IMG/VR virus record: IMGVR_UViG_3300043436_005124
Span: 1 to 45,700 of that record
Strand: one strand, 5' to 3'
From: a virus
Length of the DNA: 45,700 nucleotides
Both the position numbers and the translations under genes were made by a program. Below the pieces are notes generated by a model. It was not told the DNA's origin. It did not search any database and saw nothing but the letters and a program-made list of their open reading frames with translations. Shown here in pieces: positions 1 through 45,700 of the stretch (within the stretch, counting starts at the first letter, position 1; each line of letters begins with the position of its first letter).

Positions 1-207
1 CGCTAGGAGATCCCAGAAGGTGATAACGCTAGGTGGGGTTTGACGTACACCTTGAGGATGTTTGTCGGCCGGCACGTGGCGTAAGTTGGTGGTTCCTTGG
101 ACTTCACGAAGAGATCCGTCCTTTTTCACAAAAAAGAATTTTACAATTCCAGTCTGTAGTTGTGCCCTTAAGGTTTGGGCTTCGATTGGTTGAAATGATA
201 TTGACAT
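1..207 (-). CDS. Small SH3-barrel-like protein (DUF2693-like), 3' end outside window
   Basis: The reading frame starts at the ATG at 207-205 and stays open to base 1, so the C-terminus is missing (69 codons visible). It begins MSISFQPIEAQTLRAQL and continues with a GIVKFFFVKKDGSLREVQGT stretch and a later NLRHVPADKHP. A short beta strand, then KKDGS-hR-x-hGTTN, then a proline-rich linker is typical of the small SH3 beta-barrel proteins (DUF2693) common on Bacteroidota phages and plasmids. Function is unknown. It is preceded by a well-formed early promoter 20 bases upstream. The call rests on motif recall only. Confidence 0.65.
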   Translation of the reverse strand, partial: MSISFQPIEAQTLRAQLQTGIVKFFFVKKDGSLREVQGTTNLRHVPADKHPQGVRQTPPSVITFWDLLA

Positions 208-226
208 ATTGATTAAGATTTAGAAA

Positions 227-277
227 GCAAATATAAAACAAATTTCTCAAACCAAAAAATTTATTTTCACTTTTTTT
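227..277 (-). promoter_or_regulatory. Early promoter, Bacteroidota type (class A)
   Basis: Read leftward, a TTTG at 256-253 is followed 17 bases later by TATATTTG (235-228), matching the Bacteroidota -33/-7 consensus TTTG...TAnnTTTG. An A-rich upstream block, AAAGTGAAAATAAATT, is shared with the other early promoters of the left arm. It drives the partial gene at 1-207. Confidence 0.75.
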
Positions 278-295
278 AAAAAAAGTTATTAACAT

Positions 296-388
296 TCAGT
301 TGTTAACAACTCGCTAGGTCTGGTGCAGGTCGGAGTATACCTCCCGCTTCCTTGTTCCGAACCGTCCCGTCTTTGTTTGATTGACAGT
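296..388 (-). ncRNA. Possible short untranslated early transcript
   Basis: A consensus early promoter (389-438) points left into about 90 bases without an ATG-initiated reading frame before the next promoter begins. The interval contains a small GGAG-GTATA-CTCC hairpin (332-344) and the palindrome GTTGTTAACAAC (301-312). It may be a small RNA, a leader for the next gene, or the remains of a lost gene. There is no resemblance to a tRNA that I can defend. Confidence 0.2.
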
Positions 389-438
389 GTAAATATACAA
401 CAAATTTCTCAAATAAAAAAATTTATTTTCACTTTTTT
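389..438 (-). promoter_or_regulatory. Early promoter (class A variant)
   Basis: Leftward TATATTTA -7 box (397-390), with TTTG-rich spacer and the conserved AAAGTGAAAATAAAT block upstream. It differs from its relatives in that no coding sequence follows directly. Confidence 0.6.
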
Positions 439-471
439 CAAAAAAAAAAGCTGCCCATTTCTGAGCAGCTT
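439..471 (-). terminator. Intrinsic terminator after the 507-731 gene
   Basis: Leftward hairpin AAGCTGC...GCAGCTT (471-448) followed by an uninterrupted run of T on the minus strand (447-439). Confidence 0.8.
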
Positions 472-506
472 TCGCCTGTCGCCAATCTCGATTTCTCGAA
501 ATATCT

Positions 507-731
507 TTAGTCTTCTTGAACGGTAAATGTTATTGGACCGACTGTGACCGTCTTGCCGATGAGGTCGTCTATAAAATACCTCTCGTCAGCAGGGCCGCGA
601 AAGATTTGGTCGTCTGTCCATTCGTCCGGATTACTTAAGAGTCTGAATGTTTCTTGAGTTGAATACTTTTCTTGACCTCCCCAATTGTCTACGGTCTCGA
701 TACAATCTATAATGTTTATTGGTGTTTGCAT
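507..731 (-). CDS. Small early protein, paralogue of its upstream neighbour
   Basis: A 74-aa acidic protein of unknown function. Its second half (RLLSNPDEW ... DLIGKTVTVGPITFTV) aligns by eye with that of the neighbouring 71-aa protein (RLLSDPQEE ... DLIGETVQVGEVEITI). The pair therefore arose by tandem duplication. The shared C-terminal segment looks like a short beta-hairpin element. It lies 12 bases behind the stop-to-start junction with its paralogue and ends at a strong terminator, so the two probably form one transcription unit. Confidence 0.7.
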   Translation of the reverse strand: MQTPINIIDCIETVDNWGGQEKYSTQETFRLLSNPDEWTDDQIFRGPADERYFIDDLIGKTVTVGPITFTVQED

Positions 732-743
732 GGTCTAATTCGA

Positions 744-959
744 TTAATGGTTAATAATAGTAATCTCTACTTCCCCGACCTGGACGGTCTCTCCAATCAG
801 GTCTTTGCTGGTTGCAACCTTTGCGAAACCTCTCGCATCATGGTAATCCAGGTCTATTTCTTCCTGCGGGTCTGAAAGAAGTCTTATCATCTCTTGCGGG
901 TCTTTAATACAAGTTTCCTTGCCGTCTGCGTATAGGTATAGTCTTACAATCTGTTTCAT
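744..959 (-). CDS. Small early protein, paralogue of the 507-731 protein
   Basis: A 71-aa protein beginning MKQIVRLYLYADGKETC, of unknown function. It shares an RLLSDP motif and a C-terminal DLIGETVQVGEVEITI block with the downstream 74-aa protein; the N-terminal parts have diverged. No separate early promoter is visible upstream, so transcription probably reads through from the 1001-1387 gene. Confidence 0.7.
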   Translation of the reverse strand: MKQIVRLYLYADGKETCIKDPQEMIRLLSDPQEEIDLDYHDARGFAKVATSKDLIGETVQVGEVEITIINH

Positions 960-993
960 ATAAACGGGATTTAGATTATATTTAACAAAGGAA

Positions 994-1014
994 TAACCGC
1001 CTATTGGCGGTTAT
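994..1014 (-). terminator. Hairpin spanning the stop codon of the 1001-1387 gene
   Basis: Leftward AACCGCC-AATA-GGCGGTT forms a 7-bp stem whose loop holds part of the stop codon. It lacks a clean T-run, so it may be a weak terminator or an mRNA-stabilising 3' structure. Confidence 0.4.
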
Positions 1015-1387
1015 CTAGGATACGTCTTTGGTCTGGGGTTAGGGACTCAATACCGTTCTTGTTGATGAGGTCTAATATATCATCAATGGTCAATTCACGG
1101 AGGTCTGTCGCTCGACCAGGTTCCTCACGGACGATATGCGCAATTACTGTCATCAACTCTTCAGGAAGATTGATTGAGGCTTCATCAGCTCTCATCAGCA
1201 TGAAGTAGGCACCGGTTTCTTTGATGTCTTCAGCAATCTCCTCTTTCGTGGACTCGGTGTTAAAGACTGACATGATTGCGCCTGGGATTGGGCCGGCGAA
1301 CGCGTTGCCAACGATGTGTGGTTTTAAAGCCATTGATACTGCTGGACTTGGCTGATTTCCGAAACGGACTAGGATTAATTTCTGCAT
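1001..1387 (-). CDS. Early protein with a C-terminal 'ILDLI-x-GI-x-SLT' motif
   Basis: A 128-aa protein of unknown function. The C-terminal end reads TIDDILDLINKNGIESLTPD followed by QRRILDN. This resembles the short helical motif at the C-termini of several Bacteroidota proteins (DUF6576-like, for example after rhomboid domains), here on an unrelated N-terminal part. The N-terminal 60 residues are mixed alpha/beta with MQKLILVRFGNQPSPAVSMA. It has its own class A promoter 31 bases upstream. The family assignment is tentative. Confidence 0.65.
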   Translation of the reverse strand: MQKLILVRFGNQPSPAVSMALKPHIVGNAFAGPIPGAIMSVFNTESTKEEIAEDIKETGAYFMLMRADEASINLPEELMTVIAHIVREEPGRATDLRELTIDDILDLINKNGIESLTPDQRRILDNRQ

Positions 1388-1417
1388 GATTTAAAATTTT
1401 ATGTGGTTATTGATAGA

Positions 1418-1467
1418 GCAAATATACAACAAATTTCTCAAACCAAAAAATTTATTTTCACTTTTTT
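1418..1467 (-). promoter_or_regulatory. Early promoter (class A)
   Basis: Leftward TATATTTG at 1426-1419 with the same GTTTGAGAAATTTGTTG spacer and AAAGTGAAAATAAATT upstream block as at 227-277. It drives the 128-aa early gene. Confidence 0.75.
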
Positions 1468-1489
1468 CGAAAAAAGTTTTAGGGAGACC

Positions 1490-1753
1490 TTATGCGTGGT
1501 CTTTGGATTTAGGTAGCTGATCCGCTAACTTCTTCAGGTCTGCACATTTCTCGAATTCTTCGTTCTGTTCGAAATGCTTGATCATGGTCCATATTGCTTG
1601 AGACTTCTCCTCGACTGGGGTTGAATCATTGATTACATCCTTGAACTCGCCGGTCAAGGCTTCGTACAGGCGATTCATGAACGCGTCGTAGTCCGTCTGT
1701 CTAAGATAGACAAGGTCTAGCAAGATTTTAGAATATTTGTTTAAGTCTGACAT
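1490..1753 (-). CDS. Small helical early protein
   Basis: An 87-aa, probably all-helical protein (MSDLNKYSKILLDLVYLRQT...). The segment MIKHFEQNEEFEKCADLKKL resembles IIKYLESKEEYEKCQDL in the 65-aa protein at 16808-17005, suggesting a shared short helical hairpin like those of UvrB/UvrC-type interaction motifs. Function is not known. The start is followed upstream by an ATAAATAA motif (1768-1761) and a GTATAATA motif (1800-1785), not by the class A early promoter. Confidence 0.65.
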   Translation of the reverse strand: MSDLNKYSKILLDLVYLRQTDYDAFMNRLYEALTGEFKDVINDSTPVEEKSQAIWTMIKHFEQNEEFEKCADLKKLADQLPKSKDHA

Positions 1754-1760
1754 GGTTTGA

Positions 1761-1800
1761 TTATTTATTTTGCCGTACTCGGCTCTATTATATTATACTA
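1761..1800 (-). promoter_or_regulatory. Candidate non-host-type promoter motifs
   Basis: Leftward TAGTATAATATAATAG (1800-1785) and AATAAATAA (1769-1761) lie between a terminator and the start of the 87-aa gene. Both motifs recur before other genes in the window. Which one is used cannot be told from sequence. Confidence 0.4.
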
Positions 1801-1831
1801 AAAAAGGACCGAAGGATTAACCCTCGGTCCC
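1801..1831 (-). terminator. Intrinsic terminator after the 1857-2114 gene
   Basis: Leftward GGACCGA...TCGGTCC stem (1831-1807) followed by a six-T run (1806-1801). Confidence 0.8.
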
Positions 1832-1856
1832 TTTTGTTTTTTCTTGATAGATTCTT

Positions 1857-2114
1857 CTACTCGGCTAGGCAAGCTGAGCAGCGAGCCTTGAACTCTGCTA
1901 GATTCTTCTTGAAGTATTCTTCTTGCCCGGCCTTCTTGCCCTGTATGGCTTCCCATAGCGGCTCGGATTCCGTGTGGTAATTGACATCTTCAAAAGAATC
2001 GAATAACCTTTGCAAGTCTGACAATGGGGTTTCTTCCGTAACCTTTGCTCCGGTCTCGAGCATTCCATCGTAATCAAAGTTGTCTGACCATTTGTTTCCT
2101 AATTTGTAGCTCAT
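1857..2114 (-). CDS. Hypothetical early protein, 85 aa
   Basis: Acidic helical protein beginning MSYKLGNKWSDNFDYDGMLE with C-terminal FKARCSACLAE. No family recognised. It has its own class B promoter and its own terminator, so it is monocistronic. The CSAC pair at the end could bind metal but there is no second pair. Confidence 0.65.
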   Translation of the reverse strand: MSYKLGNKWSDNFDYDGMLETGAKVTEETPLSDLQRLFDSFEDVNYHTESEPLWEAIQGKKAGQEEYFKKNLAEFKARCSACLAE

Positions 2115-2140
2115 GATTTTAAATTTTTAAGGTTGAGGTT

Positions 2141-2182
2141 GTAAATATAATACTTTTTTCTTAAACGGGAAAATTTATTTTT
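2141..2182 (-). promoter_or_regulatory. Early promoter (class B)
   Basis: Leftward TATATTTA at 2149-2142 with spacer CCGTTTAAGAAAAAAGTAT. This spacer is shared with the promoters at 3452 and 3747 and differs from class A, defining a second sub-family of early promoters. Confidence 0.65.
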
Positions 2183-2190
2183 AGATTTAG

Positions 2191-2487
2191 TTAAATGTTT
2201 CGGAGAAAGTTTCCTCGAGCGTCCCTAACCTCGTCCGGCCCGTACTCTTTGATAATAATAATCTGGTCTCCTGAGAATCTGGCATCAGCTGCTCCGCCGG
2301 TAATATCTTGTAGGTAATTACCTCTTACGTCCCAAAGCTGGGCGGTACCTGATTCCGTCACCAGAACAATACGGCTCTCGTCGGGAGAGAGCTGAGCGGA
2401 GACCGCGCAGTTCGTAATTGTTCTGATCAGGTTTCCGGTATTCTCGAATAGATGGACCGTGTCGTTTATTAATTTTACTACGCTCAC
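2191..2487 (-). CDS. Mini WD40-like beta-propeller fragment protein
   Basis: A 98-aa protein made almost only of beta-strand repeats. One full WD40-like blade is visible: AQLSPDESRIVLVTESGTAQ followed by LWDVRGNYLQDI. A partial preceding blade ends TGNLIRTI and a following one ends VRDARGNFLRNI. The recurring (T/R)GN-(L/F)-h-x-x-I unit is spaced about 40 residues. A complete propeller needs 4-8 blades, so this could oligomerise or mimic a partner of a host propeller protein. It overlaps the preceding gene by 4 bases (ATGA) and is co-transcribed with the sigma factor gene. Confidence 0.7.
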   Translation of the reverse strand: MSVVKLINDTVHLFENTGNLIRTITNCAVSAQLSPDESRIVLVTESGTAQLWDVRGNYLQDITGGAADARFSGDQIIIIKEYGPDEVRDARGNFLRNI

Positions 2488-2699
2488 GCTGTTTTAATTT
2501 TAGAGTTATTAACACATTCTTGAAATTCTTCTTCGTCCAATACGTCTGAATCTTCTATAACCAGTTTCTTCAGGGTGGCCTGACGAATCTCCCACTGGAG
2601 TCTTGATTTATCTATTGGCTCTTTGAATGGATTACCCTCAGAGTAGAGGATATCGATTGCCATTTCGGCCATCGTGTTTGCGTGTTCTATCGTATTCAT
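2484..2699 (-). CDS. Hypothetical helical protein in sigma factor operon
   Basis: A 71-aa acidic helical protein (MNTIEHANTMAEMAIDILYS...). Its start overlaps the sigma factor stop by 4 bases, and its stop overlaps the next start, so the three genes are translationally coupled. A small partner or antagonist of the sigma factor is possible by position only; no family is recognised. Confidence 0.65.
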   Translation of the reverse strand: MNTIEHANTMAEMAIDILYSEGNPFKEPIDKSRLQWEIRQATLKKLVIEDSDVLDEEEFQECVNNSKIKTA

Positions 2700-3415
2700 T
2701 TGCTTATCTCCTTTCTCATTTGTGCACGTGCGACCTTCAACGCGCGGTTAACTTCAGCTGGGGTCTTTCCAACTTGCTCTGCAATTTCTTTAGTAGATAA
2801 TCCATCTCCCACGAGACCGTAGAATAGTTGGACAATCTCTAAGTCGGTTGGTCTTAACTTTGAAAGTAATCTGGTCAAGACACGATTGGTTTCTTCGTTC
2901 TCGAACGGATCGGCGAAGTCTGTACGAAGCATTATATCGCCGATTGTATTGTCTCCATCCTCGCCGATTGGCTTATCGATCTGTACGTTTGAGAGATTGA
3001 TTTCTTCTCCTTTCATCTTACGCTTGTAAAGATCGTACTCTTGATTTACCGGAAGTCTAACGATTCTGCCGTAATCGCAAAGAGCAAGATTTAATCTTTT
3101 ACGAATCCAGAACTGGGCATAGGTAATAAACTTAACATCCTTGTCTGACGTAAACTTACGAGCGGCTTCAATTAGACCAGCGTTTCCTTCTTGAATCAGG
3201 TCATCGATTGGTAATCCCATACCGATAAACTTATTCGCAAGGGTTACGACGAACTTAAGGTTAGCCGTTACTAAAGCATCGAGAGCGCGTTCGTCTCCCG
3301 CTTGGATTCTATCCGCTAATACAAGCTCTTCGGCCTTGCTTAGTGGTTTGGCAACTGATTCAATACTTTTAAAGTATTGCGGTAGGCCATCCGCTGTTTC
3401 AAATCTTTTTGACAT
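2696..3415 (-). CDS. Phage sigma-70 family RNA polymerase sigma factor
   Basis: A 239-aa sigma factor that would direct host RNA polymerase to phage promoters. Order: region 1.2 near residues 8-40 (YFKSIESVAKPLSKAEELVL), region 2 near 45-115 with DDLIQEGNAGLIEAARKF and ITYAQFWIRKRL, a short region 3, and region 4 near 175-239 with LRPTDLEIVQLFYGL and the helix-turn-helix LSTKEIAEQVGKTPAEVNRA. It resembles the short primary sigma of Bacteroidota (about 285 aa, no region 1.1) but is shorter and diverged in region 2.4/3, so it likely recognises a changed promoter. Candidates are the ATAAATAA or GTATAATA motifs found later in the window. It has a class B early promoter, so it is made early. It is not obviously a T4 gp55 homologue. 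Confidence 0.92.
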   Translation of the reverse strand: MSKRFETADGLPQYFKSIESVAKPLSKAEELVLADRIQAGDERALDALVTANLKFVVTLANKFIGMGLPIDDLIQEGNAGLIEAARKFTSDKDVKFITYAQFWIRKRLNLALCDYGRIVRLPVNQEYDLYKRKMKGEEINLSNVQIDKPIGEDGDNTIGDIMLRTDFADPFENEETNRVLTRLLSKLRPTDLEIVQLFYGLVGDGLSTKEIAEQVGKTPAEVNRALKVARAQMRKEISK

Positions 3416-3451
3416 AATTGCTGGGTTTTTGATTGATTAATAATTGATGGT

Positions 3452-3501
3452 GTAAATATAACACTTTTTTCTTAAACGGAAAAATTTATTTTCACTTTTT
3501 T
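3452..3501 (-). promoter_or_regulatory. Early promoter (class B) of the sigma factor operon
   Basis: Leftward TATATTTA at 3460-3453, spacer CCGTTTAAGAAAAAAGTGT, and the conserved AAAGTGAAAATAAATT block. Confidence 0.75.
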
Positions 3502-3513
3502 AAAAATATTTTT

Positions 3514-3720
3514 TTAGCTACGTGAATCGAACTTCTTGACCATCTCGTCATAGAAGCTTTCAGATACTCCTTCCCACTTGCCGCCTCGACCTTCGTTGAT
3601 GAAGAATCGGTTATCCTCCTTGGAAATCGTGGAGTTACCGATTGCTGGGTGTAGGGAAAGCGCGATGTATTTCTTGTTTCTTTTTAATTCGGTTAGGGTT
3701 TTAACTATTTCTTGTTGCAT
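3514..3720 (-). CDS. Hypothetical early protein, 68 aa
   Basis: Starts at MQQEIVKTLTELKRNKKYIA; an upstream in-frame ATG lies within the promoter and is unlikely to be used. The protein is mixed alpha/beta with GNSTISKEDNRFFINEGRGG near its middle. No family is recognised. It is followed by the sigma promoter and preceded by a class B promoter, so it is probably expressed alone. Confidence 0.6.
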   Translation of the reverse strand: MQQEIVKTLTELKRNKKYIALSLHPAIGNSTISKEDNRFFINEGRGGKWEGVSESFYDEMVKKFDSRS

Positions 3721-3746
3721 GATATTTAATTTAATTGGTTTAGATT

Positions 3747-3797
3747 GTAAATATAACACTTTTTTCTTAAACGGAAAAATTTATTTTGAACTTTTTT
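3747..3797 (-). promoter_or_regulatory. Early promoter (class B)
   Basis: Leftward TATATTTA at 3755-3748 with the class B spacer; upstream block changed to AAAGTTCAAAATAAATT. Confidence 0.7.
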
Positions 3798-3807
3798 TAA
3801 ATTGTTT

Positions 3808-3900
3808 ACTAGGGAGTCCGGCAGCTTTTGGGCTCTAAAGGTCCGGGCCAGCGGACCACCCGTACTAGGGAGTGGCCTACTGGCTCGGCCGGCTGGCCTG
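3808..3900 (-). repeat. GC-rich intergenic element with two ACTAGGGAGT repeats
   Basis: ACTAGGGAGT occurs at 3808-3817 and 3864-3873, each next to inverted GC-rich sequence (for example GGTCCGGGCCAGCGGACC and GGCCTACTGGCTCGGCCGGC). A third copy with a 22-bp perfect palindrome lies at 6329-6359. All sit just 3' of leftward genes, so they may be a terminator or RNA-processing family. Confidence 0.5.
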
Positions 3901-4278
3901 TTATCCAAAGATTATATCTTCGAAGAACACGGTCTGTAGTATTACATCAGCCGTCTCGGCATCGTCGTTCTCATTGATCATGTCGGTTAGGAATCTCAAC
4001 GGGGTTTTTTGAACTCTGTCGTGGACATCAGCTAACGAGACCGAGCGAGTGTATTCGCCGTCGCATTCAACATCTACAAAAGTTAGACTACCGCCGTCGC
4101 GTAGGATTTGCATGAGCACGTCCTCGAAGCATGGGCTCTGAAGTTTTGTCTTTGCTGCGCTGTACTGCTTGTCGCTGTACTCGAATTCTAGACCGTAACC
4201 GCTCATGTAGCCTAGGCCGTTGCAAAGAGCGTTGTGGAACATCTGTTCTGATTCTTGGTGGGTTAATTGAATTTGCAT
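3901..4278 (-). CDS. Conserved-looking phage hypothetical protein, 125 aa
   Basis: Acidic protein beginning MQIQLTHQESEQMFHNALCN, with a central CFEDVLMQILRDGGSLTFVD and a C-terminal DDAETADVILQTVFFEDIIF. I recall this general pattern from other phages of Bacteroidota, but without known function. It has its own class A promoter and is followed by the GC-rich ACTAGGGAGT element. Confidence 0.7.
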   Translation of the reverse strand: MQIQLTHQESEQMFHNALCNGLGYMSGYGLEFEYSDKQYSAAKTKLQSPCFEDVLMQILRDGGSLTFVDVECDGEYTRSVSLADVHDRVQKTPLRFLTDMINENDDAETADVILQTVFFEDIIFG

Positions 4279-4309
4279 ATAAATTGGGTTTTATGAATTA
4301 ATTGATAGA

Positions 4310-4360
4310 GCAAATATAAAACAAATTTTTTAAATAGAACAATTTATTTTCACTTTTTTT
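4310..4360 (-). promoter_or_regulatory. Early promoter (class A)
   Basis: Leftward TATATTTG at 4318-4311 with class A spacer (variant) and the AAAGTGAAAATAAATT block. Confidence 0.75.
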
Positions 4361-4371
4361 AAAAAAAGTTA

Positions 4372-4611
4372 TTAACATCTGAACCATTGTCCGCAATTGC
4401 GGCATTCTGAGTAATCGTCTATTTTAAATGCTCTGATTATCCATGACCAGCGGTTAGAATTTCTAGGTTCCTGTGGGTCAGCATAGACCTCTCTTGCCTC
4501 GCAATACGGGCAACAAAGACCTTGTGGATTAGGTTGCTCGCTTCCAGTCCTGTCGATTATTAATCTCTTAATTTCAGGGCTTTTGATTTCCGATAAATTT
4601 GATATTTCCAT
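4372..4611 (-). CDS. Zinc-ribbon protein, 79 aa
   Basis: Starts at MEISNLSEIKSPEIKRL; a longer frame upstream would run through the promoter. Two pairs of cysteines, CCPYCEA near residue 34 and CRNCGQW near the C-terminus, make a classical four-cysteine zinc ribbon separated by about 35 residues containing NSNRWSWIIRAF. Such proteins bind nucleic acids or proteins; the target is unknown. It is expressed from its own class A promoter. Confidence 0.7.
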   Translation of the reverse strand: MEISNLSEIKSPEIKRLIIDRTGSEQPNPQGLCCPYCEAREVYADPQEPRNSNRWSWIIRAFKIDDYSECRNCGQWFRC

Positions 4612-4630
4612 GTCTATATTCTTTGAGTAA

Positions 4631-4680
4631 GCAAATATAACCAATTTTTCTTAAACCAAAAAATTTATTTTCACTTTTTT
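4631..4680 (-). promoter_or_regulatory. Early promoter (class A)
   Basis: Leftward TATATTTG at 4639-4632, spacer GGTTTAAGAAAAATTGGT, and the AAAGTGAAAATAAATT block; directly preceded by a terminator. Confidence 0.75.
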
Positions 4681-4682
4681 AG

Positions 4683-4710
4683 AAAAAAAAATCCGACCCT
4701 TTGGGCCGGA
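4683..4710 (-). terminator. Intrinsic terminator after the 4734-4874 gene
   Basis: Leftward TCCGgcCC-AAA-GGgtCGGA hairpin (4710-4692) followed by nine T (4691-4683). Confidence 0.75.
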
Positions 4711-4733
4711 CTCTCTTTGAATAATGTCTTAAA

Positions 4734-4874
4734 TTAAACTCTCACTCCGCAAATTGAACATCTTCTTACAACTAGTCCGCTCTCGTGGCGGACCGCAATG
4801 TAATAGCGTTCGTGCTTGCAAGGTTCGGGCTTTTCCTGTTTGGGTTCTGGTTTTGGGTCTTTGTTATTTTCCAT
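4734..4874 (-). CDS. Tiny zinc-binding protein, 46 aa
   Basis: Begins MENNKDPKPEPKQEKPEP, a charged proline-rich tail, followed by a compact C-terminal module PCKHERYYIAVRHESGLVVR then RCSICGVRV. Cys-Lys-His and Cys-x-x-Cys could make one zinc site. A leftward TATATTTA box ends only 3 bases before the ATG, so the mRNA may be nearly leaderless. The terminator immediately after the stop supports a real gene. Confidence 0.6.
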   Translation of the reverse strand: MENNKDPKPEPKQEKPEPCKHERYYIAVRHESGLVVRRCSICGVRV

Positions 4875-4877
4875 ATT

Positions 4878-4886
4878 GTAAATATA
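4878..4886 (-). promoter_or_regulatory. Weak early promoter -7 box
   Basis: Leftward TATATTTAC like the other early -7 boxes, but the A-rich upstream block and clear -33 TTTG are absent. Confidence 0.4.
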
Positions 4887-4913
4887 ATACAGAAACTTGA
4901 CACCTGACAATTT

Positions 4914-5159
4914 TTATTGAATAATTTTCTCTATTTTTCTGGCTGTGGTCTCGCCAGCTAAGAGTAATTCGCAGATTACCTTTGCACCGGAAAGAGTTTC
5001 TTCTTCCTCGGATTCGGGTACCCATTTCTTGGTCTCGCCGAACAGAGTGTATATTCCGCTGACTTTACCTTCGCGGTCTAAACGGATCCATAGCTCGCCA
5101 AGCTCGCAACGGCCGTGGCAGTGTCTGTCTTTTACGGGTTCCCAACTTATTTTTTCCAT
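4914..5159 (-). CDS. Hypothetical early protein, 81 aa
   Basis: Begins MEKISWEPVKDRHCHGRCEL; HCHGRC near residue 13 is a possible metal site. The middle is beta-rich (LWIRLDREGKVSGIYTLFGE) and the end is helical and charged. No family recognised. It belongs to a leftward run with the small genes upstream (5182-6288) that lack class A/B promoters. Confidence 0.65.
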   Translation of the reverse strand: MEKISWEPVKDRHCHGRCELGELWIRLDREGKVSGIYTLFGETKKWVPESEEEETLSGAKVICELLLAGETTARKIEKIIQ

Positions 5160-5181
5160 GGTATATCTATTGATTTAAGGT

Positions 5182-5304
5182 CTATCCAATCAAGACGTCA
5201 TCTATTACTATGTCTTTTGATTTAGTCATATCCTGATTTATAACTTCGGTATTACAATAACCGTCTAGGATATCGTCGATTACTATGTCTTTTCTAGAAT
5301 TCAT
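5182..5304 (-). CDS. 40-aa peptide with an internal tandem repeat
   Basis: The translation contains the same motif twice, SRKDIVIDDILDG and KSKDIVIDDVLIG, separated by about 16 residues. The DNA repeat is also visible (AAAGACATAGTAAT twice). The tiny size, the repeat and the presence of ATG and stop suggest a genuine peptide, perhaps a linear interaction motif in two copies. No function known. Confidence 0.5.
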   Translation of the reverse strand: MNSRKDIVIDDILDGYCNTEVINQDMTKSKDIVIDDVLIG

Positions 5305-5318
5305 ATTGGTTAATTATC

Positions 5319-5387
5319 TTATCTTCTTTTTCTTGCCCAAAATACTACTGTCACGAGCAGTATGAATACGATTGCGGTTACTTCCAT
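5319..5387 (-). CDS. 22-aa single-span membrane peptide
   Basis: MEVTAIVFILLVTVVFWARK then RR: one hydrophobic helix with a positively charged C-terminal end, so the N-terminus is likely outside. It sits directly between two other tiny leftward genes. Peptides of this type can modulate membrane proteins; nothing more can be said. Confidence 0.45.
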   Translation of the reverse strand: MEVTAIVFILLVTVVFWARKRR

Positions 5388-5397
5388 ATCCAAAGTT

Positions 5398-5550
5398 TTA
5401 AACTCTACCTTCAGCGATTGCTGCGAACCACAGACCTGCCCATACCATGAGCATGAGTATTGTCACGAAGGCAATGGATAATAGGAAATCACGAGGTTCT
5501 TCTTTTGCGTAATTGTATAGTACTTTAAATGTTTGAATTATTGGATTCAT
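5398..5550 (-). CDS. 50-aa single-span membrane protein
   Basis: N-terminal soluble helix (MNPIIQTFKVLYNYAKEEPR) followed by one transmembrane helix rich in Leu, Ile, Met and Trp (FLLSIAFVTILMLMVWAGLW) and a short tail. It lies 10 bases upstream of the 22-aa membrane peptide, so the two may act together. No family recognised. Confidence 0.55.
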   Translation of the reverse strand: MNPIIQTFKVLYNYAKEEPRDFLLSIAFVTILMLMVWAGLWFAAIAEGRV

Positions 5551-5611
5551 AAGAGATTCTTTTATTTAATCGGTTAATGATAATTACTAATATACCAATA
5601 AAACCAACAAA

Positions 5612-5630
5612 GGAGACCTTGCGAGTCTCC
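5612..5630 (-). terminator. Weak intrinsic terminator or processing hairpin
   Basis: Leftward GGAGAC-TCGCAAG-GTCTCC (5630-5612) followed by TTTGTTGGTTTTATT, a T-rich but interrupted tract. Confidence 0.45.
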
Positions 5631-5670
5631 CATTGCTGAATCAATCAACCAAACCAATTTATCATTTTGC

Positions 5671-5775
5671 GGTGGAGTTCGGTGTTGCTCCGACGATTCT
5701 CTCAAGCAGGTCCTGACTTAAACCCGTAGAATCCGTTACTCTAGTCAGTTGGTAACTCTTGTTACTTCCTCCACC
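5671..5775. ncRNA. Candidate structured RNA with a four-way junction
   Basis: Within a 250-base gap a 7-bp closing stem GGTGGAG (5671-5677) / CTCCACC (5769-5775) encloses three more perfect inverted repeats. These are TCGG-TGTTGCT-CCGA (5679-5693), CTGACT (5713-5718) / AGTCAG (5743-5748), and GTAAC-TCTT-GTTAC (5752-5765). The layout is tRNA-like but the conserved tRNA T-loop and anticodon arm are missing on either strand. Leftward transcription is likelier from the neighbours. An alternative is a 38-codon leftward frame ending near 5661 with no usual start codon. Confidence 0.35.
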
Positions 5776-5798
5776 AGTTGTAATTTAGTATTATTATT

Positions 5799-6062
5799 TT
5801 ACCCAATACCCAGGTCTTTTAACATCTTTCTCACTTCTTCTTCTTCCTCTCTCGCACTGTGAATCTGAACAAGGAATTCTTCTAATTTCTCCTTGCCGGC
5901 TTCTGAATCCAGGGCTCCGATACTTACGGTTAAGATCTTACCTAGTATCAGAATATCTGGTTGGTTTTTCGAGATTCCGCCACCAACCAAGCTAGCAGCT
6001 AGACCGGTTAGATCGCGAAGTATCTTGTCTCTTTCTTCTCTATTGGTTGGATTGGTATTCAT
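5799..6062 (-). CDS. Hypothetical protein, 87 aa
   Basis: Begins MNTNPTNREERDKILRDLTG followed by a small glycine/alanine-rich helix (LAASLVGGGISKNQPDILIL) and a long charged C-terminal helix (FLVQIHSAREEEEEVRKMLK). It looks like a helical, possibly coiled-coil-forming protein. No family recognised. It ends just before the structured intergenic region. Confidence 0.6.
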   Translation of the reverse strand: MNTNPTNREERDKILRDLTGLAASLVGGGISKNQPDILILGKILTVSIGALDSEAGKEKLEEFLVQIHSAREEEEEVRKMLKDLGIG

Positions 6063-6096
6063 AGGTTTAATATACCCAATCCGCGAAGAGACTGGA

Positions 6097-6288
6097 TTAC
6101 TTGGTTATTCCAAGTCTCTCTGTTGCTGCAGCCTGTAATTCGCGGTGCACGTTTTGGAATACCTCATTGAAGCTTGCCTTCTCCGCAGGTTCGCAAGTGC
6201 TCTGAATTCTGGGCTTGCCAACGCTTAGGTCAACGGTCTCGCCCTGGACTGGTGTTCCGAATAGGATTCTTTGAATTAACTTCTTCAT
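6097..6288 (-). CDS. Hypothetical protein, 63 aa
   Basis: Begins MKKLIQRILFGTPVQGETVD; a short amphipathic N-terminal helix precedes a polar middle and a helical C-terminus (FNEVFQNVHRELQAAATERL). The leftward GTATATTATCC motif at 6319-6309 may be its promoter. No family recognised. Confidence 0.6.
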   Translation of the reverse strand: MKKLIQRILFGTPVQGETVDLSVGKPRIQSTCEPAEKASFNEVFQNVHRELQAAATERLGITK

Positions 6289-6328
6289 GACGTTTTGGTT
6301 TTAATTGTTAAGGATAATATACTCTTTT

Positions 6329-6359
6329 ACTAGGGAGTCCGGCCCCGGCCGGGGCCGGA
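6329..6359 (-). repeat. ACTAGGGAGT repeat plus 22-bp perfect palindrome
   Basis: ACTAGGGAGT (6329-6338) abuts TCCGGCCCCGG/CCGGGGCCGGA (6338-6359), a perfect GC-only hairpin 3' of the 6369-6833 gene. Same module as at 3808 and 3864. On the minus strand the palindrome comes first, then ACTCCCTAGTAAAAG. Confidence 0.6.
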
Positions 6360-6368
6360 TTACTTGAT

Positions 6369-6833
6369 CTAGTCAAATAATCCCAACCTGGCGAGCGGTC
6401 TGAGACTTGGGTCTCCGAACTGGCGGGTAAAACATTCCGGTCCCCAACCAGAACGAATACTTTCAGGTACGGTTAGGGTTCGGCCGCAGGCGAAACATTT
6501 ACCGCAGTGCTCGATCTCTGCAGTCCGCAACAGTTGCGGATTCTGAATCGCACGGATCAGGAATTCGGCGATCTGAACTTCTCTGGCCGAGGCGTCTCGA
6601 CCCGGCTTGAATCGGCCTGAATCCGCGAAGTAGGCTCCGACATAGCGGTGGCCAAGGTCTCCGTCCTGCAAGAGCGCAAGCGAAAGGAAGTAGCAATTAC
6701 CGGGCTTGCCGGTTTCGCGGTCCTTGCGACGTTTCATCTTGACCTTGATCCATTGACCGGTTACGGGGTTGGTGATGGTGAGTCGTGAGTTACCGGCAAG
6801 GAGAACGGTTGGAAATGTGGTGTGATTAAGCAT
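6369..6833 (-). CDS. DUF6011-like zinc-binding protein, 154 aa
   Basis: Start chosen at MLNHTTFPTVLLAGNSRLTI because the longer frame reads through the promoter. The C-terminal third carries CGKCFACGRTLTVPESIRSG followed by WGPEC, the zinc-binding pattern C-x-x-C-G-R-x-L-x-x-P-x-S-h-x-x-G-h-G-P-x-C of DUF6011 proteins found in phages and bacteria. The N-terminal part is beta-rich. Function of the family is unknown. It has its own class A promoter. Confidence 0.7.
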   Translation of the reverse strand: MLNHTTFPTVLLAGNSRLTITNPVTGQWIKVKMKRRKDRETGKPGNCYFLSLALLQDGDLGHRYVGAYFADSGRFKPGRDASAREVQIAEFLIRAIQNPQLLRTAEIEHCGKCFACGRTLTVPESIRSGWGPECFTRQFGDPSLRPLARLGLFD

Positions 6834-6854
6834 GGTTTGTTGGAATTTGATAAA

Positions 6855-6905
6855 GCAAATATAACCAAAATTTCTCAAACAAAAAAATTTATTTTCACTT
6901 TTTTA
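6855..6905 (-). promoter_or_regulatory. Early promoter (class A)
   Basis: Leftward TATATTTG at 6863-6856, TTTG in the spacer and AAAGTGAAAATAAATT upstream. Confidence 0.75.
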
Positions 6906-6938
6906 GAAAAAAAAAATCCCAACCTCCTGGGCTGGGAT
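6906..6938 (-). terminator. Intrinsic terminator after the 6956-7117 gene
   Basis: Leftward ATCCCAgcCC-AGGA-GGtTGGGAT hairpin (6938-6916) followed by a T-run, fused to the next promoter. Confidence 0.8.
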
Positions 6939-6955
6939 CGCTAAGGAAAAATTTG

Positions 6956-7117
6956 CTAGGCCACGGGGCCGATGAGGTCCCATGCGGTTTCGCCGGTCGG
7001 TTTGCCGTTGCGGAGAATTTCGTAGTTTGGATCGGTACCGCTCTCGAGAACGTCGGTTAAGAGTTCGTCGACCGTGCGGAACTCCTTCTGGTAATAGTTG
7101 CAATCTAATGTATACAT
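6956..7117 (-). CDS. Small conserved-type phage protein, 53 aa
   Basis: MYTLDCNYYQKEFRTVDELL then TDVLESGTDPNYEILRNGKP: a short beta-alpha-beta protein of a type I recognise from phages and mobile elements of Bacteroidota (CNYY-x-K-x-F-x-T-h-x-x-L). Function unknown. The start is the ATG 21 bases downstream of the -7 box; the longer frame would include the promoter. Confidence 0.65.
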   Translation of the reverse strand: MYTLDCNYYQKEFRTVDELLTDVLESGTDPNYEILRNGKPTGETAWDLIGPVA

Positions 7118-7137
7118 ATTTTCTCTGGATTTAGAAA

Positions 7138-7187
7138 GCAAATATAACAAAAATCCGCTAAACAAAAAAATTTATTTTCACTTTTTT
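7138..7187 (-). promoter_or_regulatory. Early promoter (class A)
   Basis: Leftward TATATTTG at 7146-7139 with the conserved AAAGTGAAAATAAATT block upstream. Confidence 0.75.
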
Positions 7188-7220
7188 TAAAAAAAAATCC
7201 CAGCCTTTTTGGGCTGGGAT
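7188..7220 (-). terminator. Intrinsic terminator after the 7245-7469 gene
   Basis: Leftward ATCCCAGCC-C-AAAAA-GGCTGGGAT hairpin (7220-7197) followed by a T-run. Its stem sequence is nearly the same as that of the terminator at 6906-6938. Confidence 0.8.
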
Positions 7221-7244
7221 CGCTAGATTAAAAAACCGTCAGGA

Positions 7245-7469
7245 TTATTCCGATTTCTTTTCCGCACGGTTCCGGTTTGGAAGCATGAGGTTAAGTAGGA
7301 ACACGAGACCCCAGGCTTGTAGAGCGGAAATCTCCTTGACACCGGTAAAAACCGTCGGAACGATCCAGTTCCAGAGCCACTTGACCGGAAACGCAATTAT
7401 TACCGAGGCAAGAAAGGCAAGGCCAGCTGCAAGAATCAGGGCCGCGAGTAGAGTTGTTATCTTTTGCAT
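7245..7469 (-). CDS. Small two-span membrane protein, 74 aa
   Basis: Two hydrophobic helices: LLAALILAAGLAFLASVIIA near residues 7-27 and ISALQAWGLVFLLNLML near 47-63, separated by WLWNWIVPTVFTG. The pattern W-N-W-h-x-P-x-h-F ... AWGL is one I recall in small phage and Bacteroidota membrane proteins of unknown role. The C-terminus is strongly basic (NRNRAEKKSE). Confidence 0.65.
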   Translation of the reverse strand: MQKITTLLAALILAAGLAFLASVIIAFPVKWLWNWIVPTVFTGVKEISALQAWGLVFLLNLMLPNRNRAEKKSE

Positions 7470-7515
7470 ATTCTTCTTTTTATTTTTTTAAATTACGGAT
7501 TAAGGTTATTATATT

Positions 7516-7695
7516 TTACCAACGCTTCCCGGCCCTGGTCGCGAGTAGAGCCTTGACCCGCTTGTGTAAGACCTGTCTCTGTACCGTTGCTCCTTTTCTT
7601 GCAAGTTCGTGGTCTATCCAAGTCCAGTCTATTAGACCCTTCCTGCCCAGAGCCCGCTCGAGAACAAGGTCAATCATGTCAATCTGTTTCTGCAT
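7516..7695 (-). CDS. Basic small protein, 59 aa
   Basis: MQKQIDMIDLVLERALGRKG then LIDWTWIDHELARKGATVQR and a basic C-terminal tail. It could be a small helix-turn-helix-like DNA-binding protein, but that is a guess. It overlaps the end of the upstream gene by 17 bases, so the two are co-transcribed. A leftward AATATAATAACC motif follows its stop and may be the promoter of the membrane protein gene downstream. Confidence 0.55.
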   Translation of the reverse strand: MQKQIDMIDLVLERALGRKGLIDWTWIDHELARKGATVQRQVLHKRVKALLATRAGKRW

Positions 7696-7987
7696 TGTTG
7701 TCTATTAAGGTTTTTTCTAAATGGAGGCCAAGTTCCTGGAGCCTGACGCCAATTTCATGAGCCCATTCAAACTCCTCCCGCTCTACTGCCACCTTCTGCG
7801 CAATGGTCAGCGCCTCTCCAATCCGGAAGATTAGGTATTCTTCAAGCTCCTCGGACCAGGGTTGACCGTGCGCACTGCTCCGGATTTCGGATTCCAGGCC
7901 GCGGATTGCCCAACGGACCCGGTGCCAGTCCCGGCCAGACCGCTCGAGAATCCTGAAGAATTCTGCAACTAAAGTTTCGGATAACAT
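7679..7987 (-). CDS. Hypothetical helical protein, 102 aa
   Basis: Starts at MLSETLVAEFFRILERSGRD, preceded by AAAAAGAG; an in-frame extension to 8089 would be translated through the iteron repeats and is unlikely. The protein is acidic and helical with a C-terminal EFEWAHEIGVRLQELGLHLE. No family recognised. It is the first gene of the leftward arm next to the GC-rich intergenic region. Confidence 0.6.
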   Translation of the reverse strand: MLSETLVAEFFRILERSGRDWHRVRWAIRGLESEIRSSAHGQPWSEELEEYLIFRIGEALTIAQKVAVEREEFEWAHEIGVRLQELGLHLEKTLIDNNAETD

Positions 7988-8052
7988 CTCTTTTTCTGGG
8001 TTAAGTAATAACTTCTTATACTCCAACCTGGAACGGGGTTCTCGAGACCGAC

Positions 8053-8112
8053 CGCAACGCAAACAGAAAAATCGCAACGCAAACCGCAACTAGTCGCAAC
8101 GCAAACCGCAAC
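8053..8112. repeat. Iteron-like repeats, CGCAACGCAAAC x3
   Basis: CGCAACGCAAAC occurs at 8053-8064, 8073-8084 and 8095-8106, with start-to-start spacings of 20 and 22 bases (about two helical turns); the last two copies continue with CGCAAC. Same-face direct repeats of this kind are typical binding arrays for a replication initiator or regulator. Confidence 0.6.
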
Positions 8113-8289
8113 GTCCGGTCTGACAGGTCTGAACAGGTCTATGGGACTGTCCCTGTCTCGCGACCGCCAACCCTCGGCGGTACCGCCAAAAACTTGCAAG
8201 CGGTCGGCCGGCGGCTATCTGCCCGGGGCAACCGGCTCCTGGTCACGGCTCGGAACCGGCCCCAAGACCGCCCGGTACTGCCCGGACTG

Positions 8290-8366
8290 TGACCCCGGTA
8301 GTGGCCCCCGGGCTGTCCCTGGCTGACTCCGGTAGTGGCCCCCAGGTGACCCCGGTAGTGGCCCCC
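8290..8366. repeat. Three 20-bp direct repeats, TGACYCCGGTAGTGGCCCCC
   Basis: Copies start at 8290, 8324 and 8347 and differ at one base. Each is followed by (C/G)GGCTG or AGGTGA. Confidence 0.6.
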
Positions 8367-8607
8367 AGGCTGCCTGGCGGTGCCCCGGGAGTGACCTTGC
8401 CGAGGTAAAGAAATGACTCCAGGAGGGCGGCCGCAGCACTTTACTTTTTTCCGGTTTCTCCACGGACCTGGAGACCGTCCCGGCCAAATGTGACCGGTTT
8501 CCCGGATTCCTGGGCCGGCTCTCTACCTGGGGCAAATTCTCCCCGAGCCCGGGATCACAGCCCTCTACTTTTTTCGGTTTCTCCCCCGGGTCTGGACTCC
8601 CGTGCCT

Positions 8608-8615
8608 TATAAATA
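8608..8615 (+). promoter_or_regulatory. Late-promoter motif TATAAATA
   Basis: Exact match to the T4 late promoter core; it begins 16 bases before the ATG of the 8624 gene, giving a transcript with almost no leader. Confidence 0.6.
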
Positions 8616-8623
8616 TTAACTAT

Positions 8624-9043
8624 ATGGATTATTCAATTAAATCATTTGCAAAATTCCTGAACGAGAGTGGGGACTGGGAAGACCAGGTTAGGCTTGCCCA
8701 GATAGGAATCGGAGAAGGACCTCGTGTCCTAAAGGTCCGGGTTGACTGGGAGAATCTTGGTCAAAAAAAGTTCGACGGCAGCTCAATGCCCTATATGAAG
8801 TGTTGGTTCTACGAGAACTGGCCTAATACCACGGAGGACTATGATTCATGGGTTGAGTACCCAGACCGTAGGCTCGTTGATCTCTACACCAATGGCGATC
8901 CAGGAGATGTTGAACTGGTGGATTATCATATCATGAAGATTGCACGGGACCACGACGCTGACCTGATATGGGAAACGATTGACGGAACCTGGCGAGATGC
9001 CTTGACCGGCGAACCCGTTGCCAAGCTCCACCGAATGATCTAG
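8624..9043 (+). CDS. Predicted prohead-targeted internal protein, 139 aa
   Basis: The N-terminus MDYSIKSFAKFLNE followed by SGD matches the capsid-targeting pattern K-[ST]-[FY]-x-x-[FW]-[LI]-x-E of T4 internal proteins; cleavage would be expected after FLNE (residue 14). The mature part is acidic, rich in Trp and Asp (WENLGQKKFDGSSMPYMKCW; NWPNTTEDYDSWVEY), and not assignable to a family. It is the first rightward gene after the GC-rich region and converges with the next gene (4-base overlap of stop codons). Confidence 0.7.
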   Translation: MDYSIKSFAKFLNESGDWEDQVRLAQIGIGEGPRVLKVRVDWENLGQKKFDGSSMPYMKCWFYENWPNTTEDYDSWVEYPDRRLVDLYTNGDPGDVELVDYHIMKIARDHDADLIWETIDGTWRDALTGEPVAKLHRMI

Positions 9044-9399
9044 CCCGGCCATTTCTCGGCCCGGCCTATCTCCTGTAACAGGGTCTCGATCGCCCGGTTG
9101 GTTGAAATTATGAGAAAGGTTAAGTTATCACCCGGGCAGATCCATTGTTTCCAGAAGTCCTTGGCCGGTCTAGTGCTTGCCTTAACCTTAACTATTATCC
9201 GGATCTCGTTCGATTCATGGTCCGTGTTGAACGGTAAGTCCTGCCATCTATCTACCTGAACCTGCACAAGCCGGACACCTGGCTCCTTGGCCAACCTCCG
9301 TTCAACCATAATCTCAACAATCTCCTGGGTCTCAATGAGCCCCATTTGCCAAAGTCTATTAAGCTCCTCTGTCCCTAACTGGCCTGTCCGGTCTATCAT
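9040..9399 (-). CDS. Hypothetical protein, 119 aa
   Basis: Start taken at MIDRTGQLGTEELNRLWQMG; a second ATG 36 bases upstream is possible. Beta-rich central part (VRLVQVQVDRWQDLPFNTD; NEIRIIVKVKASTRP) with flanking helices. No family recognised. Codon use is GC-richer than average, like the neighbouring 8.0-9.5 kb. Confidence 0.6.
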   Translation of the reverse strand: MIDRTGQLGTEELNRLWQMGLIETQEIVEIMVERRLAKEPGVRLVQVQVDRWQDLPFNTDHESNEIRIIVKVKASTRPAKDFWKQWICPGDNLTFLIISTNRAIETLLQEIGRAEKWPG

Positions 9400-9518
9400 G
9401 TTTTTAATGTACCCAAAAAACGGGCGTGCCTGCACCGCCTACAAAACCCCCTAGGCGGGGCCGGGCGCGCGATGATAACTAAAACCCGAAATAACCTGAC
9501 TAACCTGCGCAGATCACA
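9400..9518. other. Short intergenic segment with inverted repeats
   Basis: Contains GCCTA...TAGGC near 9440-9457 and CGGGGCCGGGCGCGCG. No gene is supported. AGATCACACAAAAAAA just before the next terminator resembles 13063-13078. Confidence 0.35.
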
Positions 9519-9550
9519 CAAAAAAAAGGGAGCCTTACGGGGCTCCCTTT
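9519..9550 (-). terminator. Strong intrinsic terminator of the HTH protein gene
   Basis: Leftward GGGAGCCCC-GTAA-GGCTCCC hairpin followed by an eight- to nine-T run. Confidence 0.85.
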
Positions 9551-9573
9551 GGGGTTTAGAGGGGTTGTACGGC

Positions 9574-9867
9574 TTAAGCTGTTGCTCTTACCTTACGACC
9601 TCTAACCATGTCGTACATTTGATTAACCACTTTCTGGTTATCAGTACGGCCAGTGATTACGTTAGACACATAGGTTGTTGTTACACCCATTTTAGCTGCG
9701 ATCACCGCACCATCACCACGCTTTTTACGGCTAGCGATGATTTCACGCTTTTGATCTTGGCTTAATTTTGCGTAACTCATACCCTTACGGCTTGACGTTT
9801 TTGTTACCGCAACAGTTGCTTCTACTGTAGTAGCGGCTTTTTTGCTTGTTTTGCTTGTTTTGCTCAT
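9574..9867 (-). CDS. Basic helix-turn-helix DNA-binding protein, 97 aa
   Basis: A Lys/Thr-rich, histone-tail-like N-terminus (MSKTSKTSKKAATTVEATVA) precedes a helix-turn-helix at about residues 50-75: DGAVIAAKMGVTTTYVSNVI then TGRTDNQKVV. The pattern A-x-x-x-G-V-x-x-x-Y-V-S-x-V-h-x-G-R is typical of the lambda-repressor-like HTH. It may be a regulator or an abundant nucleoid-type protein; the strong terminator and highly regular codon choice suggest high expression. A leftward GGTATAATAACC motif lies upstream. Confidence 0.75.
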   Translation of the reverse strand: MSKTSKTSKKAATTVEATVAVTKTSSRKGMSYAKLSQDQKREIIASRKKRGDGAVIAAKMGVTTTYVSNVITGRTDNQKVVNQMYDMVRGRKVRATA

Positions 9868-9893
9868 GTTATAATGAATTTTGTTTAAGATAA

Positions 9894-9905
9894 GGTTATT
9901 ATACC
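9894..9905 (-). promoter_or_regulatory. GTATAATA-type promoter candidate
   Basis: Leftward GGTATAATAACC upstream of the HTH gene; the same motif precedes several other leftward genes. Confidence 0.45.
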
Positions 9906-9962
9906 GCTTGACCTGAACCTTTGGTCGAATTGGAGTAAAAAATATTTTTTGGATCCCAAAGA

Positions 9963-9970
9963 ATAAATAA
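9963..9970 (+). promoter_or_regulatory. Late-promoter motif (GA)ATAAATAA
   Basis: Located 38 bases before the ATG of the 538-aa cargo gene; variant of T4 TATAAATA. Confidence 0.6.
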
Positions 9971-10000
9971 ACCCTGATAAAAATTAATAAATTTCAAAGC

Positions 10001-11617
10001 ATGAAGAACTCAATTATCAAGTCCTATTCTGCCTGGTTGAACGAGGCACTTAGCGTGTACGAGGCTGAAGGTTCAGACCCAACCGCAATGTATCAGGCCG
10101 GAGACCGTAAGGGTCTGGTAGCACTGGCTCAAACAAATGACTCGGCTGAAATAAAGGCTCACCCAGCCTATGCATCAGTCATGGAATGGTGGAAGAACGG
10201 CTCTGGCGACATTGGCCTAATCAAGAGCATAATAAAGTCAGGTTCGGCTCGCAAGACCGATACGACTCGTTCCCTAAAATCAATCTATTACTGGTCAGGT
10301 ACAGGTTCATCGGATAAAGCCTCAACCAACCTTTCGAATTTCTATAAGGTCTCTGACTCAATCATTCGTAACGGTGAACGTCTTGGCCTTGACCCGGCTA
10401 AAGTTGCCAGCCTATCTGAGGTGATCCAGAAACTAAAGGAACTGCAAGCTAAAGGTTTTGTGCCAAATAACAAAATGGTGCTTGGAACCTTCATACCTGC
10501 AGCTCTCACCGATAACAAGTTCGATACTTCTAAAATATCAGACATTGCTGCTGAACTTGACAAGCCCGAACCAAACGCGCAATTGATTAGAATGCTTAAG
10601 ACCTGGAGAGTAGCCTACTACTCAAGGGAGGAATTAGGCAAGGACCCAAAGAGTTCTATTGACTTTTTGGAGAAGGCTCGCCTCGACCCAGCCCAGGTCA
10701 ATAACTACTGGGCCGCAAGCACTCAACTTAATGATGAGAACAAAAAGGCTCTACTTGATCAGTTTCAGAAAAGAGCTGATGCCTATGTTGCCAGAAAGCA
10801 AAAGGCTGGAGTTCAAATCGACATGCCAAAGGCAATCCTGGCAGCGACTGACCTCTATATTGCACCAAAAAACGAAAAGATTACAGTAACGGTGGACACA
10901 ACCGTTACTCAACCAGCAGCTGCACCGATCGTGTTCTCGTACCCGGCTGATCCAAAGGGAAATGAAAATAGTCCAGAATTCCAAAAGGGCAAGAACATGT
11001 TTCCTGACGACGGGGTCACTCTCACACCAACTGCAATTACTGAAATGAATGCGGCTGTTAAGGAAGCAGTCGATGCAATTAAGGCAACCGGCGCAACAAT
11101 CAAATCAATCACAACTTGGGGTTACGCAAGTACGAGCCAAGTTAATTCACAGTACAAATCACCAAACGGAAAAACTGGAAATGCTGGACTCGCGGACGAT
11201 CGATTAGCCGCAATCAATAAGGGTCTAGCCGATGCGCTTAAGGCGGTCGGTGTAACAGTCGTACCGACAATTGATGCGGCTCAAAACAAGCCGGATCCTA
11301 ATCGCGGTCCTGCCTGGACGACTAAAGAGATGAACGACCCTAAATTTGGAAAGCCTGGAGCAAGAACCCAAGAATACGAAGATACTTATGCTTCTTGGAG
11401 ATTTTCAATTGGCTTCCTTAGTTTCATTTGCGAAATTCCACAAGAACCTCAAAGGACTGTTGCTGCAACCGCAACTCCTAGTGGAGAATGGAACAATTAT
11501 ATTGGATGGGGAGATGAATCCATCTCAATCTCTCTACCACCATTAAAAATTAGATTCCCAGGAATTCCCAAGACCCCAACAACAGGCGGACGTCTTAAGT
11601 GTCCAACATTCAAATAA
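10001..11617 (+). CDS. Predicted prohead-targeted protein with OmpA-like domain, 538 aa
   Basis: N-terminus MKNSIIKSYSAWLNE followed by ALSV is one of the clearest capsid-targeting leaders in the window; cleavage predicted after residue 15. A long helical middle follows (about 40-290). A C-terminal region around residues 320-480 resembles OmpA/MotB peptidoglycan-binding domains: FPDDGVTLTPTAITEMNAAV, then IKSITTWGYAS and GLADDRLAAINKGLADALKA followed by VGV. The typical G-Y-T-D ... R-x-x-x-V order is recognisable but diverged. A packaged wall-binding protein could help DNA entry or anchor at the cell wall. It ends at a strong terminator. Confidence 0.75.
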   Translation: MKNSIIKSYSAWLNEALSVYEAEGSDPTAMYQAGDRKGLVALAQTNDSAEIKAHPAYASVMEWWKNGSGDIGLIKSIIKSGSARKTDTTRSLKSIYYWSGTGSSDKASTNLSNFYKVSDSIIRNGERLGLDPAKVASLSEVIQKLKELQAKGFVPNNKMVLGTFIPAALTDNKFDTSKISDIAAELDKPEPNAQLIRMLKTWRVAYYSREELGKDPKSSIDFLEKARLDPAQVNNYWAASTQLNDENKKALLDQFQKRADAYVARKQKAGVQIDMPKAILAATDLYIAPKNEKITVTVDTTVTQPAAAPIVFSYPADPKGNENSPEFQKGKNMFPDDGVTLTPTAITEMNAAVKEAVDAIKATGATIKSITTWGYASTSQVNSQYKSPNGKTGNAGLADDRLAAINKGLADALKAVGVTVVPTIDAAQNKPDPNRGPAWTTKEMNDPKFGKPGARTQEYEDTYASWRFSIGFLSFICEIPQEPQRTVAATATPSGEWNNYIGWGDESISISLPPLKIRFPGIPKTPTTGGRLKCPTFK

Positions 11618-11634
11618 TCAATTTAGATAATACC

Positions 11635-11667
11635 AAAAAACCGGACCCAATGAGTCCGGTTTTTTTA
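11635..11667. terminator. Bidirectional intrinsic terminator
   Basis: AAAAAA-CCGGAC-CCAATGA-GTCCGG-TTTTTTT between converging genes. Confidence 0.85.
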
Positions 11668-11684
11668 TGAAATAAGATCAAGGT

Positions 11685-12254
11685 TTACTTTTTAACTTCC
11701 TTTAATAATAAGCAGGTTGCAAAAGACTTAAAATCGTATATTGTGATCTTTAAAGCTGGGTGATTTTGTTGAGAGCTTGATGCAGTTAAGGCAAATGCAG
11801 CAACCGTTACATTAGGATCAAGCAGAGCGGCATTGTGACCTGGGGATTCAACCCATGCTTCAAACATCTGTCTAACATAGAAAGTATCAAGCTTCATTTC
11901 ATTTTGAAAGACCGGCCCTTTGTAAGCAAAGGCCCCGCAGTTTTCTCTTGCAGATTGTGCATTGAACCGTTTTGTCCAATTTGGGTCAACCTTAGTAAGG
12001 CGACCGTATTCAGTGTGATAAACTGTATCGTTCAAAAATCTAGGTTCTTGGCTGTGAGTGCAACGATTAACCTTTAATTGATAATCAGCTTGCAACTTAC
12101 ATGCTGAATCAAGAGTCCTGTCGTACCTCACTGCAGCCAATCCATTTTTTACTCTGTGAGCATTCACCAATTTTATGAAGTAGATATCGTTTAGATCCTG
12201 AGCAGAAGTGGTTGCTGCAAAGGCTAAAAATAATATGGTGATTAACTTTTTCAT
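11685..12254 (-). CDS. Secreted CAP-domain (SCP/PR1-like) protein, 189 aa
   Basis: Start at MKKLITILFLAFAATTSAQ, a Sec signal peptide with likely cleavage after TSA; the longer frame upstream has no sense. The mature part shows the CAP fold: VNAHRVKNGLAAVRYDRTLD, SACKLQADYQ, CTHSQ, SARENCGAF and MFEAWVESPGHNAALLDP. The conserved CAP His and Glu positions (H in CTHSQ, E in ARENCG, H in SPGHNAA) are present. Bacterial CAP proteins act outside the cytoplasm; a role on the host surface or in the periplasm is likely, the activity unknown. It converges with the OmpA-like cargo gene and diverges from the secreted nuclease. Confidence 0.85.
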   Translation of the reverse strand: MKKLITILFLAFAATTSAQDLNDIYFIKLVNAHRVKNGLAAVRYDRTLDSACKLQADYQLKVNRCTHSQEPRFLNDTVYHTEYGRLTKVDPNWTKRFNAQSARENCGAFAYKGPVFQNEMKLDTFYVRQMFEAWVESPGHNAALLDPNVTVAAFALTASSSQQNHPALKITIYDFKSFATCLLLKEVKK

Positions 12255-12305
12255 GATCTTGCGGTTATGTATATAATATACTAAATTGGGCAACAGCTGG
12301 CAAAA

Positions 12306-12313
12306 ATAAATAA
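12306..12313 (+). promoter_or_regulatory. Late-promoter motif (A)ATAAATAA
   Basis: Begins exactly 13 bases before the ATG of the secreted nuclease gene, so the transcript would be almost or fully leaderless. Confidence 0.55.
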
Positions 12314-12318
12314 AAGAT

Positions 12319-12981
12319 ATGAAAACTTTTAAACTCTCAATAGTAGCAACGATTCTGTTACTATTTGTATCGAGCTTCATAGCTCCACCCAAAACCGAAA
12401 AAACGGTTAGGCTCCAACACCAAGGATATGTTGCCTATTACAGCCCAGAACTCCACTATTCACTAAAGGTTGAGTGGTGGGACACCAAGGCTCGCCTTGT
12501 TTGTCCGGACTCAAAAGTTCCACGTAAGGATGAGTTTGCTCCGGATCCGCTATTGCCAGCTGAAACGAATTTAGCAAAGGACTATGTTGGTTCAGGCACG
12601 GACAGGGGACACATGTGCCCGGCTGCGGATAATCAGTGCAATGCTCAATGGCAAAGGGAATGCTTCTATTTTTCTAACATGGCACCACAGTACCATTCGC
12701 TAAATGCTGGTGACTGGAAGAAACTAGAGGTTCGAACTCGCCAACTTGCAACGGAATACGATTCGGTAATGGTATGGTGCGGGTCAGTAGGAGTCGAGAG
12801 AAAAATCGGCACAACCTCAGTTCCAGCCAAGTGTTGGAAGGTAATCTTTGTTAAAAAGACCGGGCTTTGGGAAGCCTACATCTTTAATAATACTCCAACC
12901 AAACCTATTGGTCTTGAAAAATGGGCGGTTAAAAAGGAAGAGGTTGAAAAATTAACCGGGTATAAGTTCCAACTTAACTAG
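12319..12981 (+). CDS. Secreted DNA/RNA non-specific endonuclease (NUC1/EndoG family), 220 aa
   Basis: N-terminal hydrophobic signal sequence (MKTFKLSIVATILLLFVSSF) precedes a beta-beta-alpha-metal nuclease. The DRGHMCPAAD motif holds the catalytic His and the following CFYFSNMAPQYHSLNAGDWK supplies the metal-binding Asn and downstream Glu. Length fits the family (220-280 aa). Because it is exported it should act in the periplasm or outside, perhaps on DNA released at lysis or on DNA of competing phages, not on cytoplasmic DNA. A late promoter motif drives it. Confidence 0.88.
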   Translation: MKTFKLSIVATILLLFVSSFIAPPKTEKTVRLQHQGYVAYYSPELHYSLKVEWWDTKARLVCPDSKVPRKDEFAPDPLLPAETNLAKDYVGSGTDRGHMCPAADNQCNAQWQRECFYFSNMAPQYHSLNAGDWKKLEVRTRQLATEYDSVMVWCGSVGVERKIGTTSVPAKCWKVIFVKKTGLWEAYIFNNTPTKPIGLEKWAVKKEEVEKLTGYKFQLN

Positions 12982-13071
12982 TTTAGGCCACACACTAGAT
13001 CACATTGGCCACACCTTAATCCATTAGATAATAGTAACCTAACCGGGGAATTAAATCTTCCCAGATCACAT
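12982..13071. repeat. Intergenic direct repeats GGCCACAC and AGATCACA
   Basis: GGCCACAC at 12987-12994 and 13007-13014 (20-base spacing) flank AGATCACA (12997-13004). A second AGATCACA is at 13063-13070, and a third occurs at 9511-9518. They sit beside converging genes; meaning unknown. Confidence 0.4.
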
Positions 13072-13099
13072 AAAAAAAGCCGGATTATCCGGCTTTTTT
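13072..13099. terminator. Bidirectional intrinsic terminator
   Basis: AAAAAAA-GCCGGAT-TATCCGGC-TTTTTT between the nuclease and the leftward reductase-like gene. Confidence 0.85.
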
Positions 13100-13115
13100 A
13101 GTTATTATTGTAAGA

Positions 13116-13853
13116 CTATTGTAGTCTGATCCAGTTTTTGAACTTCATGACTGATTCATATAGAGATTCGCTAAATTTAAACTTTTTTAGAAAATCCGGA
13201 AAGTCTCTTTTGTAACCAGCTAGGCTATCGTCAGTCTTATCGGTTGTCCATTGCCAGTTAAATGATAATACCGCAGGAGTCTTAAATCCAAAGAATTGAA
13301 GAACCTGCTTTTCTAAATCAACTGCGTCCTTTCCATTCCAGTTGTGGCCTACTGCAATTACACCAGCCTCTTTATCTTTTAATAGGTTAGATTCTCCCAA
13401 ACTTACATGTCGATTTTCTAACCAGGTTAATCGTTCAATTAATTGAGTGTATATTGCATTCAATTTGCCCCAACGAACTGACCCAAAGAATATAATAATA
13501 TCTGACTCAAGAATCGCATTTGCAACTTTATACATTTCGTCTGACTTATTATTAACTGAGGCCCAACACCTGATATGACCAGTTGGATTGTGTTTGTCAT
13601 TGTCTAGCTTGGAAGCCTTGACTCCGCAATGGTTACCTTTTTTAGTTGAAACGTTTCCCTCACATGAAAAGATTTTTAGCTTGGCAACGTTGATGATCTG
13701 ACAATTATCAAGCCTAGTAGCAAGTTCATCAGCTATCATGGATGACTTGGGTAAATCAGGCTCACCTTCCCATCTGGTTGAGGTAGTTAAAAAAACAATT
13801 TTTTTGTTTTTTTGTTTCTTTAGGTAAGAATATAACGATTTTAATTGATCCAT
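13116..13853 (-). CDS. Flavodoxin-like / NADPH-dependent FMN reductase family protein, 245 aa
   Basis: A flavodoxin-fold Rossmann protein: KKIVFLTTSTRWEGEPDLPK (first strand and phosphate-binding loop), SSMIADELATRLDNCQIINV, and later ESDIIIFFGSVRWGKLNAIY followed by TQLIERLTW, the strand plus loop that in this family contacts FMN, and EAGVIAVGHNWNGKDAVDLE. Likely cytoplasmic and FMN-dependent; substrate unknown. Several cysteines in the middle (FSCEGN, HCGVKAS, IRCWAS) are unusual for the family and could be redox-active. It lies head to tail behind the 14656 cargo gene. Confidence 0.7.
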   Translation of the reverse strand: MDQLKSLYSYLKKQKNKKIVFLTTSTRWEGEPDLPKSSMIADELATRLDNCQIINVAKLKIFSCEGNVSTKKGNHCGVKASKLDNDKHNPTGHIRCWASVNNKSDEMYKVANAILESDIIIFFGSVRWGKLNAIYTQLIERLTWLENRHVSLGESNLLKDKEAGVIAVGHNWNGKDAVDLEKQVLQFFGFKTPAVLSFNWQWTTDKTDDSLAGYKRDFPDFLKKFKFSESLYESVMKFKNWIRLQ

Positions 13854-13867
13854 TGACTGTATAGAAA

Positions 13868-14656
13868 CTACACGGTTTTAGTAGTTGCAGGTTTTTTCTG
13901 TTGTAATTGAGCGAGCTGCTGGTTAGTTTTCTGAGTGGTTTGAGCAATCGCATTAATTGCAGTACTTATACCCGAACCTTCAGCATAGGTTTTGGCAACC
14001 TGTTTTACTGCAAGCTCGCCAGCTTCTCCGCCAACCGCATTTGCTCCAACTGAGGTCGGATTTAATTTAGCCAATAACGATAAAAATTGGTTAATTGAGC
14101 CAGGAACCTTAACCGTTAAGAAGTTAAAAACTTTATCCGCGCCGGCTTTAAATGAACCGAATTTTTCAATCAACCAACTGCCTAATGTAGAATTCTTAAG
14201 CTTCGCAAGTTGGCTTCCTACCCACTTTGCAACATCCGTAATCAGGGTTAAGATTTTCTTTGCATGACTTGCTGCGCCCGCAGCAGATTTCTTCGCAAGG
14301 CTAATCATTGCTGGGTTAGCGCCCTTTTTAAAAGCATCAGTTATTGCCTTGATTTCTAATTTAAAAGAAGCCGCAGCTGCTTGAAATGCTCCAATTGCAA
14401 CGACTGACCCTAATGTAACAACTCCCTGTAAATTAAGGGACAGTTTTTCAATAGGACTCTGAGTTAACTCAGACTGAATCCAATAGCTTATTGAGTGAAT
14501 TAAGTCAAGTATTGCTCCCGAACCAGGTACAACTGAATCAGCGACTGCACTAACAACATCAGCCGTTAAATGAGCCCAATCCCCAAGGTCCCAATCTTCG
14601 TTGAGTTGTTGCTCGCGTTGCGCGACCCAGTCATTGTATTCTAATAAGTACTGCAC
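13868..14656 (-). CDS. Predicted prohead-targeted helical protein, 262 aa
   Basis: N-terminus MQYLLEYNDWVAQREQQLNE followed by DWD is a long form of the leader, with likely cleavage after QLNE (residue 20). The body is almost wholly helical and alanine-rich, with hydrophobic stretches (VVTLGSVVAIGAFQAAAASF; AVADSVVPGSGAILDLIHSI). Its layout resembles the N-terminal half of the 805-aa cargo protein at 38075-40492 (VIGIVPFTWAGFPIDIVANV). Such helices could insert into membranes on delivery. It follows the acidic cargo gene by 16 bases. Confidence 0.65.
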   Translation of the reverse strand: MQYLLEYNDWVAQREQQLNEDWDLGDWAHLTADVVSAVADSVVPGSGAILDLIHSISYWIQSELTQSPIEKLSLNLQGVVTLGSVVAIGAFQAAAASFKLEIKAITDAFKKGANPAMISLAKKSAAGAASHAKKILTLITDVAKWVGSQLAKLKNSTLGSWLIEKFGSFKAGADKVFNFLTVKVPGSINQFLSLLAKLNPTSVGANAVGGEAGELAVKQVAKTYAEGSGISTAINAIAQTTQKTNQQLAQLQQKKPATTKTV

Positions 14657-14672
14657 GGTAGGTAAGTAAGTT

Positions 14673-15119
14673 TTAAGGCTCTTCGTCTAAATCATCGTCA
14701 TCACTAATTCCCAATGCCATTGAATTGAAAGAATCCCATGCTTTGATCGCATCCTTCATTGTCTTGTTAAGCTCAATCAATTCAGTTTTTAGAGTTTCAA
14801 CCTTAGTCTTATCAGCTTCTTCAGTTGGATTCTTACGAGTTTCATCTGGGATTTCCAAGAATTCTTCTTGTTTTGCTTTGAAAGCTTTGATTGCATCTCT
14901 GCGAGCAGTGTCTAGTGTACGATACTGTTCAATTTCAGATTCAGCTGAATCAATTGTCATTTCGCCAGAGTCAGCTCCTGCATCGGCAGTTGCGTCTATT
15001 GCTGGAGTTTCTTCAGTTGGCATTTCTGGCGTTGTTGTATCCGGAGTTTCAGCTGGAGCTTCTGCACCTGCTTCCATCTTTTCAGATTCTTCAAGCCATT
15101 GTTGATACTTATGGATCAT
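14673..15119 (-). CDS. Predicted prohead-targeted acidic protein, 148 aa
   Basis: Leader MIHKYQQWLEE followed by SEKMEAG, cleavage expected after residue 10 or 11. It is followed by a Pro/Thr/Glu/Ala-rich disordered stretch (residues about 20-60) and a helical coiled-coil C-terminus ending DDDDLDEEP. Very acidic, as is common for internal scaffold-like proteins. Its late-promoter motif (15145-15138) lies back to back with that of the rightward protease gene. Confidence 0.7.
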   Translation of the reverse strand: MIHKYQQWLEESEKMEAGAEAPAETPDTTTPEMPTEETPAIDATADAGADSGEMTIDSAESEIEQYRTLDTARRDAIKAFKAKQEEFLEIPDETRKNPTEEADKTKVETLKTELIELNKTMKDAIKAWDSFNSMALGISDDDDLDEEP

Positions 15120-15137
15120 TATCTTTTTGTTTTTTTG

Positions 15138-15145
15138 TTATTTAT
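15138..15145 (-). promoter_or_regulatory. Late-promoter motif GATAAATAAC (leftward)
   Basis: ATAAATAA read leftward, 26 bases before the ATG of the acidic cargo gene; forms a divergent pair with the motif at 15157. Confidence 0.6.
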
Positions 15146-15156
15146 CTGATTCCTGA

Positions 15157-15164
15157 ATAAATAA
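15157..15164 (+). promoter_or_regulatory. Late-promoter motif GAATAAATAAAC (rightward)
   Basis: Starts 13 bases before the ATG of the metalloprotease gene, the same distance as at 12306. Confidence 0.6.
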
Positions 15165-15169
15165 ACTAG

Positions 15170-15985
15170 ATGAAGACTCTACTTAAATTTAATGATTGGC
15201 TACTTGAAAATGCAGCTCAGCCCAGACCCCTAAAGAAAGTTGGTGACCTGGGAATTAACCGTAAATTCGGTAGAAACCCTCATACCGGAGACAAGTACGA
15301 AACCGAGCTATTTCCAATGTTTAGAAGGCTAAAACCTAGAATTGAAGCCTTGCCAAAAAAGCCGACCCTTGAAGAGTTTTTTGCAATGCTGCAAAACTCA
15401 GATAATCAATTCTACTCAATGGTACAAGCTGATACCTTGGCCCAGCCGGACGTTCGGGAACTTTGGAGAGATCTAACAGGTCGCCGTGCTTCAAAAATGA
15501 AAAAGTATAATTTGACTGAGAGCTCGGATGAAACTTCCGGAGAGCCTAGCGCCGTTTGGCGAAGTGAAATTGATCCAAGTTGGACGATCTTGGTGCTCTG
15601 GCCAGAAGATGAACTTTATGGAAATGTTGCCAAGATATTTGACCAGTTGGGAACAGCCTTTGCTGACCTAAGCTCAAAAACAGTATTCATAGACGGAGTT
15701 CAGGTTGAGTCTCAAAACCTAACACAGGATCATCTTCTTGCAATTGAGGCTCATGAGATTTCTCATTCATTATTAAATCACCATGGGTCTAATCGTCTTG
15801 CGAAATACGATGAAAGACAGGAAAGAGAAGCTGATTGGCTCGCAATCCGAATATTAGATCAATTGGGATTTGGAAAGGCATCCACTCTTTTAGAAGAACG
15901 ATATCAAAACTACTATGACGAATCATCGTCAGAACTTGAGAACACCGACGAACTTGAGAGATCACTCGAAGAGTACGTCAAATAA
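15170..15985 (+). CDS. Predicted prohead-targeted zinc metalloprotease, 271 aa
   Basis: Leader MKTLLKFNDWLLE followed by NAAQ (cleavage expected after residue 13). The body carries HEISH at residues 195-199 (AIEAHEISHSLLNHHG) and a downstream Glu in READWLAIRI (EAD at 220-222), the zinc-binding arrangement of HExxH...E peptidases such as ImmA/IrrE- or M48-like enzymes. The combination suggests a protease that is carried in the capsid and acts in the host after delivery, or on virion proteins. Substrate unknown. The family assignment is at superfamily level only. Confidence 0.78.
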   Translation: MKTLLKFNDWLLENAAQPRPLKKVGDLGINRKFGRNPHTGDKYETELFPMFRRLKPRIEALPKKPTLEEFFAMLQNSDNQFYSMVQADTLAQPDVRELWRDLTGRRASKMKKYNLTESSDETSGEPSAVWRSEIDPSWTILVLWPEDELYGNVAKIFDQLGTAFADLSSKTVFIDGVQVESQNLTQDHLLAIEAHEISHSLLNHHGSNRLAKYDERQEREADWLAIRILDQLGFGKASTLLEERYQNYYDESSSELENTDELERSLEEYVK

Positions 15986-15994
15986 AAAAACTAG

Positions 15995-16309
15995 ATGGCT
16001 ATGACAATTCCTAAAATCGGAGACCTTAAGAAATTCTCCTTTGGTGAAATGACCTCTAATGATAATGGTAAAACCTCTGCGACTTCAACGTCTGGAGTTT
16101 ACATCATTTTCATAGGCGGTCTTTGCTTCTTTCTAGGCTGCATCGACAAGATGTTTCTAGATAAGTCGATTGACATCATCAATCAATCTGTGATGTTCAC
16201 AACGATTGGTGCTGCACTACTTGGAGTTAAGAATGTGATTAACGGCAAACAACCTAAAGCTGAAAAGGCTGAGGCTGTTAAACCTGAAGCAGAACAGCTT
16301 AATTCTTAA
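15995..16309 (+). CDS. Small membrane protein with two predicted spans, 104 aa
   Basis: MAMTIPKIGDLKKFSFGEMT is soluble. It is followed by two hydrophobic helices (GVYIIFIGGLCFFLGCID and SVMFTTIGAALLGVKNVI) and a charged Lys/Glu/Ala tail. The topology would suit a virion membrane-interacting protein or a class II holin; there is no sequence match I can name. It follows the metalloprotease by 9 bases and is co-transcribed. Confidence 0.65.
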   Translation: MAMTIPKIGDLKKFSFGEMTSNDNGKTSATSTSGVYIIFIGGLCFFLGCIDKMFLDKSIDIINQSVMFTTIGAALLGVKNVINGKQPKAEKAEAVKPEAEQLNS

Positions 16310-16327
16310 TTGAATTTCTTGTGAAAG

Positions 16328-16355
16328 AAAAAACCGCCACTTGGGCGGTTTTTTT
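16328..16355. terminator. Bidirectional intrinsic terminator
   Basis: AAAAAACCGCC-ACTTG-GGCGGTTTTTTT; it overlaps the stop codon of the leftward NlpC/P60 gene. Confidence 0.85.
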
Positions 16356-16794
16356 ATTTGGTAAATCTACCGATTGAGTAAATTCTGCGCTTAACGTCTC
16401 CCGATAGCTCCTGAACTATTACTCCCATCTTTCGGTTTGCTGCATGCACGAATTTCCCATTTCCAAGATAGAATGCAACGTGCCAGCCCGATGGGCTTTG
16501 TCGACTTAGAAAAAAGAGTAGATCTCCTATTTGTAAATCACAAGAGTCAACCTTAACTGCGGCTTTGTATTGTGACTTGGCTGTTCTTGGGATAAGTATT
16601 CCCAAATCCATCCAAATTCTTTGAGTGAACGCTGAACAGTCAATTCCAGCTTTAGTAGTTCCACCATATCGATAAGGTTTACCTATCCACAGTTTAATTA
16701 ATGAATCAACCTTCTGATCAGCGATTTTTGCTTGGCTCAGGCCCATTACCGTGAACATGCTGAACAATATGATTGTTAAAAATAGTATTTTCAT
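16354..16794 (-). CDS. Secreted NlpC/P60 cell-wall endopeptidase, 146 aa
   Basis: Signal peptide MKILFLTIILFSMFTVMGLS. The catalytic domain carries the Cys in GIDCSAFTQRIW (about residue 51) with the preceding KPYRYGGTTKAG, the catalytic His in GWHVAFYLGNGKFVHAANR, and the typical PRTAKSQYKAA loop. These enzymes cut D-gamma-Glu-to-diamino-acid bonds in peptidoglycan stem peptides. Export to the periplasm suggests a role in lysis or in wall remodelling during infection. Length is that of a single minimal domain. Confidence 0.9.
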   Translation of the reverse strand: MKILFLTIILFSMFTVMGLSQAKIADQKVDSLIKLWIGKPYRYGGTTKAGIDCSAFTQRIWMDLGILIPRTAKSQYKAAVKVDSCDLQIGDLLFFLSRQSPSGWHVAFYLGNGKFVHAANRKMGVIVQELSGDVKRRIYSIGRFTK

Positions 16795-16807
16795 AATGTG
16801 TAATTTT

Positions 16808-17005
16808 TTAATGGCCAGTAATCGATTGATAGTATTCCCAGAGGTCTTGGCACTTTTCGTATTCCTCTTTACTTTCTAGATATTTTATTATGTCCAGGAT
16901 TTCATTCCAGTAAACTGAGGTGATTCCCTTTTTATTGACGTCGTTATATTTCTTGATCCATTCTCTTTCTTGCCCGTTTTCTCTTTCTAGTAATGAGTGT
17001 GTCAT
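16808..17005 (-). CDS. Small helical protein, 65 aa
   Basis: MTHSLLERENGQEREWIKKY, then EILDIIKYLESKEEYEKCQD. The C-terminal helix pair resembles part of the early 87-aa protein at 1490-1753. It overlaps the end of the deacetylase-like gene by 62 bases in another frame, so it is probably translated from the same transcript. Function unknown. Confidence 0.55.
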   Translation of the reverse strand: MTHSLLERENGQEREWIKKYNDVNKKGITSVYWNEILDIIKYLESKEEYEKCQDLWEYYQSITGH

Positions 17006-17963
17006 TGTAGTATCCCATTTTTAGGCGAGGCTTTACCTCTATAGTATATTTAACGTCCAAGTCCAATAACTTGGTAAAGCACTCAACGAAATCGGCAGTA
17101 TGTAAACTTAAGACTGACGTATAATCATCATCTCGATATCCACCGAATAGAGCGCACGAAACTGATAAAGGTCTGCCTAATATTCCATCCATCTCTTTCA
17201 CCCAACTCCAAAAAAGAGTTGAGCAAGCTACCCAATAGTCAGTTTCACATTGGCTTCCTAAGTTATCGTCAGCATGCGAATCCGCTCCATGGCACCAAAC
17301 TACATATTGGATTTTATCAGCAATGATTGCATGCTTTAGTCTCTCTAACCATTTAGCTAAATCTGCCAAGTAGTCTGAATCGATGCCGATTGGATTAATA
17401 TTAAAGTCTTGAGGAACTGCTAAGTTTAAGTCTTTGCAAAAGAGTCGACTGTCTTCAATTGAATTGCCGAAATGGCCGTCTAGATCAAGATAGGCTCCTC
17501 TTGCTCCAAATTCCTTATAAATCTTTAATGATGCAATCACCTGGCCACTAAATGTACAAAATCCGCTTCCGCCGCTTGGTCGTGCATGGTGAAATCCGCT
17601 AGTTGGACTAAAGCTAACTTCCGCAGGATTCACTATTGAATTTCTTATCGCTGCATGTAATGACGCATTCGTATATCGGACTGAATCCGCGAATTGTTTT
17701 GACCATGCCAGCCCGTTTGAACTACATCGACCGGTTCCTTTGAAGAATTCATCGATATAGCTAGCCTCATGAGCTAATTTAAAATCCTTTTTAGAATAGG
17801 GCACAAAGTCATTAGTCACTGAAAAATGCTTATATAAACCCTTTTGCTCAAAATACTCCAATAGCAATTTAGGCTTTAGCGGAGACTTACTGTAATTCGA
17901 GTAAGAGTCCTGGGCTAAAACCTGACAATCGTCATAGAAAGTTTTTATTTTTCGGGTTCTCAT
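16944..17963 (-). CDS. Histone-deacetylase-superfamily amidohydrolase, 339 aa
   Basis: Start at MRTRKIKTFYDDCQ, since a longer frame would cross a terminator. The arginase/deacetylase fold of class I/II HDAC, AcuC and acetylpolyamine amidohydrolase is evident. The His dyad is in SGFHHARPSGGSGFCTF (H125, H126). The zinc ligands are in YLDLDGHFGNS (D162, H164) and HGADSHADDNLG (D228). The catalytic Tyr is in LFGGYRDDDY (Y276). All key residues are kept, so it should be active. Possible substrates are acetyl-lysine on host or phage proteins and acetylated polyamines; the sequence does not decide. HDAC homologues are rare in phages. Confidence 0.9.
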   Translation of the reverse strand: MRTRKIKTFYDDCQVLAQDSYSNYSKSPLKPKLLLEYFEQKGLYKHFSVTNDFVPYSKKDFKLAHEASYIDEFFKGTGRCSSNGLAWSKQFADSVRYTNASLHAAIRNSIVNPAEVSFSPTSGFHHARPSGGSGFCTFSGQVIASLKIYKEFGARGAYLDLDGHFGNSIEDSRLFCKDLNLAVPQDFNINPIGIDSDYLADLAKWLERLKHAIIADKIQYVVWCHGADSHADDNLGSQCETDYWVACSTLFWSWVKEMDGILGRPLSVSCALFGGYRDDDYTSVLSLHTADFVECFTKLLDLDVKYTIEVKPRLKMGYYNDTLITRKRKRARKRMDQEI

Positions 17964-17965
17964 AG

Positions 17966-17977
17966 TATTATTATACC
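17966..17977 (-). promoter_or_regulatory. GTATAATA-type promoter candidate
   Basis: Leftward GGTATAATAATACT directly abuts the ATG of the deacetylase gene (TATAATA ends 5 bases away), implying a leaderless mRNA if it is a -10 box. Confidence 0.45.
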
Positions 17978-18006
17978 AAAAAGGAGCTAGCGATGTCGCT
18001 AGCTCC
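17978..18006 (-). terminator. Intrinsic terminator with 11-bp perfect stem
   Basis: Leftward GGAGCTAGCGA-CA-TCGCTAGCTCC followed by TTTTT; separates the 18056-18775 gene from the deacetylase. Confidence 0.8.
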
Positions 18007-18040
18007 AATTGACAATCAAAAGTGTAATATTTAGTAGTAA

Positions 18041-18053
18041 TGATATTATACTC
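18041..18053 (-). promoter_or_regulatory. GTATAATA-type motif after the 18056 gene
   Basis: Leftward GAGTATAATATCA just 3' of the stop codon and upstream of the terminator hairpin; similar to the motif at 42811-42830. Confidence 0.35.
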
Positions 18054-18055
18054 AA

Positions 18056-18775
18056 CTAGTCGAGTGATTTGCCGTTCTTAAAGAATTTGTCTAAATTTTC
18101 CATGTGCTTAAATAATTCGTCAGCGGTCAATGGTGGAAGATTTGAGAGTTCAGATAACTGAACAATTCGATTCGCGAATGCGTACATGACCAATTCGCCA
18201 AAAAGTCCGCGAATAAAATCAAACAGGCTCCATCCAGTTATTCCGCTAAACTCAGTATCATCAGGGTCTTCTGCTCTATACAGTTCCAATAGATCGTCGA
18301 CTACTAATTCTGAATCAAGTAGCTGTTTAATATTAGTATCCAATACTGAATGAAATGTATCATTCTCTCCATCTGGGTCAAGTTCGTCCATGTCTAATGC
18401 CATTAAAGTTGGGTAAATATCAACGGATTCTTCATCGCCGTCAATTGGTTTTATTTCACCTACCCAAACCAAACATATAGCATCAACCTTCACTTTGGAT
18501 TTTTCAACCTTAGCTGAGTTTAATAACTTTACCAACTCATCGAATGGAAGACCTCGCAGGTAGTTGATGAATATAAAATTAAGTTGCTCAGTATACGGCT
18601 CAAGCAGTTTAATAACGTCTCGAATCGTGACCTTTTGCTCAACGAATACTTCATAAGGCAAGTACCAGGAAATAGGTAAATCAGACTCATTGATATTTCG
18701 GTCAATCCACTTTTCGCCAGAGTCGTCCCAAAACGAGATTAGAATTGATTTCTTGTTGAATGTTATCTTTTGCAT
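18056..18775 (-). CDS. Hypothetical acidic protein, 239 aa
   Basis: Begins MQKITFNKKSILISFWDDSG. Alpha/beta protein with a strand-rich first half (VDAICLVWVGEIKPIDGDEE) and a very acidic middle (LDMDELDPDGEND). The C-terminal helical part contains SLFDFIRGLFGELVMYAFAN. No signal peptide, no leader of the capsid-targeting kind, and no family that I recognise. Confidence 0.65.
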   Translation of the reverse strand: MQKITFNKKSILISFWDDSGEKWIDRNINESDLPISWYLPYEVFVEQKVTIRDVIKLLEPYTEQLNFIFINYLRGLPFDELVKLLNSAKVEKSKVKVDAICLVWVGEIKPIDGDEESVDIYPTLMALDMDELDPDGENDTFHSVLDTNIKQLLDSELVVDDLLELYRAEDPDDTEFSGITGWSLFDFIRGLFGELVMYAFANRIVQLSELSNLPPLTADELFKHMENLDKFFKNGKSLD

Positions 18776-18814
18776 ACTGAATCTTGTACTATGGAACGGT
18801 CAGCGGTTCCGGAA

Positions 18815-18822
18815 ATAAATAA
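18815..18822 (+). promoter_or_regulatory. Late-promoter motif (A)ATAAATAAC
   Basis: 30 bases before the ATG of the 656-aa cargo gene. Confidence 0.6.
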
Positions 18823-18844
18823 CTCAAAGTAATTTTTTATATTC

Positions 18845-20815
18845 ATGATAAATTCATTTATTGACATGGTCAACGAGTCCAATCTAAACAAAGACGGTCT
18901 AGTTGACGAAATGGGAGTTAAAAGACCTGAAAGACTTTCAGGTAGTGAAATGGGAGGAATTCGTCAACAGACCATTAGACGAAGAGAACAGATGGCAAAT
19001 CGCCCACCTACTAGATCATTCACTCAGGTTGCAGCAGAGTTGGAACAAGCTTTGAAGAATATTCCTAGAACTCAAATAACAATGGAAAGACCTTCGAACA
19101 CTAGAGATTATTATCCTAGATTTCCGCAAGCAATCGTCGATTTAATGACTGAATTGAAGGGGATAAATGAAGATCAATTTACTCGTAATTTTGGTTACTG
19201 GAGAGACGTTTATCCAAGCCGTAGTAGCGCAATTCGTTTTAAAACAGATCCACCGTCGTCTTCTCAAAGAAGTCACTTTCCAGATGATGGAATTCCGATT
19301 GGTCTTAGGGGAGCAGGTCTTGGTTATAAACTATATCGCACTCTATTAAAATATGCAGGCTACATATCATCAAACCGATCAGGTACAAACGAAAAGGATA
19401 GAGCTTGGGGATCGATGTTAGACTACAAAGAAAACCCGGACGGATCTCCTTCAGAAGATGATTGTCATGCAATAATCGGACCTTCAAACTGGATGGCCAT
19501 CGATAAAACAACATTATCCAACAGAGAAAAAGTTGATGTTGCACAGAGATTTATAACTGACACAATCGGATTAAACAATACAAAGAGCGATCGTTTTGAC
19601 ATGGACGACGAACTTCTTGCAATAATGCCAGATACGTTCTTAACTCAGCTTCACCCAAGTTATCTTGACGAACTTGTAAATCAGGACAGAATATCCTCTG
19701 AACGAAAGAATCAAATAGTTGCGGCTAGAACTGAAGCCCAGCGCCTTGAAAGAGAGAGAGCTGAACGCGAAGAAGTTGAACGTCGTGAGCGCCGTTCAAG
19801 AGAAGAGGCTGAGACTCGTCAACGCCTTGCTGCTAGACTTACCCAGTACGGTGCAGATCCTGATGCTGAGTGGAATATCGGAGACTTCATCGTCGTTAAA
19901 CAATACTTATACGACTCAGGTTACTCAGGTCTACCAATTCGTAGAGTAGTTGCACAAGACGGTCGTAGTTATGTTGCGGTTAAAATAGCAGATGCGATTA
20001 GAATTGACGCTGGTGAAATCTCTCCAAATCAATCGAATGATGCTCGCACTACTTCTGATAAAACATCATGGGTTAAAGTCAATTTAGAAAGTATCCCTGA
20101 CCTTGATGCAGTTAACTTAACTTCGCCCGAAAAAAGATACGTCCAGTCTCTGTTGGACCCAGAAGAACTTGAAAGACGTAGAGAAGCTGAAAGAGCCGCT
20201 GAAAGACAGCGAGTTGAAAGAGAACGTCAAGAGAATACTGAGAGAGCTGCATCAAAAGACACTTTCGGTATTTTACCAACAAGCGGTCGCGATTTGAAAC
20301 AATTGACAATTAATCGACCTTCATTACAATCAATAGATCTATTAAAGAAAGCCAGAACCGGTGATTTTGTTAAGTTCATACTGTTAGCTCCATCTCAAAG
20401 AGACCAACTTAGAGGTTATGCCGGAATTCCAGTATTTGCAGCATTCGAAAGAAGCGGTAGATCAGTTAGACCAATTGAGAATCCTGAAGAGTTAATTTCG
20501 AATCCACGAAACATTGTGATAATTAACTTGGTAACCGGCAAAGCAATTCAACCTCCATTCACAGGTCTTGGCCTAACCGCGTACCGTCTTGAACCGGTTA
20601 CTGAAGATGATAAGCTTAGAGCACGAGGCGGAGATCACTATTACATTGCAAATCATCAGAATAATTGGGGAATCCTAGCTAAATGTGATTACACAACCAG
20701 AAATACTGCGAATCAACCATTCATTTACATGAATACATTCGGTGGAGGAGAGAGACCGACTGCTGTTCGTCTTGACCTATTGAGAAAGCTGGTTGGTGAA
20801 CCTATTGAATTATAA
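18845..20815 (+). CDS. Predicted prohead-targeted protein with possible GNAT-like domain, 656 aa
   Basis: Leader MINSFIDMVNE followed by SNLN (cleavage expected after residue 11). Residues about 90-200 contain GLRGAGLGYKLYRTLLKYAG. R155-G-A-G-L-G160 fits the R/Q-x-x-G-x-G/A acetyl-CoA loop of GNAT acetyltransferases and is followed by the expected helix; the rest of the fold cannot be verified by eye. Two highly charged Arg/Glu coiled coils lie near residues 290-330 and 435-470 (RLERERAEREEVERRERRSR). Beta-rich segments, some SH3-like (IGDFIVVKQYLYDSGYSGLP; TGDFVKFILLAPSQRDQLRG), follow each coil. A modifying enzyme in the payload would parallel T4 Alt, but this is inference. Confidence 0.68.
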   Translation: MINSFIDMVNESNLNKDGLVDEMGVKRPERLSGSEMGGIRQQTIRRREQMANRPPTRSFTQVAAELEQALKNIPRTQITMERPSNTRDYYPRFPQAIVDLMTELKGINEDQFTRNFGYWRDVYPSRSSAIRFKTDPPSSSQRSHFPDDGIPIGLRGAGLGYKLYRTLLKYAGYISSNRSGTNEKDRAWGSMLDYKENPDGSPSEDDCHAIIGPSNWMAIDKTTLSNREKVDVAQRFITDTIGLNNTKSDRFDMDDELLAIMPDTFLTQLHPSYLDELVNQDRISSERKNQIVAARTEAQRLERERAEREEVERRERRSREEAETRQRLAARLTQYGADPDAEWNIGDFIVVKQYLYDSGYSGLPIRRVVAQDGRSYVAVKIADAIRIDAGEISPNQSNDARTTSDKTSWVKVNLESIPDLDAVNLTSPEKRYVQSLLDPEELERRREAERAAERQRVERERQENTERAASKDTFGILPTSGRDLKQLTINRPSLQSIDLLKKARTGDFVKFILLAPSQRDQLRGYAGIPVFAAFERSGRSVRPIENPEELISNPRNIVIINLVTGKAIQPPFTGLGLTAYRLEPVTEDDKLRARGGDHYYIANHQNNWGILAKCDYTTRNTANQPFIYMNTFGGGERPTAVRLDLLRKLVGEPIEL

Positions 20816-21557
20816 TAGGAGGATGCATTTCGTAAAACTTGGAGAGCCTTTCTCTAAATTTAAAGTAGTACTCACGCATTTCGCTTGAGTCCATTCTGAA
20901 GTGCTGAGGGGAGATTGAGACCTCATTTGAGATCCATATTCTACAAGTCACGGCCTTTACCTGCATTCTATCCCAAACTGCAACTGAATACGCTGCAACT
21001 TGATGCTTATAGTCTTCAATCCATTTTTCGTCCTTTGGCTTACGAGCCGTCTTGAAATCAACTATTGCGACATCGTTCGTTATTAGCTCTGATACGTTAT
21101 CCACAGTACCTGCGAATCCACCGTCTCTAGCGGTCCATAAGAATTTTTCCTGAGCAATCACTCGTTTAATTTCATCAAACGAATTTGACTTTATGAAGTT
21201 ATAGAAGAGCATTCCGCCAACTATTTTTGCTCTATTATCGAATTGATCTATTTCATCGTCTAGTCTTGCCAAGGACAAAGCGTCCTCGAGTCTGTCCTTG
21301 ACAGACATTGATTGGGGTAAATTAAGATAAATTTCGCACAGTCTATGCATGACTGTTCCACGATTAGCAGCGTCCTTACCTATTTGATCAGCTTTTTGGT
21401 GGCCGACTCTGTTTCGCCAAGCATCAAGTCCAGTCTTATCAGAAGTTTCACCCAGGACTGAGGTTACGCTTGGAAATGTTCCGAGTATCCCTGTCGAATC
21501 TGATACTTGATAATATCGGAAACCATTCATTACGACTCTCTTTATTGATTCTGCCAT
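20802..21557 (-). CDS. PD-(D/E)XK nuclease, RecB/Cas4-like, 251 aa
   Basis: The nuclease core is visible: E137 in VIAQEKFLW, GTVDNVSE (D153), VAIVDFKTARKP (D167, K169), and the YKHQVAAYSVAVW helix with Q187 (motif Q-x-x-x-Y). This matches the single-domain RecB-like nucleases found in many phages. The N-terminal part (PSVTSVLGETSDKTGLDAWR; RGTVMHRLCE) matches the family's usual opening. It probably trims or degrades DNA ends during replication, recombination or host DNA breakdown. It converges with and overlaps the 656-aa cargo gene by 14 bases. Confidence 0.85.
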   Translation of the reverse strand: MAESIKRVVMNGFRYYQVSDSTGILGTFPSVTSVLGETSDKTGLDAWRNRVGHQKADQIGKDAANRGTVMHRLCEIYLNLPQSMSVKDRLEDALSLARLDDEIDQFDNRAKIVGGMLFYNFIKSNSFDEIKRVIAQEKFLWTARDGGFAGTVDNVSELITNDVAIVDFKTARKPKDEKWIEDYKHQVAAYSVAVWDRMQVKAVTCRIWISNEVSISPQHFRMDSSEMREYYFKFRERLSKFYEMHPPIIIQ

Positions 21558-21560
21558 CGG

Positions 21561-21568
21561 ATAAATAA
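21561..21568 (+). promoter_or_regulatory. Late-promoter motif GGATAAATAACTTTAC
   Basis: 33 bases before the ATG at 21594. The same 16-base element with the same distance to the start codon occurs before the 26096 gene. Confidence 0.65.
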
Positions 21569-21593
21569 CTTTACAATATATTACACAAGAAAT

Positions 21594-21974
21594 ATGGAAA
21601 GTTTAAAAACGATCAAGACCTTTGATCAGTTTAATGAAGTTAATGAAAAAGGAGGCTTTTTTGACTGGTTGACCGGTAAGCGCGAAGAGGGCGAGGCCAA
21701 ACAAAAGACAGATTCTGGAAAACAGGCAATCGTTGATAATACGGTATCCGAGTTTTATAAAACACTAGAGGATTTCATTAAAGCTAATAAGTCAGTTCAA
21801 GTTCAAAAATTTGGAGAAATGCAGTACTCTAAAATGGTTGAAAACATACAAGCCGCTTTAACTTTCCTAGGATACTCGTTGCCTAATTGGGGAGTGGACG
21901 GTTACTTTGGGCCTGAGACCGCTGCTGCAATCAAGAAGTTCAATGAGGACACCAAAAAAGATAAAGGTATCTAA
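21594..21974 (+). CDS. Predicted prohead-targeted peptidoglycan-binding protein, 126 aa
   Basis: Leader MESLKTIKTFDQFNEVNE followed by KGGFFDWL, cleavage expected at FNE or VNE. The C-terminal half is a peptidoglycan-binding domain of the PG_binding_1 type: MVENIQAALTFLGYSLPNWG, then VDGYFGPETAAAIKKFNED, with the typical G-x-D-G-x-F-G-P-x-T-x-x-A-h-x-x-F signature. Its stop codon overlaps the next ATG (TAATG), so it is translated together with the wall hydrolase and may be its binding partner. Confidence 0.82.
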   Translation: MESLKTIKTFDQFNEVNEKGGFFDWLTGKREEGEAKQKTDSGKQAIVDNTVSEFYKTLEDFIKANKSVQVQKFGEMQYSKMVENIQAALTFLGYSLPNWGVDGYFGPETAAAIKKFNEDTKKDKGI

Positions 21975-23029
21975 TGGGAATAATTAAATCTTACATTGAC
22001 TTCAAAATGACAGTCTCTGAGGCATCTAACGCTGATGAGTTGAGAGATAAATTATCTACTCTTGGATATGCCGAAAAATCAAAAGAGATTAGTAGCGGAG
22101 GAGATATTACTGATGATATTCAGAGAATAGCTGAAGTAGTTTTAGCTGAATTCAAAAAGATTGCACCTGACGTAAAAGTCACGGTGACTGGCGGAAATGA
22201 CGCATTTCATCACAACCTATCTTACGTTAGCCGACACACTAAAGGTCAAGCGATTGATCTTACCATTAATCCCAACACAGCTGAGACTCGTCAGCAACTG
22301 ATATCGGTTTTAGATAGAGTATCAGATGGTACTCCAGGATTTAGTTACATTGACGAATATTCAAATCCAACTAAAGCTGCAACCGGCGGACACTTTCATT
22401 TGTCGTACGGTAGTAATCCAGAAAATCAAAGAACTGCGAACGCAAAAACTGATGATCCAATTGAGATTACTGGATTAACTGGAGCAGTAGCGACCGGATC
22501 AGCTGACTCTACCTCAGGTGTTATCATCGACTCTGACTTAATAGCTCGACTTATTAGTAAACTAAAGGAAAAGAATTTTTCAGAAAAGGATTTAGCTAAA
22601 TTCGCAAAGACTGATCAACGAGTTGAGTTAAGCAGTAAGGAGGATGAAGACTTTTACAAAGCAATTTTAAAAGGACTTGGTGCGAATGAAACTCCTGAAA
22701 AAATTAAATTTCTAAAGGCTTGGAGACAAGGAGAGGGAGGTAAGGCTACAAACAATCCTTTCAATACAACAAAAGACGTTCCAGGCGACGAAGATACTAA
22801 ATACAATTCAGTAGGGGTTAGAAATTATCCAGACAGGCAAACTGGTCTTAATGCAACACTAGACACCTTGAAGCTTCCATATTATAAAGAGCTAGTAGCG
22901 ATGCTTAAGGATGATAACGTCACAGCAGTTGAATTGGCGAATTCCAAGAACCTAGACACCTGGGGAACAGGAGAAATGGTTAGAAAAGTCTTAGCTGGCG
23001 GTAGAGTTAATCCACCTGCAATAGCTTAA
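21974..23029 (+). CDS. Predicted prohead-targeted two-domain cell-wall hydrolase (M15-like peptidase plus lysozyme-like), 351 aa
   Basis: Leader MGIIKSYIDFKMTVSE followed by ASNADEL. Residues 45-150 look like an M15/D-Ala-D-Ala-type zinc peptidase: NDAFHHNLSYVSRHTKGQAI then DL (H80, H88, D95) and GGHFHLSYG (H140, H142). Residues about 235-350 resemble a phage glucosaminidase/transglycosylase-like domain: AWRQGEGGKATNNPFNTTKD, then VGVRNYPDRQTGLNATLDTL. The enzyme should cut both peptide and glycan parts of peptidoglycan. Its leader predicts a place inside the head, unlike tail lysozymes. Confidence 0.8.
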   Translation: MGIIKSYIDFKMTVSEASNADELRDKLSTLGYAEKSKEISSGGDITDDIQRIAEVVLAEFKKIAPDVKVTVTGGNDAFHHNLSYVSRHTKGQAIDLTINPNTAETRQQLISVLDRVSDGTPGFSYIDEYSNPTKAATGGHFHLSYGSNPENQRTANAKTDDPIEITGLTGAVATGSADSTSGVIIDSDLIARLISKLKEKNFSEKDLAKFAKTDQRVELSSKEDEDFYKAILKGLGANETPEKIKFLKAWRQGEGGKATNNPFNTTKDVPGDEDTKYNSVGVRNYPDRQTGLNATLDTLKLPYYKELVAMLKDDNVTAVELANSKNLDTWGTGEMVRKVLAGGRVNPPAIA

Positions 23030-23369
23030 GATCGCTTACTGTCTTTGGAAATTTGATGACCTCATCAATCCATTCAAAACTATCAAGGTTAGAGGTCTTC
23101 ATCGATTCAAGCATACTTTCATATTCCATACCAGTTTCATAGTAGTTTGCAACGAACCACGCAATTCTTTCCTCATAAGTGAGTTCACGATTAGGATCTT
23201 CGCGATCGACTAAGTAATACTCTCGATTGGGCTGCTCATCAGCTCCTCCAATTTCAAGAGCGTGCTTGATCCATTCAGCATGACTTGTAACTTCACAAAT
23301 TGCTATTTTCGTATCTTGAGAAATTCCTCCAGTATCTGGATCAATATCTCTAAATCTAATTTCTATCAT
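23007..23369 (-). CDS. Hypothetical protein, 120 aa
   Basis: Begins MIEIRFRDIDPDTGGISQDT; an N-terminal beta-rich segment with TKIAICEVTSHAEWIKHALE precedes a charged helical C-terminus. No family recognised. It is the last gene of a leftward unit headed by the Fpg-type glycosylase and thymidylate synthase, and overlaps the 3' end of the wall hydrolase gene by 23 bases. Confidence 0.6.
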   Translation of the reverse strand: MIEIRFRDIDPDTGGISQDTKIAICEVTSHAEWIKHALEIGGADEQPNREYYLVDREDPNRELTYEERIAWFVANYYETGMEYESMLESMKTSNLDSFEWIDEVIKFPKTVSDLKLLQVD

Positions 23370-23372
23370 ATA

Positions 23373-24653
23373 TTAATTACTTAAAGGTGCTTTAATTGTT
23401 GGATGTGATTTGTAGTTCTCAATTACAAAATCGGCTGGGTCTAAATGGCTGACTTGGTTAATGTCAAAATCTTTCCAGAAAGCATCAGTCTTTTGAATTG
23501 CTAATTTAGGTAAATCGAATGGCTCACGTGTTCTGGTTGGGATTTCATAGTACTCGTAGTACTCTGACATGCCTCCGCCAAATGGCATCAGTTCACTAAC
23601 TGCGTGATTGTATTGCTCTTCGCCCATTGCAGTTTTCAATAAATCTGATCTTTCTTCAGGCTGGTATTTTCTACCGATCTGTTCTTTTGCTTGCTCAATG
23701 TGATTTAGGTACAAGTGAGTGTCTCCCAAGTTTCCAATCAATTCATCAGGAACCATATTAACTGCTTTAGCAATGATTTCCAATAACAATCCATAAGACG
23801 CAATATTGAATGGTAAACCTAAGAATGTGTCTACACTTCGTTGATTCCACATTAAAGAAATTGCTCTAGTTGGAATATTCCATTGATTAATTTCAGAATG
23901 CGATAGAGTTTCCGGTCCTCCTCCGTTGTAGATTTGATTAAACATTTCTTGACTGACTAATACTCTCCTCTCATTTAAACTCAACTCTCTTGTATAAACT
24001 TGAAACCCATAATGACAGGGTGGAAGTACCATTTGGTCTAATTCACCTACATTCCAAGCACTAACCATCAATCGTCTTGAATCGGGATTTGTTTTAAGGT
24101 CATTGATTAGATTTGAGATTTGGTCTATTTCTTTTACTAAATAAGAACTTATATTTCCTTCATAGTCTTTAGTCAATGGTTGACCGTTACCATTCCAACT
24201 TCTCCACTGCTTACCGTATATCGGTCCTAACTCACCCCACTTTTTAGCAAATTCATCATCAGCTTGAATCATAGCAATAAACTGTTCTTTTGTTGGTTTT
24301 CGGTATGTGGATTTACCATCCATTCTTGCAACAAGTAAAGATAGTCCTACTGAGTTGTCTTTTTCATAAGCCTTTTCATAGTTCTTATAAGCATCACCAT
24401 CCCAAATATGACAATTATTATCAACAAGGTATTTGATATTGGTATCACCTCGTAAAAACCATAACAATTCGGTTACGATTGATTTCCACGCCATTTTCTT
24501 GGTTGTAATCAACGGAAATCCCTCACTCATTTTATGTCTTATCTGTCTACCGAATACTGAAATGGTTCCAGTTCCTGTGCGGTCTCCTTTTTGTACACCA
24601 TTATCAAGAATGTCTTGTAATAGGTCCGTGTATGTTTTATCTAAATTATTCAT
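23373..24653 (-). CDS. thyA: Thymidylate synthase (ThyA) with two insertions, 426 aa
   Basis: Makes dTMP from dUMP using methylene-tetrahydrofolate. Conserved parts: DRTGTGTISVFGRQIRHKMS, the catalytic region TELLWFLRGDTNIKYLVDN, LGPIYGKQWRSW, catalytic C213 in LPPCHYGFQVY, and FNIASYGLLLEIIA with N283. The Asn at this place favours uracil rather than the cytosine substrate of dCMP hydroxymethylases. At 426 aa it is well above the usual 264; extra segments lie at about residues 93-140 and 222-262. I recall similar insertions in some flavobacterial ThyA, pointing to capture from such a host. Confidence 0.93.
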   Translation of the reverse strand: MNNLDKTYTDLLQDILDNGVQKGDRTGTGTISVFGRQIRHKMSEGFPLITTKKMAWKSIVTELLWFLRGDTNIKYLVDNNCHIWDGDAYKNYEKAYEKDNSVGLSLLVARMDGKSTYRKPTKEQFIAMIQADDEFAKKWGELGPIYGKQWRSWNGNGQPLTKDYEGNISSYLVKEIDQISNLINDLKTNPDSRRLMVSAWNVGELDQMVLPPCHYGFQVYTRELSLNERRVLVSQEMFNQIYNGGGPETLSHSEINQWNIPTRAISLMWNQRSVDTFLGLPFNIASYGLLLEIIAKAVNMVPDELIGNLGDTHLYLNHIEQAKEQIGRKYQPEERSDLLKTAMGEEQYNHAVSELMPFGGGMSEYYEYYEIPTRTREPFDLPKLAIQKTDAFWKDFDINQVSHLDPADFVIENYKSHPTIKAPLSN

Positions 24654-24882
24654 TATTTGTTAAAGCTTTAAGTGCCATCATTTTCAATTCTTCAATGTCC
24701 TTTTCTGTAGAGTTGAGAGCATTATAGCATTCAAACTCAACTCGATCAATGCCTGACTCCATTAGAGCGAGCACGTTATAGTCAGGCAGCTGCTCAGTAA
24801 GCATTTGGTAGTGTCTTAAATGCTTATCAGCTAGCGCTGGTGAATGTGGGAATCTTATTAAGAATATTGGTTTTACTTGCAT
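24646..24882 (-). CDS. Hypothetical protein, 78 aa
   Basis: Start at MQVKPIFLIRFPHSPALADK, just after the upstream stop; a longer frame would overlap that gene. Alpha/beta protein (VLALMESGIDRVEFECYNAL). It overlaps the thymidylate synthase start by 8 bases, so the two are translationally coupled. No family recognised. Confidence 0.6.
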   Translation of the reverse strand: MQVKPIFLIRFPHSPALADKHLRHYQMLTEQLPDYNVLALMESGIDRVEFECYNALNSTEKDIEELKMMALKALTNNE

Positions 24883-24887
24883 ATAGG

Positions 24888-25241
24888 TTAAAGAGATATT
24901 TCTCGCCAAGGACCTTCGTTCTTCCAAAATTCATAGGTGTCTCCGTCCTTTGGGCCATTGTCCTTTGGCTTGATTTGTTGAATTATTTTGTCAGCTTTAG
25001 CAGCCTCTCTGGATAAGATCAGATTCTTCCAATCTCGATCAATTCCTTCGATTACAGAATCATCGAAGTTTTTAGTGATTCCGGTCTGGTCAATCGTGAT
25101 CCATTTAGCGGAGTCCAGTACGAACCAGTTGTTACTGGTCGTTACTCCATATAGGAAAAGTGCCCGTGACTCAGAGAGTTCTCCATGATCGGAGACGAGT
25201 CTATCGAATACTAAATTACCAACGTCGATTATGTCCTGCAT
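24888..25241 (-). CDS. Hypothetical protein, 117 aa
   Basis: Begins MQDIIDVGNLVFDRLVSDHG, with beta-rich ALFLYGVTTSNNWFVLDSAK and a lysine-rich C-terminal helix and tail. No family recognised. A GTATAATA motif lies 3 bases upstream of the start and overlaps the end of the Fpg-type gene. Confidence 0.6.
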   Translation of the reverse strand: MQDIIDVGNLVFDRLVSDHGELSESRALFLYGVTTSNNWFVLDSAKWITIDQTGITKNFDDSVIEGIDRDWKNLILSREAAKADKIIQQIKPKDNGPKDGDTYEFWKNEGPWREISL

Positions 25242-25243
25242 TA

Positions 25244-25255
25244 CTTATTATACTA
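25244..25255 (-). promoter_or_regulatory. GTATAATA-type promoter candidate
   Basis: Leftward TAGTATAATAAG overlapping the stop of the glycosylase gene; TATAATA ends 4 bases before the next ATG. Confidence 0.45.
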
Positions 25256-26059
25256 TGATTGTAGTTCCGGAACCCAGTGAGTTGTGCGGCCATCCGGAGT
25301 TTCTTCCCTAACCACTTGATTGCCGAGCGGATCTTGTTTCTGTGCGTATACTTCAAACTCAAACGTGAAACTGCCGGATTCACCATTTACTTGTCGATAG
25401 TTTCTGATACTGGCTCCACCCTGTTGGTATGAAGCTCGCATGATCAGTTTTCCCCAATTCCAAAGTTGGCAAATCTCATCCTGCGTTAGGTCTTTTACAA
25501 GTCGATACGGCGATATTCTACAACGATACAGCATTTCGCATTTGATGTAGTTACCGACTCCAGCAAAGAGAGATTGGTCCATTAGCGCTTCAGCAACGGT
25601 TTTCTTTTGAGCCTTAGGTAGTTCAACTCGTCTAATAAAATCGTACATGCTTGAGGTCTGATCGTTCAACATGTCAAGTCCCAAGCTTGATAACTTCTTT
25701 GGCAATTCCTCAAGCTTTGTGAATTTTAAGGTTCCGAACCTACGCTGATCAACGAAATACAGCGAGGTACCGTCCTCAAATCCAATTCTAAAGTGACTGT
25801 GAGGTTGTTTATCGGTTGACCAATATCCGCTCATCCCCAGCGTTATCCAGAGACAGGTCTCGTCATTGAATTCCAACCAAATGAATTTGCCCTTAACTCC
25901 ACCACCGATCACACGAACGGGAACGTCAGGCTTTACTTCAAGGTCCGGAGCTCTTTTTAGGAATCTTCCTCCCAACACTTCAAATTGTGTAATTGTTCTG
26001 TTTTGAGAGAATTCCGAAATTCCTTCGTAAACTCTTCTACATTCTGGTCCTTCTGGCAT
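25253..26059 (-). CDS. Fpg/Nei-type DNA glycosylase/AP lyase with a zincless finger, 268 aa
   Basis: Start fixed by the N-terminal MPEGPECRRV; the catalytic proline must be residue 2 after Met removal and the next residue is Glu (P2, E3). The family helix-two-turn-helix follows (QSLFAGVGNYIKCEMLYRCR). The C-terminal finger QKQDPLGNQVVREETPDGRT followed by THWVPELQ keeps the beta-hairpin and Arg but has lost all four zinc-binding Cys, as in NEIL1-like 'zincless' enzymes. It should remove oxidised bases by beta-delta elimination. First gene of the leftward unit ending at 23007. Confidence 0.9.
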   Translation of the reverse strand: MPEGPECRRVYEGISEFSQNRTITQFEVLGGRFLKRAPDLEVKPDVPVRVIGGGVKGKFIWLEFNDETCLWITLGMSGYWSTDKQPHSHFRIGFEDGTSLYFVDQRRFGTLKFTKLEELPKKLSSLGLDMLNDQTSSMYDFIRRVELPKAQKKTVAEALMDQSLFAGVGNYIKCEMLYRCRISPYRLVKDLTQDEICQLWNWGKLIMRASYQQGGASIRNYRQVNGESGSFTFEFEVYAQKQDPLGNQVVREETPDGRTTHWVPELQS

Positions 26060-26062
26060 GGG

Positions 26063-26070
26063 ATAAATAA
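26063..26070 (+). promoter_or_regulatory. Late-promoter motif GGATAAATAACTTTAC
   Basis: 33 bases before the ATG at 26096; identical 16-base element to that at 21559-21574. Confidence 0.65.
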
Positions 26071-26095
26071 CTTTACTAAAATATACCAAAACTTA

Positions 26096-26536
26096 ATGAA
26101 GAATTACGTTGCACTATTTGAAAGCTTTGAAGAATCATTCGATGATTTTTACCAAAAACCTGATCCCAAGTCAGATAGATTTTATCATACTGTGTCAAAG
26201 GAGTTAATTGAACTCGCTAACCAGTACATGGAGAATCCAAGCAAAATTGACCAGTACTCTGAAAGGTACGCGACTCCGACTAGAATTAGGGATCTACAAG
26301 ACGATCTAATCGTTGAGATAAACGATACTGCTAGCGAGGACCTTGCACAGGAATTCGCGGACGAATCAGATTCGCTATTGCAGTCTTATGAAGTTTCAGA
26401 AATGAATAAAAAGGAGATGTTCGCAAAGGACAATGAGATTCCCGACAATGAAATGGTCGATAAGGAAGTACGTAGAGTGGAATATTCAAGACCTGGCAAG
26501 AAAATTACATTACGTCCAGCAAGAACTCAACGTTAA
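26096..26536 (+). CDS. Predicted prohead-targeted acidic protein, 146 aa
   Basis: Start at MKNYVALFESFEES, 26 bases after the late motif; a longer frame from 25985 is antisense to the glycosylase gene. The N-terminus fits the leader loosely (K-N-Y-V-A-L-F-E-S-F-E-E). The body is helical and acidic (SFDDFYQKPDPKSDRFYHTV; DLAQEFADESDSLLQSYEV) with a basic C-terminal tail (GKKITLRPARTQR). No family recognised. The leader call is weaker than for other members. Confidence 0.62.
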   Translation: MKNYVALFESFEESFDDFYQKPDPKSDRFYHTVSKELIELANQYMENPSKIDQYSERYATPTRIRDLQDDLIVEINDTASEDLAQEFADESDSLLQSYEVSEMNKKEMFAKDNEIPDNEMVDKEVRRVEYSRPGKKITLRPARTQR

Positions 26537-26541
26537 TTTCA

Positions 26542-26550
26542 AGTATAATA
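26542..26550 (+). promoter_or_regulatory. GTATAATA-type promoter candidate (rightward)
   Basis: AGTATAATA 17 bases before the ATG at 26567; the only clear rightward example. Confidence 0.4.
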
Positions 26551-26566
26551 GACAAATCCATAAAAT

Positions 26567-26764
26567 ATGTACTACTTAGCAAAATTAAGATTTGAGTCGG
26601 AAGACGACAACGGTAAAACCAAAAAGATTAGAGAACAGTACTTGGTCGAAGCAAGTTCAGTCGGTGAGGCTGAACAAAAATTGCTCAATCGATTCGGTGA
26701 AGGAATTTCGCCATGCCAACTTGAAGCAGTTCAAGAATCCAAGATACTCGGACTAATAGAATAA
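26567..26764 (+). CDS. DUF4494-like small phage protein, 65 aa
   Basis: MYYLAKLRFESEDDNGKTKK then IREQYLVEASSVGEAEQKLL: a beta-beta-alpha protein that matches in outline the DUF4494-type proteins of Bacteroidota genomes and phages (Y-h-h-K-h-x-y ... E-x-Y-L-V-x-A-x-S-x-x-E-A-E). Function unknown. It ends at a strong terminator. Confidence 0.65.
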   Translation: MYYLAKLRFESEDDNGKTKKIREQYLVEASSVGEAEQKLLNRFGEGISPCQLEAVQESKILGLIE

Positions 26765-26765
26765 A

Positions 26766-26793
26766 GAAAAGGGAGCTAAATGCTCCCTTTTTT
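26766..26793. terminator. Bidirectional intrinsic terminator
   Basis: AAAAGGGAGC-TAAAT-GCTCCCTTTTTT between converging genes; overlaps the stop of the 26792 gene. Confidence 0.85.
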
Positions 26794-27049
26794 ATTGTTC
26801 AGAGGTTTGTAATAGTTGAACGATTTTAGCCTGGTCTTCAATAGATATCAGGATAGAATCAAAGTCTCCATATCTGGACCTGTATCCAAATGCATATTTT
26901 AAGCCAATCCACAACCTCCAAAAAAAACCTGGAGTCGGGCTTAGGTGAATTTCCAACCAAACGTCTTGGTCCTTAGTGTCTTTAATTATAATGAACTGGT
27001 GTTCTGGACTGTGACAGTCGCATAGAACCACGTGTTTTTCTAAACTCAT
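26792..27049 (-). CDS. Small conserved-type phage protein, 85 aa
   Basis: Start at MSLEKHVVLCDCHSPEHQFI, overlapping the upstream stop by 4 bases. It carries C-D-C-H-S-x-E-H followed by WLEIHLSPTPGFFWRLWIGL and KYAFGYRSRYGDFDSILI, a pattern I recognise from small proteins of many phages (C-x-C-x-S-x-E-H ... FFxRLWxGLKYxFGYxSRYGxFD). Function not known. It is the last gene of a three-gene leftward unit. Confidence 0.72.
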   Translation of the reverse strand: MSLEKHVVLCDCHSPEHQFIIIKDTKDQDVWLEIHLSPTPGFFWRLWIGLKYAFGYRSRYGDFDSILISIEDQAKIVQLLQTSEQ

Positions 27050-27333
27050 CTTTTTACTGGTATTTTTTGAATTATTGCCATTTTGCCAACTGGTGACCAC
27101 TGTGCCTCTTCGAAGTGTTCAAACTGCTTTGAGTCCCAGATAAAAACTCTTCCCATCTTATTCATTACGCCTAGGGCTGCTCGTTCAGACAGGTTGGGAA
27201 AAGTGATTCCTTGTTCAAACTGTGCGATCTTAAATGCTCCACGAAAGGTCGCAGCAACACAGATAGGTGATTCGGATTCTCCGTTTCTGGCAATTATTAG
27301 ATGAACGTTTTTCGCTCTAGTTGGACTCGGCAT
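27046..27333 (-). CDS. Hypothetical protein, 95 aa
   Basis: Begins MPSPTRAKNVHLIIARNGES; contains beta-rich ICVAATFRGAFKIAQFEQG and GRVFIWDSKQFEHFEEAQW. No family recognised. It overlaps both neighbours in a tight leftward unit. Confidence 0.6.
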   Translation of the reverse strand: MPSPTRAKNVHLIIARNGESESPICVAATFRGAFKIAQFEQGITFPNLSERAALGVMNKMGRVFIWDSKQFEHFEEAQWSPVGKMAIIQKIPVKR

Positions 27334-27550
27334 TGAAGTGCTCTGGAAATTTTTGAGTTAGGGCCTCAAGTACAGATTCATCAGATTCATTTTGACTGAC
27401 CATATCGTGGGCCAGATCGAACATGTCGACGCTGACTGGATTGCCGATTATTGCATCAATCTTTCTGGAGACCGTGTACTTTGGACCGTTCTTTTTCATT
27501 AAATCAGCTAGCGCCTTGGGTTCTGGTACGTAATACTTATTAAAGCTCAT
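27317..27550 (-). CDS. Hypothetical protein, 77 aa
   Basis: MSFNKYYVPEPKALADLMKK then NGPKYTVSRKIDAIIGNPVS; helical, polar, no family recognised. It is the first gene of the leftward unit and has a GTATAATA motif close to its start. Confidence 0.6.
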   Translation of the reverse strand: MSFNKYYVPEPKALADLMKKNGPKYTVSRKIDAIIGNPVSVDMFDLAHDMVSQNESDESVLEALTQKFPEHFNAESN

Positions 27551-27570
27551 ACCATTATTATACTAAATTC
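27551..27570 (-). promoter_or_regulatory. GTATAATA-type promoter candidate
   Basis: Leftward GAATTTAGTATAATAATGGT immediately before the ATG at 27550. Confidence 0.45.
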
Positions 27571-27622
27571 TAGGAAAAGGATTATAGATCTAGTATTTTA
27601 ACTAGGATTCAAGCAGTCTAGA

Positions 27623-27630
27623 ATAAATAA
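27623..27630 (+). promoter_or_regulatory. Late-promoter motif GAATAAATAAC
   Basis: 29 bases before the ATG of the 390-aa lectin-like virion protein. Confidence 0.6.
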
Positions 27631-27651
27631 CCTAAAATATTCTTATAACAA

Positions 27652-28824
27652 ATGAGCTTTACAATTCATCCATTTTGCGAAAATGGATCTAGCGTTCCTA
27701 GAAACTGCGTTCATGCTGGACCGGTTTCACTAGGACTATTACCAAAAGACTACAAGGCTGATGCAGCTCAACTCTGGCGAGCAGGTATTAATCCAAGCAC
27801 ACACTTGTTGGTCGCTTCTACTACCTTTTCTAGAGGACTCGTTGGAAGTGCGGCAACCTCAACCCCAAGGTATTGGTGGATTTCTGGGCCAGTCAATGAT
27901 CAAGCAACCCTTGAAGCCAAGGTCAAAGAGGTGGTGGGTCGTCTTCCGGAAAGGGCCCCAAACAACTACGTACCTTTTTCCGATTACGCGACTGCATACG
28001 ACTGGGCAAAGTCGAACGGCTATGCTCTGATCAACTGTAATTATCCAGACTATCGATTGGGAGACTATGATTCGACTACCGAATCGCTAATCAATATTGA
28101 AGCTGGATTCTTACCGTCATACGACGGATCTCGACTCCATCTTCGTAACTTGGCGAATCCGACCGCAAGCGTTGGATTCGGAACAAACAATCCATACGCA
28201 GTACCACATGATGCAATTAACCTATCGTCGATTGCGGCCCTCGGTTCTCTAGATACTGGAATCGGGACAGAAGGAGGAATTACTTTAGGGCCAGGCCGCA
28301 TCACTCAAACATCGAATCCTATTGTAGGTGGAATAAACGCTGGTGTAATTTTTGAAACAATCGTTCAGACTCCTGATACACTTGTTGCTACAGAATTCAT
28401 TCTATTAGAGGCAAGAGATGCATCAAACGTAACTCTATTTGAGTTAGGCTGGAACAACTCTGTTGGATTTCATATAAAATTCGGAGGCATCGTTGCCTAC
28501 TCTGAATCACCAATAAGTCCAACACCTCCAGCCCCCGGTAAGTACTATTTCTGTGCAGCTATACCAAGCGCACAGACCGCCTCGGCACCGGTCACCCTAT
28601 GGTCCAATACAGGATCTTTCAGTTTAGCTGAAGTAGGCGGCGGCCTTTCGTGGAGCACATCGAGCGTAAGATTTGCGTTCGGTTCGAGAAACAACGGGAC
28701 CGGCCAGGTTGATAGATTTTACTCAGCAAAGGTTCACAATATCACTTCCACATGGAACCAGGCGTATGCTGACGATTTTAGAAACCAGAACTGGCCAATC
28801 GTACAGACTCTTTACGGAATATAA
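27652..28824 (+). CDS. Putative tail fibre / receptor-binding protein, 390 aa
   Basis: No capsid-targeting leader. The N-terminal half (residues 1-130) is mixed alpha/beta. The C-terminal 250 residues are Ser/Thr/Gly-rich beta-sandwich-like (GVIFETIVQTPDTLVATEFI; LGWNNSVGFHIKFGGIVAYS; VRFAFGSRNNGTGQVDRFYS), resembling concanavalin-A/LamG-type glycan-binding domains used at fibre tips. It is expressed from a late motif and closed by a terminator, so it is made alone. The assignment is by general composition and context, not by a diagnostic motif. Confidence 0.5.
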   Translation: MSFTIHPFCENGSSVPRNCVHAGPVSLGLLPKDYKADAAQLWRAGINPSTHLLVASTTFSRGLVGSAATSTPRYWWISGPVNDQATLEAKVKEVVGRLPERAPNNYVPFSDYATAYDWAKSNGYALINCNYPDYRLGDYDSTTESLINIEAGFLPSYDGSRLHLRNLANPTASVGFGTNNPYAVPHDAINLSSIAALGSLDTGIGTEGGITLGPGRITQTSNPIVGGINAGVIFETIVQTPDTLVATEFILLEARDASNVTLFELGWNNSVGFHIKFGGIVAYSESPISPTPPAPGKYYFCAAIPSAQTASAPVTLWSNTGSFSLAEVGGGLSWSTSSVRFAFGSRNNGTGQVDRFYSAKVHNITSTWNQAYADDFRNQNWPIVQTLYGI

Positions 28825-28843
28825 TAAGTCAAGTAACTTAAAT

Positions 28844-29059
28844 TCAATAATCAATAAGAACGGATTCTCTAGTCGAGAATCCGTTTTCTGTTAGAAAGGA
28901 CTTAATATCTAAGAACCTGTAATTGGTTGTGCACTTAGTGAGTTCGTCCCTGACTGCAAGGTACGTGTGATTTAGACTGGTGACGTAAACGCCGGTGATT
29001 CGATACTGGAGCGACTCTTTAAAGAGTTCAAGTCCAATTAGAGGTATGCCGTCTCTCAT
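28844..29059 (-). CDS. Hypothetical protein, 71 aa
   Basis: MRDGIPLIGLELFKESLQYR then ITGVYVTSLNHTYLAVRDEL: mostly beta, no family recognised. Start overlaps the preceding stop by 4 bases, so it is the distal gene of the leftward replication/repair unit. Its C-terminal codons form the stem of the opposing gene's terminator. Confidence 0.55.
   Translation of the reverse strand: MRDGIPLIGLELFKESLQYRITGVYVTSLNHTYLAVRDELTKCTTNYRFLDIKSFLTENGFSTRESVLIDY
28859..28887 (+). terminator. Intrinsic terminator of the fibre-like gene, inside an opposite gene
   Basis: CGGATTCTC-TAGTC-GAGAATCCG followed by TTTT. The same bases encode part of the C-terminus of the leftward 71-aa protein. Confidence 0.75.
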
Positions 29060-29280
29060 TGTGGAAGTTTCCTAAAACACCAGCGAAAGTAGATAGAGAG
29101 CCCAAAGAAGAGTGCCGCTATACAGTACAAAACGAAATTCGCTCTCCACAAACTGCCAGTTGACTGGATCAGCCAATACTGAACCACGTCGAATCCGAAC
29201 GGATTGAAGAACAGAGCTATCATCATGCACCAAGTGGCTAGATTGCCCATTAGGGTTTTTCTCCAGGTAACGACTCTCAC
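29056..29280 (-). CDS. Two-span membrane protein, 74 aa
   Basis: Hydrophobic helices NLATWCMMIALFFNPFGFDV and ANFVLYCIAALFFGLSIYFR with a short polar connection (YWLIQSTGSLWR). A second frame starting at 29287 is less plausible because it lacks this pattern. Small phage membrane proteins of this shape are often of unknown role (exclusion, lysis control). Confidence 0.6.
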   Translation of the reverse strand: MRVVTWRKTLMGNLATWCMMIALFFNPFGFDVVQYWLIQSTGSLWRANFVLYCIAALFFGLSIYFRWCFRKLPQ

Positions 29281-29358
29281 TTTCCATATAGTTTTATTGT
29301 TTCTAGATCAGGGTGTGGCCGTGATCACGGAAATTTAATCTAATTTCAGGCTTATTTA

Positions 29359-29619
29359 TTACCACTTCGCTTGCTCTCCAATATCGGGCAGCGCACAGTG
29401 AAATCCAACAAGCCTGGTCTTGGCTTCAAGAAAACAGCCGCAGACTCCACACTGTGTTAGCGTTGGGCTAAAGTGTTCGCAGGCTTTACATATTTCCATA
29501 CGGCGATTCTTTTCAGCTTCACTAACAAAAACTTTGTCCATGATTCGGCTTAGGACTGTTGCTTTTGGAGCCTGGTTATTTGAACCGCATCCGCAATTTT
29601 GGGTTGTCTCAGTTGACAT
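29359..29619 (-). CDS. Cysteine-rich zinc-binding protein (DUF6171-like), 86 aa
   Basis: N-terminal CGCG, then ICKACEHFSPTLTQCGVCGC followed by FLEAKTRLVGFHCALPDIGE. The C-x-x-C ... C-x-x-C-G-C-F-L-x-x-K-x-R pattern matches small zinc-ribbon proteins (DUF6171-like) common in phages. Function unknown. It follows the UV-damage endonuclease by 7 bases and is in the same leftward unit. Confidence 0.7.
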   Translation of the reverse strand: MSTETTQNCGCGSNNQAPKATVLSRIMDKVFVSEAEKNRRMEICKACEHFSPTLTQCGVCGCFLEAKTRLVGFHCALPDIGEQAKW

Positions 29620-29626
29620 TATGGTT

Positions 29627-30595
29627 TTAGACTATTTCTAAGAATCTTGTATCATTGAATTCCAAGTAGTTTTCAAGCAAGCTTTCAAATTGCTCACGAT
29701 ACTTGAGAACCGCAAGATCCTTGGCCTTGGCCTCGACCTCAATGTCGATAGTTAAGCCATAGTTATTTATTTTCTCGTAAACATGATCAGCATGAGAGCG
29801 CGCAATGACTGATGCGTCCTCAAATGTTTTCTTACAACTTGAGTAATGAGTTAAGGGCGTGTGACCGTGCCAAGTTGTGTAGGCTAGACGTAGTGCAGCC
29901 TCCTCGGTGAGATCGCCGGTATTGAAACGATGATGATGAAAATCGAATGTGATTGGTGTACCGATCTGTAGATAAATCATTTGATATAGATCAGCAACCG
30001 AGTATTGGGCAGCCTTGTCATCGTTCTCAACGACCAGCCTAGACTTGGTGTTTGGCTTTAGCAACTGAAAGTTTTCGCAAAAACGTTGAGCGGCTGATGC
30101 CTTGTCACCGTAAGTACCGCCGACATGAATGTTGATTGGAAAACCTACGTTTACGGGTAAGCCCATAAGATCCATGATTTCACAGTGCTGATCCAAATCC
30201 TTGATGGTTTTTGTAACCACCGATTGAGTTGGAGATGGCAAGACATCGAACTGGCCAGGATGCATTGAAATACGCATACCGTTGGCTAGTGCAAAGCGGC
30301 CGATTGCCTGCATGTCCGGCAGAATTTCGGAAAAATTCGGAAGCTGTTGAATTTCGTACTCTGACATCCAAGGAAAAATATCACTTGACATTCGATACAC
30401 GTAAATGCCGTTTGCCAGATTCCATTCTAGTATTTTAAGAATGTCCTTGACGTTTTGATGAGCAAGCTCGCCACAGTACAAAGGACCCTTCTCCTGAAAG
30501 GTCCTCTTTATCATACCGCGATTAGCGGTAATTTTTTGATCAGCTAGTGATAGATTAATACAGCAATAGCCGAGTCTTACATTGTTAGATACCAT
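29627..30595 (-). CDS. UV DNA damage endonuclease (UVDE/UvsE family), 322 aa
   Basis: Nicks DNA directly 5' of pyrimidine dimers and other distortions. The TIM-barrel family pattern is clear: VRLGYCCINLSLADQKITAN, YVYRMSSDIFPWMS, ISMHPGQFDVLPSPTQSVVT, INIHVGGTYGDKASAAQRFC, VVENDDKAAQYS, and ITFDFHHHRFN. His, Asp and Glu metal ligands of the family (H in MHPGQ, H in NIHVGG, E in VVENDD, H in FHHH) are all present. Length (322) is normal. It works in the same unit as the exonuclease, ligase and ssDNA-binding protein, which could complete the repair. Confidence 0.93.
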   Translation of the reverse strand: MVSNNVRLGYCCINLSLADQKITANRGMIKRTFQEKGPLYCGELAHQNVKDILKILEWNLANGIYVYRMSSDIFPWMSEYEIQQLPNFSEILPDMQAIGRFALANGMRISMHPGQFDVLPSPTQSVVTKTIKDLDQHCEIMDLMGLPVNVGFPINIHVGGTYGDKASAAQRFCENFQLLKPNTKSRLVVENDDKAAQYSVADLYQMIYLQIGTPITFDFHHHRFNTGDLTEEAALRLAYTTWHGHTPLTHYSSCKKTFEDASVIARSHADHVYEKINNYGLTIDIEVEAKAKDLAVLKYREQFESLLENYLEFNDTRFLEIV

Positions 30596-30632
30596 GTAGT
30601 TAATTTACTAAAAACTGACCAAGAATATCAAT

Positions 30633-31256
30633 TTAGTTATTATTAATTGTGTAATTATGAGTTGCTGAACGAATTACACGAATCACATCGAGTGCGTCCT
30701 GACACGCATCATGAGTAACTTCTCCAGGCAAGTCGAATCTTTTCAAGCACATATTCAAGTTAGGTAAGCTATCATCTTCTTTCCAATCGGTGCACAGAAT
30801 GGCTGGATCAATGATTCGCTGTCTCATTTGAATGCATGAACCCCAACCTGGTAGCTTTTGTAAAAAGAGCTTGTCAAATGTTGCAAAGTTCTTGCCGGCT
30901 GCATTGATCTTGACTGCTCCAGTGGATTCCATTTTAAAACCGTTTGCCATCAACCACATTTGAAGTTGCTTGGCTGCAAGTGCGGCTGGAATAATATTGT
31001 TGGCTTTGCGATACTCAATACGATCGTCCTTGCTCAATCCTTCCATGCCAGATAAGATCTTTAAGATCCATGAATTCATGCTTAGAGCAGTCGGCTGACC
31101 TGAATATTTCTCATGCTCAAGTATGCACATGAATTTTGGAAGTTCTTCAAGCGGTTTTGGATCGGCAGTGTCTTCGATTACTGCTCCGATTTGTAAAATT
31201 TGACAGGTCTCTGAGTCGAGACCTGTCGTTTCAATATCAATTGATACGTATTTCAT
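30633..31256 (-). CDS. DEDDh 3'-5' exonuclease (DnaQ-like), 207 aa
   Basis: Exo I: YVSIDIETTGLD (D7, E9); Exo II: NAAGKNFATFDKLFL (Asp after FATF); Exo III: VTHDACQDALDVI (His and Asp), giving the full DEDDh set. This family includes proofreading subunits and exonucleases such as T4 DexA and RNase T. The ATG overlaps the tyrosinase stop codon (TAATG), so the two are translationally coupled, an odd partnership. Likely acts in DNA repair or host DNA breakdown. Confidence 0.88.
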   Translation of the reverse strand: MKYVSIDIETTGLDSETCQILQIGAVIEDTADPKPLEELPKFMCILEHEKYSGQPTALSMNSWILKILSGMEGLSKDDRIEYRKANNIIPAALAAKQLQMWLMANGFKMESTGAVKINAAGKNFATFDKLFLQKLPGWGSCIQMRQRIIDPAILCTDWKEDDSLPNLNMCLKRFDLPGEVTHDACQDALDVIRVIRSATHNYTINNN

Positions 31257-32680
31257 TATTTCTTAAATTCTATTTTCTCAATGATTAGATCACCTGTGTG
31301 CTTGCCGTTGTGCTTGTATATTTGGATCTTATTCGTATGAGAGTAAGGAACCTCGTACTCAAAAACAAAGGTTGGGCGACCGGCTTTAGTTAGTGGAGTG
31401 CAACAGCCTTTCGGGCAGCTTTCGCCGGACATTTTATGGTCAGTTCCAAAAAAGGTCATGTAACCTACAAACTCATTATCACTTGTACTAAATTCATTTT
31501 GATTATTAAGATAGACTTCATAAACTCCATGAGGTAGTTTAGTGTACGATACAGTTAAGACCAATTTAACGGTTTTCGGATGATTGCCGGTCAACTTAAG
31601 TTGAGTCACCGCATCCGTAATTTGACTGTTTATCTTAATCGGCTCAGCTGAAGTTGCCAATACGGTTTCAGGATAAGAACTTACTCGTGGTGAAGAAGCT
31701 TTGGGCTGAACCTTAGCATCATCGAAATCGTAATCCATTTTGTAAATGATGTCCATTACTTGTTCAAGGGTATAGGTAACTTTCTTGCCGTTCTCGTCAA
31801 AGAACACATAAGACCATTCAAATTCTCTAAGCTCTTCTAGAGTTACAGGCTTGCCGTTTTCAGAATTGGTCCATTGTTGCCAGATTCTGTCTATTTGAGA
31901 ATGATGAGTCCAAAAAACTGGATCGAAACCTGCAGTTGGTACCCAACCCATTATGCCGGTGTTGGTGATAGAATTGGTTATTGGATTATTGAATTTTAAA
32001 GTTCCAGTAGTGTCATTACCTGCACCAATGTAATCGTGCATTGCACCATGTGGAGCAGCATTGATTTGATAGCAAAAATCCTTATAGTTAGTTCGCTTCA
32101 TTAGGTTAGTTAAATCAAGTGCTCTTTCAATTTCTCCGCTAATTGGTTGACCTGCATTAAGCGCATCATATCTGCAAGCTTCATAGGCTCCGTTTCCTGG
32201 AGTTCTGAATACCTCTTGTAGAACTTTATTATCAGAGTTGGGTCCAGAATAATCCCAGTAAGGTAAAGTGAATTCATTATAGCCTGATAATTTACGAACT
32301 ATTTTCTCAAAGTGCCAAATGTAGAGTCTATGCCAAACCAAGAAGTGTAGTTTCTCCTTGCCGCTTGGTGAGTGAGTGCAATTATCCCATGCCTCTTTTA
32401 GATCAGCGACCGTATGATATGAACTGCATAATTTATTGTCAGCGAGAGTGTCCGGAATCCAGTGAATTGCCCCTTGATAGTACCAACTTAATGGATCTGA
32501 ACAGTCCTTTGCTCTCATGATTTTTAAGGCTTTATCAAGGGCTTCAAGATCCTTTTTTGCTTCTGGTGAGTGAACTTCATGTCTCACGTAACGGTGAGTT
32601 GAATTTGAGTGCCATACGTAAGCGGCTGCTAAGATAGCCATGATTACAATAGCAATTGTCAGTTTAATAGATTTTGTCAT
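31256..32680 (-). CDS. Membrane-anchored tyrosinase / polyphenol oxidase, 474 aa
   Basis: A type-3 copper oxidase of phenols. An N-terminal signal anchor (LTIAIVIMAILAAAYVW) predicts export. CuA site: H73 in GAIHW, H103 in NCTHS or H112 in KLHFLVWHR, and H117 of WHRLYIWHFE. CuB site: H211 and H215 in APHGAMHDYIG, and the HH pair in GFDPVFWTHHSQIDRIWQQW. A C-terminal beta-rich part (KLVLTVSYTKLPHGVYEVYL; EFVGYMTFFG) resembles the KFDV-type domain of polyphenol oxidases. All copper-site motifs are intact, so it should be active. It sits between the ssDNA-binding protein and exonuclease genes in a DNA-metabolism operon. A tyrosinase in a phage is very unusual. Confidence 0.92.
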   Translation of the reverse strand: MTKSIKLTIAIVIMAILAAAYVWHSNSTHRYVRHEVHSPEAKKDLEALDKALKIMRAKDCSDPLSWYYQGAIHWIPDTLADNKLCSSYHTVADLKEAWDNCTHSPSGKEKLHFLVWHRLYIWHFEKIVRKLSGYNEFTLPYWDYSGPNSDNKVLQEVFRTPGNGAYEACRYDALNAGQPISGEIERALDLTNLMKRTNYKDFCYQINAAPHGAMHDYIGAGNDTTGTLKFNNPITNSITNTGIMGWVPTAGFDPVFWTHHSQIDRIWQQWTNSENGKPVTLEELREFEWSYVFFDENGKKVTYTLEQVMDIIYKMDYDFDDAKVQPKASSPRVSSYPETVLATSAEPIKINSQITDAVTQLKLTGNHPKTVKLVLTVSYTKLPHGVYEVYLNNQNEFSTSDNEFVGYMTFFGTDHKMSGESCPKGCCTPLTKAGRPTFVFEYEVPYSHTNKIQIYKHNGKHTGDLIIEKIEFKK

Positions 32681-32701
32681 GTGTATTTTATTTTTTAATT
32701 T

Positions 32702-33127
32702 TTATAGATCAAAAGGTAAGTCATCATCGCTCCAATCCTTATCAACCTTTGCGGTTGATTTCTTTGGGCCAGTATCAATACCTAGGCTACGGAAGATTTC
32801 ATCGTCATCATCGTCCTCTTCTACCTGTTTGCCCTTAACCGCGGCACGTTGCTGACCGCTGATTCGATAGGCTTCCAAAGTATTGAAGTACTTGGTTTGA
32901 CCTGACTTGTCTGTCCAGTCTCGACCCTTGACGTCAAACGCAACTGCAACAGTATCACCAACTCCATAAGAGTCAATCATGTCACACTTGTCTTGAACAA
33001 GTCCGAAAACTACTTTTTGTGGGTACTTATCTCCCGTTTCAATAACGAACTCTCTTTTGCGAAAGCCCTTGTTAAAAGTCTGTGATGGGAATATTTCAAT
33101 GATTATCCCGGTTAATTCAAATGCCAT
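32702..33127 (-). CDS. ssDNA-binding protein, DUF3127 type, with SSB-like C-terminal tip, 141 aa
   Basis: The N-terminal OB-fold (ELTGIIIEIFPSQTFNKGFR, KREFVIETGDKYPQKVVFGL, VGDTVAVAFDVKGRDW, KYFNTLEAYRISG) matches the DUF3127 family of Bacteroidota. It ends in an acidic linker and SDDDLPFDL, close to the DDDIPF tip by which bacterial SSB recruits repair proteins. It should coat single-stranded DNA and act as a hub for the enzymes encoded around it. The ATG begins 1 base after the stop of the kinase gene. Confidence 0.88.
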   Translation of the reverse strand: MAFELTGIIIEIFPSQTFNKGFRKREFVIETGDKYPQKVVFGLVQDKCDMIDSYGVGDTVAVAFDVKGRDWTDKSGQTKYFNTLEAYRISGQQRAAVKGKQVEEDDDDDEIFRSLGIDTGPKKSTAKVDKDWSDDDLPFDL

Positions 33128-33128
33128 A

Positions 33129-33608
33129 TTAAAAGTCTGGGTTAGTTATTCGTATATCGTAATTTGTAAAATTCTCAAAGTCCTTGCGATCCGCCTCTAT
33201 TCTGCGATCCACCGAATCTCCTGGCATGTTACGAGTCGCCATTCTCTCACGTCTGATCTCTTCTTCAATATCAATGAAGATGACGAATGATTTTTTACGT
33301 GAGTCCTCGTCCAAATGAGCTAGACCCGAAGGAGTCATGATGAACACATCATCGTAATCGAACTGATCTCTTGAAGTTCCGTAGATCCAACCATTGAATT
33401 CAACGTACTCATAGAAGTCATCATTCTTAATCATTTCTTGAGCCTCTTCCTGAGAAATGAAGATGTAATCAACGTTATCAATTTCGCCTTCCCTAGGAGG
33501 ACGAGTTGTGTAACTAATTGCGTATCTAAAGCCTCTAGCTTCAAATTTTTTGCGGATGTAGTCTTTACCGCTTGCGGCACGGCCGACTAGGATTATTCTT
33601 TTATGCAT
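33129..33608 (-). CDS. Guanylate-kinase-like nucleoside monophosphate kinase, 159 aa
   Basis: P-loop IILVGRAASGKDYIRKKF near residue 5 and the GMP-binding segment SYTTRPPREGEIDNVDYIFI followed by S (residues about 32-52) are those of guanylate kinases; FYEYVEFNGWIYGTS follows as expected. The protein is shorter than cellular Gmk (about 205 aa). It probably supplies (d)GDP for phage DNA synthesis. It lies between ligase and ssDNA-binding protein in the leftward unit. Confidence 0.88.
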   Translation of the reverse strand: MHKRIILVGRAASGKDYIRKKFEARGFRYAISYTTRPPREGEIDNVDYIFISQEEAQEMIKNDDFYEYVEFNGWIYGTSRDQFDYDDVFIMTPSGLAHLDEDSRKKSFVIFIDIEEEIRRERMATRNMPGDSVDRRIEADRKDFENFTNYDIRITNPDF

Positions 33609-33614
33609 GTATAA

Positions 33615-34913
33615 TTAAAATTCTCTTTTCTGTCCGTGAACTACTTTTATTACTGGAAATCTTAATGAGTGATCTCCGCGCTGGTCTGTAGTTTCTTCAA
33701 AATACTGAACGGTTATTGTTTTACCTAAAATTTCATTTGGGTTTTGATGATAGAATCGTCTTTGGTCAAGAGAGAAACCTGAACCAACTCTAACTTGATT
33801 ACCTTTGTGCTCAATGATTACTGCCTTTAACATCACCTCTTCAATCTCACGACCGTTTTCAATAACTCGGTGGACATCGCTCTCGTGATCAATCACAACG
33901 TACTCAGCATCGTGCATCTTTTTAACCTTAAGTAAATTCTTTGAACGCTTGCCCTCATAACCAACATCCTTACGAATCATTATGCCCTCATAACCTAAGT
34001 TGGTTGCATCCGCCACCATTTCTTCAAAGTGCTCTCTGCTTGAGACTTGAATTTGTACAAGAGGAGCTACGCACTTGAGATCAGAATGAAGGCTGAAAAA
34101 GACTCCAAGCTGAAGTAGCCTAGTAGAGAGAGGAATTTCTCCAGACTGGTTATTGAACTCCTCGGCTTGAAGCATGTCGAACACATAATACATTGGGTTC
34201 TGGATAGTATGATCCTTACGACCAATCTCCTTGATGATTCCTTGAAAATCTTCAAGTCCACCATCCTTCATGATGCAAACTTCTCCATCCAATACAACGG
34301 ATCTAAGATTTAGGCTCTTCAATTCTTCAGCTAGAACGTCAAGGGTTAAAAACTCGTTTCCTGCTCTAGAATAAAACTTAATGTCTCCGTTTTCATCAAT
34401 TACGGCAATGCATCGGACTCCATCAAGCTTACGACTGGCCCACCATTCGCCTGAGTCAAAATTAACCTTTTTCTCATTGCCTTCGAACTTTTCAGCTAGG
34501 GCAACATCGAATGTTGGAACCGTTCCTGGCATAACAGAATTGATTAGGGTTGTAGTTGCTCGGGTCTTTAAGTTACGATCTATCACATCATAGATCACAT
34601 CTGCGAACTCCTTATTCTTTTCAATAAATCCATTCACGGATTGAATTGCAGAGTGACCAGTCACACGACGTTCGTTCAGATCATCGAGTAGGCTGAATAG
34701 GTCATCATAGTTATCGAAACTAAGATCTTGACGCTTCTTCAAGTTATCTGAGGTAACGTAGTATTGTTTGAAAGGAGAGTACACGTATTCAAATAACTTT
34801 CTGAGCACGGGCGAGTCATACTTTTGCAAAATCGACTTCTTATCGTTGGTTGATGAAGTTGCTTTCATTTCCTCAATGAAATTGACAACTGTTTGAAAAT
34901 CTTGGTTTTTCAT
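33615..34913 (-). CDS. ATP-dependent DNA ligase, 432 aa
   Basis: Start at MKNQDFQTVVNFIEEMKATS; a few more codons upstream would overlap the promoter motif. Motif I is ASRKLDGVR with the adenylated K162; motif III YYVFDMLQAEEF; motif IV GYEGIMIRKD; motif V NLLKVKKMHDAEYVV; the OB-fold follows (VGSGFSLDQRRFYHQNPNEI). Overall like phage ligases of the T4/T7 type. It seals nicks in replication and finishes excision repair started by the glycosylases and UVDE in this window. First gene of the leftward replication/repair unit. Confidence 0.94.
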   Translation of the reverse strand: MKNQDFQTVVNFIEEMKATSSTNDKKSILQKYDSPVLRKLFEYVYSPFKQYYVTSDNLKKRQDLSFDNYDDLFSLLDDLNERRVTGHSAIQSVNGFIEKNKEFADVIYDVIDRNLKTRATTTLINSVMPGTVPTFDVALAEKFEGNEKKVNFDSGEWWASRKLDGVRCIAVIDENGDIKFYSRAGNEFLTLDVLAEELKSLNLRSVVLDGEVCIMKDGGLEDFQGIIKEIGRKDHTIQNPMYYVFDMLQAEEFNNQSGEIPLSTRLLQLGVFFSLHSDLKCVAPLVQIQVSSREHFEEMVADATNLGYEGIMIRKDVGYEGKRSKNLLKVKKMHDAEYVVIDHESDVHRVIENGREIEEVMLKAVIIEHKGNQVRVGSGFSLDQRRFYHQNPNEILGKTITVQYFEETTDQRGDHSLRFPVIKVVHGQKREF

Positions 34914-34915
34914 AT

Positions 34916-34931
34916 AGGTTATTATACTAAA
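34916..34931 (-). promoter_or_regulatory. GTATAATA-type promoter candidate of the replication/repair unit
   Basis: Leftward GTTTAGTATAATAACCT; TATAATA ends 6 bases before the ligase ATG, directly behind a terminator. Confidence 0.5.
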
Positions 34932-34932
34932 C

Positions 34933-34956
34933 AAAAAAAGCCGCTGTCGCGGCTTT
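34933..34956 (-). terminator. Intrinsic terminator after the 34977-35600 gene
   Basis: Leftward GCCGC-GACA-GCGGC with flanking A/T followed by a seven-T run. Confidence 0.85.
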
Positions 34957-34976
34957 TAAAGAATAATTGTGTTTAA

Positions 34977-35600
34977 TTAGCTAGGATTTATTGGAGAGTT
35001 TTCATCTGCCTCTTGCTTTGCAAGCTCGTCCTTTTTTGCCTCTTCGATTTTTAACTGATTAATGATTTGATCAAGCTGCTTCATTTCCATTACTGGACCG
35101 TTTAGAGCGATCGCAATTCTGAAAACGCGTTGAGCTGATTCAAGGCCAGAACCTTCGTACTTGTTAAGTAGGATTGCGGCAGCTTCGATTGCGGCAGCTT
35201 GCATCTCTACTGATCCAGTAGATTCCATTTTTTCAGCTTTTTCCTGTTCAAGTCTAGCAACTGCGGCTGATACTCCCATGAAACAGTTCATTAACATGAA
35301 TGCTTCGTTTGGTCCGGTGAATGTGAACTTACCTGAGTTACATGAATTCTTGATCCATTTTAAGTCAGCAATATCTAACTTGATTGGATAGAATCCAGTT
35401 CTGCGTGCAATTAACATGTCCAATGCAGACTGTTCAGCTTGCGAACCTTCAGGAGAACCGTTACCGATTTCCTTCATGAACTCTTCGTCCAGGCTAAATT
35501 CTGATTCAGGTTGAGTTTCTTCAACCGCATTTTCAACAACATCAACTGCTGTTTCTTCGGCAACCAATGTGTCGGTTAATAATTCTTGAGTGTTTTCCAT
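34977..35600 (-). CDS. Hypothetical helical protein, 207 aa
   Basis: A long acidic, disordered N-terminus (MENTQELLTDTLVAEETAVD...) precedes helical segments (NEAFMLMNCFMGVSAAVARL; MQAAAIEAAAILLNKYEGSG) and a Lys/Glu-rich tail. There is no leader motif. It may be a structural or scaffold-like protein; no family recognised. It is expressed separately, closed by a strong terminator. Confidence 0.65.
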   Translation of the reverse strand: MENTQELLTDTLVAEETAVDVVENAVEETQPESEFSLDEEFMKEIGNGSPEGSQAEQSALDMLIARRTGFYPIKLDIADLKWIKNSCNSGKFTFTGPNEAFMLMNCFMGVSAAVARLEQEKAEKMESTGSVEMQAAAIEAAAILLNKYEGSGLESAQRVFRIAIALNGPVMEMKQLDQIINQLKIEEAKKDELAKQEADENSPINPS

Positions 35601-35654
35601 TTGAATAAAATTTTGATTTTAATAGATAATTCTACTCAAATGGATGAATAAGTT

Positions 35655-36122
35655 TTAGGAAAGGCGATCTAATATTATTAATTGAGATCTAGAGACTTTG
35701 CCGTATGCCTCCTTGATATTGATGAATCCTGCCCAATCAATCTCTTCTTTTTGTAATTGAGATTTTGGAACGGCTAGTGAGTCTAGCCCGATTTCAGAAA
35801 GATCTGATATTCTACAAACGAAATAGTGTAGAGAATGTTGGTATTTACCGTCTTTGTTAAAAATGTCTATTGACTCGACTTGCGGATCTAATTTATCGGG
35901 TGAAAGTTCGATTCCAGTCTCCTCACGAAGTTCTCTAAGCGCTGCATCAAGAAGGTCCTCGCCCTCCTCAACTCCTCCCTTGGGAATTCCCATGATGGGC
36001 TTGACCCAACTGCCATTTGCTGGATGAACCAGTAGAATTTTGTTATCGTAAACGATAGCGACTCCAGCTCCATTCCAGTTCTTCTTTTTCTCGTTCAAAA
36101 AATCTGAAAATGTTTTAATCAT
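35655..36122 (-). CDS. Nudix hydrolase with a capsid-targeting leader, 155 aa
   Basis: Start at MIKTFSDFLNE, 8 bases upstream of the bS21 stop; longer in-frame starts would be buried in bS21. The first 11 residues are a textbook leader (I-K-T-F-x-x-F-L-N-E) followed by KKKNWNGAGVAIVYDNKILL. The Nudix box is intact: G49-x5-E55-x7-R63-E64-L-x-E67-E68-x-G70 (GVEEGEDLLDAALRELREET). Such enzymes hydrolyse nucleoside diphosphates linked to another group: dNTPs, ADP-ribose, NAD, dinucleoside polyphosphates or RNA caps. With the leader it is predicted to be packaged and delivered, so it could destroy nucleotide signals of host defence. Confidence 0.88.
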   Translation of the reverse strand: MIKTFSDFLNEKKKNWNGAGVAIVYDNKILLVHPANGSWVKPIMGIPKGGVEEGEDLLDAALRELREETGIELSPDKLDPQVESIDIFNKDGKYQHSLHYFVCRISDLSEIGLDSLAVPKSQLQKEEIDWAGFINIKEAYGKVSRSQLIILDRLS

Positions 36123-36303
36123 TCTTGACAAATGTTTGGCGGTACTTTGCATCAAGCACCTCTTCCCTTCGCTTAACGCTAGGTTTTTTAAATTCTTTAC
36201 GCGCACGAAGTTCTCGAACTGTACCTACTTGTTCGAATTTTCTTTTTAGGACCTTTAGCGCTCTGTCTAATGATCCATGGTCCTTTACGTTTATTATTAG
36301 CAT
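36115..36303 (-). CDS. rpsU: Ribosomal protein bS21 homologue, 62 aa
   Basis: MLIINVKDHGSLDRALKVLK then RKFEQVGTVRELRARKEFKK and PSVKRREEVLDAKYRQTF: the Bacteroidota form of bS21 is matched along its full length. bS21 sits at the 30S mRNA exit channel; in Bacteroidia it helps hide the anti-Shine-Dalgarno sequence. A phage copy could replace the host protein and shift initiation to phage mRNAs. Start is 1 base after the stop of the upstream cargo gene, and the stop overlaps the Nudix gene, so it is embedded in a late-type unit. Confidence 0.92.
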   Translation of the reverse strand: MLIINVKDHGSLDRALKVLKRKFEQVGTVRELRARKEFKKPSVKRREEVLDAKYRQTFVKND

Positions 36304-36304
36304 A

Positions 36305-36982
36305 TTATTGCTCTTTATAAGGTTTAAGTAGACTTGAGAGTTGAGTCTTTATCTTTTCAGCTTCAGCAGGTAAGGTTGAAGTGCCAACACCGCTAATATC
36401 TTCAGGTAAGGTGTCTCCATTTTCGTCTCTTTTGTAAAGAGTCAAAATGCGACCGATCGCTGTAACTTTAGTAGTATCGTCGTCAGCTGTCGCAAATTGA
36501 TTTACGTACCCATTTAATACCTTTTGAACATTTTTTAAATTATCAAGATCGACCCAACCGTCAAGTTCATTGACTAAATATTTAACATTTGATTGTAATT
36601 CAGAGTCCGTGTAGACTTTAGCATTAGCACCAGCTGGCTGACCTTGAGCCGCTTGAGCAGTCGTAGCTGAAAGTTTAACACTACCTTTTACAGGCTTAAG
36701 ATCAGAACCTATTTGGTATTGCAAAGTTACCATCGGTCTATTGTCATCGTGATTGATTGTCACAGTGTACGTACCTGCCGCTTTACGAGTAGCCACATCA
36801 TCGACTAATTGATTCCATTGGTTTACGTAATTTGGGTCAGTTTTTCCGCCCAACACCTTTTTAACGCCATCCTCAGTTTGCATGTCCGGAGCAGCTTCAT
36901 TCACGACATCAATGCTTTCGGTTACAAGGTATCCGTATTTTTTCTGTTCAGCTAATGTTGCGTAATTGTTTAAGTTAATCAT
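36305..36982 (-). CDS. Predicted prohead-targeted protein, 225 aa
   Basis: Longer N-terminus MINLNNYATLAEQKKYGYLV with TESIDVVNE followed by AAPDM; VVNE would be the cleavage site near residue 29. The body is beta-rich in the centre (GTYTVTINHDDNRPMVTLQY) and helical at the C-terminus (KTQLSSLLKPYKEQ). No family recognised. It follows the 351-aa cargo gene by 21 bases in the same unit. Confidence 0.62.
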   Translation of the reverse strand: MINLNNYATLAEQKKYGYLVTESIDVVNEAAPDMQTEDGVKKVLGGKTDPNYVNQWNQLVDDVATRKAAGTYTVTINHDDNRPMVTLQYQIGSDLKPVKGSVKLSATTAQAAQGQPAGANAKVYTDSELQSNVKYLVNELDGWVDLDNLKNVQKVLNGYVNQFATADDDTTKVTAIGRILTLYKRDENGDTLPEDISGVGTSTLPAEAEKIKTQLSSLLKPYKEQ

Positions 36983-37003
36983 TGTATACTTTATTAATTT
37001 TTA

Positions 37004-38059
37004 TTAGAATCCTGGGTCAGCTTTAGCGGCAGCTTTAGGTTTAGTTGCTGCAGGTTTAGCGGCAGCTTGTGAAGCGCTTCCAGTTTTTGCAGCAGGTGCT
37101 TGAACCTTTGCAATCTGATCAGCGGTTACTCCAGCAAGAGCAGTTTTTAATTTAGCGTCAACGTCTGCTGTGATTTCTGCAACGTCTACATTTGTGCCGA
37201 TTAATGATCCGATCGCGGACGCAGTAGCATCTCCGTATTTTCCGTCCGCTCCGCCCTTTGTTTTAATTTTATCCGCGGAAGGTCCACCCTTAGCGATGAT
37301 TGTTTTCTGTAAGTCTTGCACCTTTTGATCAAACGCTGAACTTTTCTTAAGACCAACATACTGGGGAGCAGTATTAGAAGCGCCTGATGCTCCAGCAGTT
37401 CCAGCAGTTCCAGCGGTTCCAGCCGAACTCGCAGAGGCCGAAGTGCTTGGTTGGCTAGCAGGCGCGGCAGCAGTCTCAGCTTTCATTGCAAGGTCAACGG
37501 TTAATCCGTTTAGAGGAACTTTCATTGGCTTAGGCGGATCAAGCGTCATTGCTTTTTCTTGCTCAACGTTCCATGCATAAACTGTTCCGCCTGACGCAAC
37601 CGTAGATTTTGCCTGGGCTGGAAATTTCTTGACATCATAATTGAGCTCAGAAGCTTTTGCATCAGTGGTTGAAGGAGAACCAAGCCTCTTGAAAATAAAA
37701 GTCTCGGTTGCTTTTTCTCTTTTTAAGAAACCTGCCTGTCTGTGCTTGCCAGTTTCAATGAACGCGATCGATGTTGAATTTGTACTTGTAAAAGTTTGGC
37801 CAGCTATGTCAGCACTAGTCGTTTTATCTGAATACCAGTTCTGAAATTCTTGATTGCTTACAAGATGATCTAGCGCGCTCTTTGCTGGATTTGCATCGCT
37901 TATCGTATCATTATCGCTAGTTGCTTTAAGAACAACTGTAAATCTAGCAAGTTCGCCAGTCTTTGGAGTTTCCTTAGTTACTGATCCGCCTGATATGGCT
38001 TTTTCTGAAACTTGCGAAGATTGATTTTTAAAATCTTCAAATGTTTTAACAAATGTCAT
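37004..38059 (-). CDS. Predicted prohead-targeted protein with peptidoglycan-binding-like domain, 351 aa
   Basis: Leader MTFVKTFEDFKNQSSQVSE followed by KAISGG; cleavage expected after QVSE. A beta-rich domain (about 30-170) is followed by a low-complexity linker with repeated AGT (GTAGTAGTAGASGASNTAP). A region at about 235-300 (DQKVQDLQKTIIAKGG, then IKTKGGADGKYGDATASAIG) resembles PG_binding_1 with G-x-D-G-x-Y-G-x-x-T-x-x-A-I. The tail is Ala/Lys/Pro-rich. With the 21594 and 10001 proteins it is the third cargo member with wall-binding features. Confidence 0.68.
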   Translation of the reverse strand: MTFVKTFEDFKNQSSQVSEKAISGGSVTKETPKTGELARFTVVLKATSDNDTISDANPAKSALDHLVSNQEFQNWYSDKTTSADIAGQTFTSTNSTSIAFIETGKHRQAGFLKREKATETFIFKRLGSPSTTDAKASELNYDVKKFPAQAKSTVASGGTVYAWNVEQEKAMTLDPPKPMKVPLNGLTVDLAMKAETAAAPASQPSTSASASSAGTAGTAGTAGASGASNTAPQYVGLKKSSAFDQKVQDLQKTIIAKGGPSADKIKTKGGADGKYGDATASAIGSLIGTNVDVAEITADVDAKLKTALAGVTADQIAKVQAPAAKTGSASQAAAKPAATKPKAAAKADPGF

Positions 38060-38074
38060 TCGTTTATAGTAATT

Positions 38075-40492
38075 TTAGTTATTTATAGAGGTGAATCCGA
38101 ATCCCTTTGTTTTAAAAAGGCTCTCATCTGTTGTTTGAGCCGACTTAGGTAGTGGAATTTCTGGCATATTTCCAGAATCTAGCATCTCTTCAGTTTGTTT
38201 AATAGCTCGATCAGCTTCTTCTTGTGTCCATGTACCGTTCTTAACGAATCGGTCAGCGACCTCCTTCATTCTAGAAACATCTGAACTGTTTACGCTAACC
38301 ACTCCGTGCTCAGCATCCCAAACATCAGATAGTGCAAGTTGCGTAACTGGATCAAGTCCATCGATTGCTTTTTGTGCACCAATGCTTGTGTCAAGATTCA
38401 TTGATTTAAGAATTTTTTGACTGTATTCAGTAGTATTATCTTGGAATTTTTGTCTGGCCTTTGGATCGTCTCCCACGTTAAAGGTTCCTCCCAAATTAGC
38501 AGTTGAGCCTGGATAATCTGCAACATGGGCAGATACTGTTGCTGAGTTAGCAGCGGCAAGCATTCCACAATCAGCTTTACCCTTTTTAGCCTTTAGTGTC
38601 TCTTTTAATTTCTTGTTCTTTTCTAATTCTTGTGCAACTAGTGCATCTAATTGAGCTGGGTCTTGAGTTGATTCAGCTGGTTGAGCTTGAGTAGCTACAG
38701 GTTCGTCCGCTTCATTTACAGCCGGTTGGAAAGCTGCCTCCATGCCTTTTGCTGCAAGCTTAGTAGTCGCAGTTGCAACTGAGGTACTCATCTTATTTGC
38801 TCCAACTTCTACTAAACACTCAAGATTTCCAAATTGTTGCCACACTAATCTAGATAAGAAGCTTATGACTCTACGTAAAGGAATTGCTCGCATTGCCATG
38901 GTACGGCCTAGGCCTTCCATTGTTTTTGCAACTTTGATTGTTTCATCCATGTGCTTAACTCCCTCAACAAAGGCTTTAGGTCTAGCTACAAATGGTGTGA
39001 ACGCTTTAATTTCAGCTTTACTCAGATTTTTAGATAGTTGAGGATCAGTTAAGAAAGTCTCAAAGAACTTCTTAACACCGGCCTCATCTCCCTTTCTTGC
39101 CATTGCGATTAAATCAGCGCTACCTGGTCTCCAACCCAAATCAGCAAGCCTCTTTGCTAGGGCTTTATCCTTTAGTATCGCGTCCGCGCTTAGTTTCGCT
39201 TGTCCAATTATTTCATTCTCCATTTTAGCTGCGATCCAGATTTCCTGTTCGGCGTCCGACAGTTTTGAAATTCGATTCTTAAAAATGTCGGTCTTTGTAA
39301 CGACACCGCGAAGGTCTCCAAGATAACCGGTTGCATTCAAGTATTTGTCAACTATCGCGTTATCAAAGTCAGTTAACTTCTTTTTAATCTCAACGCCTAT
39401 TTCGTTTCCTTTTTTGCCAGCAGCAATTGCGTCCGCTTGTGCTTGTTTAATTAGTGCACTTTTTTCTCCCTGTGTAGCAGTTTTGGCCTGCGTAACTAGG
39501 TCATCCGACGCTTTAGCAATTGAGTCACCTTCAGCTCCAGCAAGAACCTTAGATGCTGAATCGAAGTTCTTTCCCCATAAGTTTATGTTGGCTGCAAGCT
39601 TATCAACGAACTGTGGAATCTTAGCTGTGTATTTCTTAGCAGTTCCAAAAGTTGCGAGGTTGATTGCTTTCTCAACGAAACCTGCTATTAATTTAATGAT
39701 GCTTACACCAGATCCTACTAGAAAACTTGCAATGTTCTTAAACATGCTTACAACATTATCAAGTAGACTTTTTCCTCCAATTTTGATTAGCTCTTCCTTT
39801 GAATTTATTATAACTTTCTCAAGGGCAACTGCACTTGAGCTTGATCTAAATAAAATAGGAGCTATTTTGTTTATGATCGGTGCAGCAGGTTTAAGAAATT
39901 TAGTAGCAATCGCGTTTACTTTACTTACATCAACTGCTGAAAGTAAGCTAAGTATCATTGAGAACCAATCTTTCTTGTAGAGAGAAATTATTGCAGATAA
40001 TACGTTCGCAACAATATCGATTGGGAAACCTGCCCAAGTGAATGGAACAATACCGATAACGTCTAGGACAAGACGAATGATATTTAGAGTCATCTCAACT
40101 GGGTCTGGATCGGCTACCATGCCTTTAATGAAACTCCAAACCGTTCCAAGTAAACTCTCGTCAATTGTTTGAAGAGTTGCTAAGTATTCTCCACTTTCAC
40201 GTAGAGCAACGGTATCGTAACCCGCTCTAACTAAAAAGTCTTCTTTTTGAATGATATCGTTAATATCTTCAATGTGTTCTAGTAAAAAAAGTTGGTGATC
40301 TAATTTGGCTTGAGAAACGGCCTCATCTACTGGAAGATTAAAGAAATCGTCCATTTTTGACCAGTCGGTTCTTTCAAGTGCCTCAAAGAATGCCTCTGGG
40401 ATATTTTCAAAATACTTAACGAGTCTGTCAAGATTCTGATTATTTTCGTTTATGGAATTAAAGTACTCCTCTGCTGAAACTACATATTGCAT
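38075..40492 (-). CDS. Predicted prohead-targeted large helical protein, 805 aa
   Basis: Leader MQYVVSAEEYFNSINE followed by NNQN (cleavage expected after residue 16). Near residues 135-190 there are strongly hydrophobic helices (LNIIRLVLDVIGIVPFTWAG; FSMILSLLSAVDVSKVNAIA) like the membrane-inserting segments of ejection proteins or polymorphic toxins. A second hydrophobic region is at about 250-290. The rest is helical and charged up to the C-terminus. The large size and membrane-active segments suggest a DNA-ejection or pore-forming internal protein. The layout resembles the smaller 13868-14656 cargo protein. Confidence 0.68.
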   Translation of the reverse strand: MQYVVSAEEYFNSINENNQNLDRLVKYFENIPEAFFEALERTDWSKMDDFFNLPVDEAVSQAKLDHQLFLLEHIEDINDIIQKEDFLVRAGYDTVALRESGEYLATLQTIDESLLGTVWSFIKGMVADPDPVEMTLNIIRLVLDVIGIVPFTWAGFPIDIVANVLSAIISLYKKDWFSMILSLLSAVDVSKVNAIATKFLKPAAPIINKIAPILFRSSSSAVALEKVIINSKEELIKIGGKSLLDNVVSMFKNIASFLVGSGVSIIKLIAGFVEKAINLATFGTAKKYTAKIPQFVDKLAANINLWGKNFDSASKVLAGAEGDSIAKASDDLVTQAKTATQGEKSALIKQAQADAIAAGKKGNEIGVEIKKKLTDFDNAIVDKYLNATGYLGDLRGVVTKTDIFKNRISKLSDAEQEIWIAAKMENEIIGQAKLSADAILKDKALAKRLADLGWRPGSADLIAMARKGDEAGVKKFFETFLTDPQLSKNLSKAEIKAFTPFVARPKAFVEGVKHMDETIKVAKTMEGLGRTMAMRAIPLRRVISFLSRLVWQQFGNLECLVEVGANKMSTSVATATTKLAAKGMEAAFQPAVNEADEPVATQAQPAESTQDPAQLDALVAQELEKNKKLKETLKAKKGKADCGMLAAANSATVSAHVADYPGSTANLGGTFNVGDDPKARQKFQDNTTEYSQKILKSMNLDTSIGAQKAIDGLDPVTQLALSDVWDAEHGVVSVNSSDVSRMKEVADRFVKNGTWTQEEADRAIKQTEEMLDSGNMPEIPLPKSAQTTDESLFKTKGFGFTSINN
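38079..38086 (-). promoter_or_regulatory. Late-promoter motif TATAAATAAC (leftward)
   Basis: 27 bases before the ATG at 38059; it contains the exact T4 core TATAAATA and overlaps the end of the 805-aa gene. Confidence 0.65.
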
Positions 40493-40515
40493 TTATAAGT
40501 TTGCGTAATTTCTTA

Positions 40516-40523
40516 TTATTTAT
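40516..40523 (-). promoter_or_regulatory. Late-promoter motif (A)ATAAATAA (leftward)
   Basis: 31 bases before the ATG at 40492. Confidence 0.6.
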
Positions 40524-40536
40524 TCTCTAACCTGGG

Positions 40537-41604
40537 TTAAAGTTGGTCGGCACAGTGTCTAAGTATTTTCAAATAGTCCTTTCTGGAGCACTCGGCTAGA
40601 AACTTACAGATTTCCCAAAAGTCTTCAACCGTTTCGAACGTCATTGCTGGATGTTGACCCCATTTATATGAAACTGGAATTGTCCCGAATATGATGGATT
40701 CGTAAACTCTGGCAGGAATGAATTTTTCCTTTAAATAAAGATCCTTACTTACGTTTACCGATACCATTGAATATGAGAAATGCTCCCAAATAAATTCACG
40801 GTCCTCTCTAGGAATTAGAGATACTTTATCCAGTTTGCCTATCCAGTTCTCAAGAGATAGATCACTTTTTGCAGCAACTGACATCGTGAATGGAGTACCA
40901 TCAAACATTTGAGCCTGGTCAACGGACTGAATAATATCGTTTATGATTGGATTTTTAGAATGACCTTCTTTGTAATTATCAAATGAAAGGTTTCCATAGT
41001 ATATCAAATTTGTAGGCTTTGACTCTGTTGAATTTTCATGAATTCTTAAGCAATCATCAATAAAGGCTTTGCTCATTCCAGGCATTGTAATTGATGGAAT
41101 TTCGCGGCTAAGTCCAAGCTCTTTGATTGTAGATAAGAAAGATTCGCTTAGTGAAAGATCTGTGTCAATGATTACAATATCAGCCGGATCATATCCTACT
41201 TCTAAAGCCGTTGTAATAATGTCTTCAAAAATCTTAGCATCTTTCAACTTTTTCTGTAGAGTTGAAAGATTCCTGAATCTGGCTTTCAAGAATATCTTAT
41301 CATATTCACGGTTTGTTATCTTTTCCATAACCTCAGGCCAGGCAATCTGATAGTTATTGATTAGCTTTCTTGTGTATTCAGTCATGAGCACTCCCAGATT
41401 ATCGTTTGGAAAAACTGGATCGATTGAGCCGCTTGTGTACTTATCGCTAATGTAGTTCAAGAAATCAAATTGATCAACTTTGAATTTTTCAGACAGGGAG
41501 TCAATTAATCCAATTTGATAAAATGTATGACCTGGGATATTCGTATCGAATATTCCTAATTCGCCAAAATAGGCATAGAGTGATTTACTTGATTTCTTTT
41601 CCAT
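40537..41604 (-). CDS. Putative glycosyltransferase (GT-B-like), 355 aa
   Basis: N-terminal SLYAYFGELGIFDTNIPGHT followed by FYQIGLIDSLSE looks like the first Rossmann unit of a GT-B enzyme. The C-terminal segment KEKFIPARVYESIIFGTIPV followed by SYKWGQHPAMTFETVEDFWE fits the donor-binding end (R-x-Y-E-x-I-x-x-G-x-I-P-V). Family and sugar are not identifiable by eye. It overlaps the end of the MBD4-like glycosylase gene by 49 bases and belongs to a unit with an FkbM methyltransferase, so a modified sugar on DNA or on a virion protein is a possible product. Confidence 0.6.
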   Translation of the reverse strand: MEKKSSKSLYAYFGELGIFDTNIPGHTFYQIGLIDSLSEKFKVDQFDFLNYISDKYTSGSIDPVFPNDNLGVLMTEYTRKLINNYQIAWPEVMEKITNREYDKIFLKARFRNLSTLQKKLKDAKIFEDIITTALEVGYDPADIVIIDTDLSLSESFLSTIKELGLSREIPSITMPGMSKAFIDDCLRIHENSTESKPTNLIYYGNLSFDNYKEGHSKNPIINDIIQSVDQAQMFDGTPFTMSVAAKSDLSLENWIGKLDKVSLIPREDREFIWEHFSYSMVSVNVSKDLYLKEKFIPARVYESIIFGTIPVSYKWGQHPAMTFETVEDFWEICKFLAECSRKDYLKILRHCADQL

Positions 41605-41981
41605 TGTAAGTATTTTACTAGAACTCCATCATTGGGTTCTATGTCTAATCGGTTTTCATAAAAAATATCCCAAGAATCTGCAGCGTATTGTCCAATGCCG
41701 TACAGTTCCTTGGGATGTTGCCAATCCTTATCAATCCAGTCAAAGCTGAATTTAATTAGAGTTTTCGCTCGTCTGTTATAAAAGCCTAGGGGTTTAAGAA
41801 GCTGCGAAAGTTCAGATGGGTCAGCCGTTGACATTTCAACCGCATCTGGATAACGACGAAAGAGTTCATCACGAACTCTATCGACCTGAACTCTTCGAGT
41901 GCAGTTAAGCAAGATGCAACACACTTGTGATTTCCAAGGGTCGCTATGATAAATTTCTTGCAATAACTCGTACGGGCTCAT
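41556..41981 (-). CDS. HhH-GPD DNA glycosylase, MBD4-like, 141 aa
   Basis: The whole protein corresponds to the catalytic domain of MBD4: DPWKSQVCCILLNCTRRVQV, LLKPLGFYNRRAKTLIKFSF, the helix-hairpin-helix ELYGIGQYAADSWDIF, and IEPNDGVLVKYLQW, in which D118 corresponds to the catalytic Asp. There are no cysteines for a 4Fe-4S cluster, as in MBD4 and unlike endonuclease III. MBD4 removes T and U (and 5-hydroxymethyl-U) opposite G. In a phage this suggests repair of deaminated cytosine or 5-methylcytosine, or handling of modified bases. The stop of the FkbM gene overlaps its ATG by one base. Confidence 0.85.
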   Translation of the reverse strand: MSPYELLQEIYHSDPWKSQVCCILLNCTRRVQVDRVRDELFRRYPDAVEMSTADPSELSQLLKPLGFYNRRAKTLIKFSFDWIDKDWQHPKELYGIGQYAADSWDIFYENRLDIEPNDGVLVKYLQWKRNQVNHSMPILAN

Positions 41982-42796
41982 TATACCTTTTTAAATCCAG
42001 CAAAGTGAGTAATGAAGTGCTTACCATTTGCGGTTCTTGGGTTAACGAAGATTCTGTCAAAATTATTTCCGAAAATTTCCATGATCTCATTGAATTTAGA
42101 TGCACGATTTTCAAGTAACCAACTGTAATGGAAATGGTATTCAACGATGAATAACTTCAATTGATCGAAACTTTCCTTGTTGATTGCCTTGATCATATCG
42201 TATTCTAGCCCCTCAATGTCCATCTTGATGCAGGTGATTCCCTTTTCCTTAATGATTGTGTTAATATTCTCAGCCGGAACGGTTGTGACCTGACGGCCTC
42301 GGATTGGATGGACACTATGCTTACCTGAATCCTGAGATAAGAAGAATTCTACGGATTCAGAATCGTCTGCAACGATTGCTTTCTCGATTATCTCACAACG
42401 CTCTTGTACATGATTCATTTCAATATTTTGCTGAGCAAACTCAACGTTATTATGAAACGGCTCGTACGAATAAACTTTTTGAATTCTTGGAAATTGAGTT
42501 AGCAAACGAGTTGCAAATATTCCAATGTGACCGCCTGCGTCTAACCAAACGTCTTCCTCGTTTAAATCCTCAAGAGTCAATGGACCGCCTGGGTTTTGAG
42601 CATAATGAGGTATGAACAGAGGTTTGAAATACTCTCCACCGGTAGGTTTAGTTGAGATGTTTTGAGAAACATTGAATTTTATCTCGTCCTCAGATCTAAC
42701 TAGGAATTGATATTCGTGATATTTAGTTTTCTTTTCGAAAACTTGAAGGGTTCCATTAATTCGAGCCTCTTCGATTGAGCATAGTACGTCAGCCAT
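41981..42796 (-). CDS. FkbM-family SAM-dependent methyltransferase, 271 aa
   Basis: SAM-binding loop WLDAGGHIGIFATRLL (residues 84-99), YSYEPFHNNVEFAQQNIEMN as motif II, and the family-typical CIKMDIEGLEYDMIKAINKE. FkbM enzymes methylate hydroxyl groups of sugars and secondary metabolites, and some act in glycan capping. Here it is next to a glycosyltransferase-like gene and could O-methylate the transferred sugar. A leftward GTATAATA motif lies upstream. The MBD4-like glycosylase and glycosyltransferase genes follow in overlapping order. Confidence 0.85.
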   Translation of the reverse strand: MADVLCSIEEARINGTLQVFEKKTKYHEYQFLVRSEDEIKFNVSQNISTKPTGGEYFKPLFIPHYAQNPGGPLTLEDLNEEDVWLDAGGHIGIFATRLLTQFPRIQKVYSYEPFHNNVEFAQQNIEMNHVQERCEIIEKAIVADDSESVEFFLSQDSGKHSVHPIRGRQVTTVPAENINTIIKEKGITCIKMDIEGLEYDMIKAINKESFDQLKLFIVEYHFHYSWLLENRASKFNEIMEIFGNNFDRIFVNPRTANGKHFITHFAGFKKV

Positions 42797-42810
42797 TTTG
42801 CATTGTCTTT

Positions 42811-42830
42811 AGATGATATTATACTAAAGA
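42811..42830 (-). promoter_or_regulatory. GTATAATA-type promoter candidate
   Basis: Leftward TCTTTAGTATAATATCATCT, about 20 bases before the FkbM gene start and overlapping the end of the 42831 gene region. Confidence 0.45.
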
Positions 42831-43124
42831 TTATGCGCTTTGGTCTAGAGTAACGTCCTTTTCTTTAATCGAAAGTTCTTCTGGATTTTCAGGATTTGGG
42901 CCGGATTGTTGATAGTCCTTGTATTTAGAAGAGTCAATCTTTTCAATCTCTTCAGGCTTAACTGATTTGTACTTGTTGTCAGAGCCCATCACCTTGTAAG
43001 TTTTACCAACTGAATCAATTCCTACAATTGTTGCAGACTGACCTGATTTCAACATGACACGTTGGCCAGTTGCGTACTTAGCGGCAGTTGGGGAAACTAG
43101 CGTGATGTCCTCGGACTCACTCAA
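42831..43124 (-). CDS. Small structural-type protein with a beta-barrel-like core, 97 aa
   Basis: The middle reads GQRVMLKSGQSATIVGIDSV then GKTYKVMGSDNKYKSVKPEE, like a small SH3/KOW-type beta barrel; both ends are polar and probably disordered. It starts within the last codons of the 512-aa gene (ATGAGTGAG overlaps its stop), so they are translationally coupled. Role unknown, perhaps a virion accessory protein. Confidence 0.6.
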   Translation of the reverse strand: MSESEDITLVSPTAAKYATGQRVMLKSGQSATIVGIDSVGKTYKVMGSDNKYKSVKPEEIEKIDSSKYKDYQQSGPNPENPEELSIKEKDVTLDQSA

Positions 43125-44659
43125 GCTTTTTTTTTGGACTGATCAACTAGGATGTACTGATTCTTTAGAGCATTAACGTTCTTTTCAATTGACATTCTAA
43201 GTTCGTTTAATTTCTCTTTATTATCAGCAGAGATTGTTGTATCTGATAAAGCTTCATTGATTTGAGAAATAGTTTTTTCTAATTTCTCTAAGTTCGCTTC
43301 AATCACTGATTTCTCTGAATTAAGTTCCTTGATTTTAGCATCTCTTTCTTCTAATTGAATTGAATATAGTTCGCTAACATCATACTTGAAATTCTCCATT
43401 ACGTAATTGTGGAAAGTTAAGTCCTTCATCTTCTTAAGAATACGAGTGTCTCCTAATTTTTCAAAAACGAAAATATTTTCGCCAAGATTCAAAACGATTG
43501 AATTTCTTCCAAGTCTTTCGTTGATGATTGTTTTGCCGAATTCGATATTAACAATAAGATCTAAATTATCAAAGATCTTGGTAAGAGCTCTACGGATGTC
43601 AAGTGATTCCATTACGAAAAGTTCGGTCAATCTAACGTTGTCTAAATTCTCAACAACTGCACCATTCAACTTAAGGTTTAATGTGCCGTTCTCGTTAATT
43701 CCGAATGCAACAGTTATATTATTACCTTTGGCAACGATATCTGAACCTGATTCTTTAAAGTTCAAGAATCTAAAAGCTTCACAGATTTCAAAGAATTCAG
43801 GAAATTCTTGAGCATCTTCCGCTGTTACTTGAGCAGGATCCTCATTTTCTGAAACTTTAATGAATTTATTATCGATGAAAATTAATGCATCGCTTTCTGT
43901 AACCTTGTAAAAAGGAGCAACGATTGGTTTTACTTGAGCGTCACCATTGCCGATTCCCAAATTAAAGGTTCCATCAGTTTTTGCCTCTAGCATGCTTACT
44001 GTGTTAATAAGTCTACTAACTACTGGCAAATTAGCAAAAGAACGCAATTTCATTTTGATACCGTCTGACGTTTCAATTCCTTCTAATACTGCTTGCTCAA
44101 GAAGAGCGCATGCATCTTTGTAAAGAACTGGACCAGCCAATCTCATTTCAAAAACAGCATTTAATACTTCTAACTTTACACGATTGTTATTAACGTATGT
44201 TGAAAGTTCTTCCAAAATTCCAGCAACTGTTTTATCATAAGCGAACTTAGAAAGACCTTCGTACACGAAACCTAATGCTCTGTACTCTGGCATAGAATTG
44301 ACAGCTTCTTCCAATCTAGCAACAGTATGCTTGAAAACTGGATCTCCATAAGTTTCAGATTCTTTGATAGCTTGAAGTTTGATCTTTAGACCAGCTTCTT
44401 TAGCCATGTTCTGAAGACTTGCGGTTGGCTTTTCAGCCATTTTCTTAAATTTAGCAACGACTTCCTTGATGTTTTCGTTTACCATCTCAGTAGCAAATTG
44501 CTCCAGAGTTTCTAGAGAATTTTCTAAGATTTGATCAGGTGCAACACCCAACATAAGTGAATTGTTGATTGATTCAAGCACAACCTTTGCGGCAATGCTA
44601 GAATTTATGCTCGGATTAGATTTGAGCTCAGTTGTTAGTTCTTGTATGAGACCGTTCAT
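43121..44659 (-). CDS. Probable abundant virion or assembly protein, 512 aa
   Basis: Begins MNGLIQELTTELKSNPSINS with no capsid-targeting leader. Helical N-terminal half, a beta-rich centre (FNLGIGNGDAQVKPIVAPFY; ALIFIDNKFIKVSEN; TVAFGINENGTLNLKLNGAV), and a C-terminal coiled coil (LEERDAKIKELNSEKSVIEA...). No family recognised. Three late-promoter motifs are stacked upstream, more than for any other gene here, which suggests high late expression as for structural or scaffold proteins. Confidence 0.62.
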   Translation of the reverse strand: MNGLIQELTTELKSNPSINSSIAAKVVLESINNSLMLGVAPDQILENSLETLEQFATEMVNENIKEVVAKFKKMAEKPTASLQNMAKEAGLKIKLQAIKESETYGDPVFKHTVARLEEAVNSMPEYRALGFVYEGLSKFAYDKTVAGILEELSTYVNNNRVKLEVLNAVFEMRLAGPVLYKDACALLEQAVLEGIETSDGIKMKLRSFANLPVVSRLINTVSMLEAKTDGTFNLGIGNGDAQVKPIVAPFYKVTESDALIFIDNKFIKVSENEDPAQVTAEDAQEFPEFFEICEAFRFLNFKESGSDIVAKGNNITVAFGINENGTLNLKLNGAVVENLDNVRLTELFVMESLDIRRALTKIFDNLDLIVNIEFGKTIINERLGRNSIVLNLGENIFVFEKLGDTRILKKMKDLTFHNYVMENFKYDVSELYSIQLEERDAKIKELNSEKSVIEANLEKLEKTISQINEALSDTTISADNKEKLNELRMSIEKNVNALKNQYILVDQSKKKA

Positions 44660-44680
44660 TGAAACGCTTGTCTTTTTTTA

Positions 44681-44737
44681 TTATTTATCAGCTTGTATCG
44701 CTAAGTTTATTTATCTGCAGATACTGGAGTTATTTAT
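44681..44737 (-). promoter_or_regulatory. Three tandem late-promoter motifs
   Basis: Leftward ATAAATAA at 44688-44681 (29 bases before the ATG), 44714-44707 and 44737-44730, all in a 100-base gap that holds nothing else. Confidence 0.65.
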
Positions 44738-44764
44738 TCATCAGAGCTAATCTAAGTGAATTGG

Positions 44765-45697
44765 TTATCTTCGTGGCCCTCCTCCTGCATTTGGATTTCT
44801 TGGACCTTGCGATCTGCGAGTAGTCGTAGGAACCGGGTCCTCTTGGATGATATTCACTAGACTAACGTTTTCAGTGTCAACGTTTACGAATACTACGTCA
44901 GCATAAGGATTCAATTGTCCAGCAATTGGATTTATTGACCTAATCGTCTCTAGTTGAGGAGCTTCGACCGCTGGCCCTAAAAAGCTTCTGCTGCTTGTGA
45001 GTCGTTTATTTAGAGCAGCATTAGTTGTCTCTAGCGAGGAGATCTTCTCCCTCAGTTCAGAAATAATCGTTTGAGGATCATTTAGAAGTGCATTTTGAGC
45101 GGCTTCATTTGCTCTTAACACCGTTGAGTATTGTGATGAAGGTAACCATCGACCTGTATACAATAAGGTTTCAGTACCATCCTCACCAATTAAAGAAATA
45201 AACATTGTTGTGTCGGTTGACTCAAGAATTTTCTTTGCCTGATCCTTAGGTATTCTGAATGCCAATTGACCTTTACTAGGATCTACGTAAGCAGGATCAG
45301 TAAGTCCGTTATAAACAAATTTCGAATCTGACCCAAATGTCAATGTGAATGTTGAATTATTGTTCAAGTTAGCCGGAGTTTGAATCGCTGGATTTATCGG
45401 ATTCTTTTCATATACTGTGATCTTAAAAAAGTTATCAGTCGGATCGATTGGAATAATTAATTCTCCCTGTCCAAAAATAACCTCCATTGAACCGTCTCCG
45501 TATTTGAGTAGAGCATTCTTTTGACTTATTTGAATGTTCGCCTGTTTATAAAATACTGGAACTCCAACCTTAACCTCTTTTTCTATCACAGTAGGAGCAG
45601 CGACCATTTGAGAAGTCGCAGCTGCTGGTGCTTTACCTCCAGTAAATAAGTTAGAGATTTCAAGGTTCTTTTGAATGATTCTATTGTAAACCTTCAT
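44765..45697 (-). CDS. Probable virion protein, 310 aa
   Basis: MKVYNRIIQKNLEISNLFTG then a Pro/Ala-rich linker and a beta-rich body (VGVPVFYKQANIQISQKNAL; FGQGELIIPIDPTDNFFKIT). A coiled coil follows near residue 210 (IISELREKISSLETTNAALN), and the C-terminus is Arg/Gly/Pro-rich and disordered (TTRRSQGPRNPNAGGGPRR). No family recognised; fibre- or baseplate-associated architecture is plausible. The start lies 3 bases inside the window, so its promoter is not visible. Confidence 0.6.
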   Translation of the reverse strand: MKVYNRIIQKNLEISNLFTGGKAPAAATSQMVAAPTVIEKEVKVGVPVFYKQANIQISQKNALLKYGDGSMEVIFGQGELIIPIDPTDNFFKITVYEKNPINPAIQTPANLNNNSTFTLTFGSDSKFVYNGLTDPAYVDPSKGQLAFRIPKDQAKKILESTDTTMFISLIGEDGTETLLYTGRWLPSSQYSTVLRANEAAQNALLNDPQTIISELREKISSLETTNAALNKRLTSSRSFLGPAVEAPQLETIRSINPIAGQLNPYADVVFVNVDTENVSLVNIIQEDPVPTTTRRSQGPRNPNAGGGPRR

Positions 45698-45700
45698 TGA

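Follow-up and report, generated by a model that had tools for sequence, protein, structure and literature searches.

Bacteroidota-derived, exported type-3 copper polyphenol oxidases as probable mobile cargo of T4-like jumbo phages

Results

Tyrosinases and polyphenol oxidases (PPOs) are the enzymes behind the browning of cut fruit. One of them is encoded in the stretch of DNA analyzed here (the window), a 45.7-kb linear virus record: an open reading frame of 474 amino acids with an ATG start (31256..32680, minus strand). We interpret it as a mobile, Bacteroidota-derived auxiliary gene in T4-like jumbo phages, encoding an exported type-3 copper PPO, an explanation to which, taken whole, we give a probability of about 0.6. 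That the product is an exported, active phenol or catechol oxidase carried as accessory cargo is very probable; what the phage gains from it is a more tentative matter.

The coordinates, family, and copper motifs of the gene were all confirmed. The translated frame matches the PF00264 Tyrosinase profile at 3.6e-29 (103.1 bits, against a curated cut-off of 22.6). Its CuA region (residues 73-118; 32327..32464, minus strand) contains H73, the thioether motif C101-T-H103, and H117 within a WHR triplet, while its CuB region (residues 211-265; 31886..32050, minus strand) contains H211, H215, H259, and H260. The six copper ligands—H73, H103, and H117 in CuA and H211, H215, and H260 in CuB—are invariant in an alignment of 37 homologues (13 phage and 24 cellular), as are the thioether cysteine C101 and the seventh histidine, H259, and phage copies of as little as ~42% identity retain every active-site residue. 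The preliminary description of this DNA, which had called the type-3 copper motifs intact, was thus right on this point. The solved Hahella tyrosinase aligns along the C-x-H and F-L-x-WHR stretch, and relative to it CuA has a five-residue insertion between HA2 and HA3, and the D-P-x-F-W-x-H-H stretch of CuB matches both tyrosinases and molluscan hemocyanins.

Structure prediction, the check that the preliminary description had proposed, gave the expected fold. The AlphaFold (AF2) model (pLDDT 85.9, pTM 0.88) has the Hahella tyrosinase 8b74 as its best Foldseek match in the PDB, followed by latent aurone synthase and PPOs, with E values down to 9e-18 against tyrosinases and PPOs. These alignments cover the core and the C-terminal domain and run full-length against latent plant PPO structures that retain their own C-terminal shielding domain. 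In the model, residues 331-474 (31259..31690, minus strand) form a beta domain in the position of that shielding domain, directly preceded by a sub-threshold match to the PPO1_DWL linker (residues 290-325); searched against the PDB by sequence alone, the C-terminal domain gave chance matches only. At the other end of the protein, the hydrophobic residues 1-25 (32606..32680, minus strand) are modeled as a helix spanning residues 2-25, consistent with the membrane anchor or export signal that had been suggested for this gene. A lipobox was found at the N terminus by regular expression in the phage homologues L010, L013, L016, L017, and L018/L020 and is also visible in L164 and L364. Because it is missing from some phage copies (the window, L008, and L011), the final location of the protein may differ between lineages.

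Does the gene belong to phages? No tRNA and no structural gene were recognized in the window itself. A contig of 252,618 bp, however, matches it collinearly from about 0.7 to 56 kb and has both a terminase gene (TerL) and the capsid gene gp23. The tyrosinase gene is present on 23 other IMG/VR contigs; as three sets among these (L012/L013/L014, L018/L020, and L007/L359) each look like a single phage, the distinct full-length phage proteins number ~15. A search for phage hallmark genes on the same contigs, likewise suggested beforehand, found TerL and/or gp23 on six: T4-type gp23 on G007, G009, G011, G016, G018, and G817, with contigs reaching 476 kb, and TerL on G007, G009, and G011. The neighborhood seen in the window recurs on contigs from other metagenomes (L003-L006, L009, L015, L019, and L021). 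Chimeric assembly or host contamination, the former already raised as a concern in the preliminary description, would fit with the presence of cellular relatives in Bacteroidota, but we rule it out with near certainty, given that the gene order repeats on independent contigs, that the phage clade is separate from all cellular ones, and that hallmark genes lie on the same contigs. The tyrosinase sits on genuine phage genomes. By gene sharing, its carriers split into at least four lineages, a pattern compatible with both vertical and horizontal spread. Their hosts are probably Bacteroidota, judging from the source of the tyrosinase, the DUF3127 type of single-stranded DNA-binding protein (SSB), and A-rich ribosome sites.

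The preliminary description pointed out that no role for a tyrosinase is established in phages. In our searches, a match to the gene was found neither in 50,697 phage records (INPHARED, tblastn) nor in PHROGs profiles nor, by structure search, in BFVD, and the open-access literature searched for a phage tyrosinase or auxiliary-gene precedent returned unrelated papers only. A further tyrosinase, of a second and distant subfamily, is encoded on L353 (IMGVR 3300044614_002230; 65.7 kb, classed as viral), a contig on which no gp23 match was found; at 26% identity, it was omitted from the phage clade described below. Three other features of these contigs are recorded here. The TerL match in G007 (G007:65931-67232) runs through a TGA and a TAA, which hints that the terminase gene is interrupted by an intron or an intein-like element. 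The thymidylate synthase frame of the window (23373-24653) is 426 aa long, and its PHROG match is split in two; it seems longer than the profile, 246 profile positions being spread over 336 residues, possibly through an insertion. Finally, the window encodes a protein of histone-deacetylase fold (16944-18008; PF00850, 59 bits).

Two trees each group the phage proteins into a single clade (support 99/96.4, and 99/97.8 once more members were added) that adjoins enzymes of Emticicia and Mucilaginibacter; cellular proteins were sampled by pattern scans and a genome draw, so a cellular member from outside that sample may fall inside the clade. Relatives are rare in the corresponding host orders, at 4/390 and 4/401 genomes. 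The gene is apparently host-derived, the result of a single acquisition from Bacteroidota. Between close phage copies, dN/dS is 0.037-0.054, which points to strong purifying selection; values of 0.04-0.05 mark a functional gene and not a chance reading frame.

Is the tyrosinase part of the repair-gene neighborhood in which it is found? Its neighbors, all on the minus strand, were correctly named in the preliminary description, as profile matches attest: an ATP-dependent DNA ligase (33615..34934; phrog_114, 305 bits), guanylate kinase (33129..33608; PF00625), a DUF3127 SSB (32702..33127; PF11325, phrog_4932), a DnaQ/RNase T-like exonuclease (30633..31256; PF00929, phrog_192), and the UV-damage endonuclease UvdE (29627..30595; PF03851, 189 bits). 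The described coupling to the exonuclease is also present, in that the tyrosinase stop and exonuclease start share a TAATG overlap. Membership in a DNA repair operon, by contrast, did not survive comparison across phages. The tyrosinase fills a cargo site between the SSB and exonuclease genes (31257..32701, minus strand). Among 43 distinct sequences of this junction, 30 are empty, with the two genes abutting at 0-64 nt, six hold the tyrosinase, and seven have other content. The junction is empty in L176 and L178, whose exonuclease and UvdE are 90-94% identical to those of the window. In L177 (92-96% identical in the same genes), it is occupied by a GIY-YIG/NUMOD3 homing endonuclease gene (L177:2529-3185), in front of which the start of the exonuclease is partly duplicated, and in L193 and L202 by a DUF2452-like gene; a gene of this kind also follows the tyrosinase in L007, outside the SSB-exonuclease site. 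When mapped on a tree built from ligase, exonuclease, and UvdE, the presence of the tyrosinase needs at least three changes, and L009, which has it, pairs with L198, in which the junction is empty. Whole relative contigs of 253 and 271 kb, both with gp23, lack the tyrosinase. Given such varied junction contents and these relatives without the gene, the tyrosinase is accessory. Linkage to repair genes is not conserved among its carriers: the gene rides the transcription unit as cargo, and the TAATG overlap is a feature of the insertion and does not point to a function shared with the repair genes.

Two explanations of the gene turn on this neighborhood. One is a UV shield, in which a melanin-like pigment would protect infected cells or virions and work together with the repair enzymes UvdE and Fpg. 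It accords with UvdE adjoining the tyrosinase in the window and with the Fpg-type glycosylase gene at 25253-26089. However, the distance between UvdE and the tyrosinase exceeds 100 kb in G008, G009, G015, and G018, and no UvdE match was found in the tyrosinase phage G011 (299 kb), so the functional tie proposed earlier between the two genes falls away. Repair genes are also retained by relatives without the tyrosinase. Since the gene travels in the transcription unit as cargo, the pigment idea loses its main support, and we consider it improbable. L017 encodes a copy of the Fpg/MutM-type DNA glycosylase with 43% identity, ~4 kb away from its tyrosinase gene; together with a Nudix hydrolase and UvdE, the Fpg gene of the window would fit a phage under oxidative damage, unlinked to the tyrosinase.

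The other explanation is that the gene is a mere passenger, delivered without benefit by homing-endonuclease-associated exchange. The homing endonuclease and partial exonuclease start at the same junction in L177 would suit such an arrival, but a dN/dS of about 0.04-0.05, active-site residues conserved down to ~42% identity, and tyrosinases in four or more phage lineages at other sites make it very unlikely.

The phage enzymes are set apart by two features. In the C-terminal domain, the conserved GxMTFFG strand is followed by a CxxGCC motif (C422, C426, and C427 in the window; 31400..31417, minus strand) in 17 of the 18 full-length phage proteins listed and in none of 47 cellular proteins. The corresponding loop is His/Met-rich in most Bacteroidota relatives (e.g., AHDHGMEENH, DHHSGMEDMKMEGM) and absent after GxMTFFG in cyanobacterial ones. 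The fraction of His, Met, and Cys is 0.186 in the loop versus 0.091 in the core for phages and 0.153 versus 0.067 for cells. The loop is of a metal-binding type, and we mark the motif as a candidate for copper loading.

The second feature concerns the active site. Asn at HisB1+1 is frequent, without being required, in strict tyrosinases (monophenolases); every one of the 13 aligned phage proteins has Gly there (Gly212 in the window). At the waterkeeper position HB1-4, just upstream of the CuB region (Asn207 in the window), 10/13 phage proteins have Asn and 3/13 Asp. The waterkeeper Glu, usual but not obligatory for the PF00264 family, is thus missing from all 13; it is present in 16 of the 24 cellular rows and missing in the sister group of the phage clade. 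Both positions have been linked to mono- versus diphenolase activity, and the waterkeeper Glu occurs in almost all characterized PPOs, with AoCO (Gln) as an exception (PMC8049008). These residues suggest, with modest confidence, that the phage enzyme prefers diphenols; because Gly at HisB1+1 is found in true tyrosinases as well as in catechol oxidases, the substrate class is a guess (PMC8049008).

Could the enzyme instead travel inside the capsid or tail to act on the next host? Many proteins of these jumbo phages (contigs G008, G009, G015, and G018; L100-L152) begin with a tag like MKHIKxYxxFxNE, with examples at L017:11531-12283 and L010:6549-9879. Observed versus expected counts are 50/13.4 in G008, 52/19.9 in G009, 21/5.8 in G015, and 17/4.8 in G018. 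The tag seems similar to the sequence that directs internal proteins of T4 to the capsid, and a large set of proteins that are packaged or ejected may bear it. Products of genes flanking the tyrosinase in G008, G009, and G015 carry it, which speaks for a virion protein. The tyrosinase itself is without the tag and begins instead with an export signal, and in the window lineage its gene sits among DNA-metabolism genes; packaging is therefore a poor prospect, if marginally better than the pigment.

Discussion

How might an exported PPO serve a phage? We propose the following sequence of events. Sequence comparison supports its first part: a single acquisition into the phage clade, spread over four or more phage lineages, and gain or loss, more than once, at the SSB-exonuclease cargo site. 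During infection, the gene is probably transcribed alongside the DNA-metabolism genes, and its product would cross the inner membrane and be retained in the envelope by a membrane anchor or as a lipoprotein. Copper may be loaded without a caddie protein, through the CxxGCC loop of the enzyme's own C-terminal domain; no gene for a caddie protein or conserved partner was found next to the tyrosinase in any lineage. Until its C-terminal domain is cleaved or moved aside, the enzyme would remain latent; it would then oxidize o-diphenols, in preference to tyrosine, to quinones with O2.

As the most likely benefit, phenolics such as humic or algal catechols would be cleared at the cell surface. According to a review, catechol in the presence of Cu(II) inactivates phages, and adsorption of some phages is blocked by polyphenols (PMC10003480). 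Phenolics together with copper may damage phage DNA and block adsorption in this way, so clearing them from around the infected cell would shield the progeny. The lack of a conserved partner gene across tyrosinase lineages counts against this benefit, which we hold tentatively, as the leading candidate at less than even odds.

Its main rival is cross-linking and superinfection exclusion. Surface phenolics or exposed tyrosines would be converted to quinones that cross-link the outer envelope, blocking receptors or hardening the cell until lysis. The predicted anchored or lipoprotein location agrees with this, as does the patchy accessory distribution of the tyrosinase, a distribution typical of exclusion genes. 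In L017, moreover, the gene immediately upstream of the tyrosinase has a lipoprotein-like product that matches the phage Cor exclusion protein very weakly, at the level of the signal peptide. On the other side, the Cor match is limited to residues 1-37 (E about 0.01), there is no link to a receptor, and the missing waterkeeper Glu together with Gly at HisB1+1 favors small diphenols over protein tyrosines. Envelope modification is thus possible but less so than phenolic removal. Doubtful, and a step further down, is the more specific version in which an envelope-anchored copper oxidase with a built-in Cys copper-loading loop remodels the infected Bacteroidota surface through quinone cross-linking or competitor exclusion.

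An enzyme that is predicted to be exported, to need copper and oxygen, and to act on phenols outside the cytoplasm is unexpected cargo for a phage. To our knowledge, few phage auxiliary enzymes work outside the cytoplasm. The occurrence of the gene in several jumbo-phage lineages, the strong selection that it appears to be under, and its phage-only cysteine loop argue that phages use it, and what they gain from an extracytoplasmic redox enzyme thereby becomes a testable question. If phenolic removal is the answer, phages would be linked to the turnover of humic matter; if envelope modification is, they would have a new way of altering the infected cell, and we know of no phage that takes over the host envelope by way of a redox enzyme. 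The SSB-exonuclease cargo site offers a natural experiment on this question, with near-identical phages that do and do not carry the tyrosinase.

How does the phage enzyme compare with known systems? Its family is known already, while a phage clade with its own loop and active-site changes is absent from the databases and papers searched. With the latent PPOs (CgAUS 4z11, tomato 6hqj, and Hahella 8b74), it shares the type-3 copper core, the Cys-His thioether motif, and a C-terminal shielding domain at ~18% identity by structure alignment; it differs in its Asn/Asp waterkeeper, its phage-specific Cys motif, and, relative to Hahella, the CuA insertion. The match to Verrucomicrobium vsTyr (8bbq) is restricted to the core. 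Closer are PF00264 proteins of Bacteroidota (Emticicia sp. 21SJ11W-3, Mucilaginibacter rigui, and Flavobacterium spp.), which have the same domain order, export signals, and a CuA with C-T-H, insertion, and WHR; the sister group is 44-48% identical to the phage tyrosinase, and one difference lies in the loop, His/Met-rich where the phage has CxxGCC. In Flavobacterium (L030:4556-7455; L028 is similar), the homologue follows genes for a secreted Cu-oxidase_3-domain protein and a 142-aa secreted protein, possibly the operon and partner of the cellular enzyme. Auxiliary metabolic genes and morons at the variable loci of T4-like phages differ in that no tyrosinase is among them in the databases and open-access papers searched, but they share with the gene described here its character as a host-derived accessory gene at a variable site between core genes, where a GIY-YIG homing endonuclease can be the alternative cargo.
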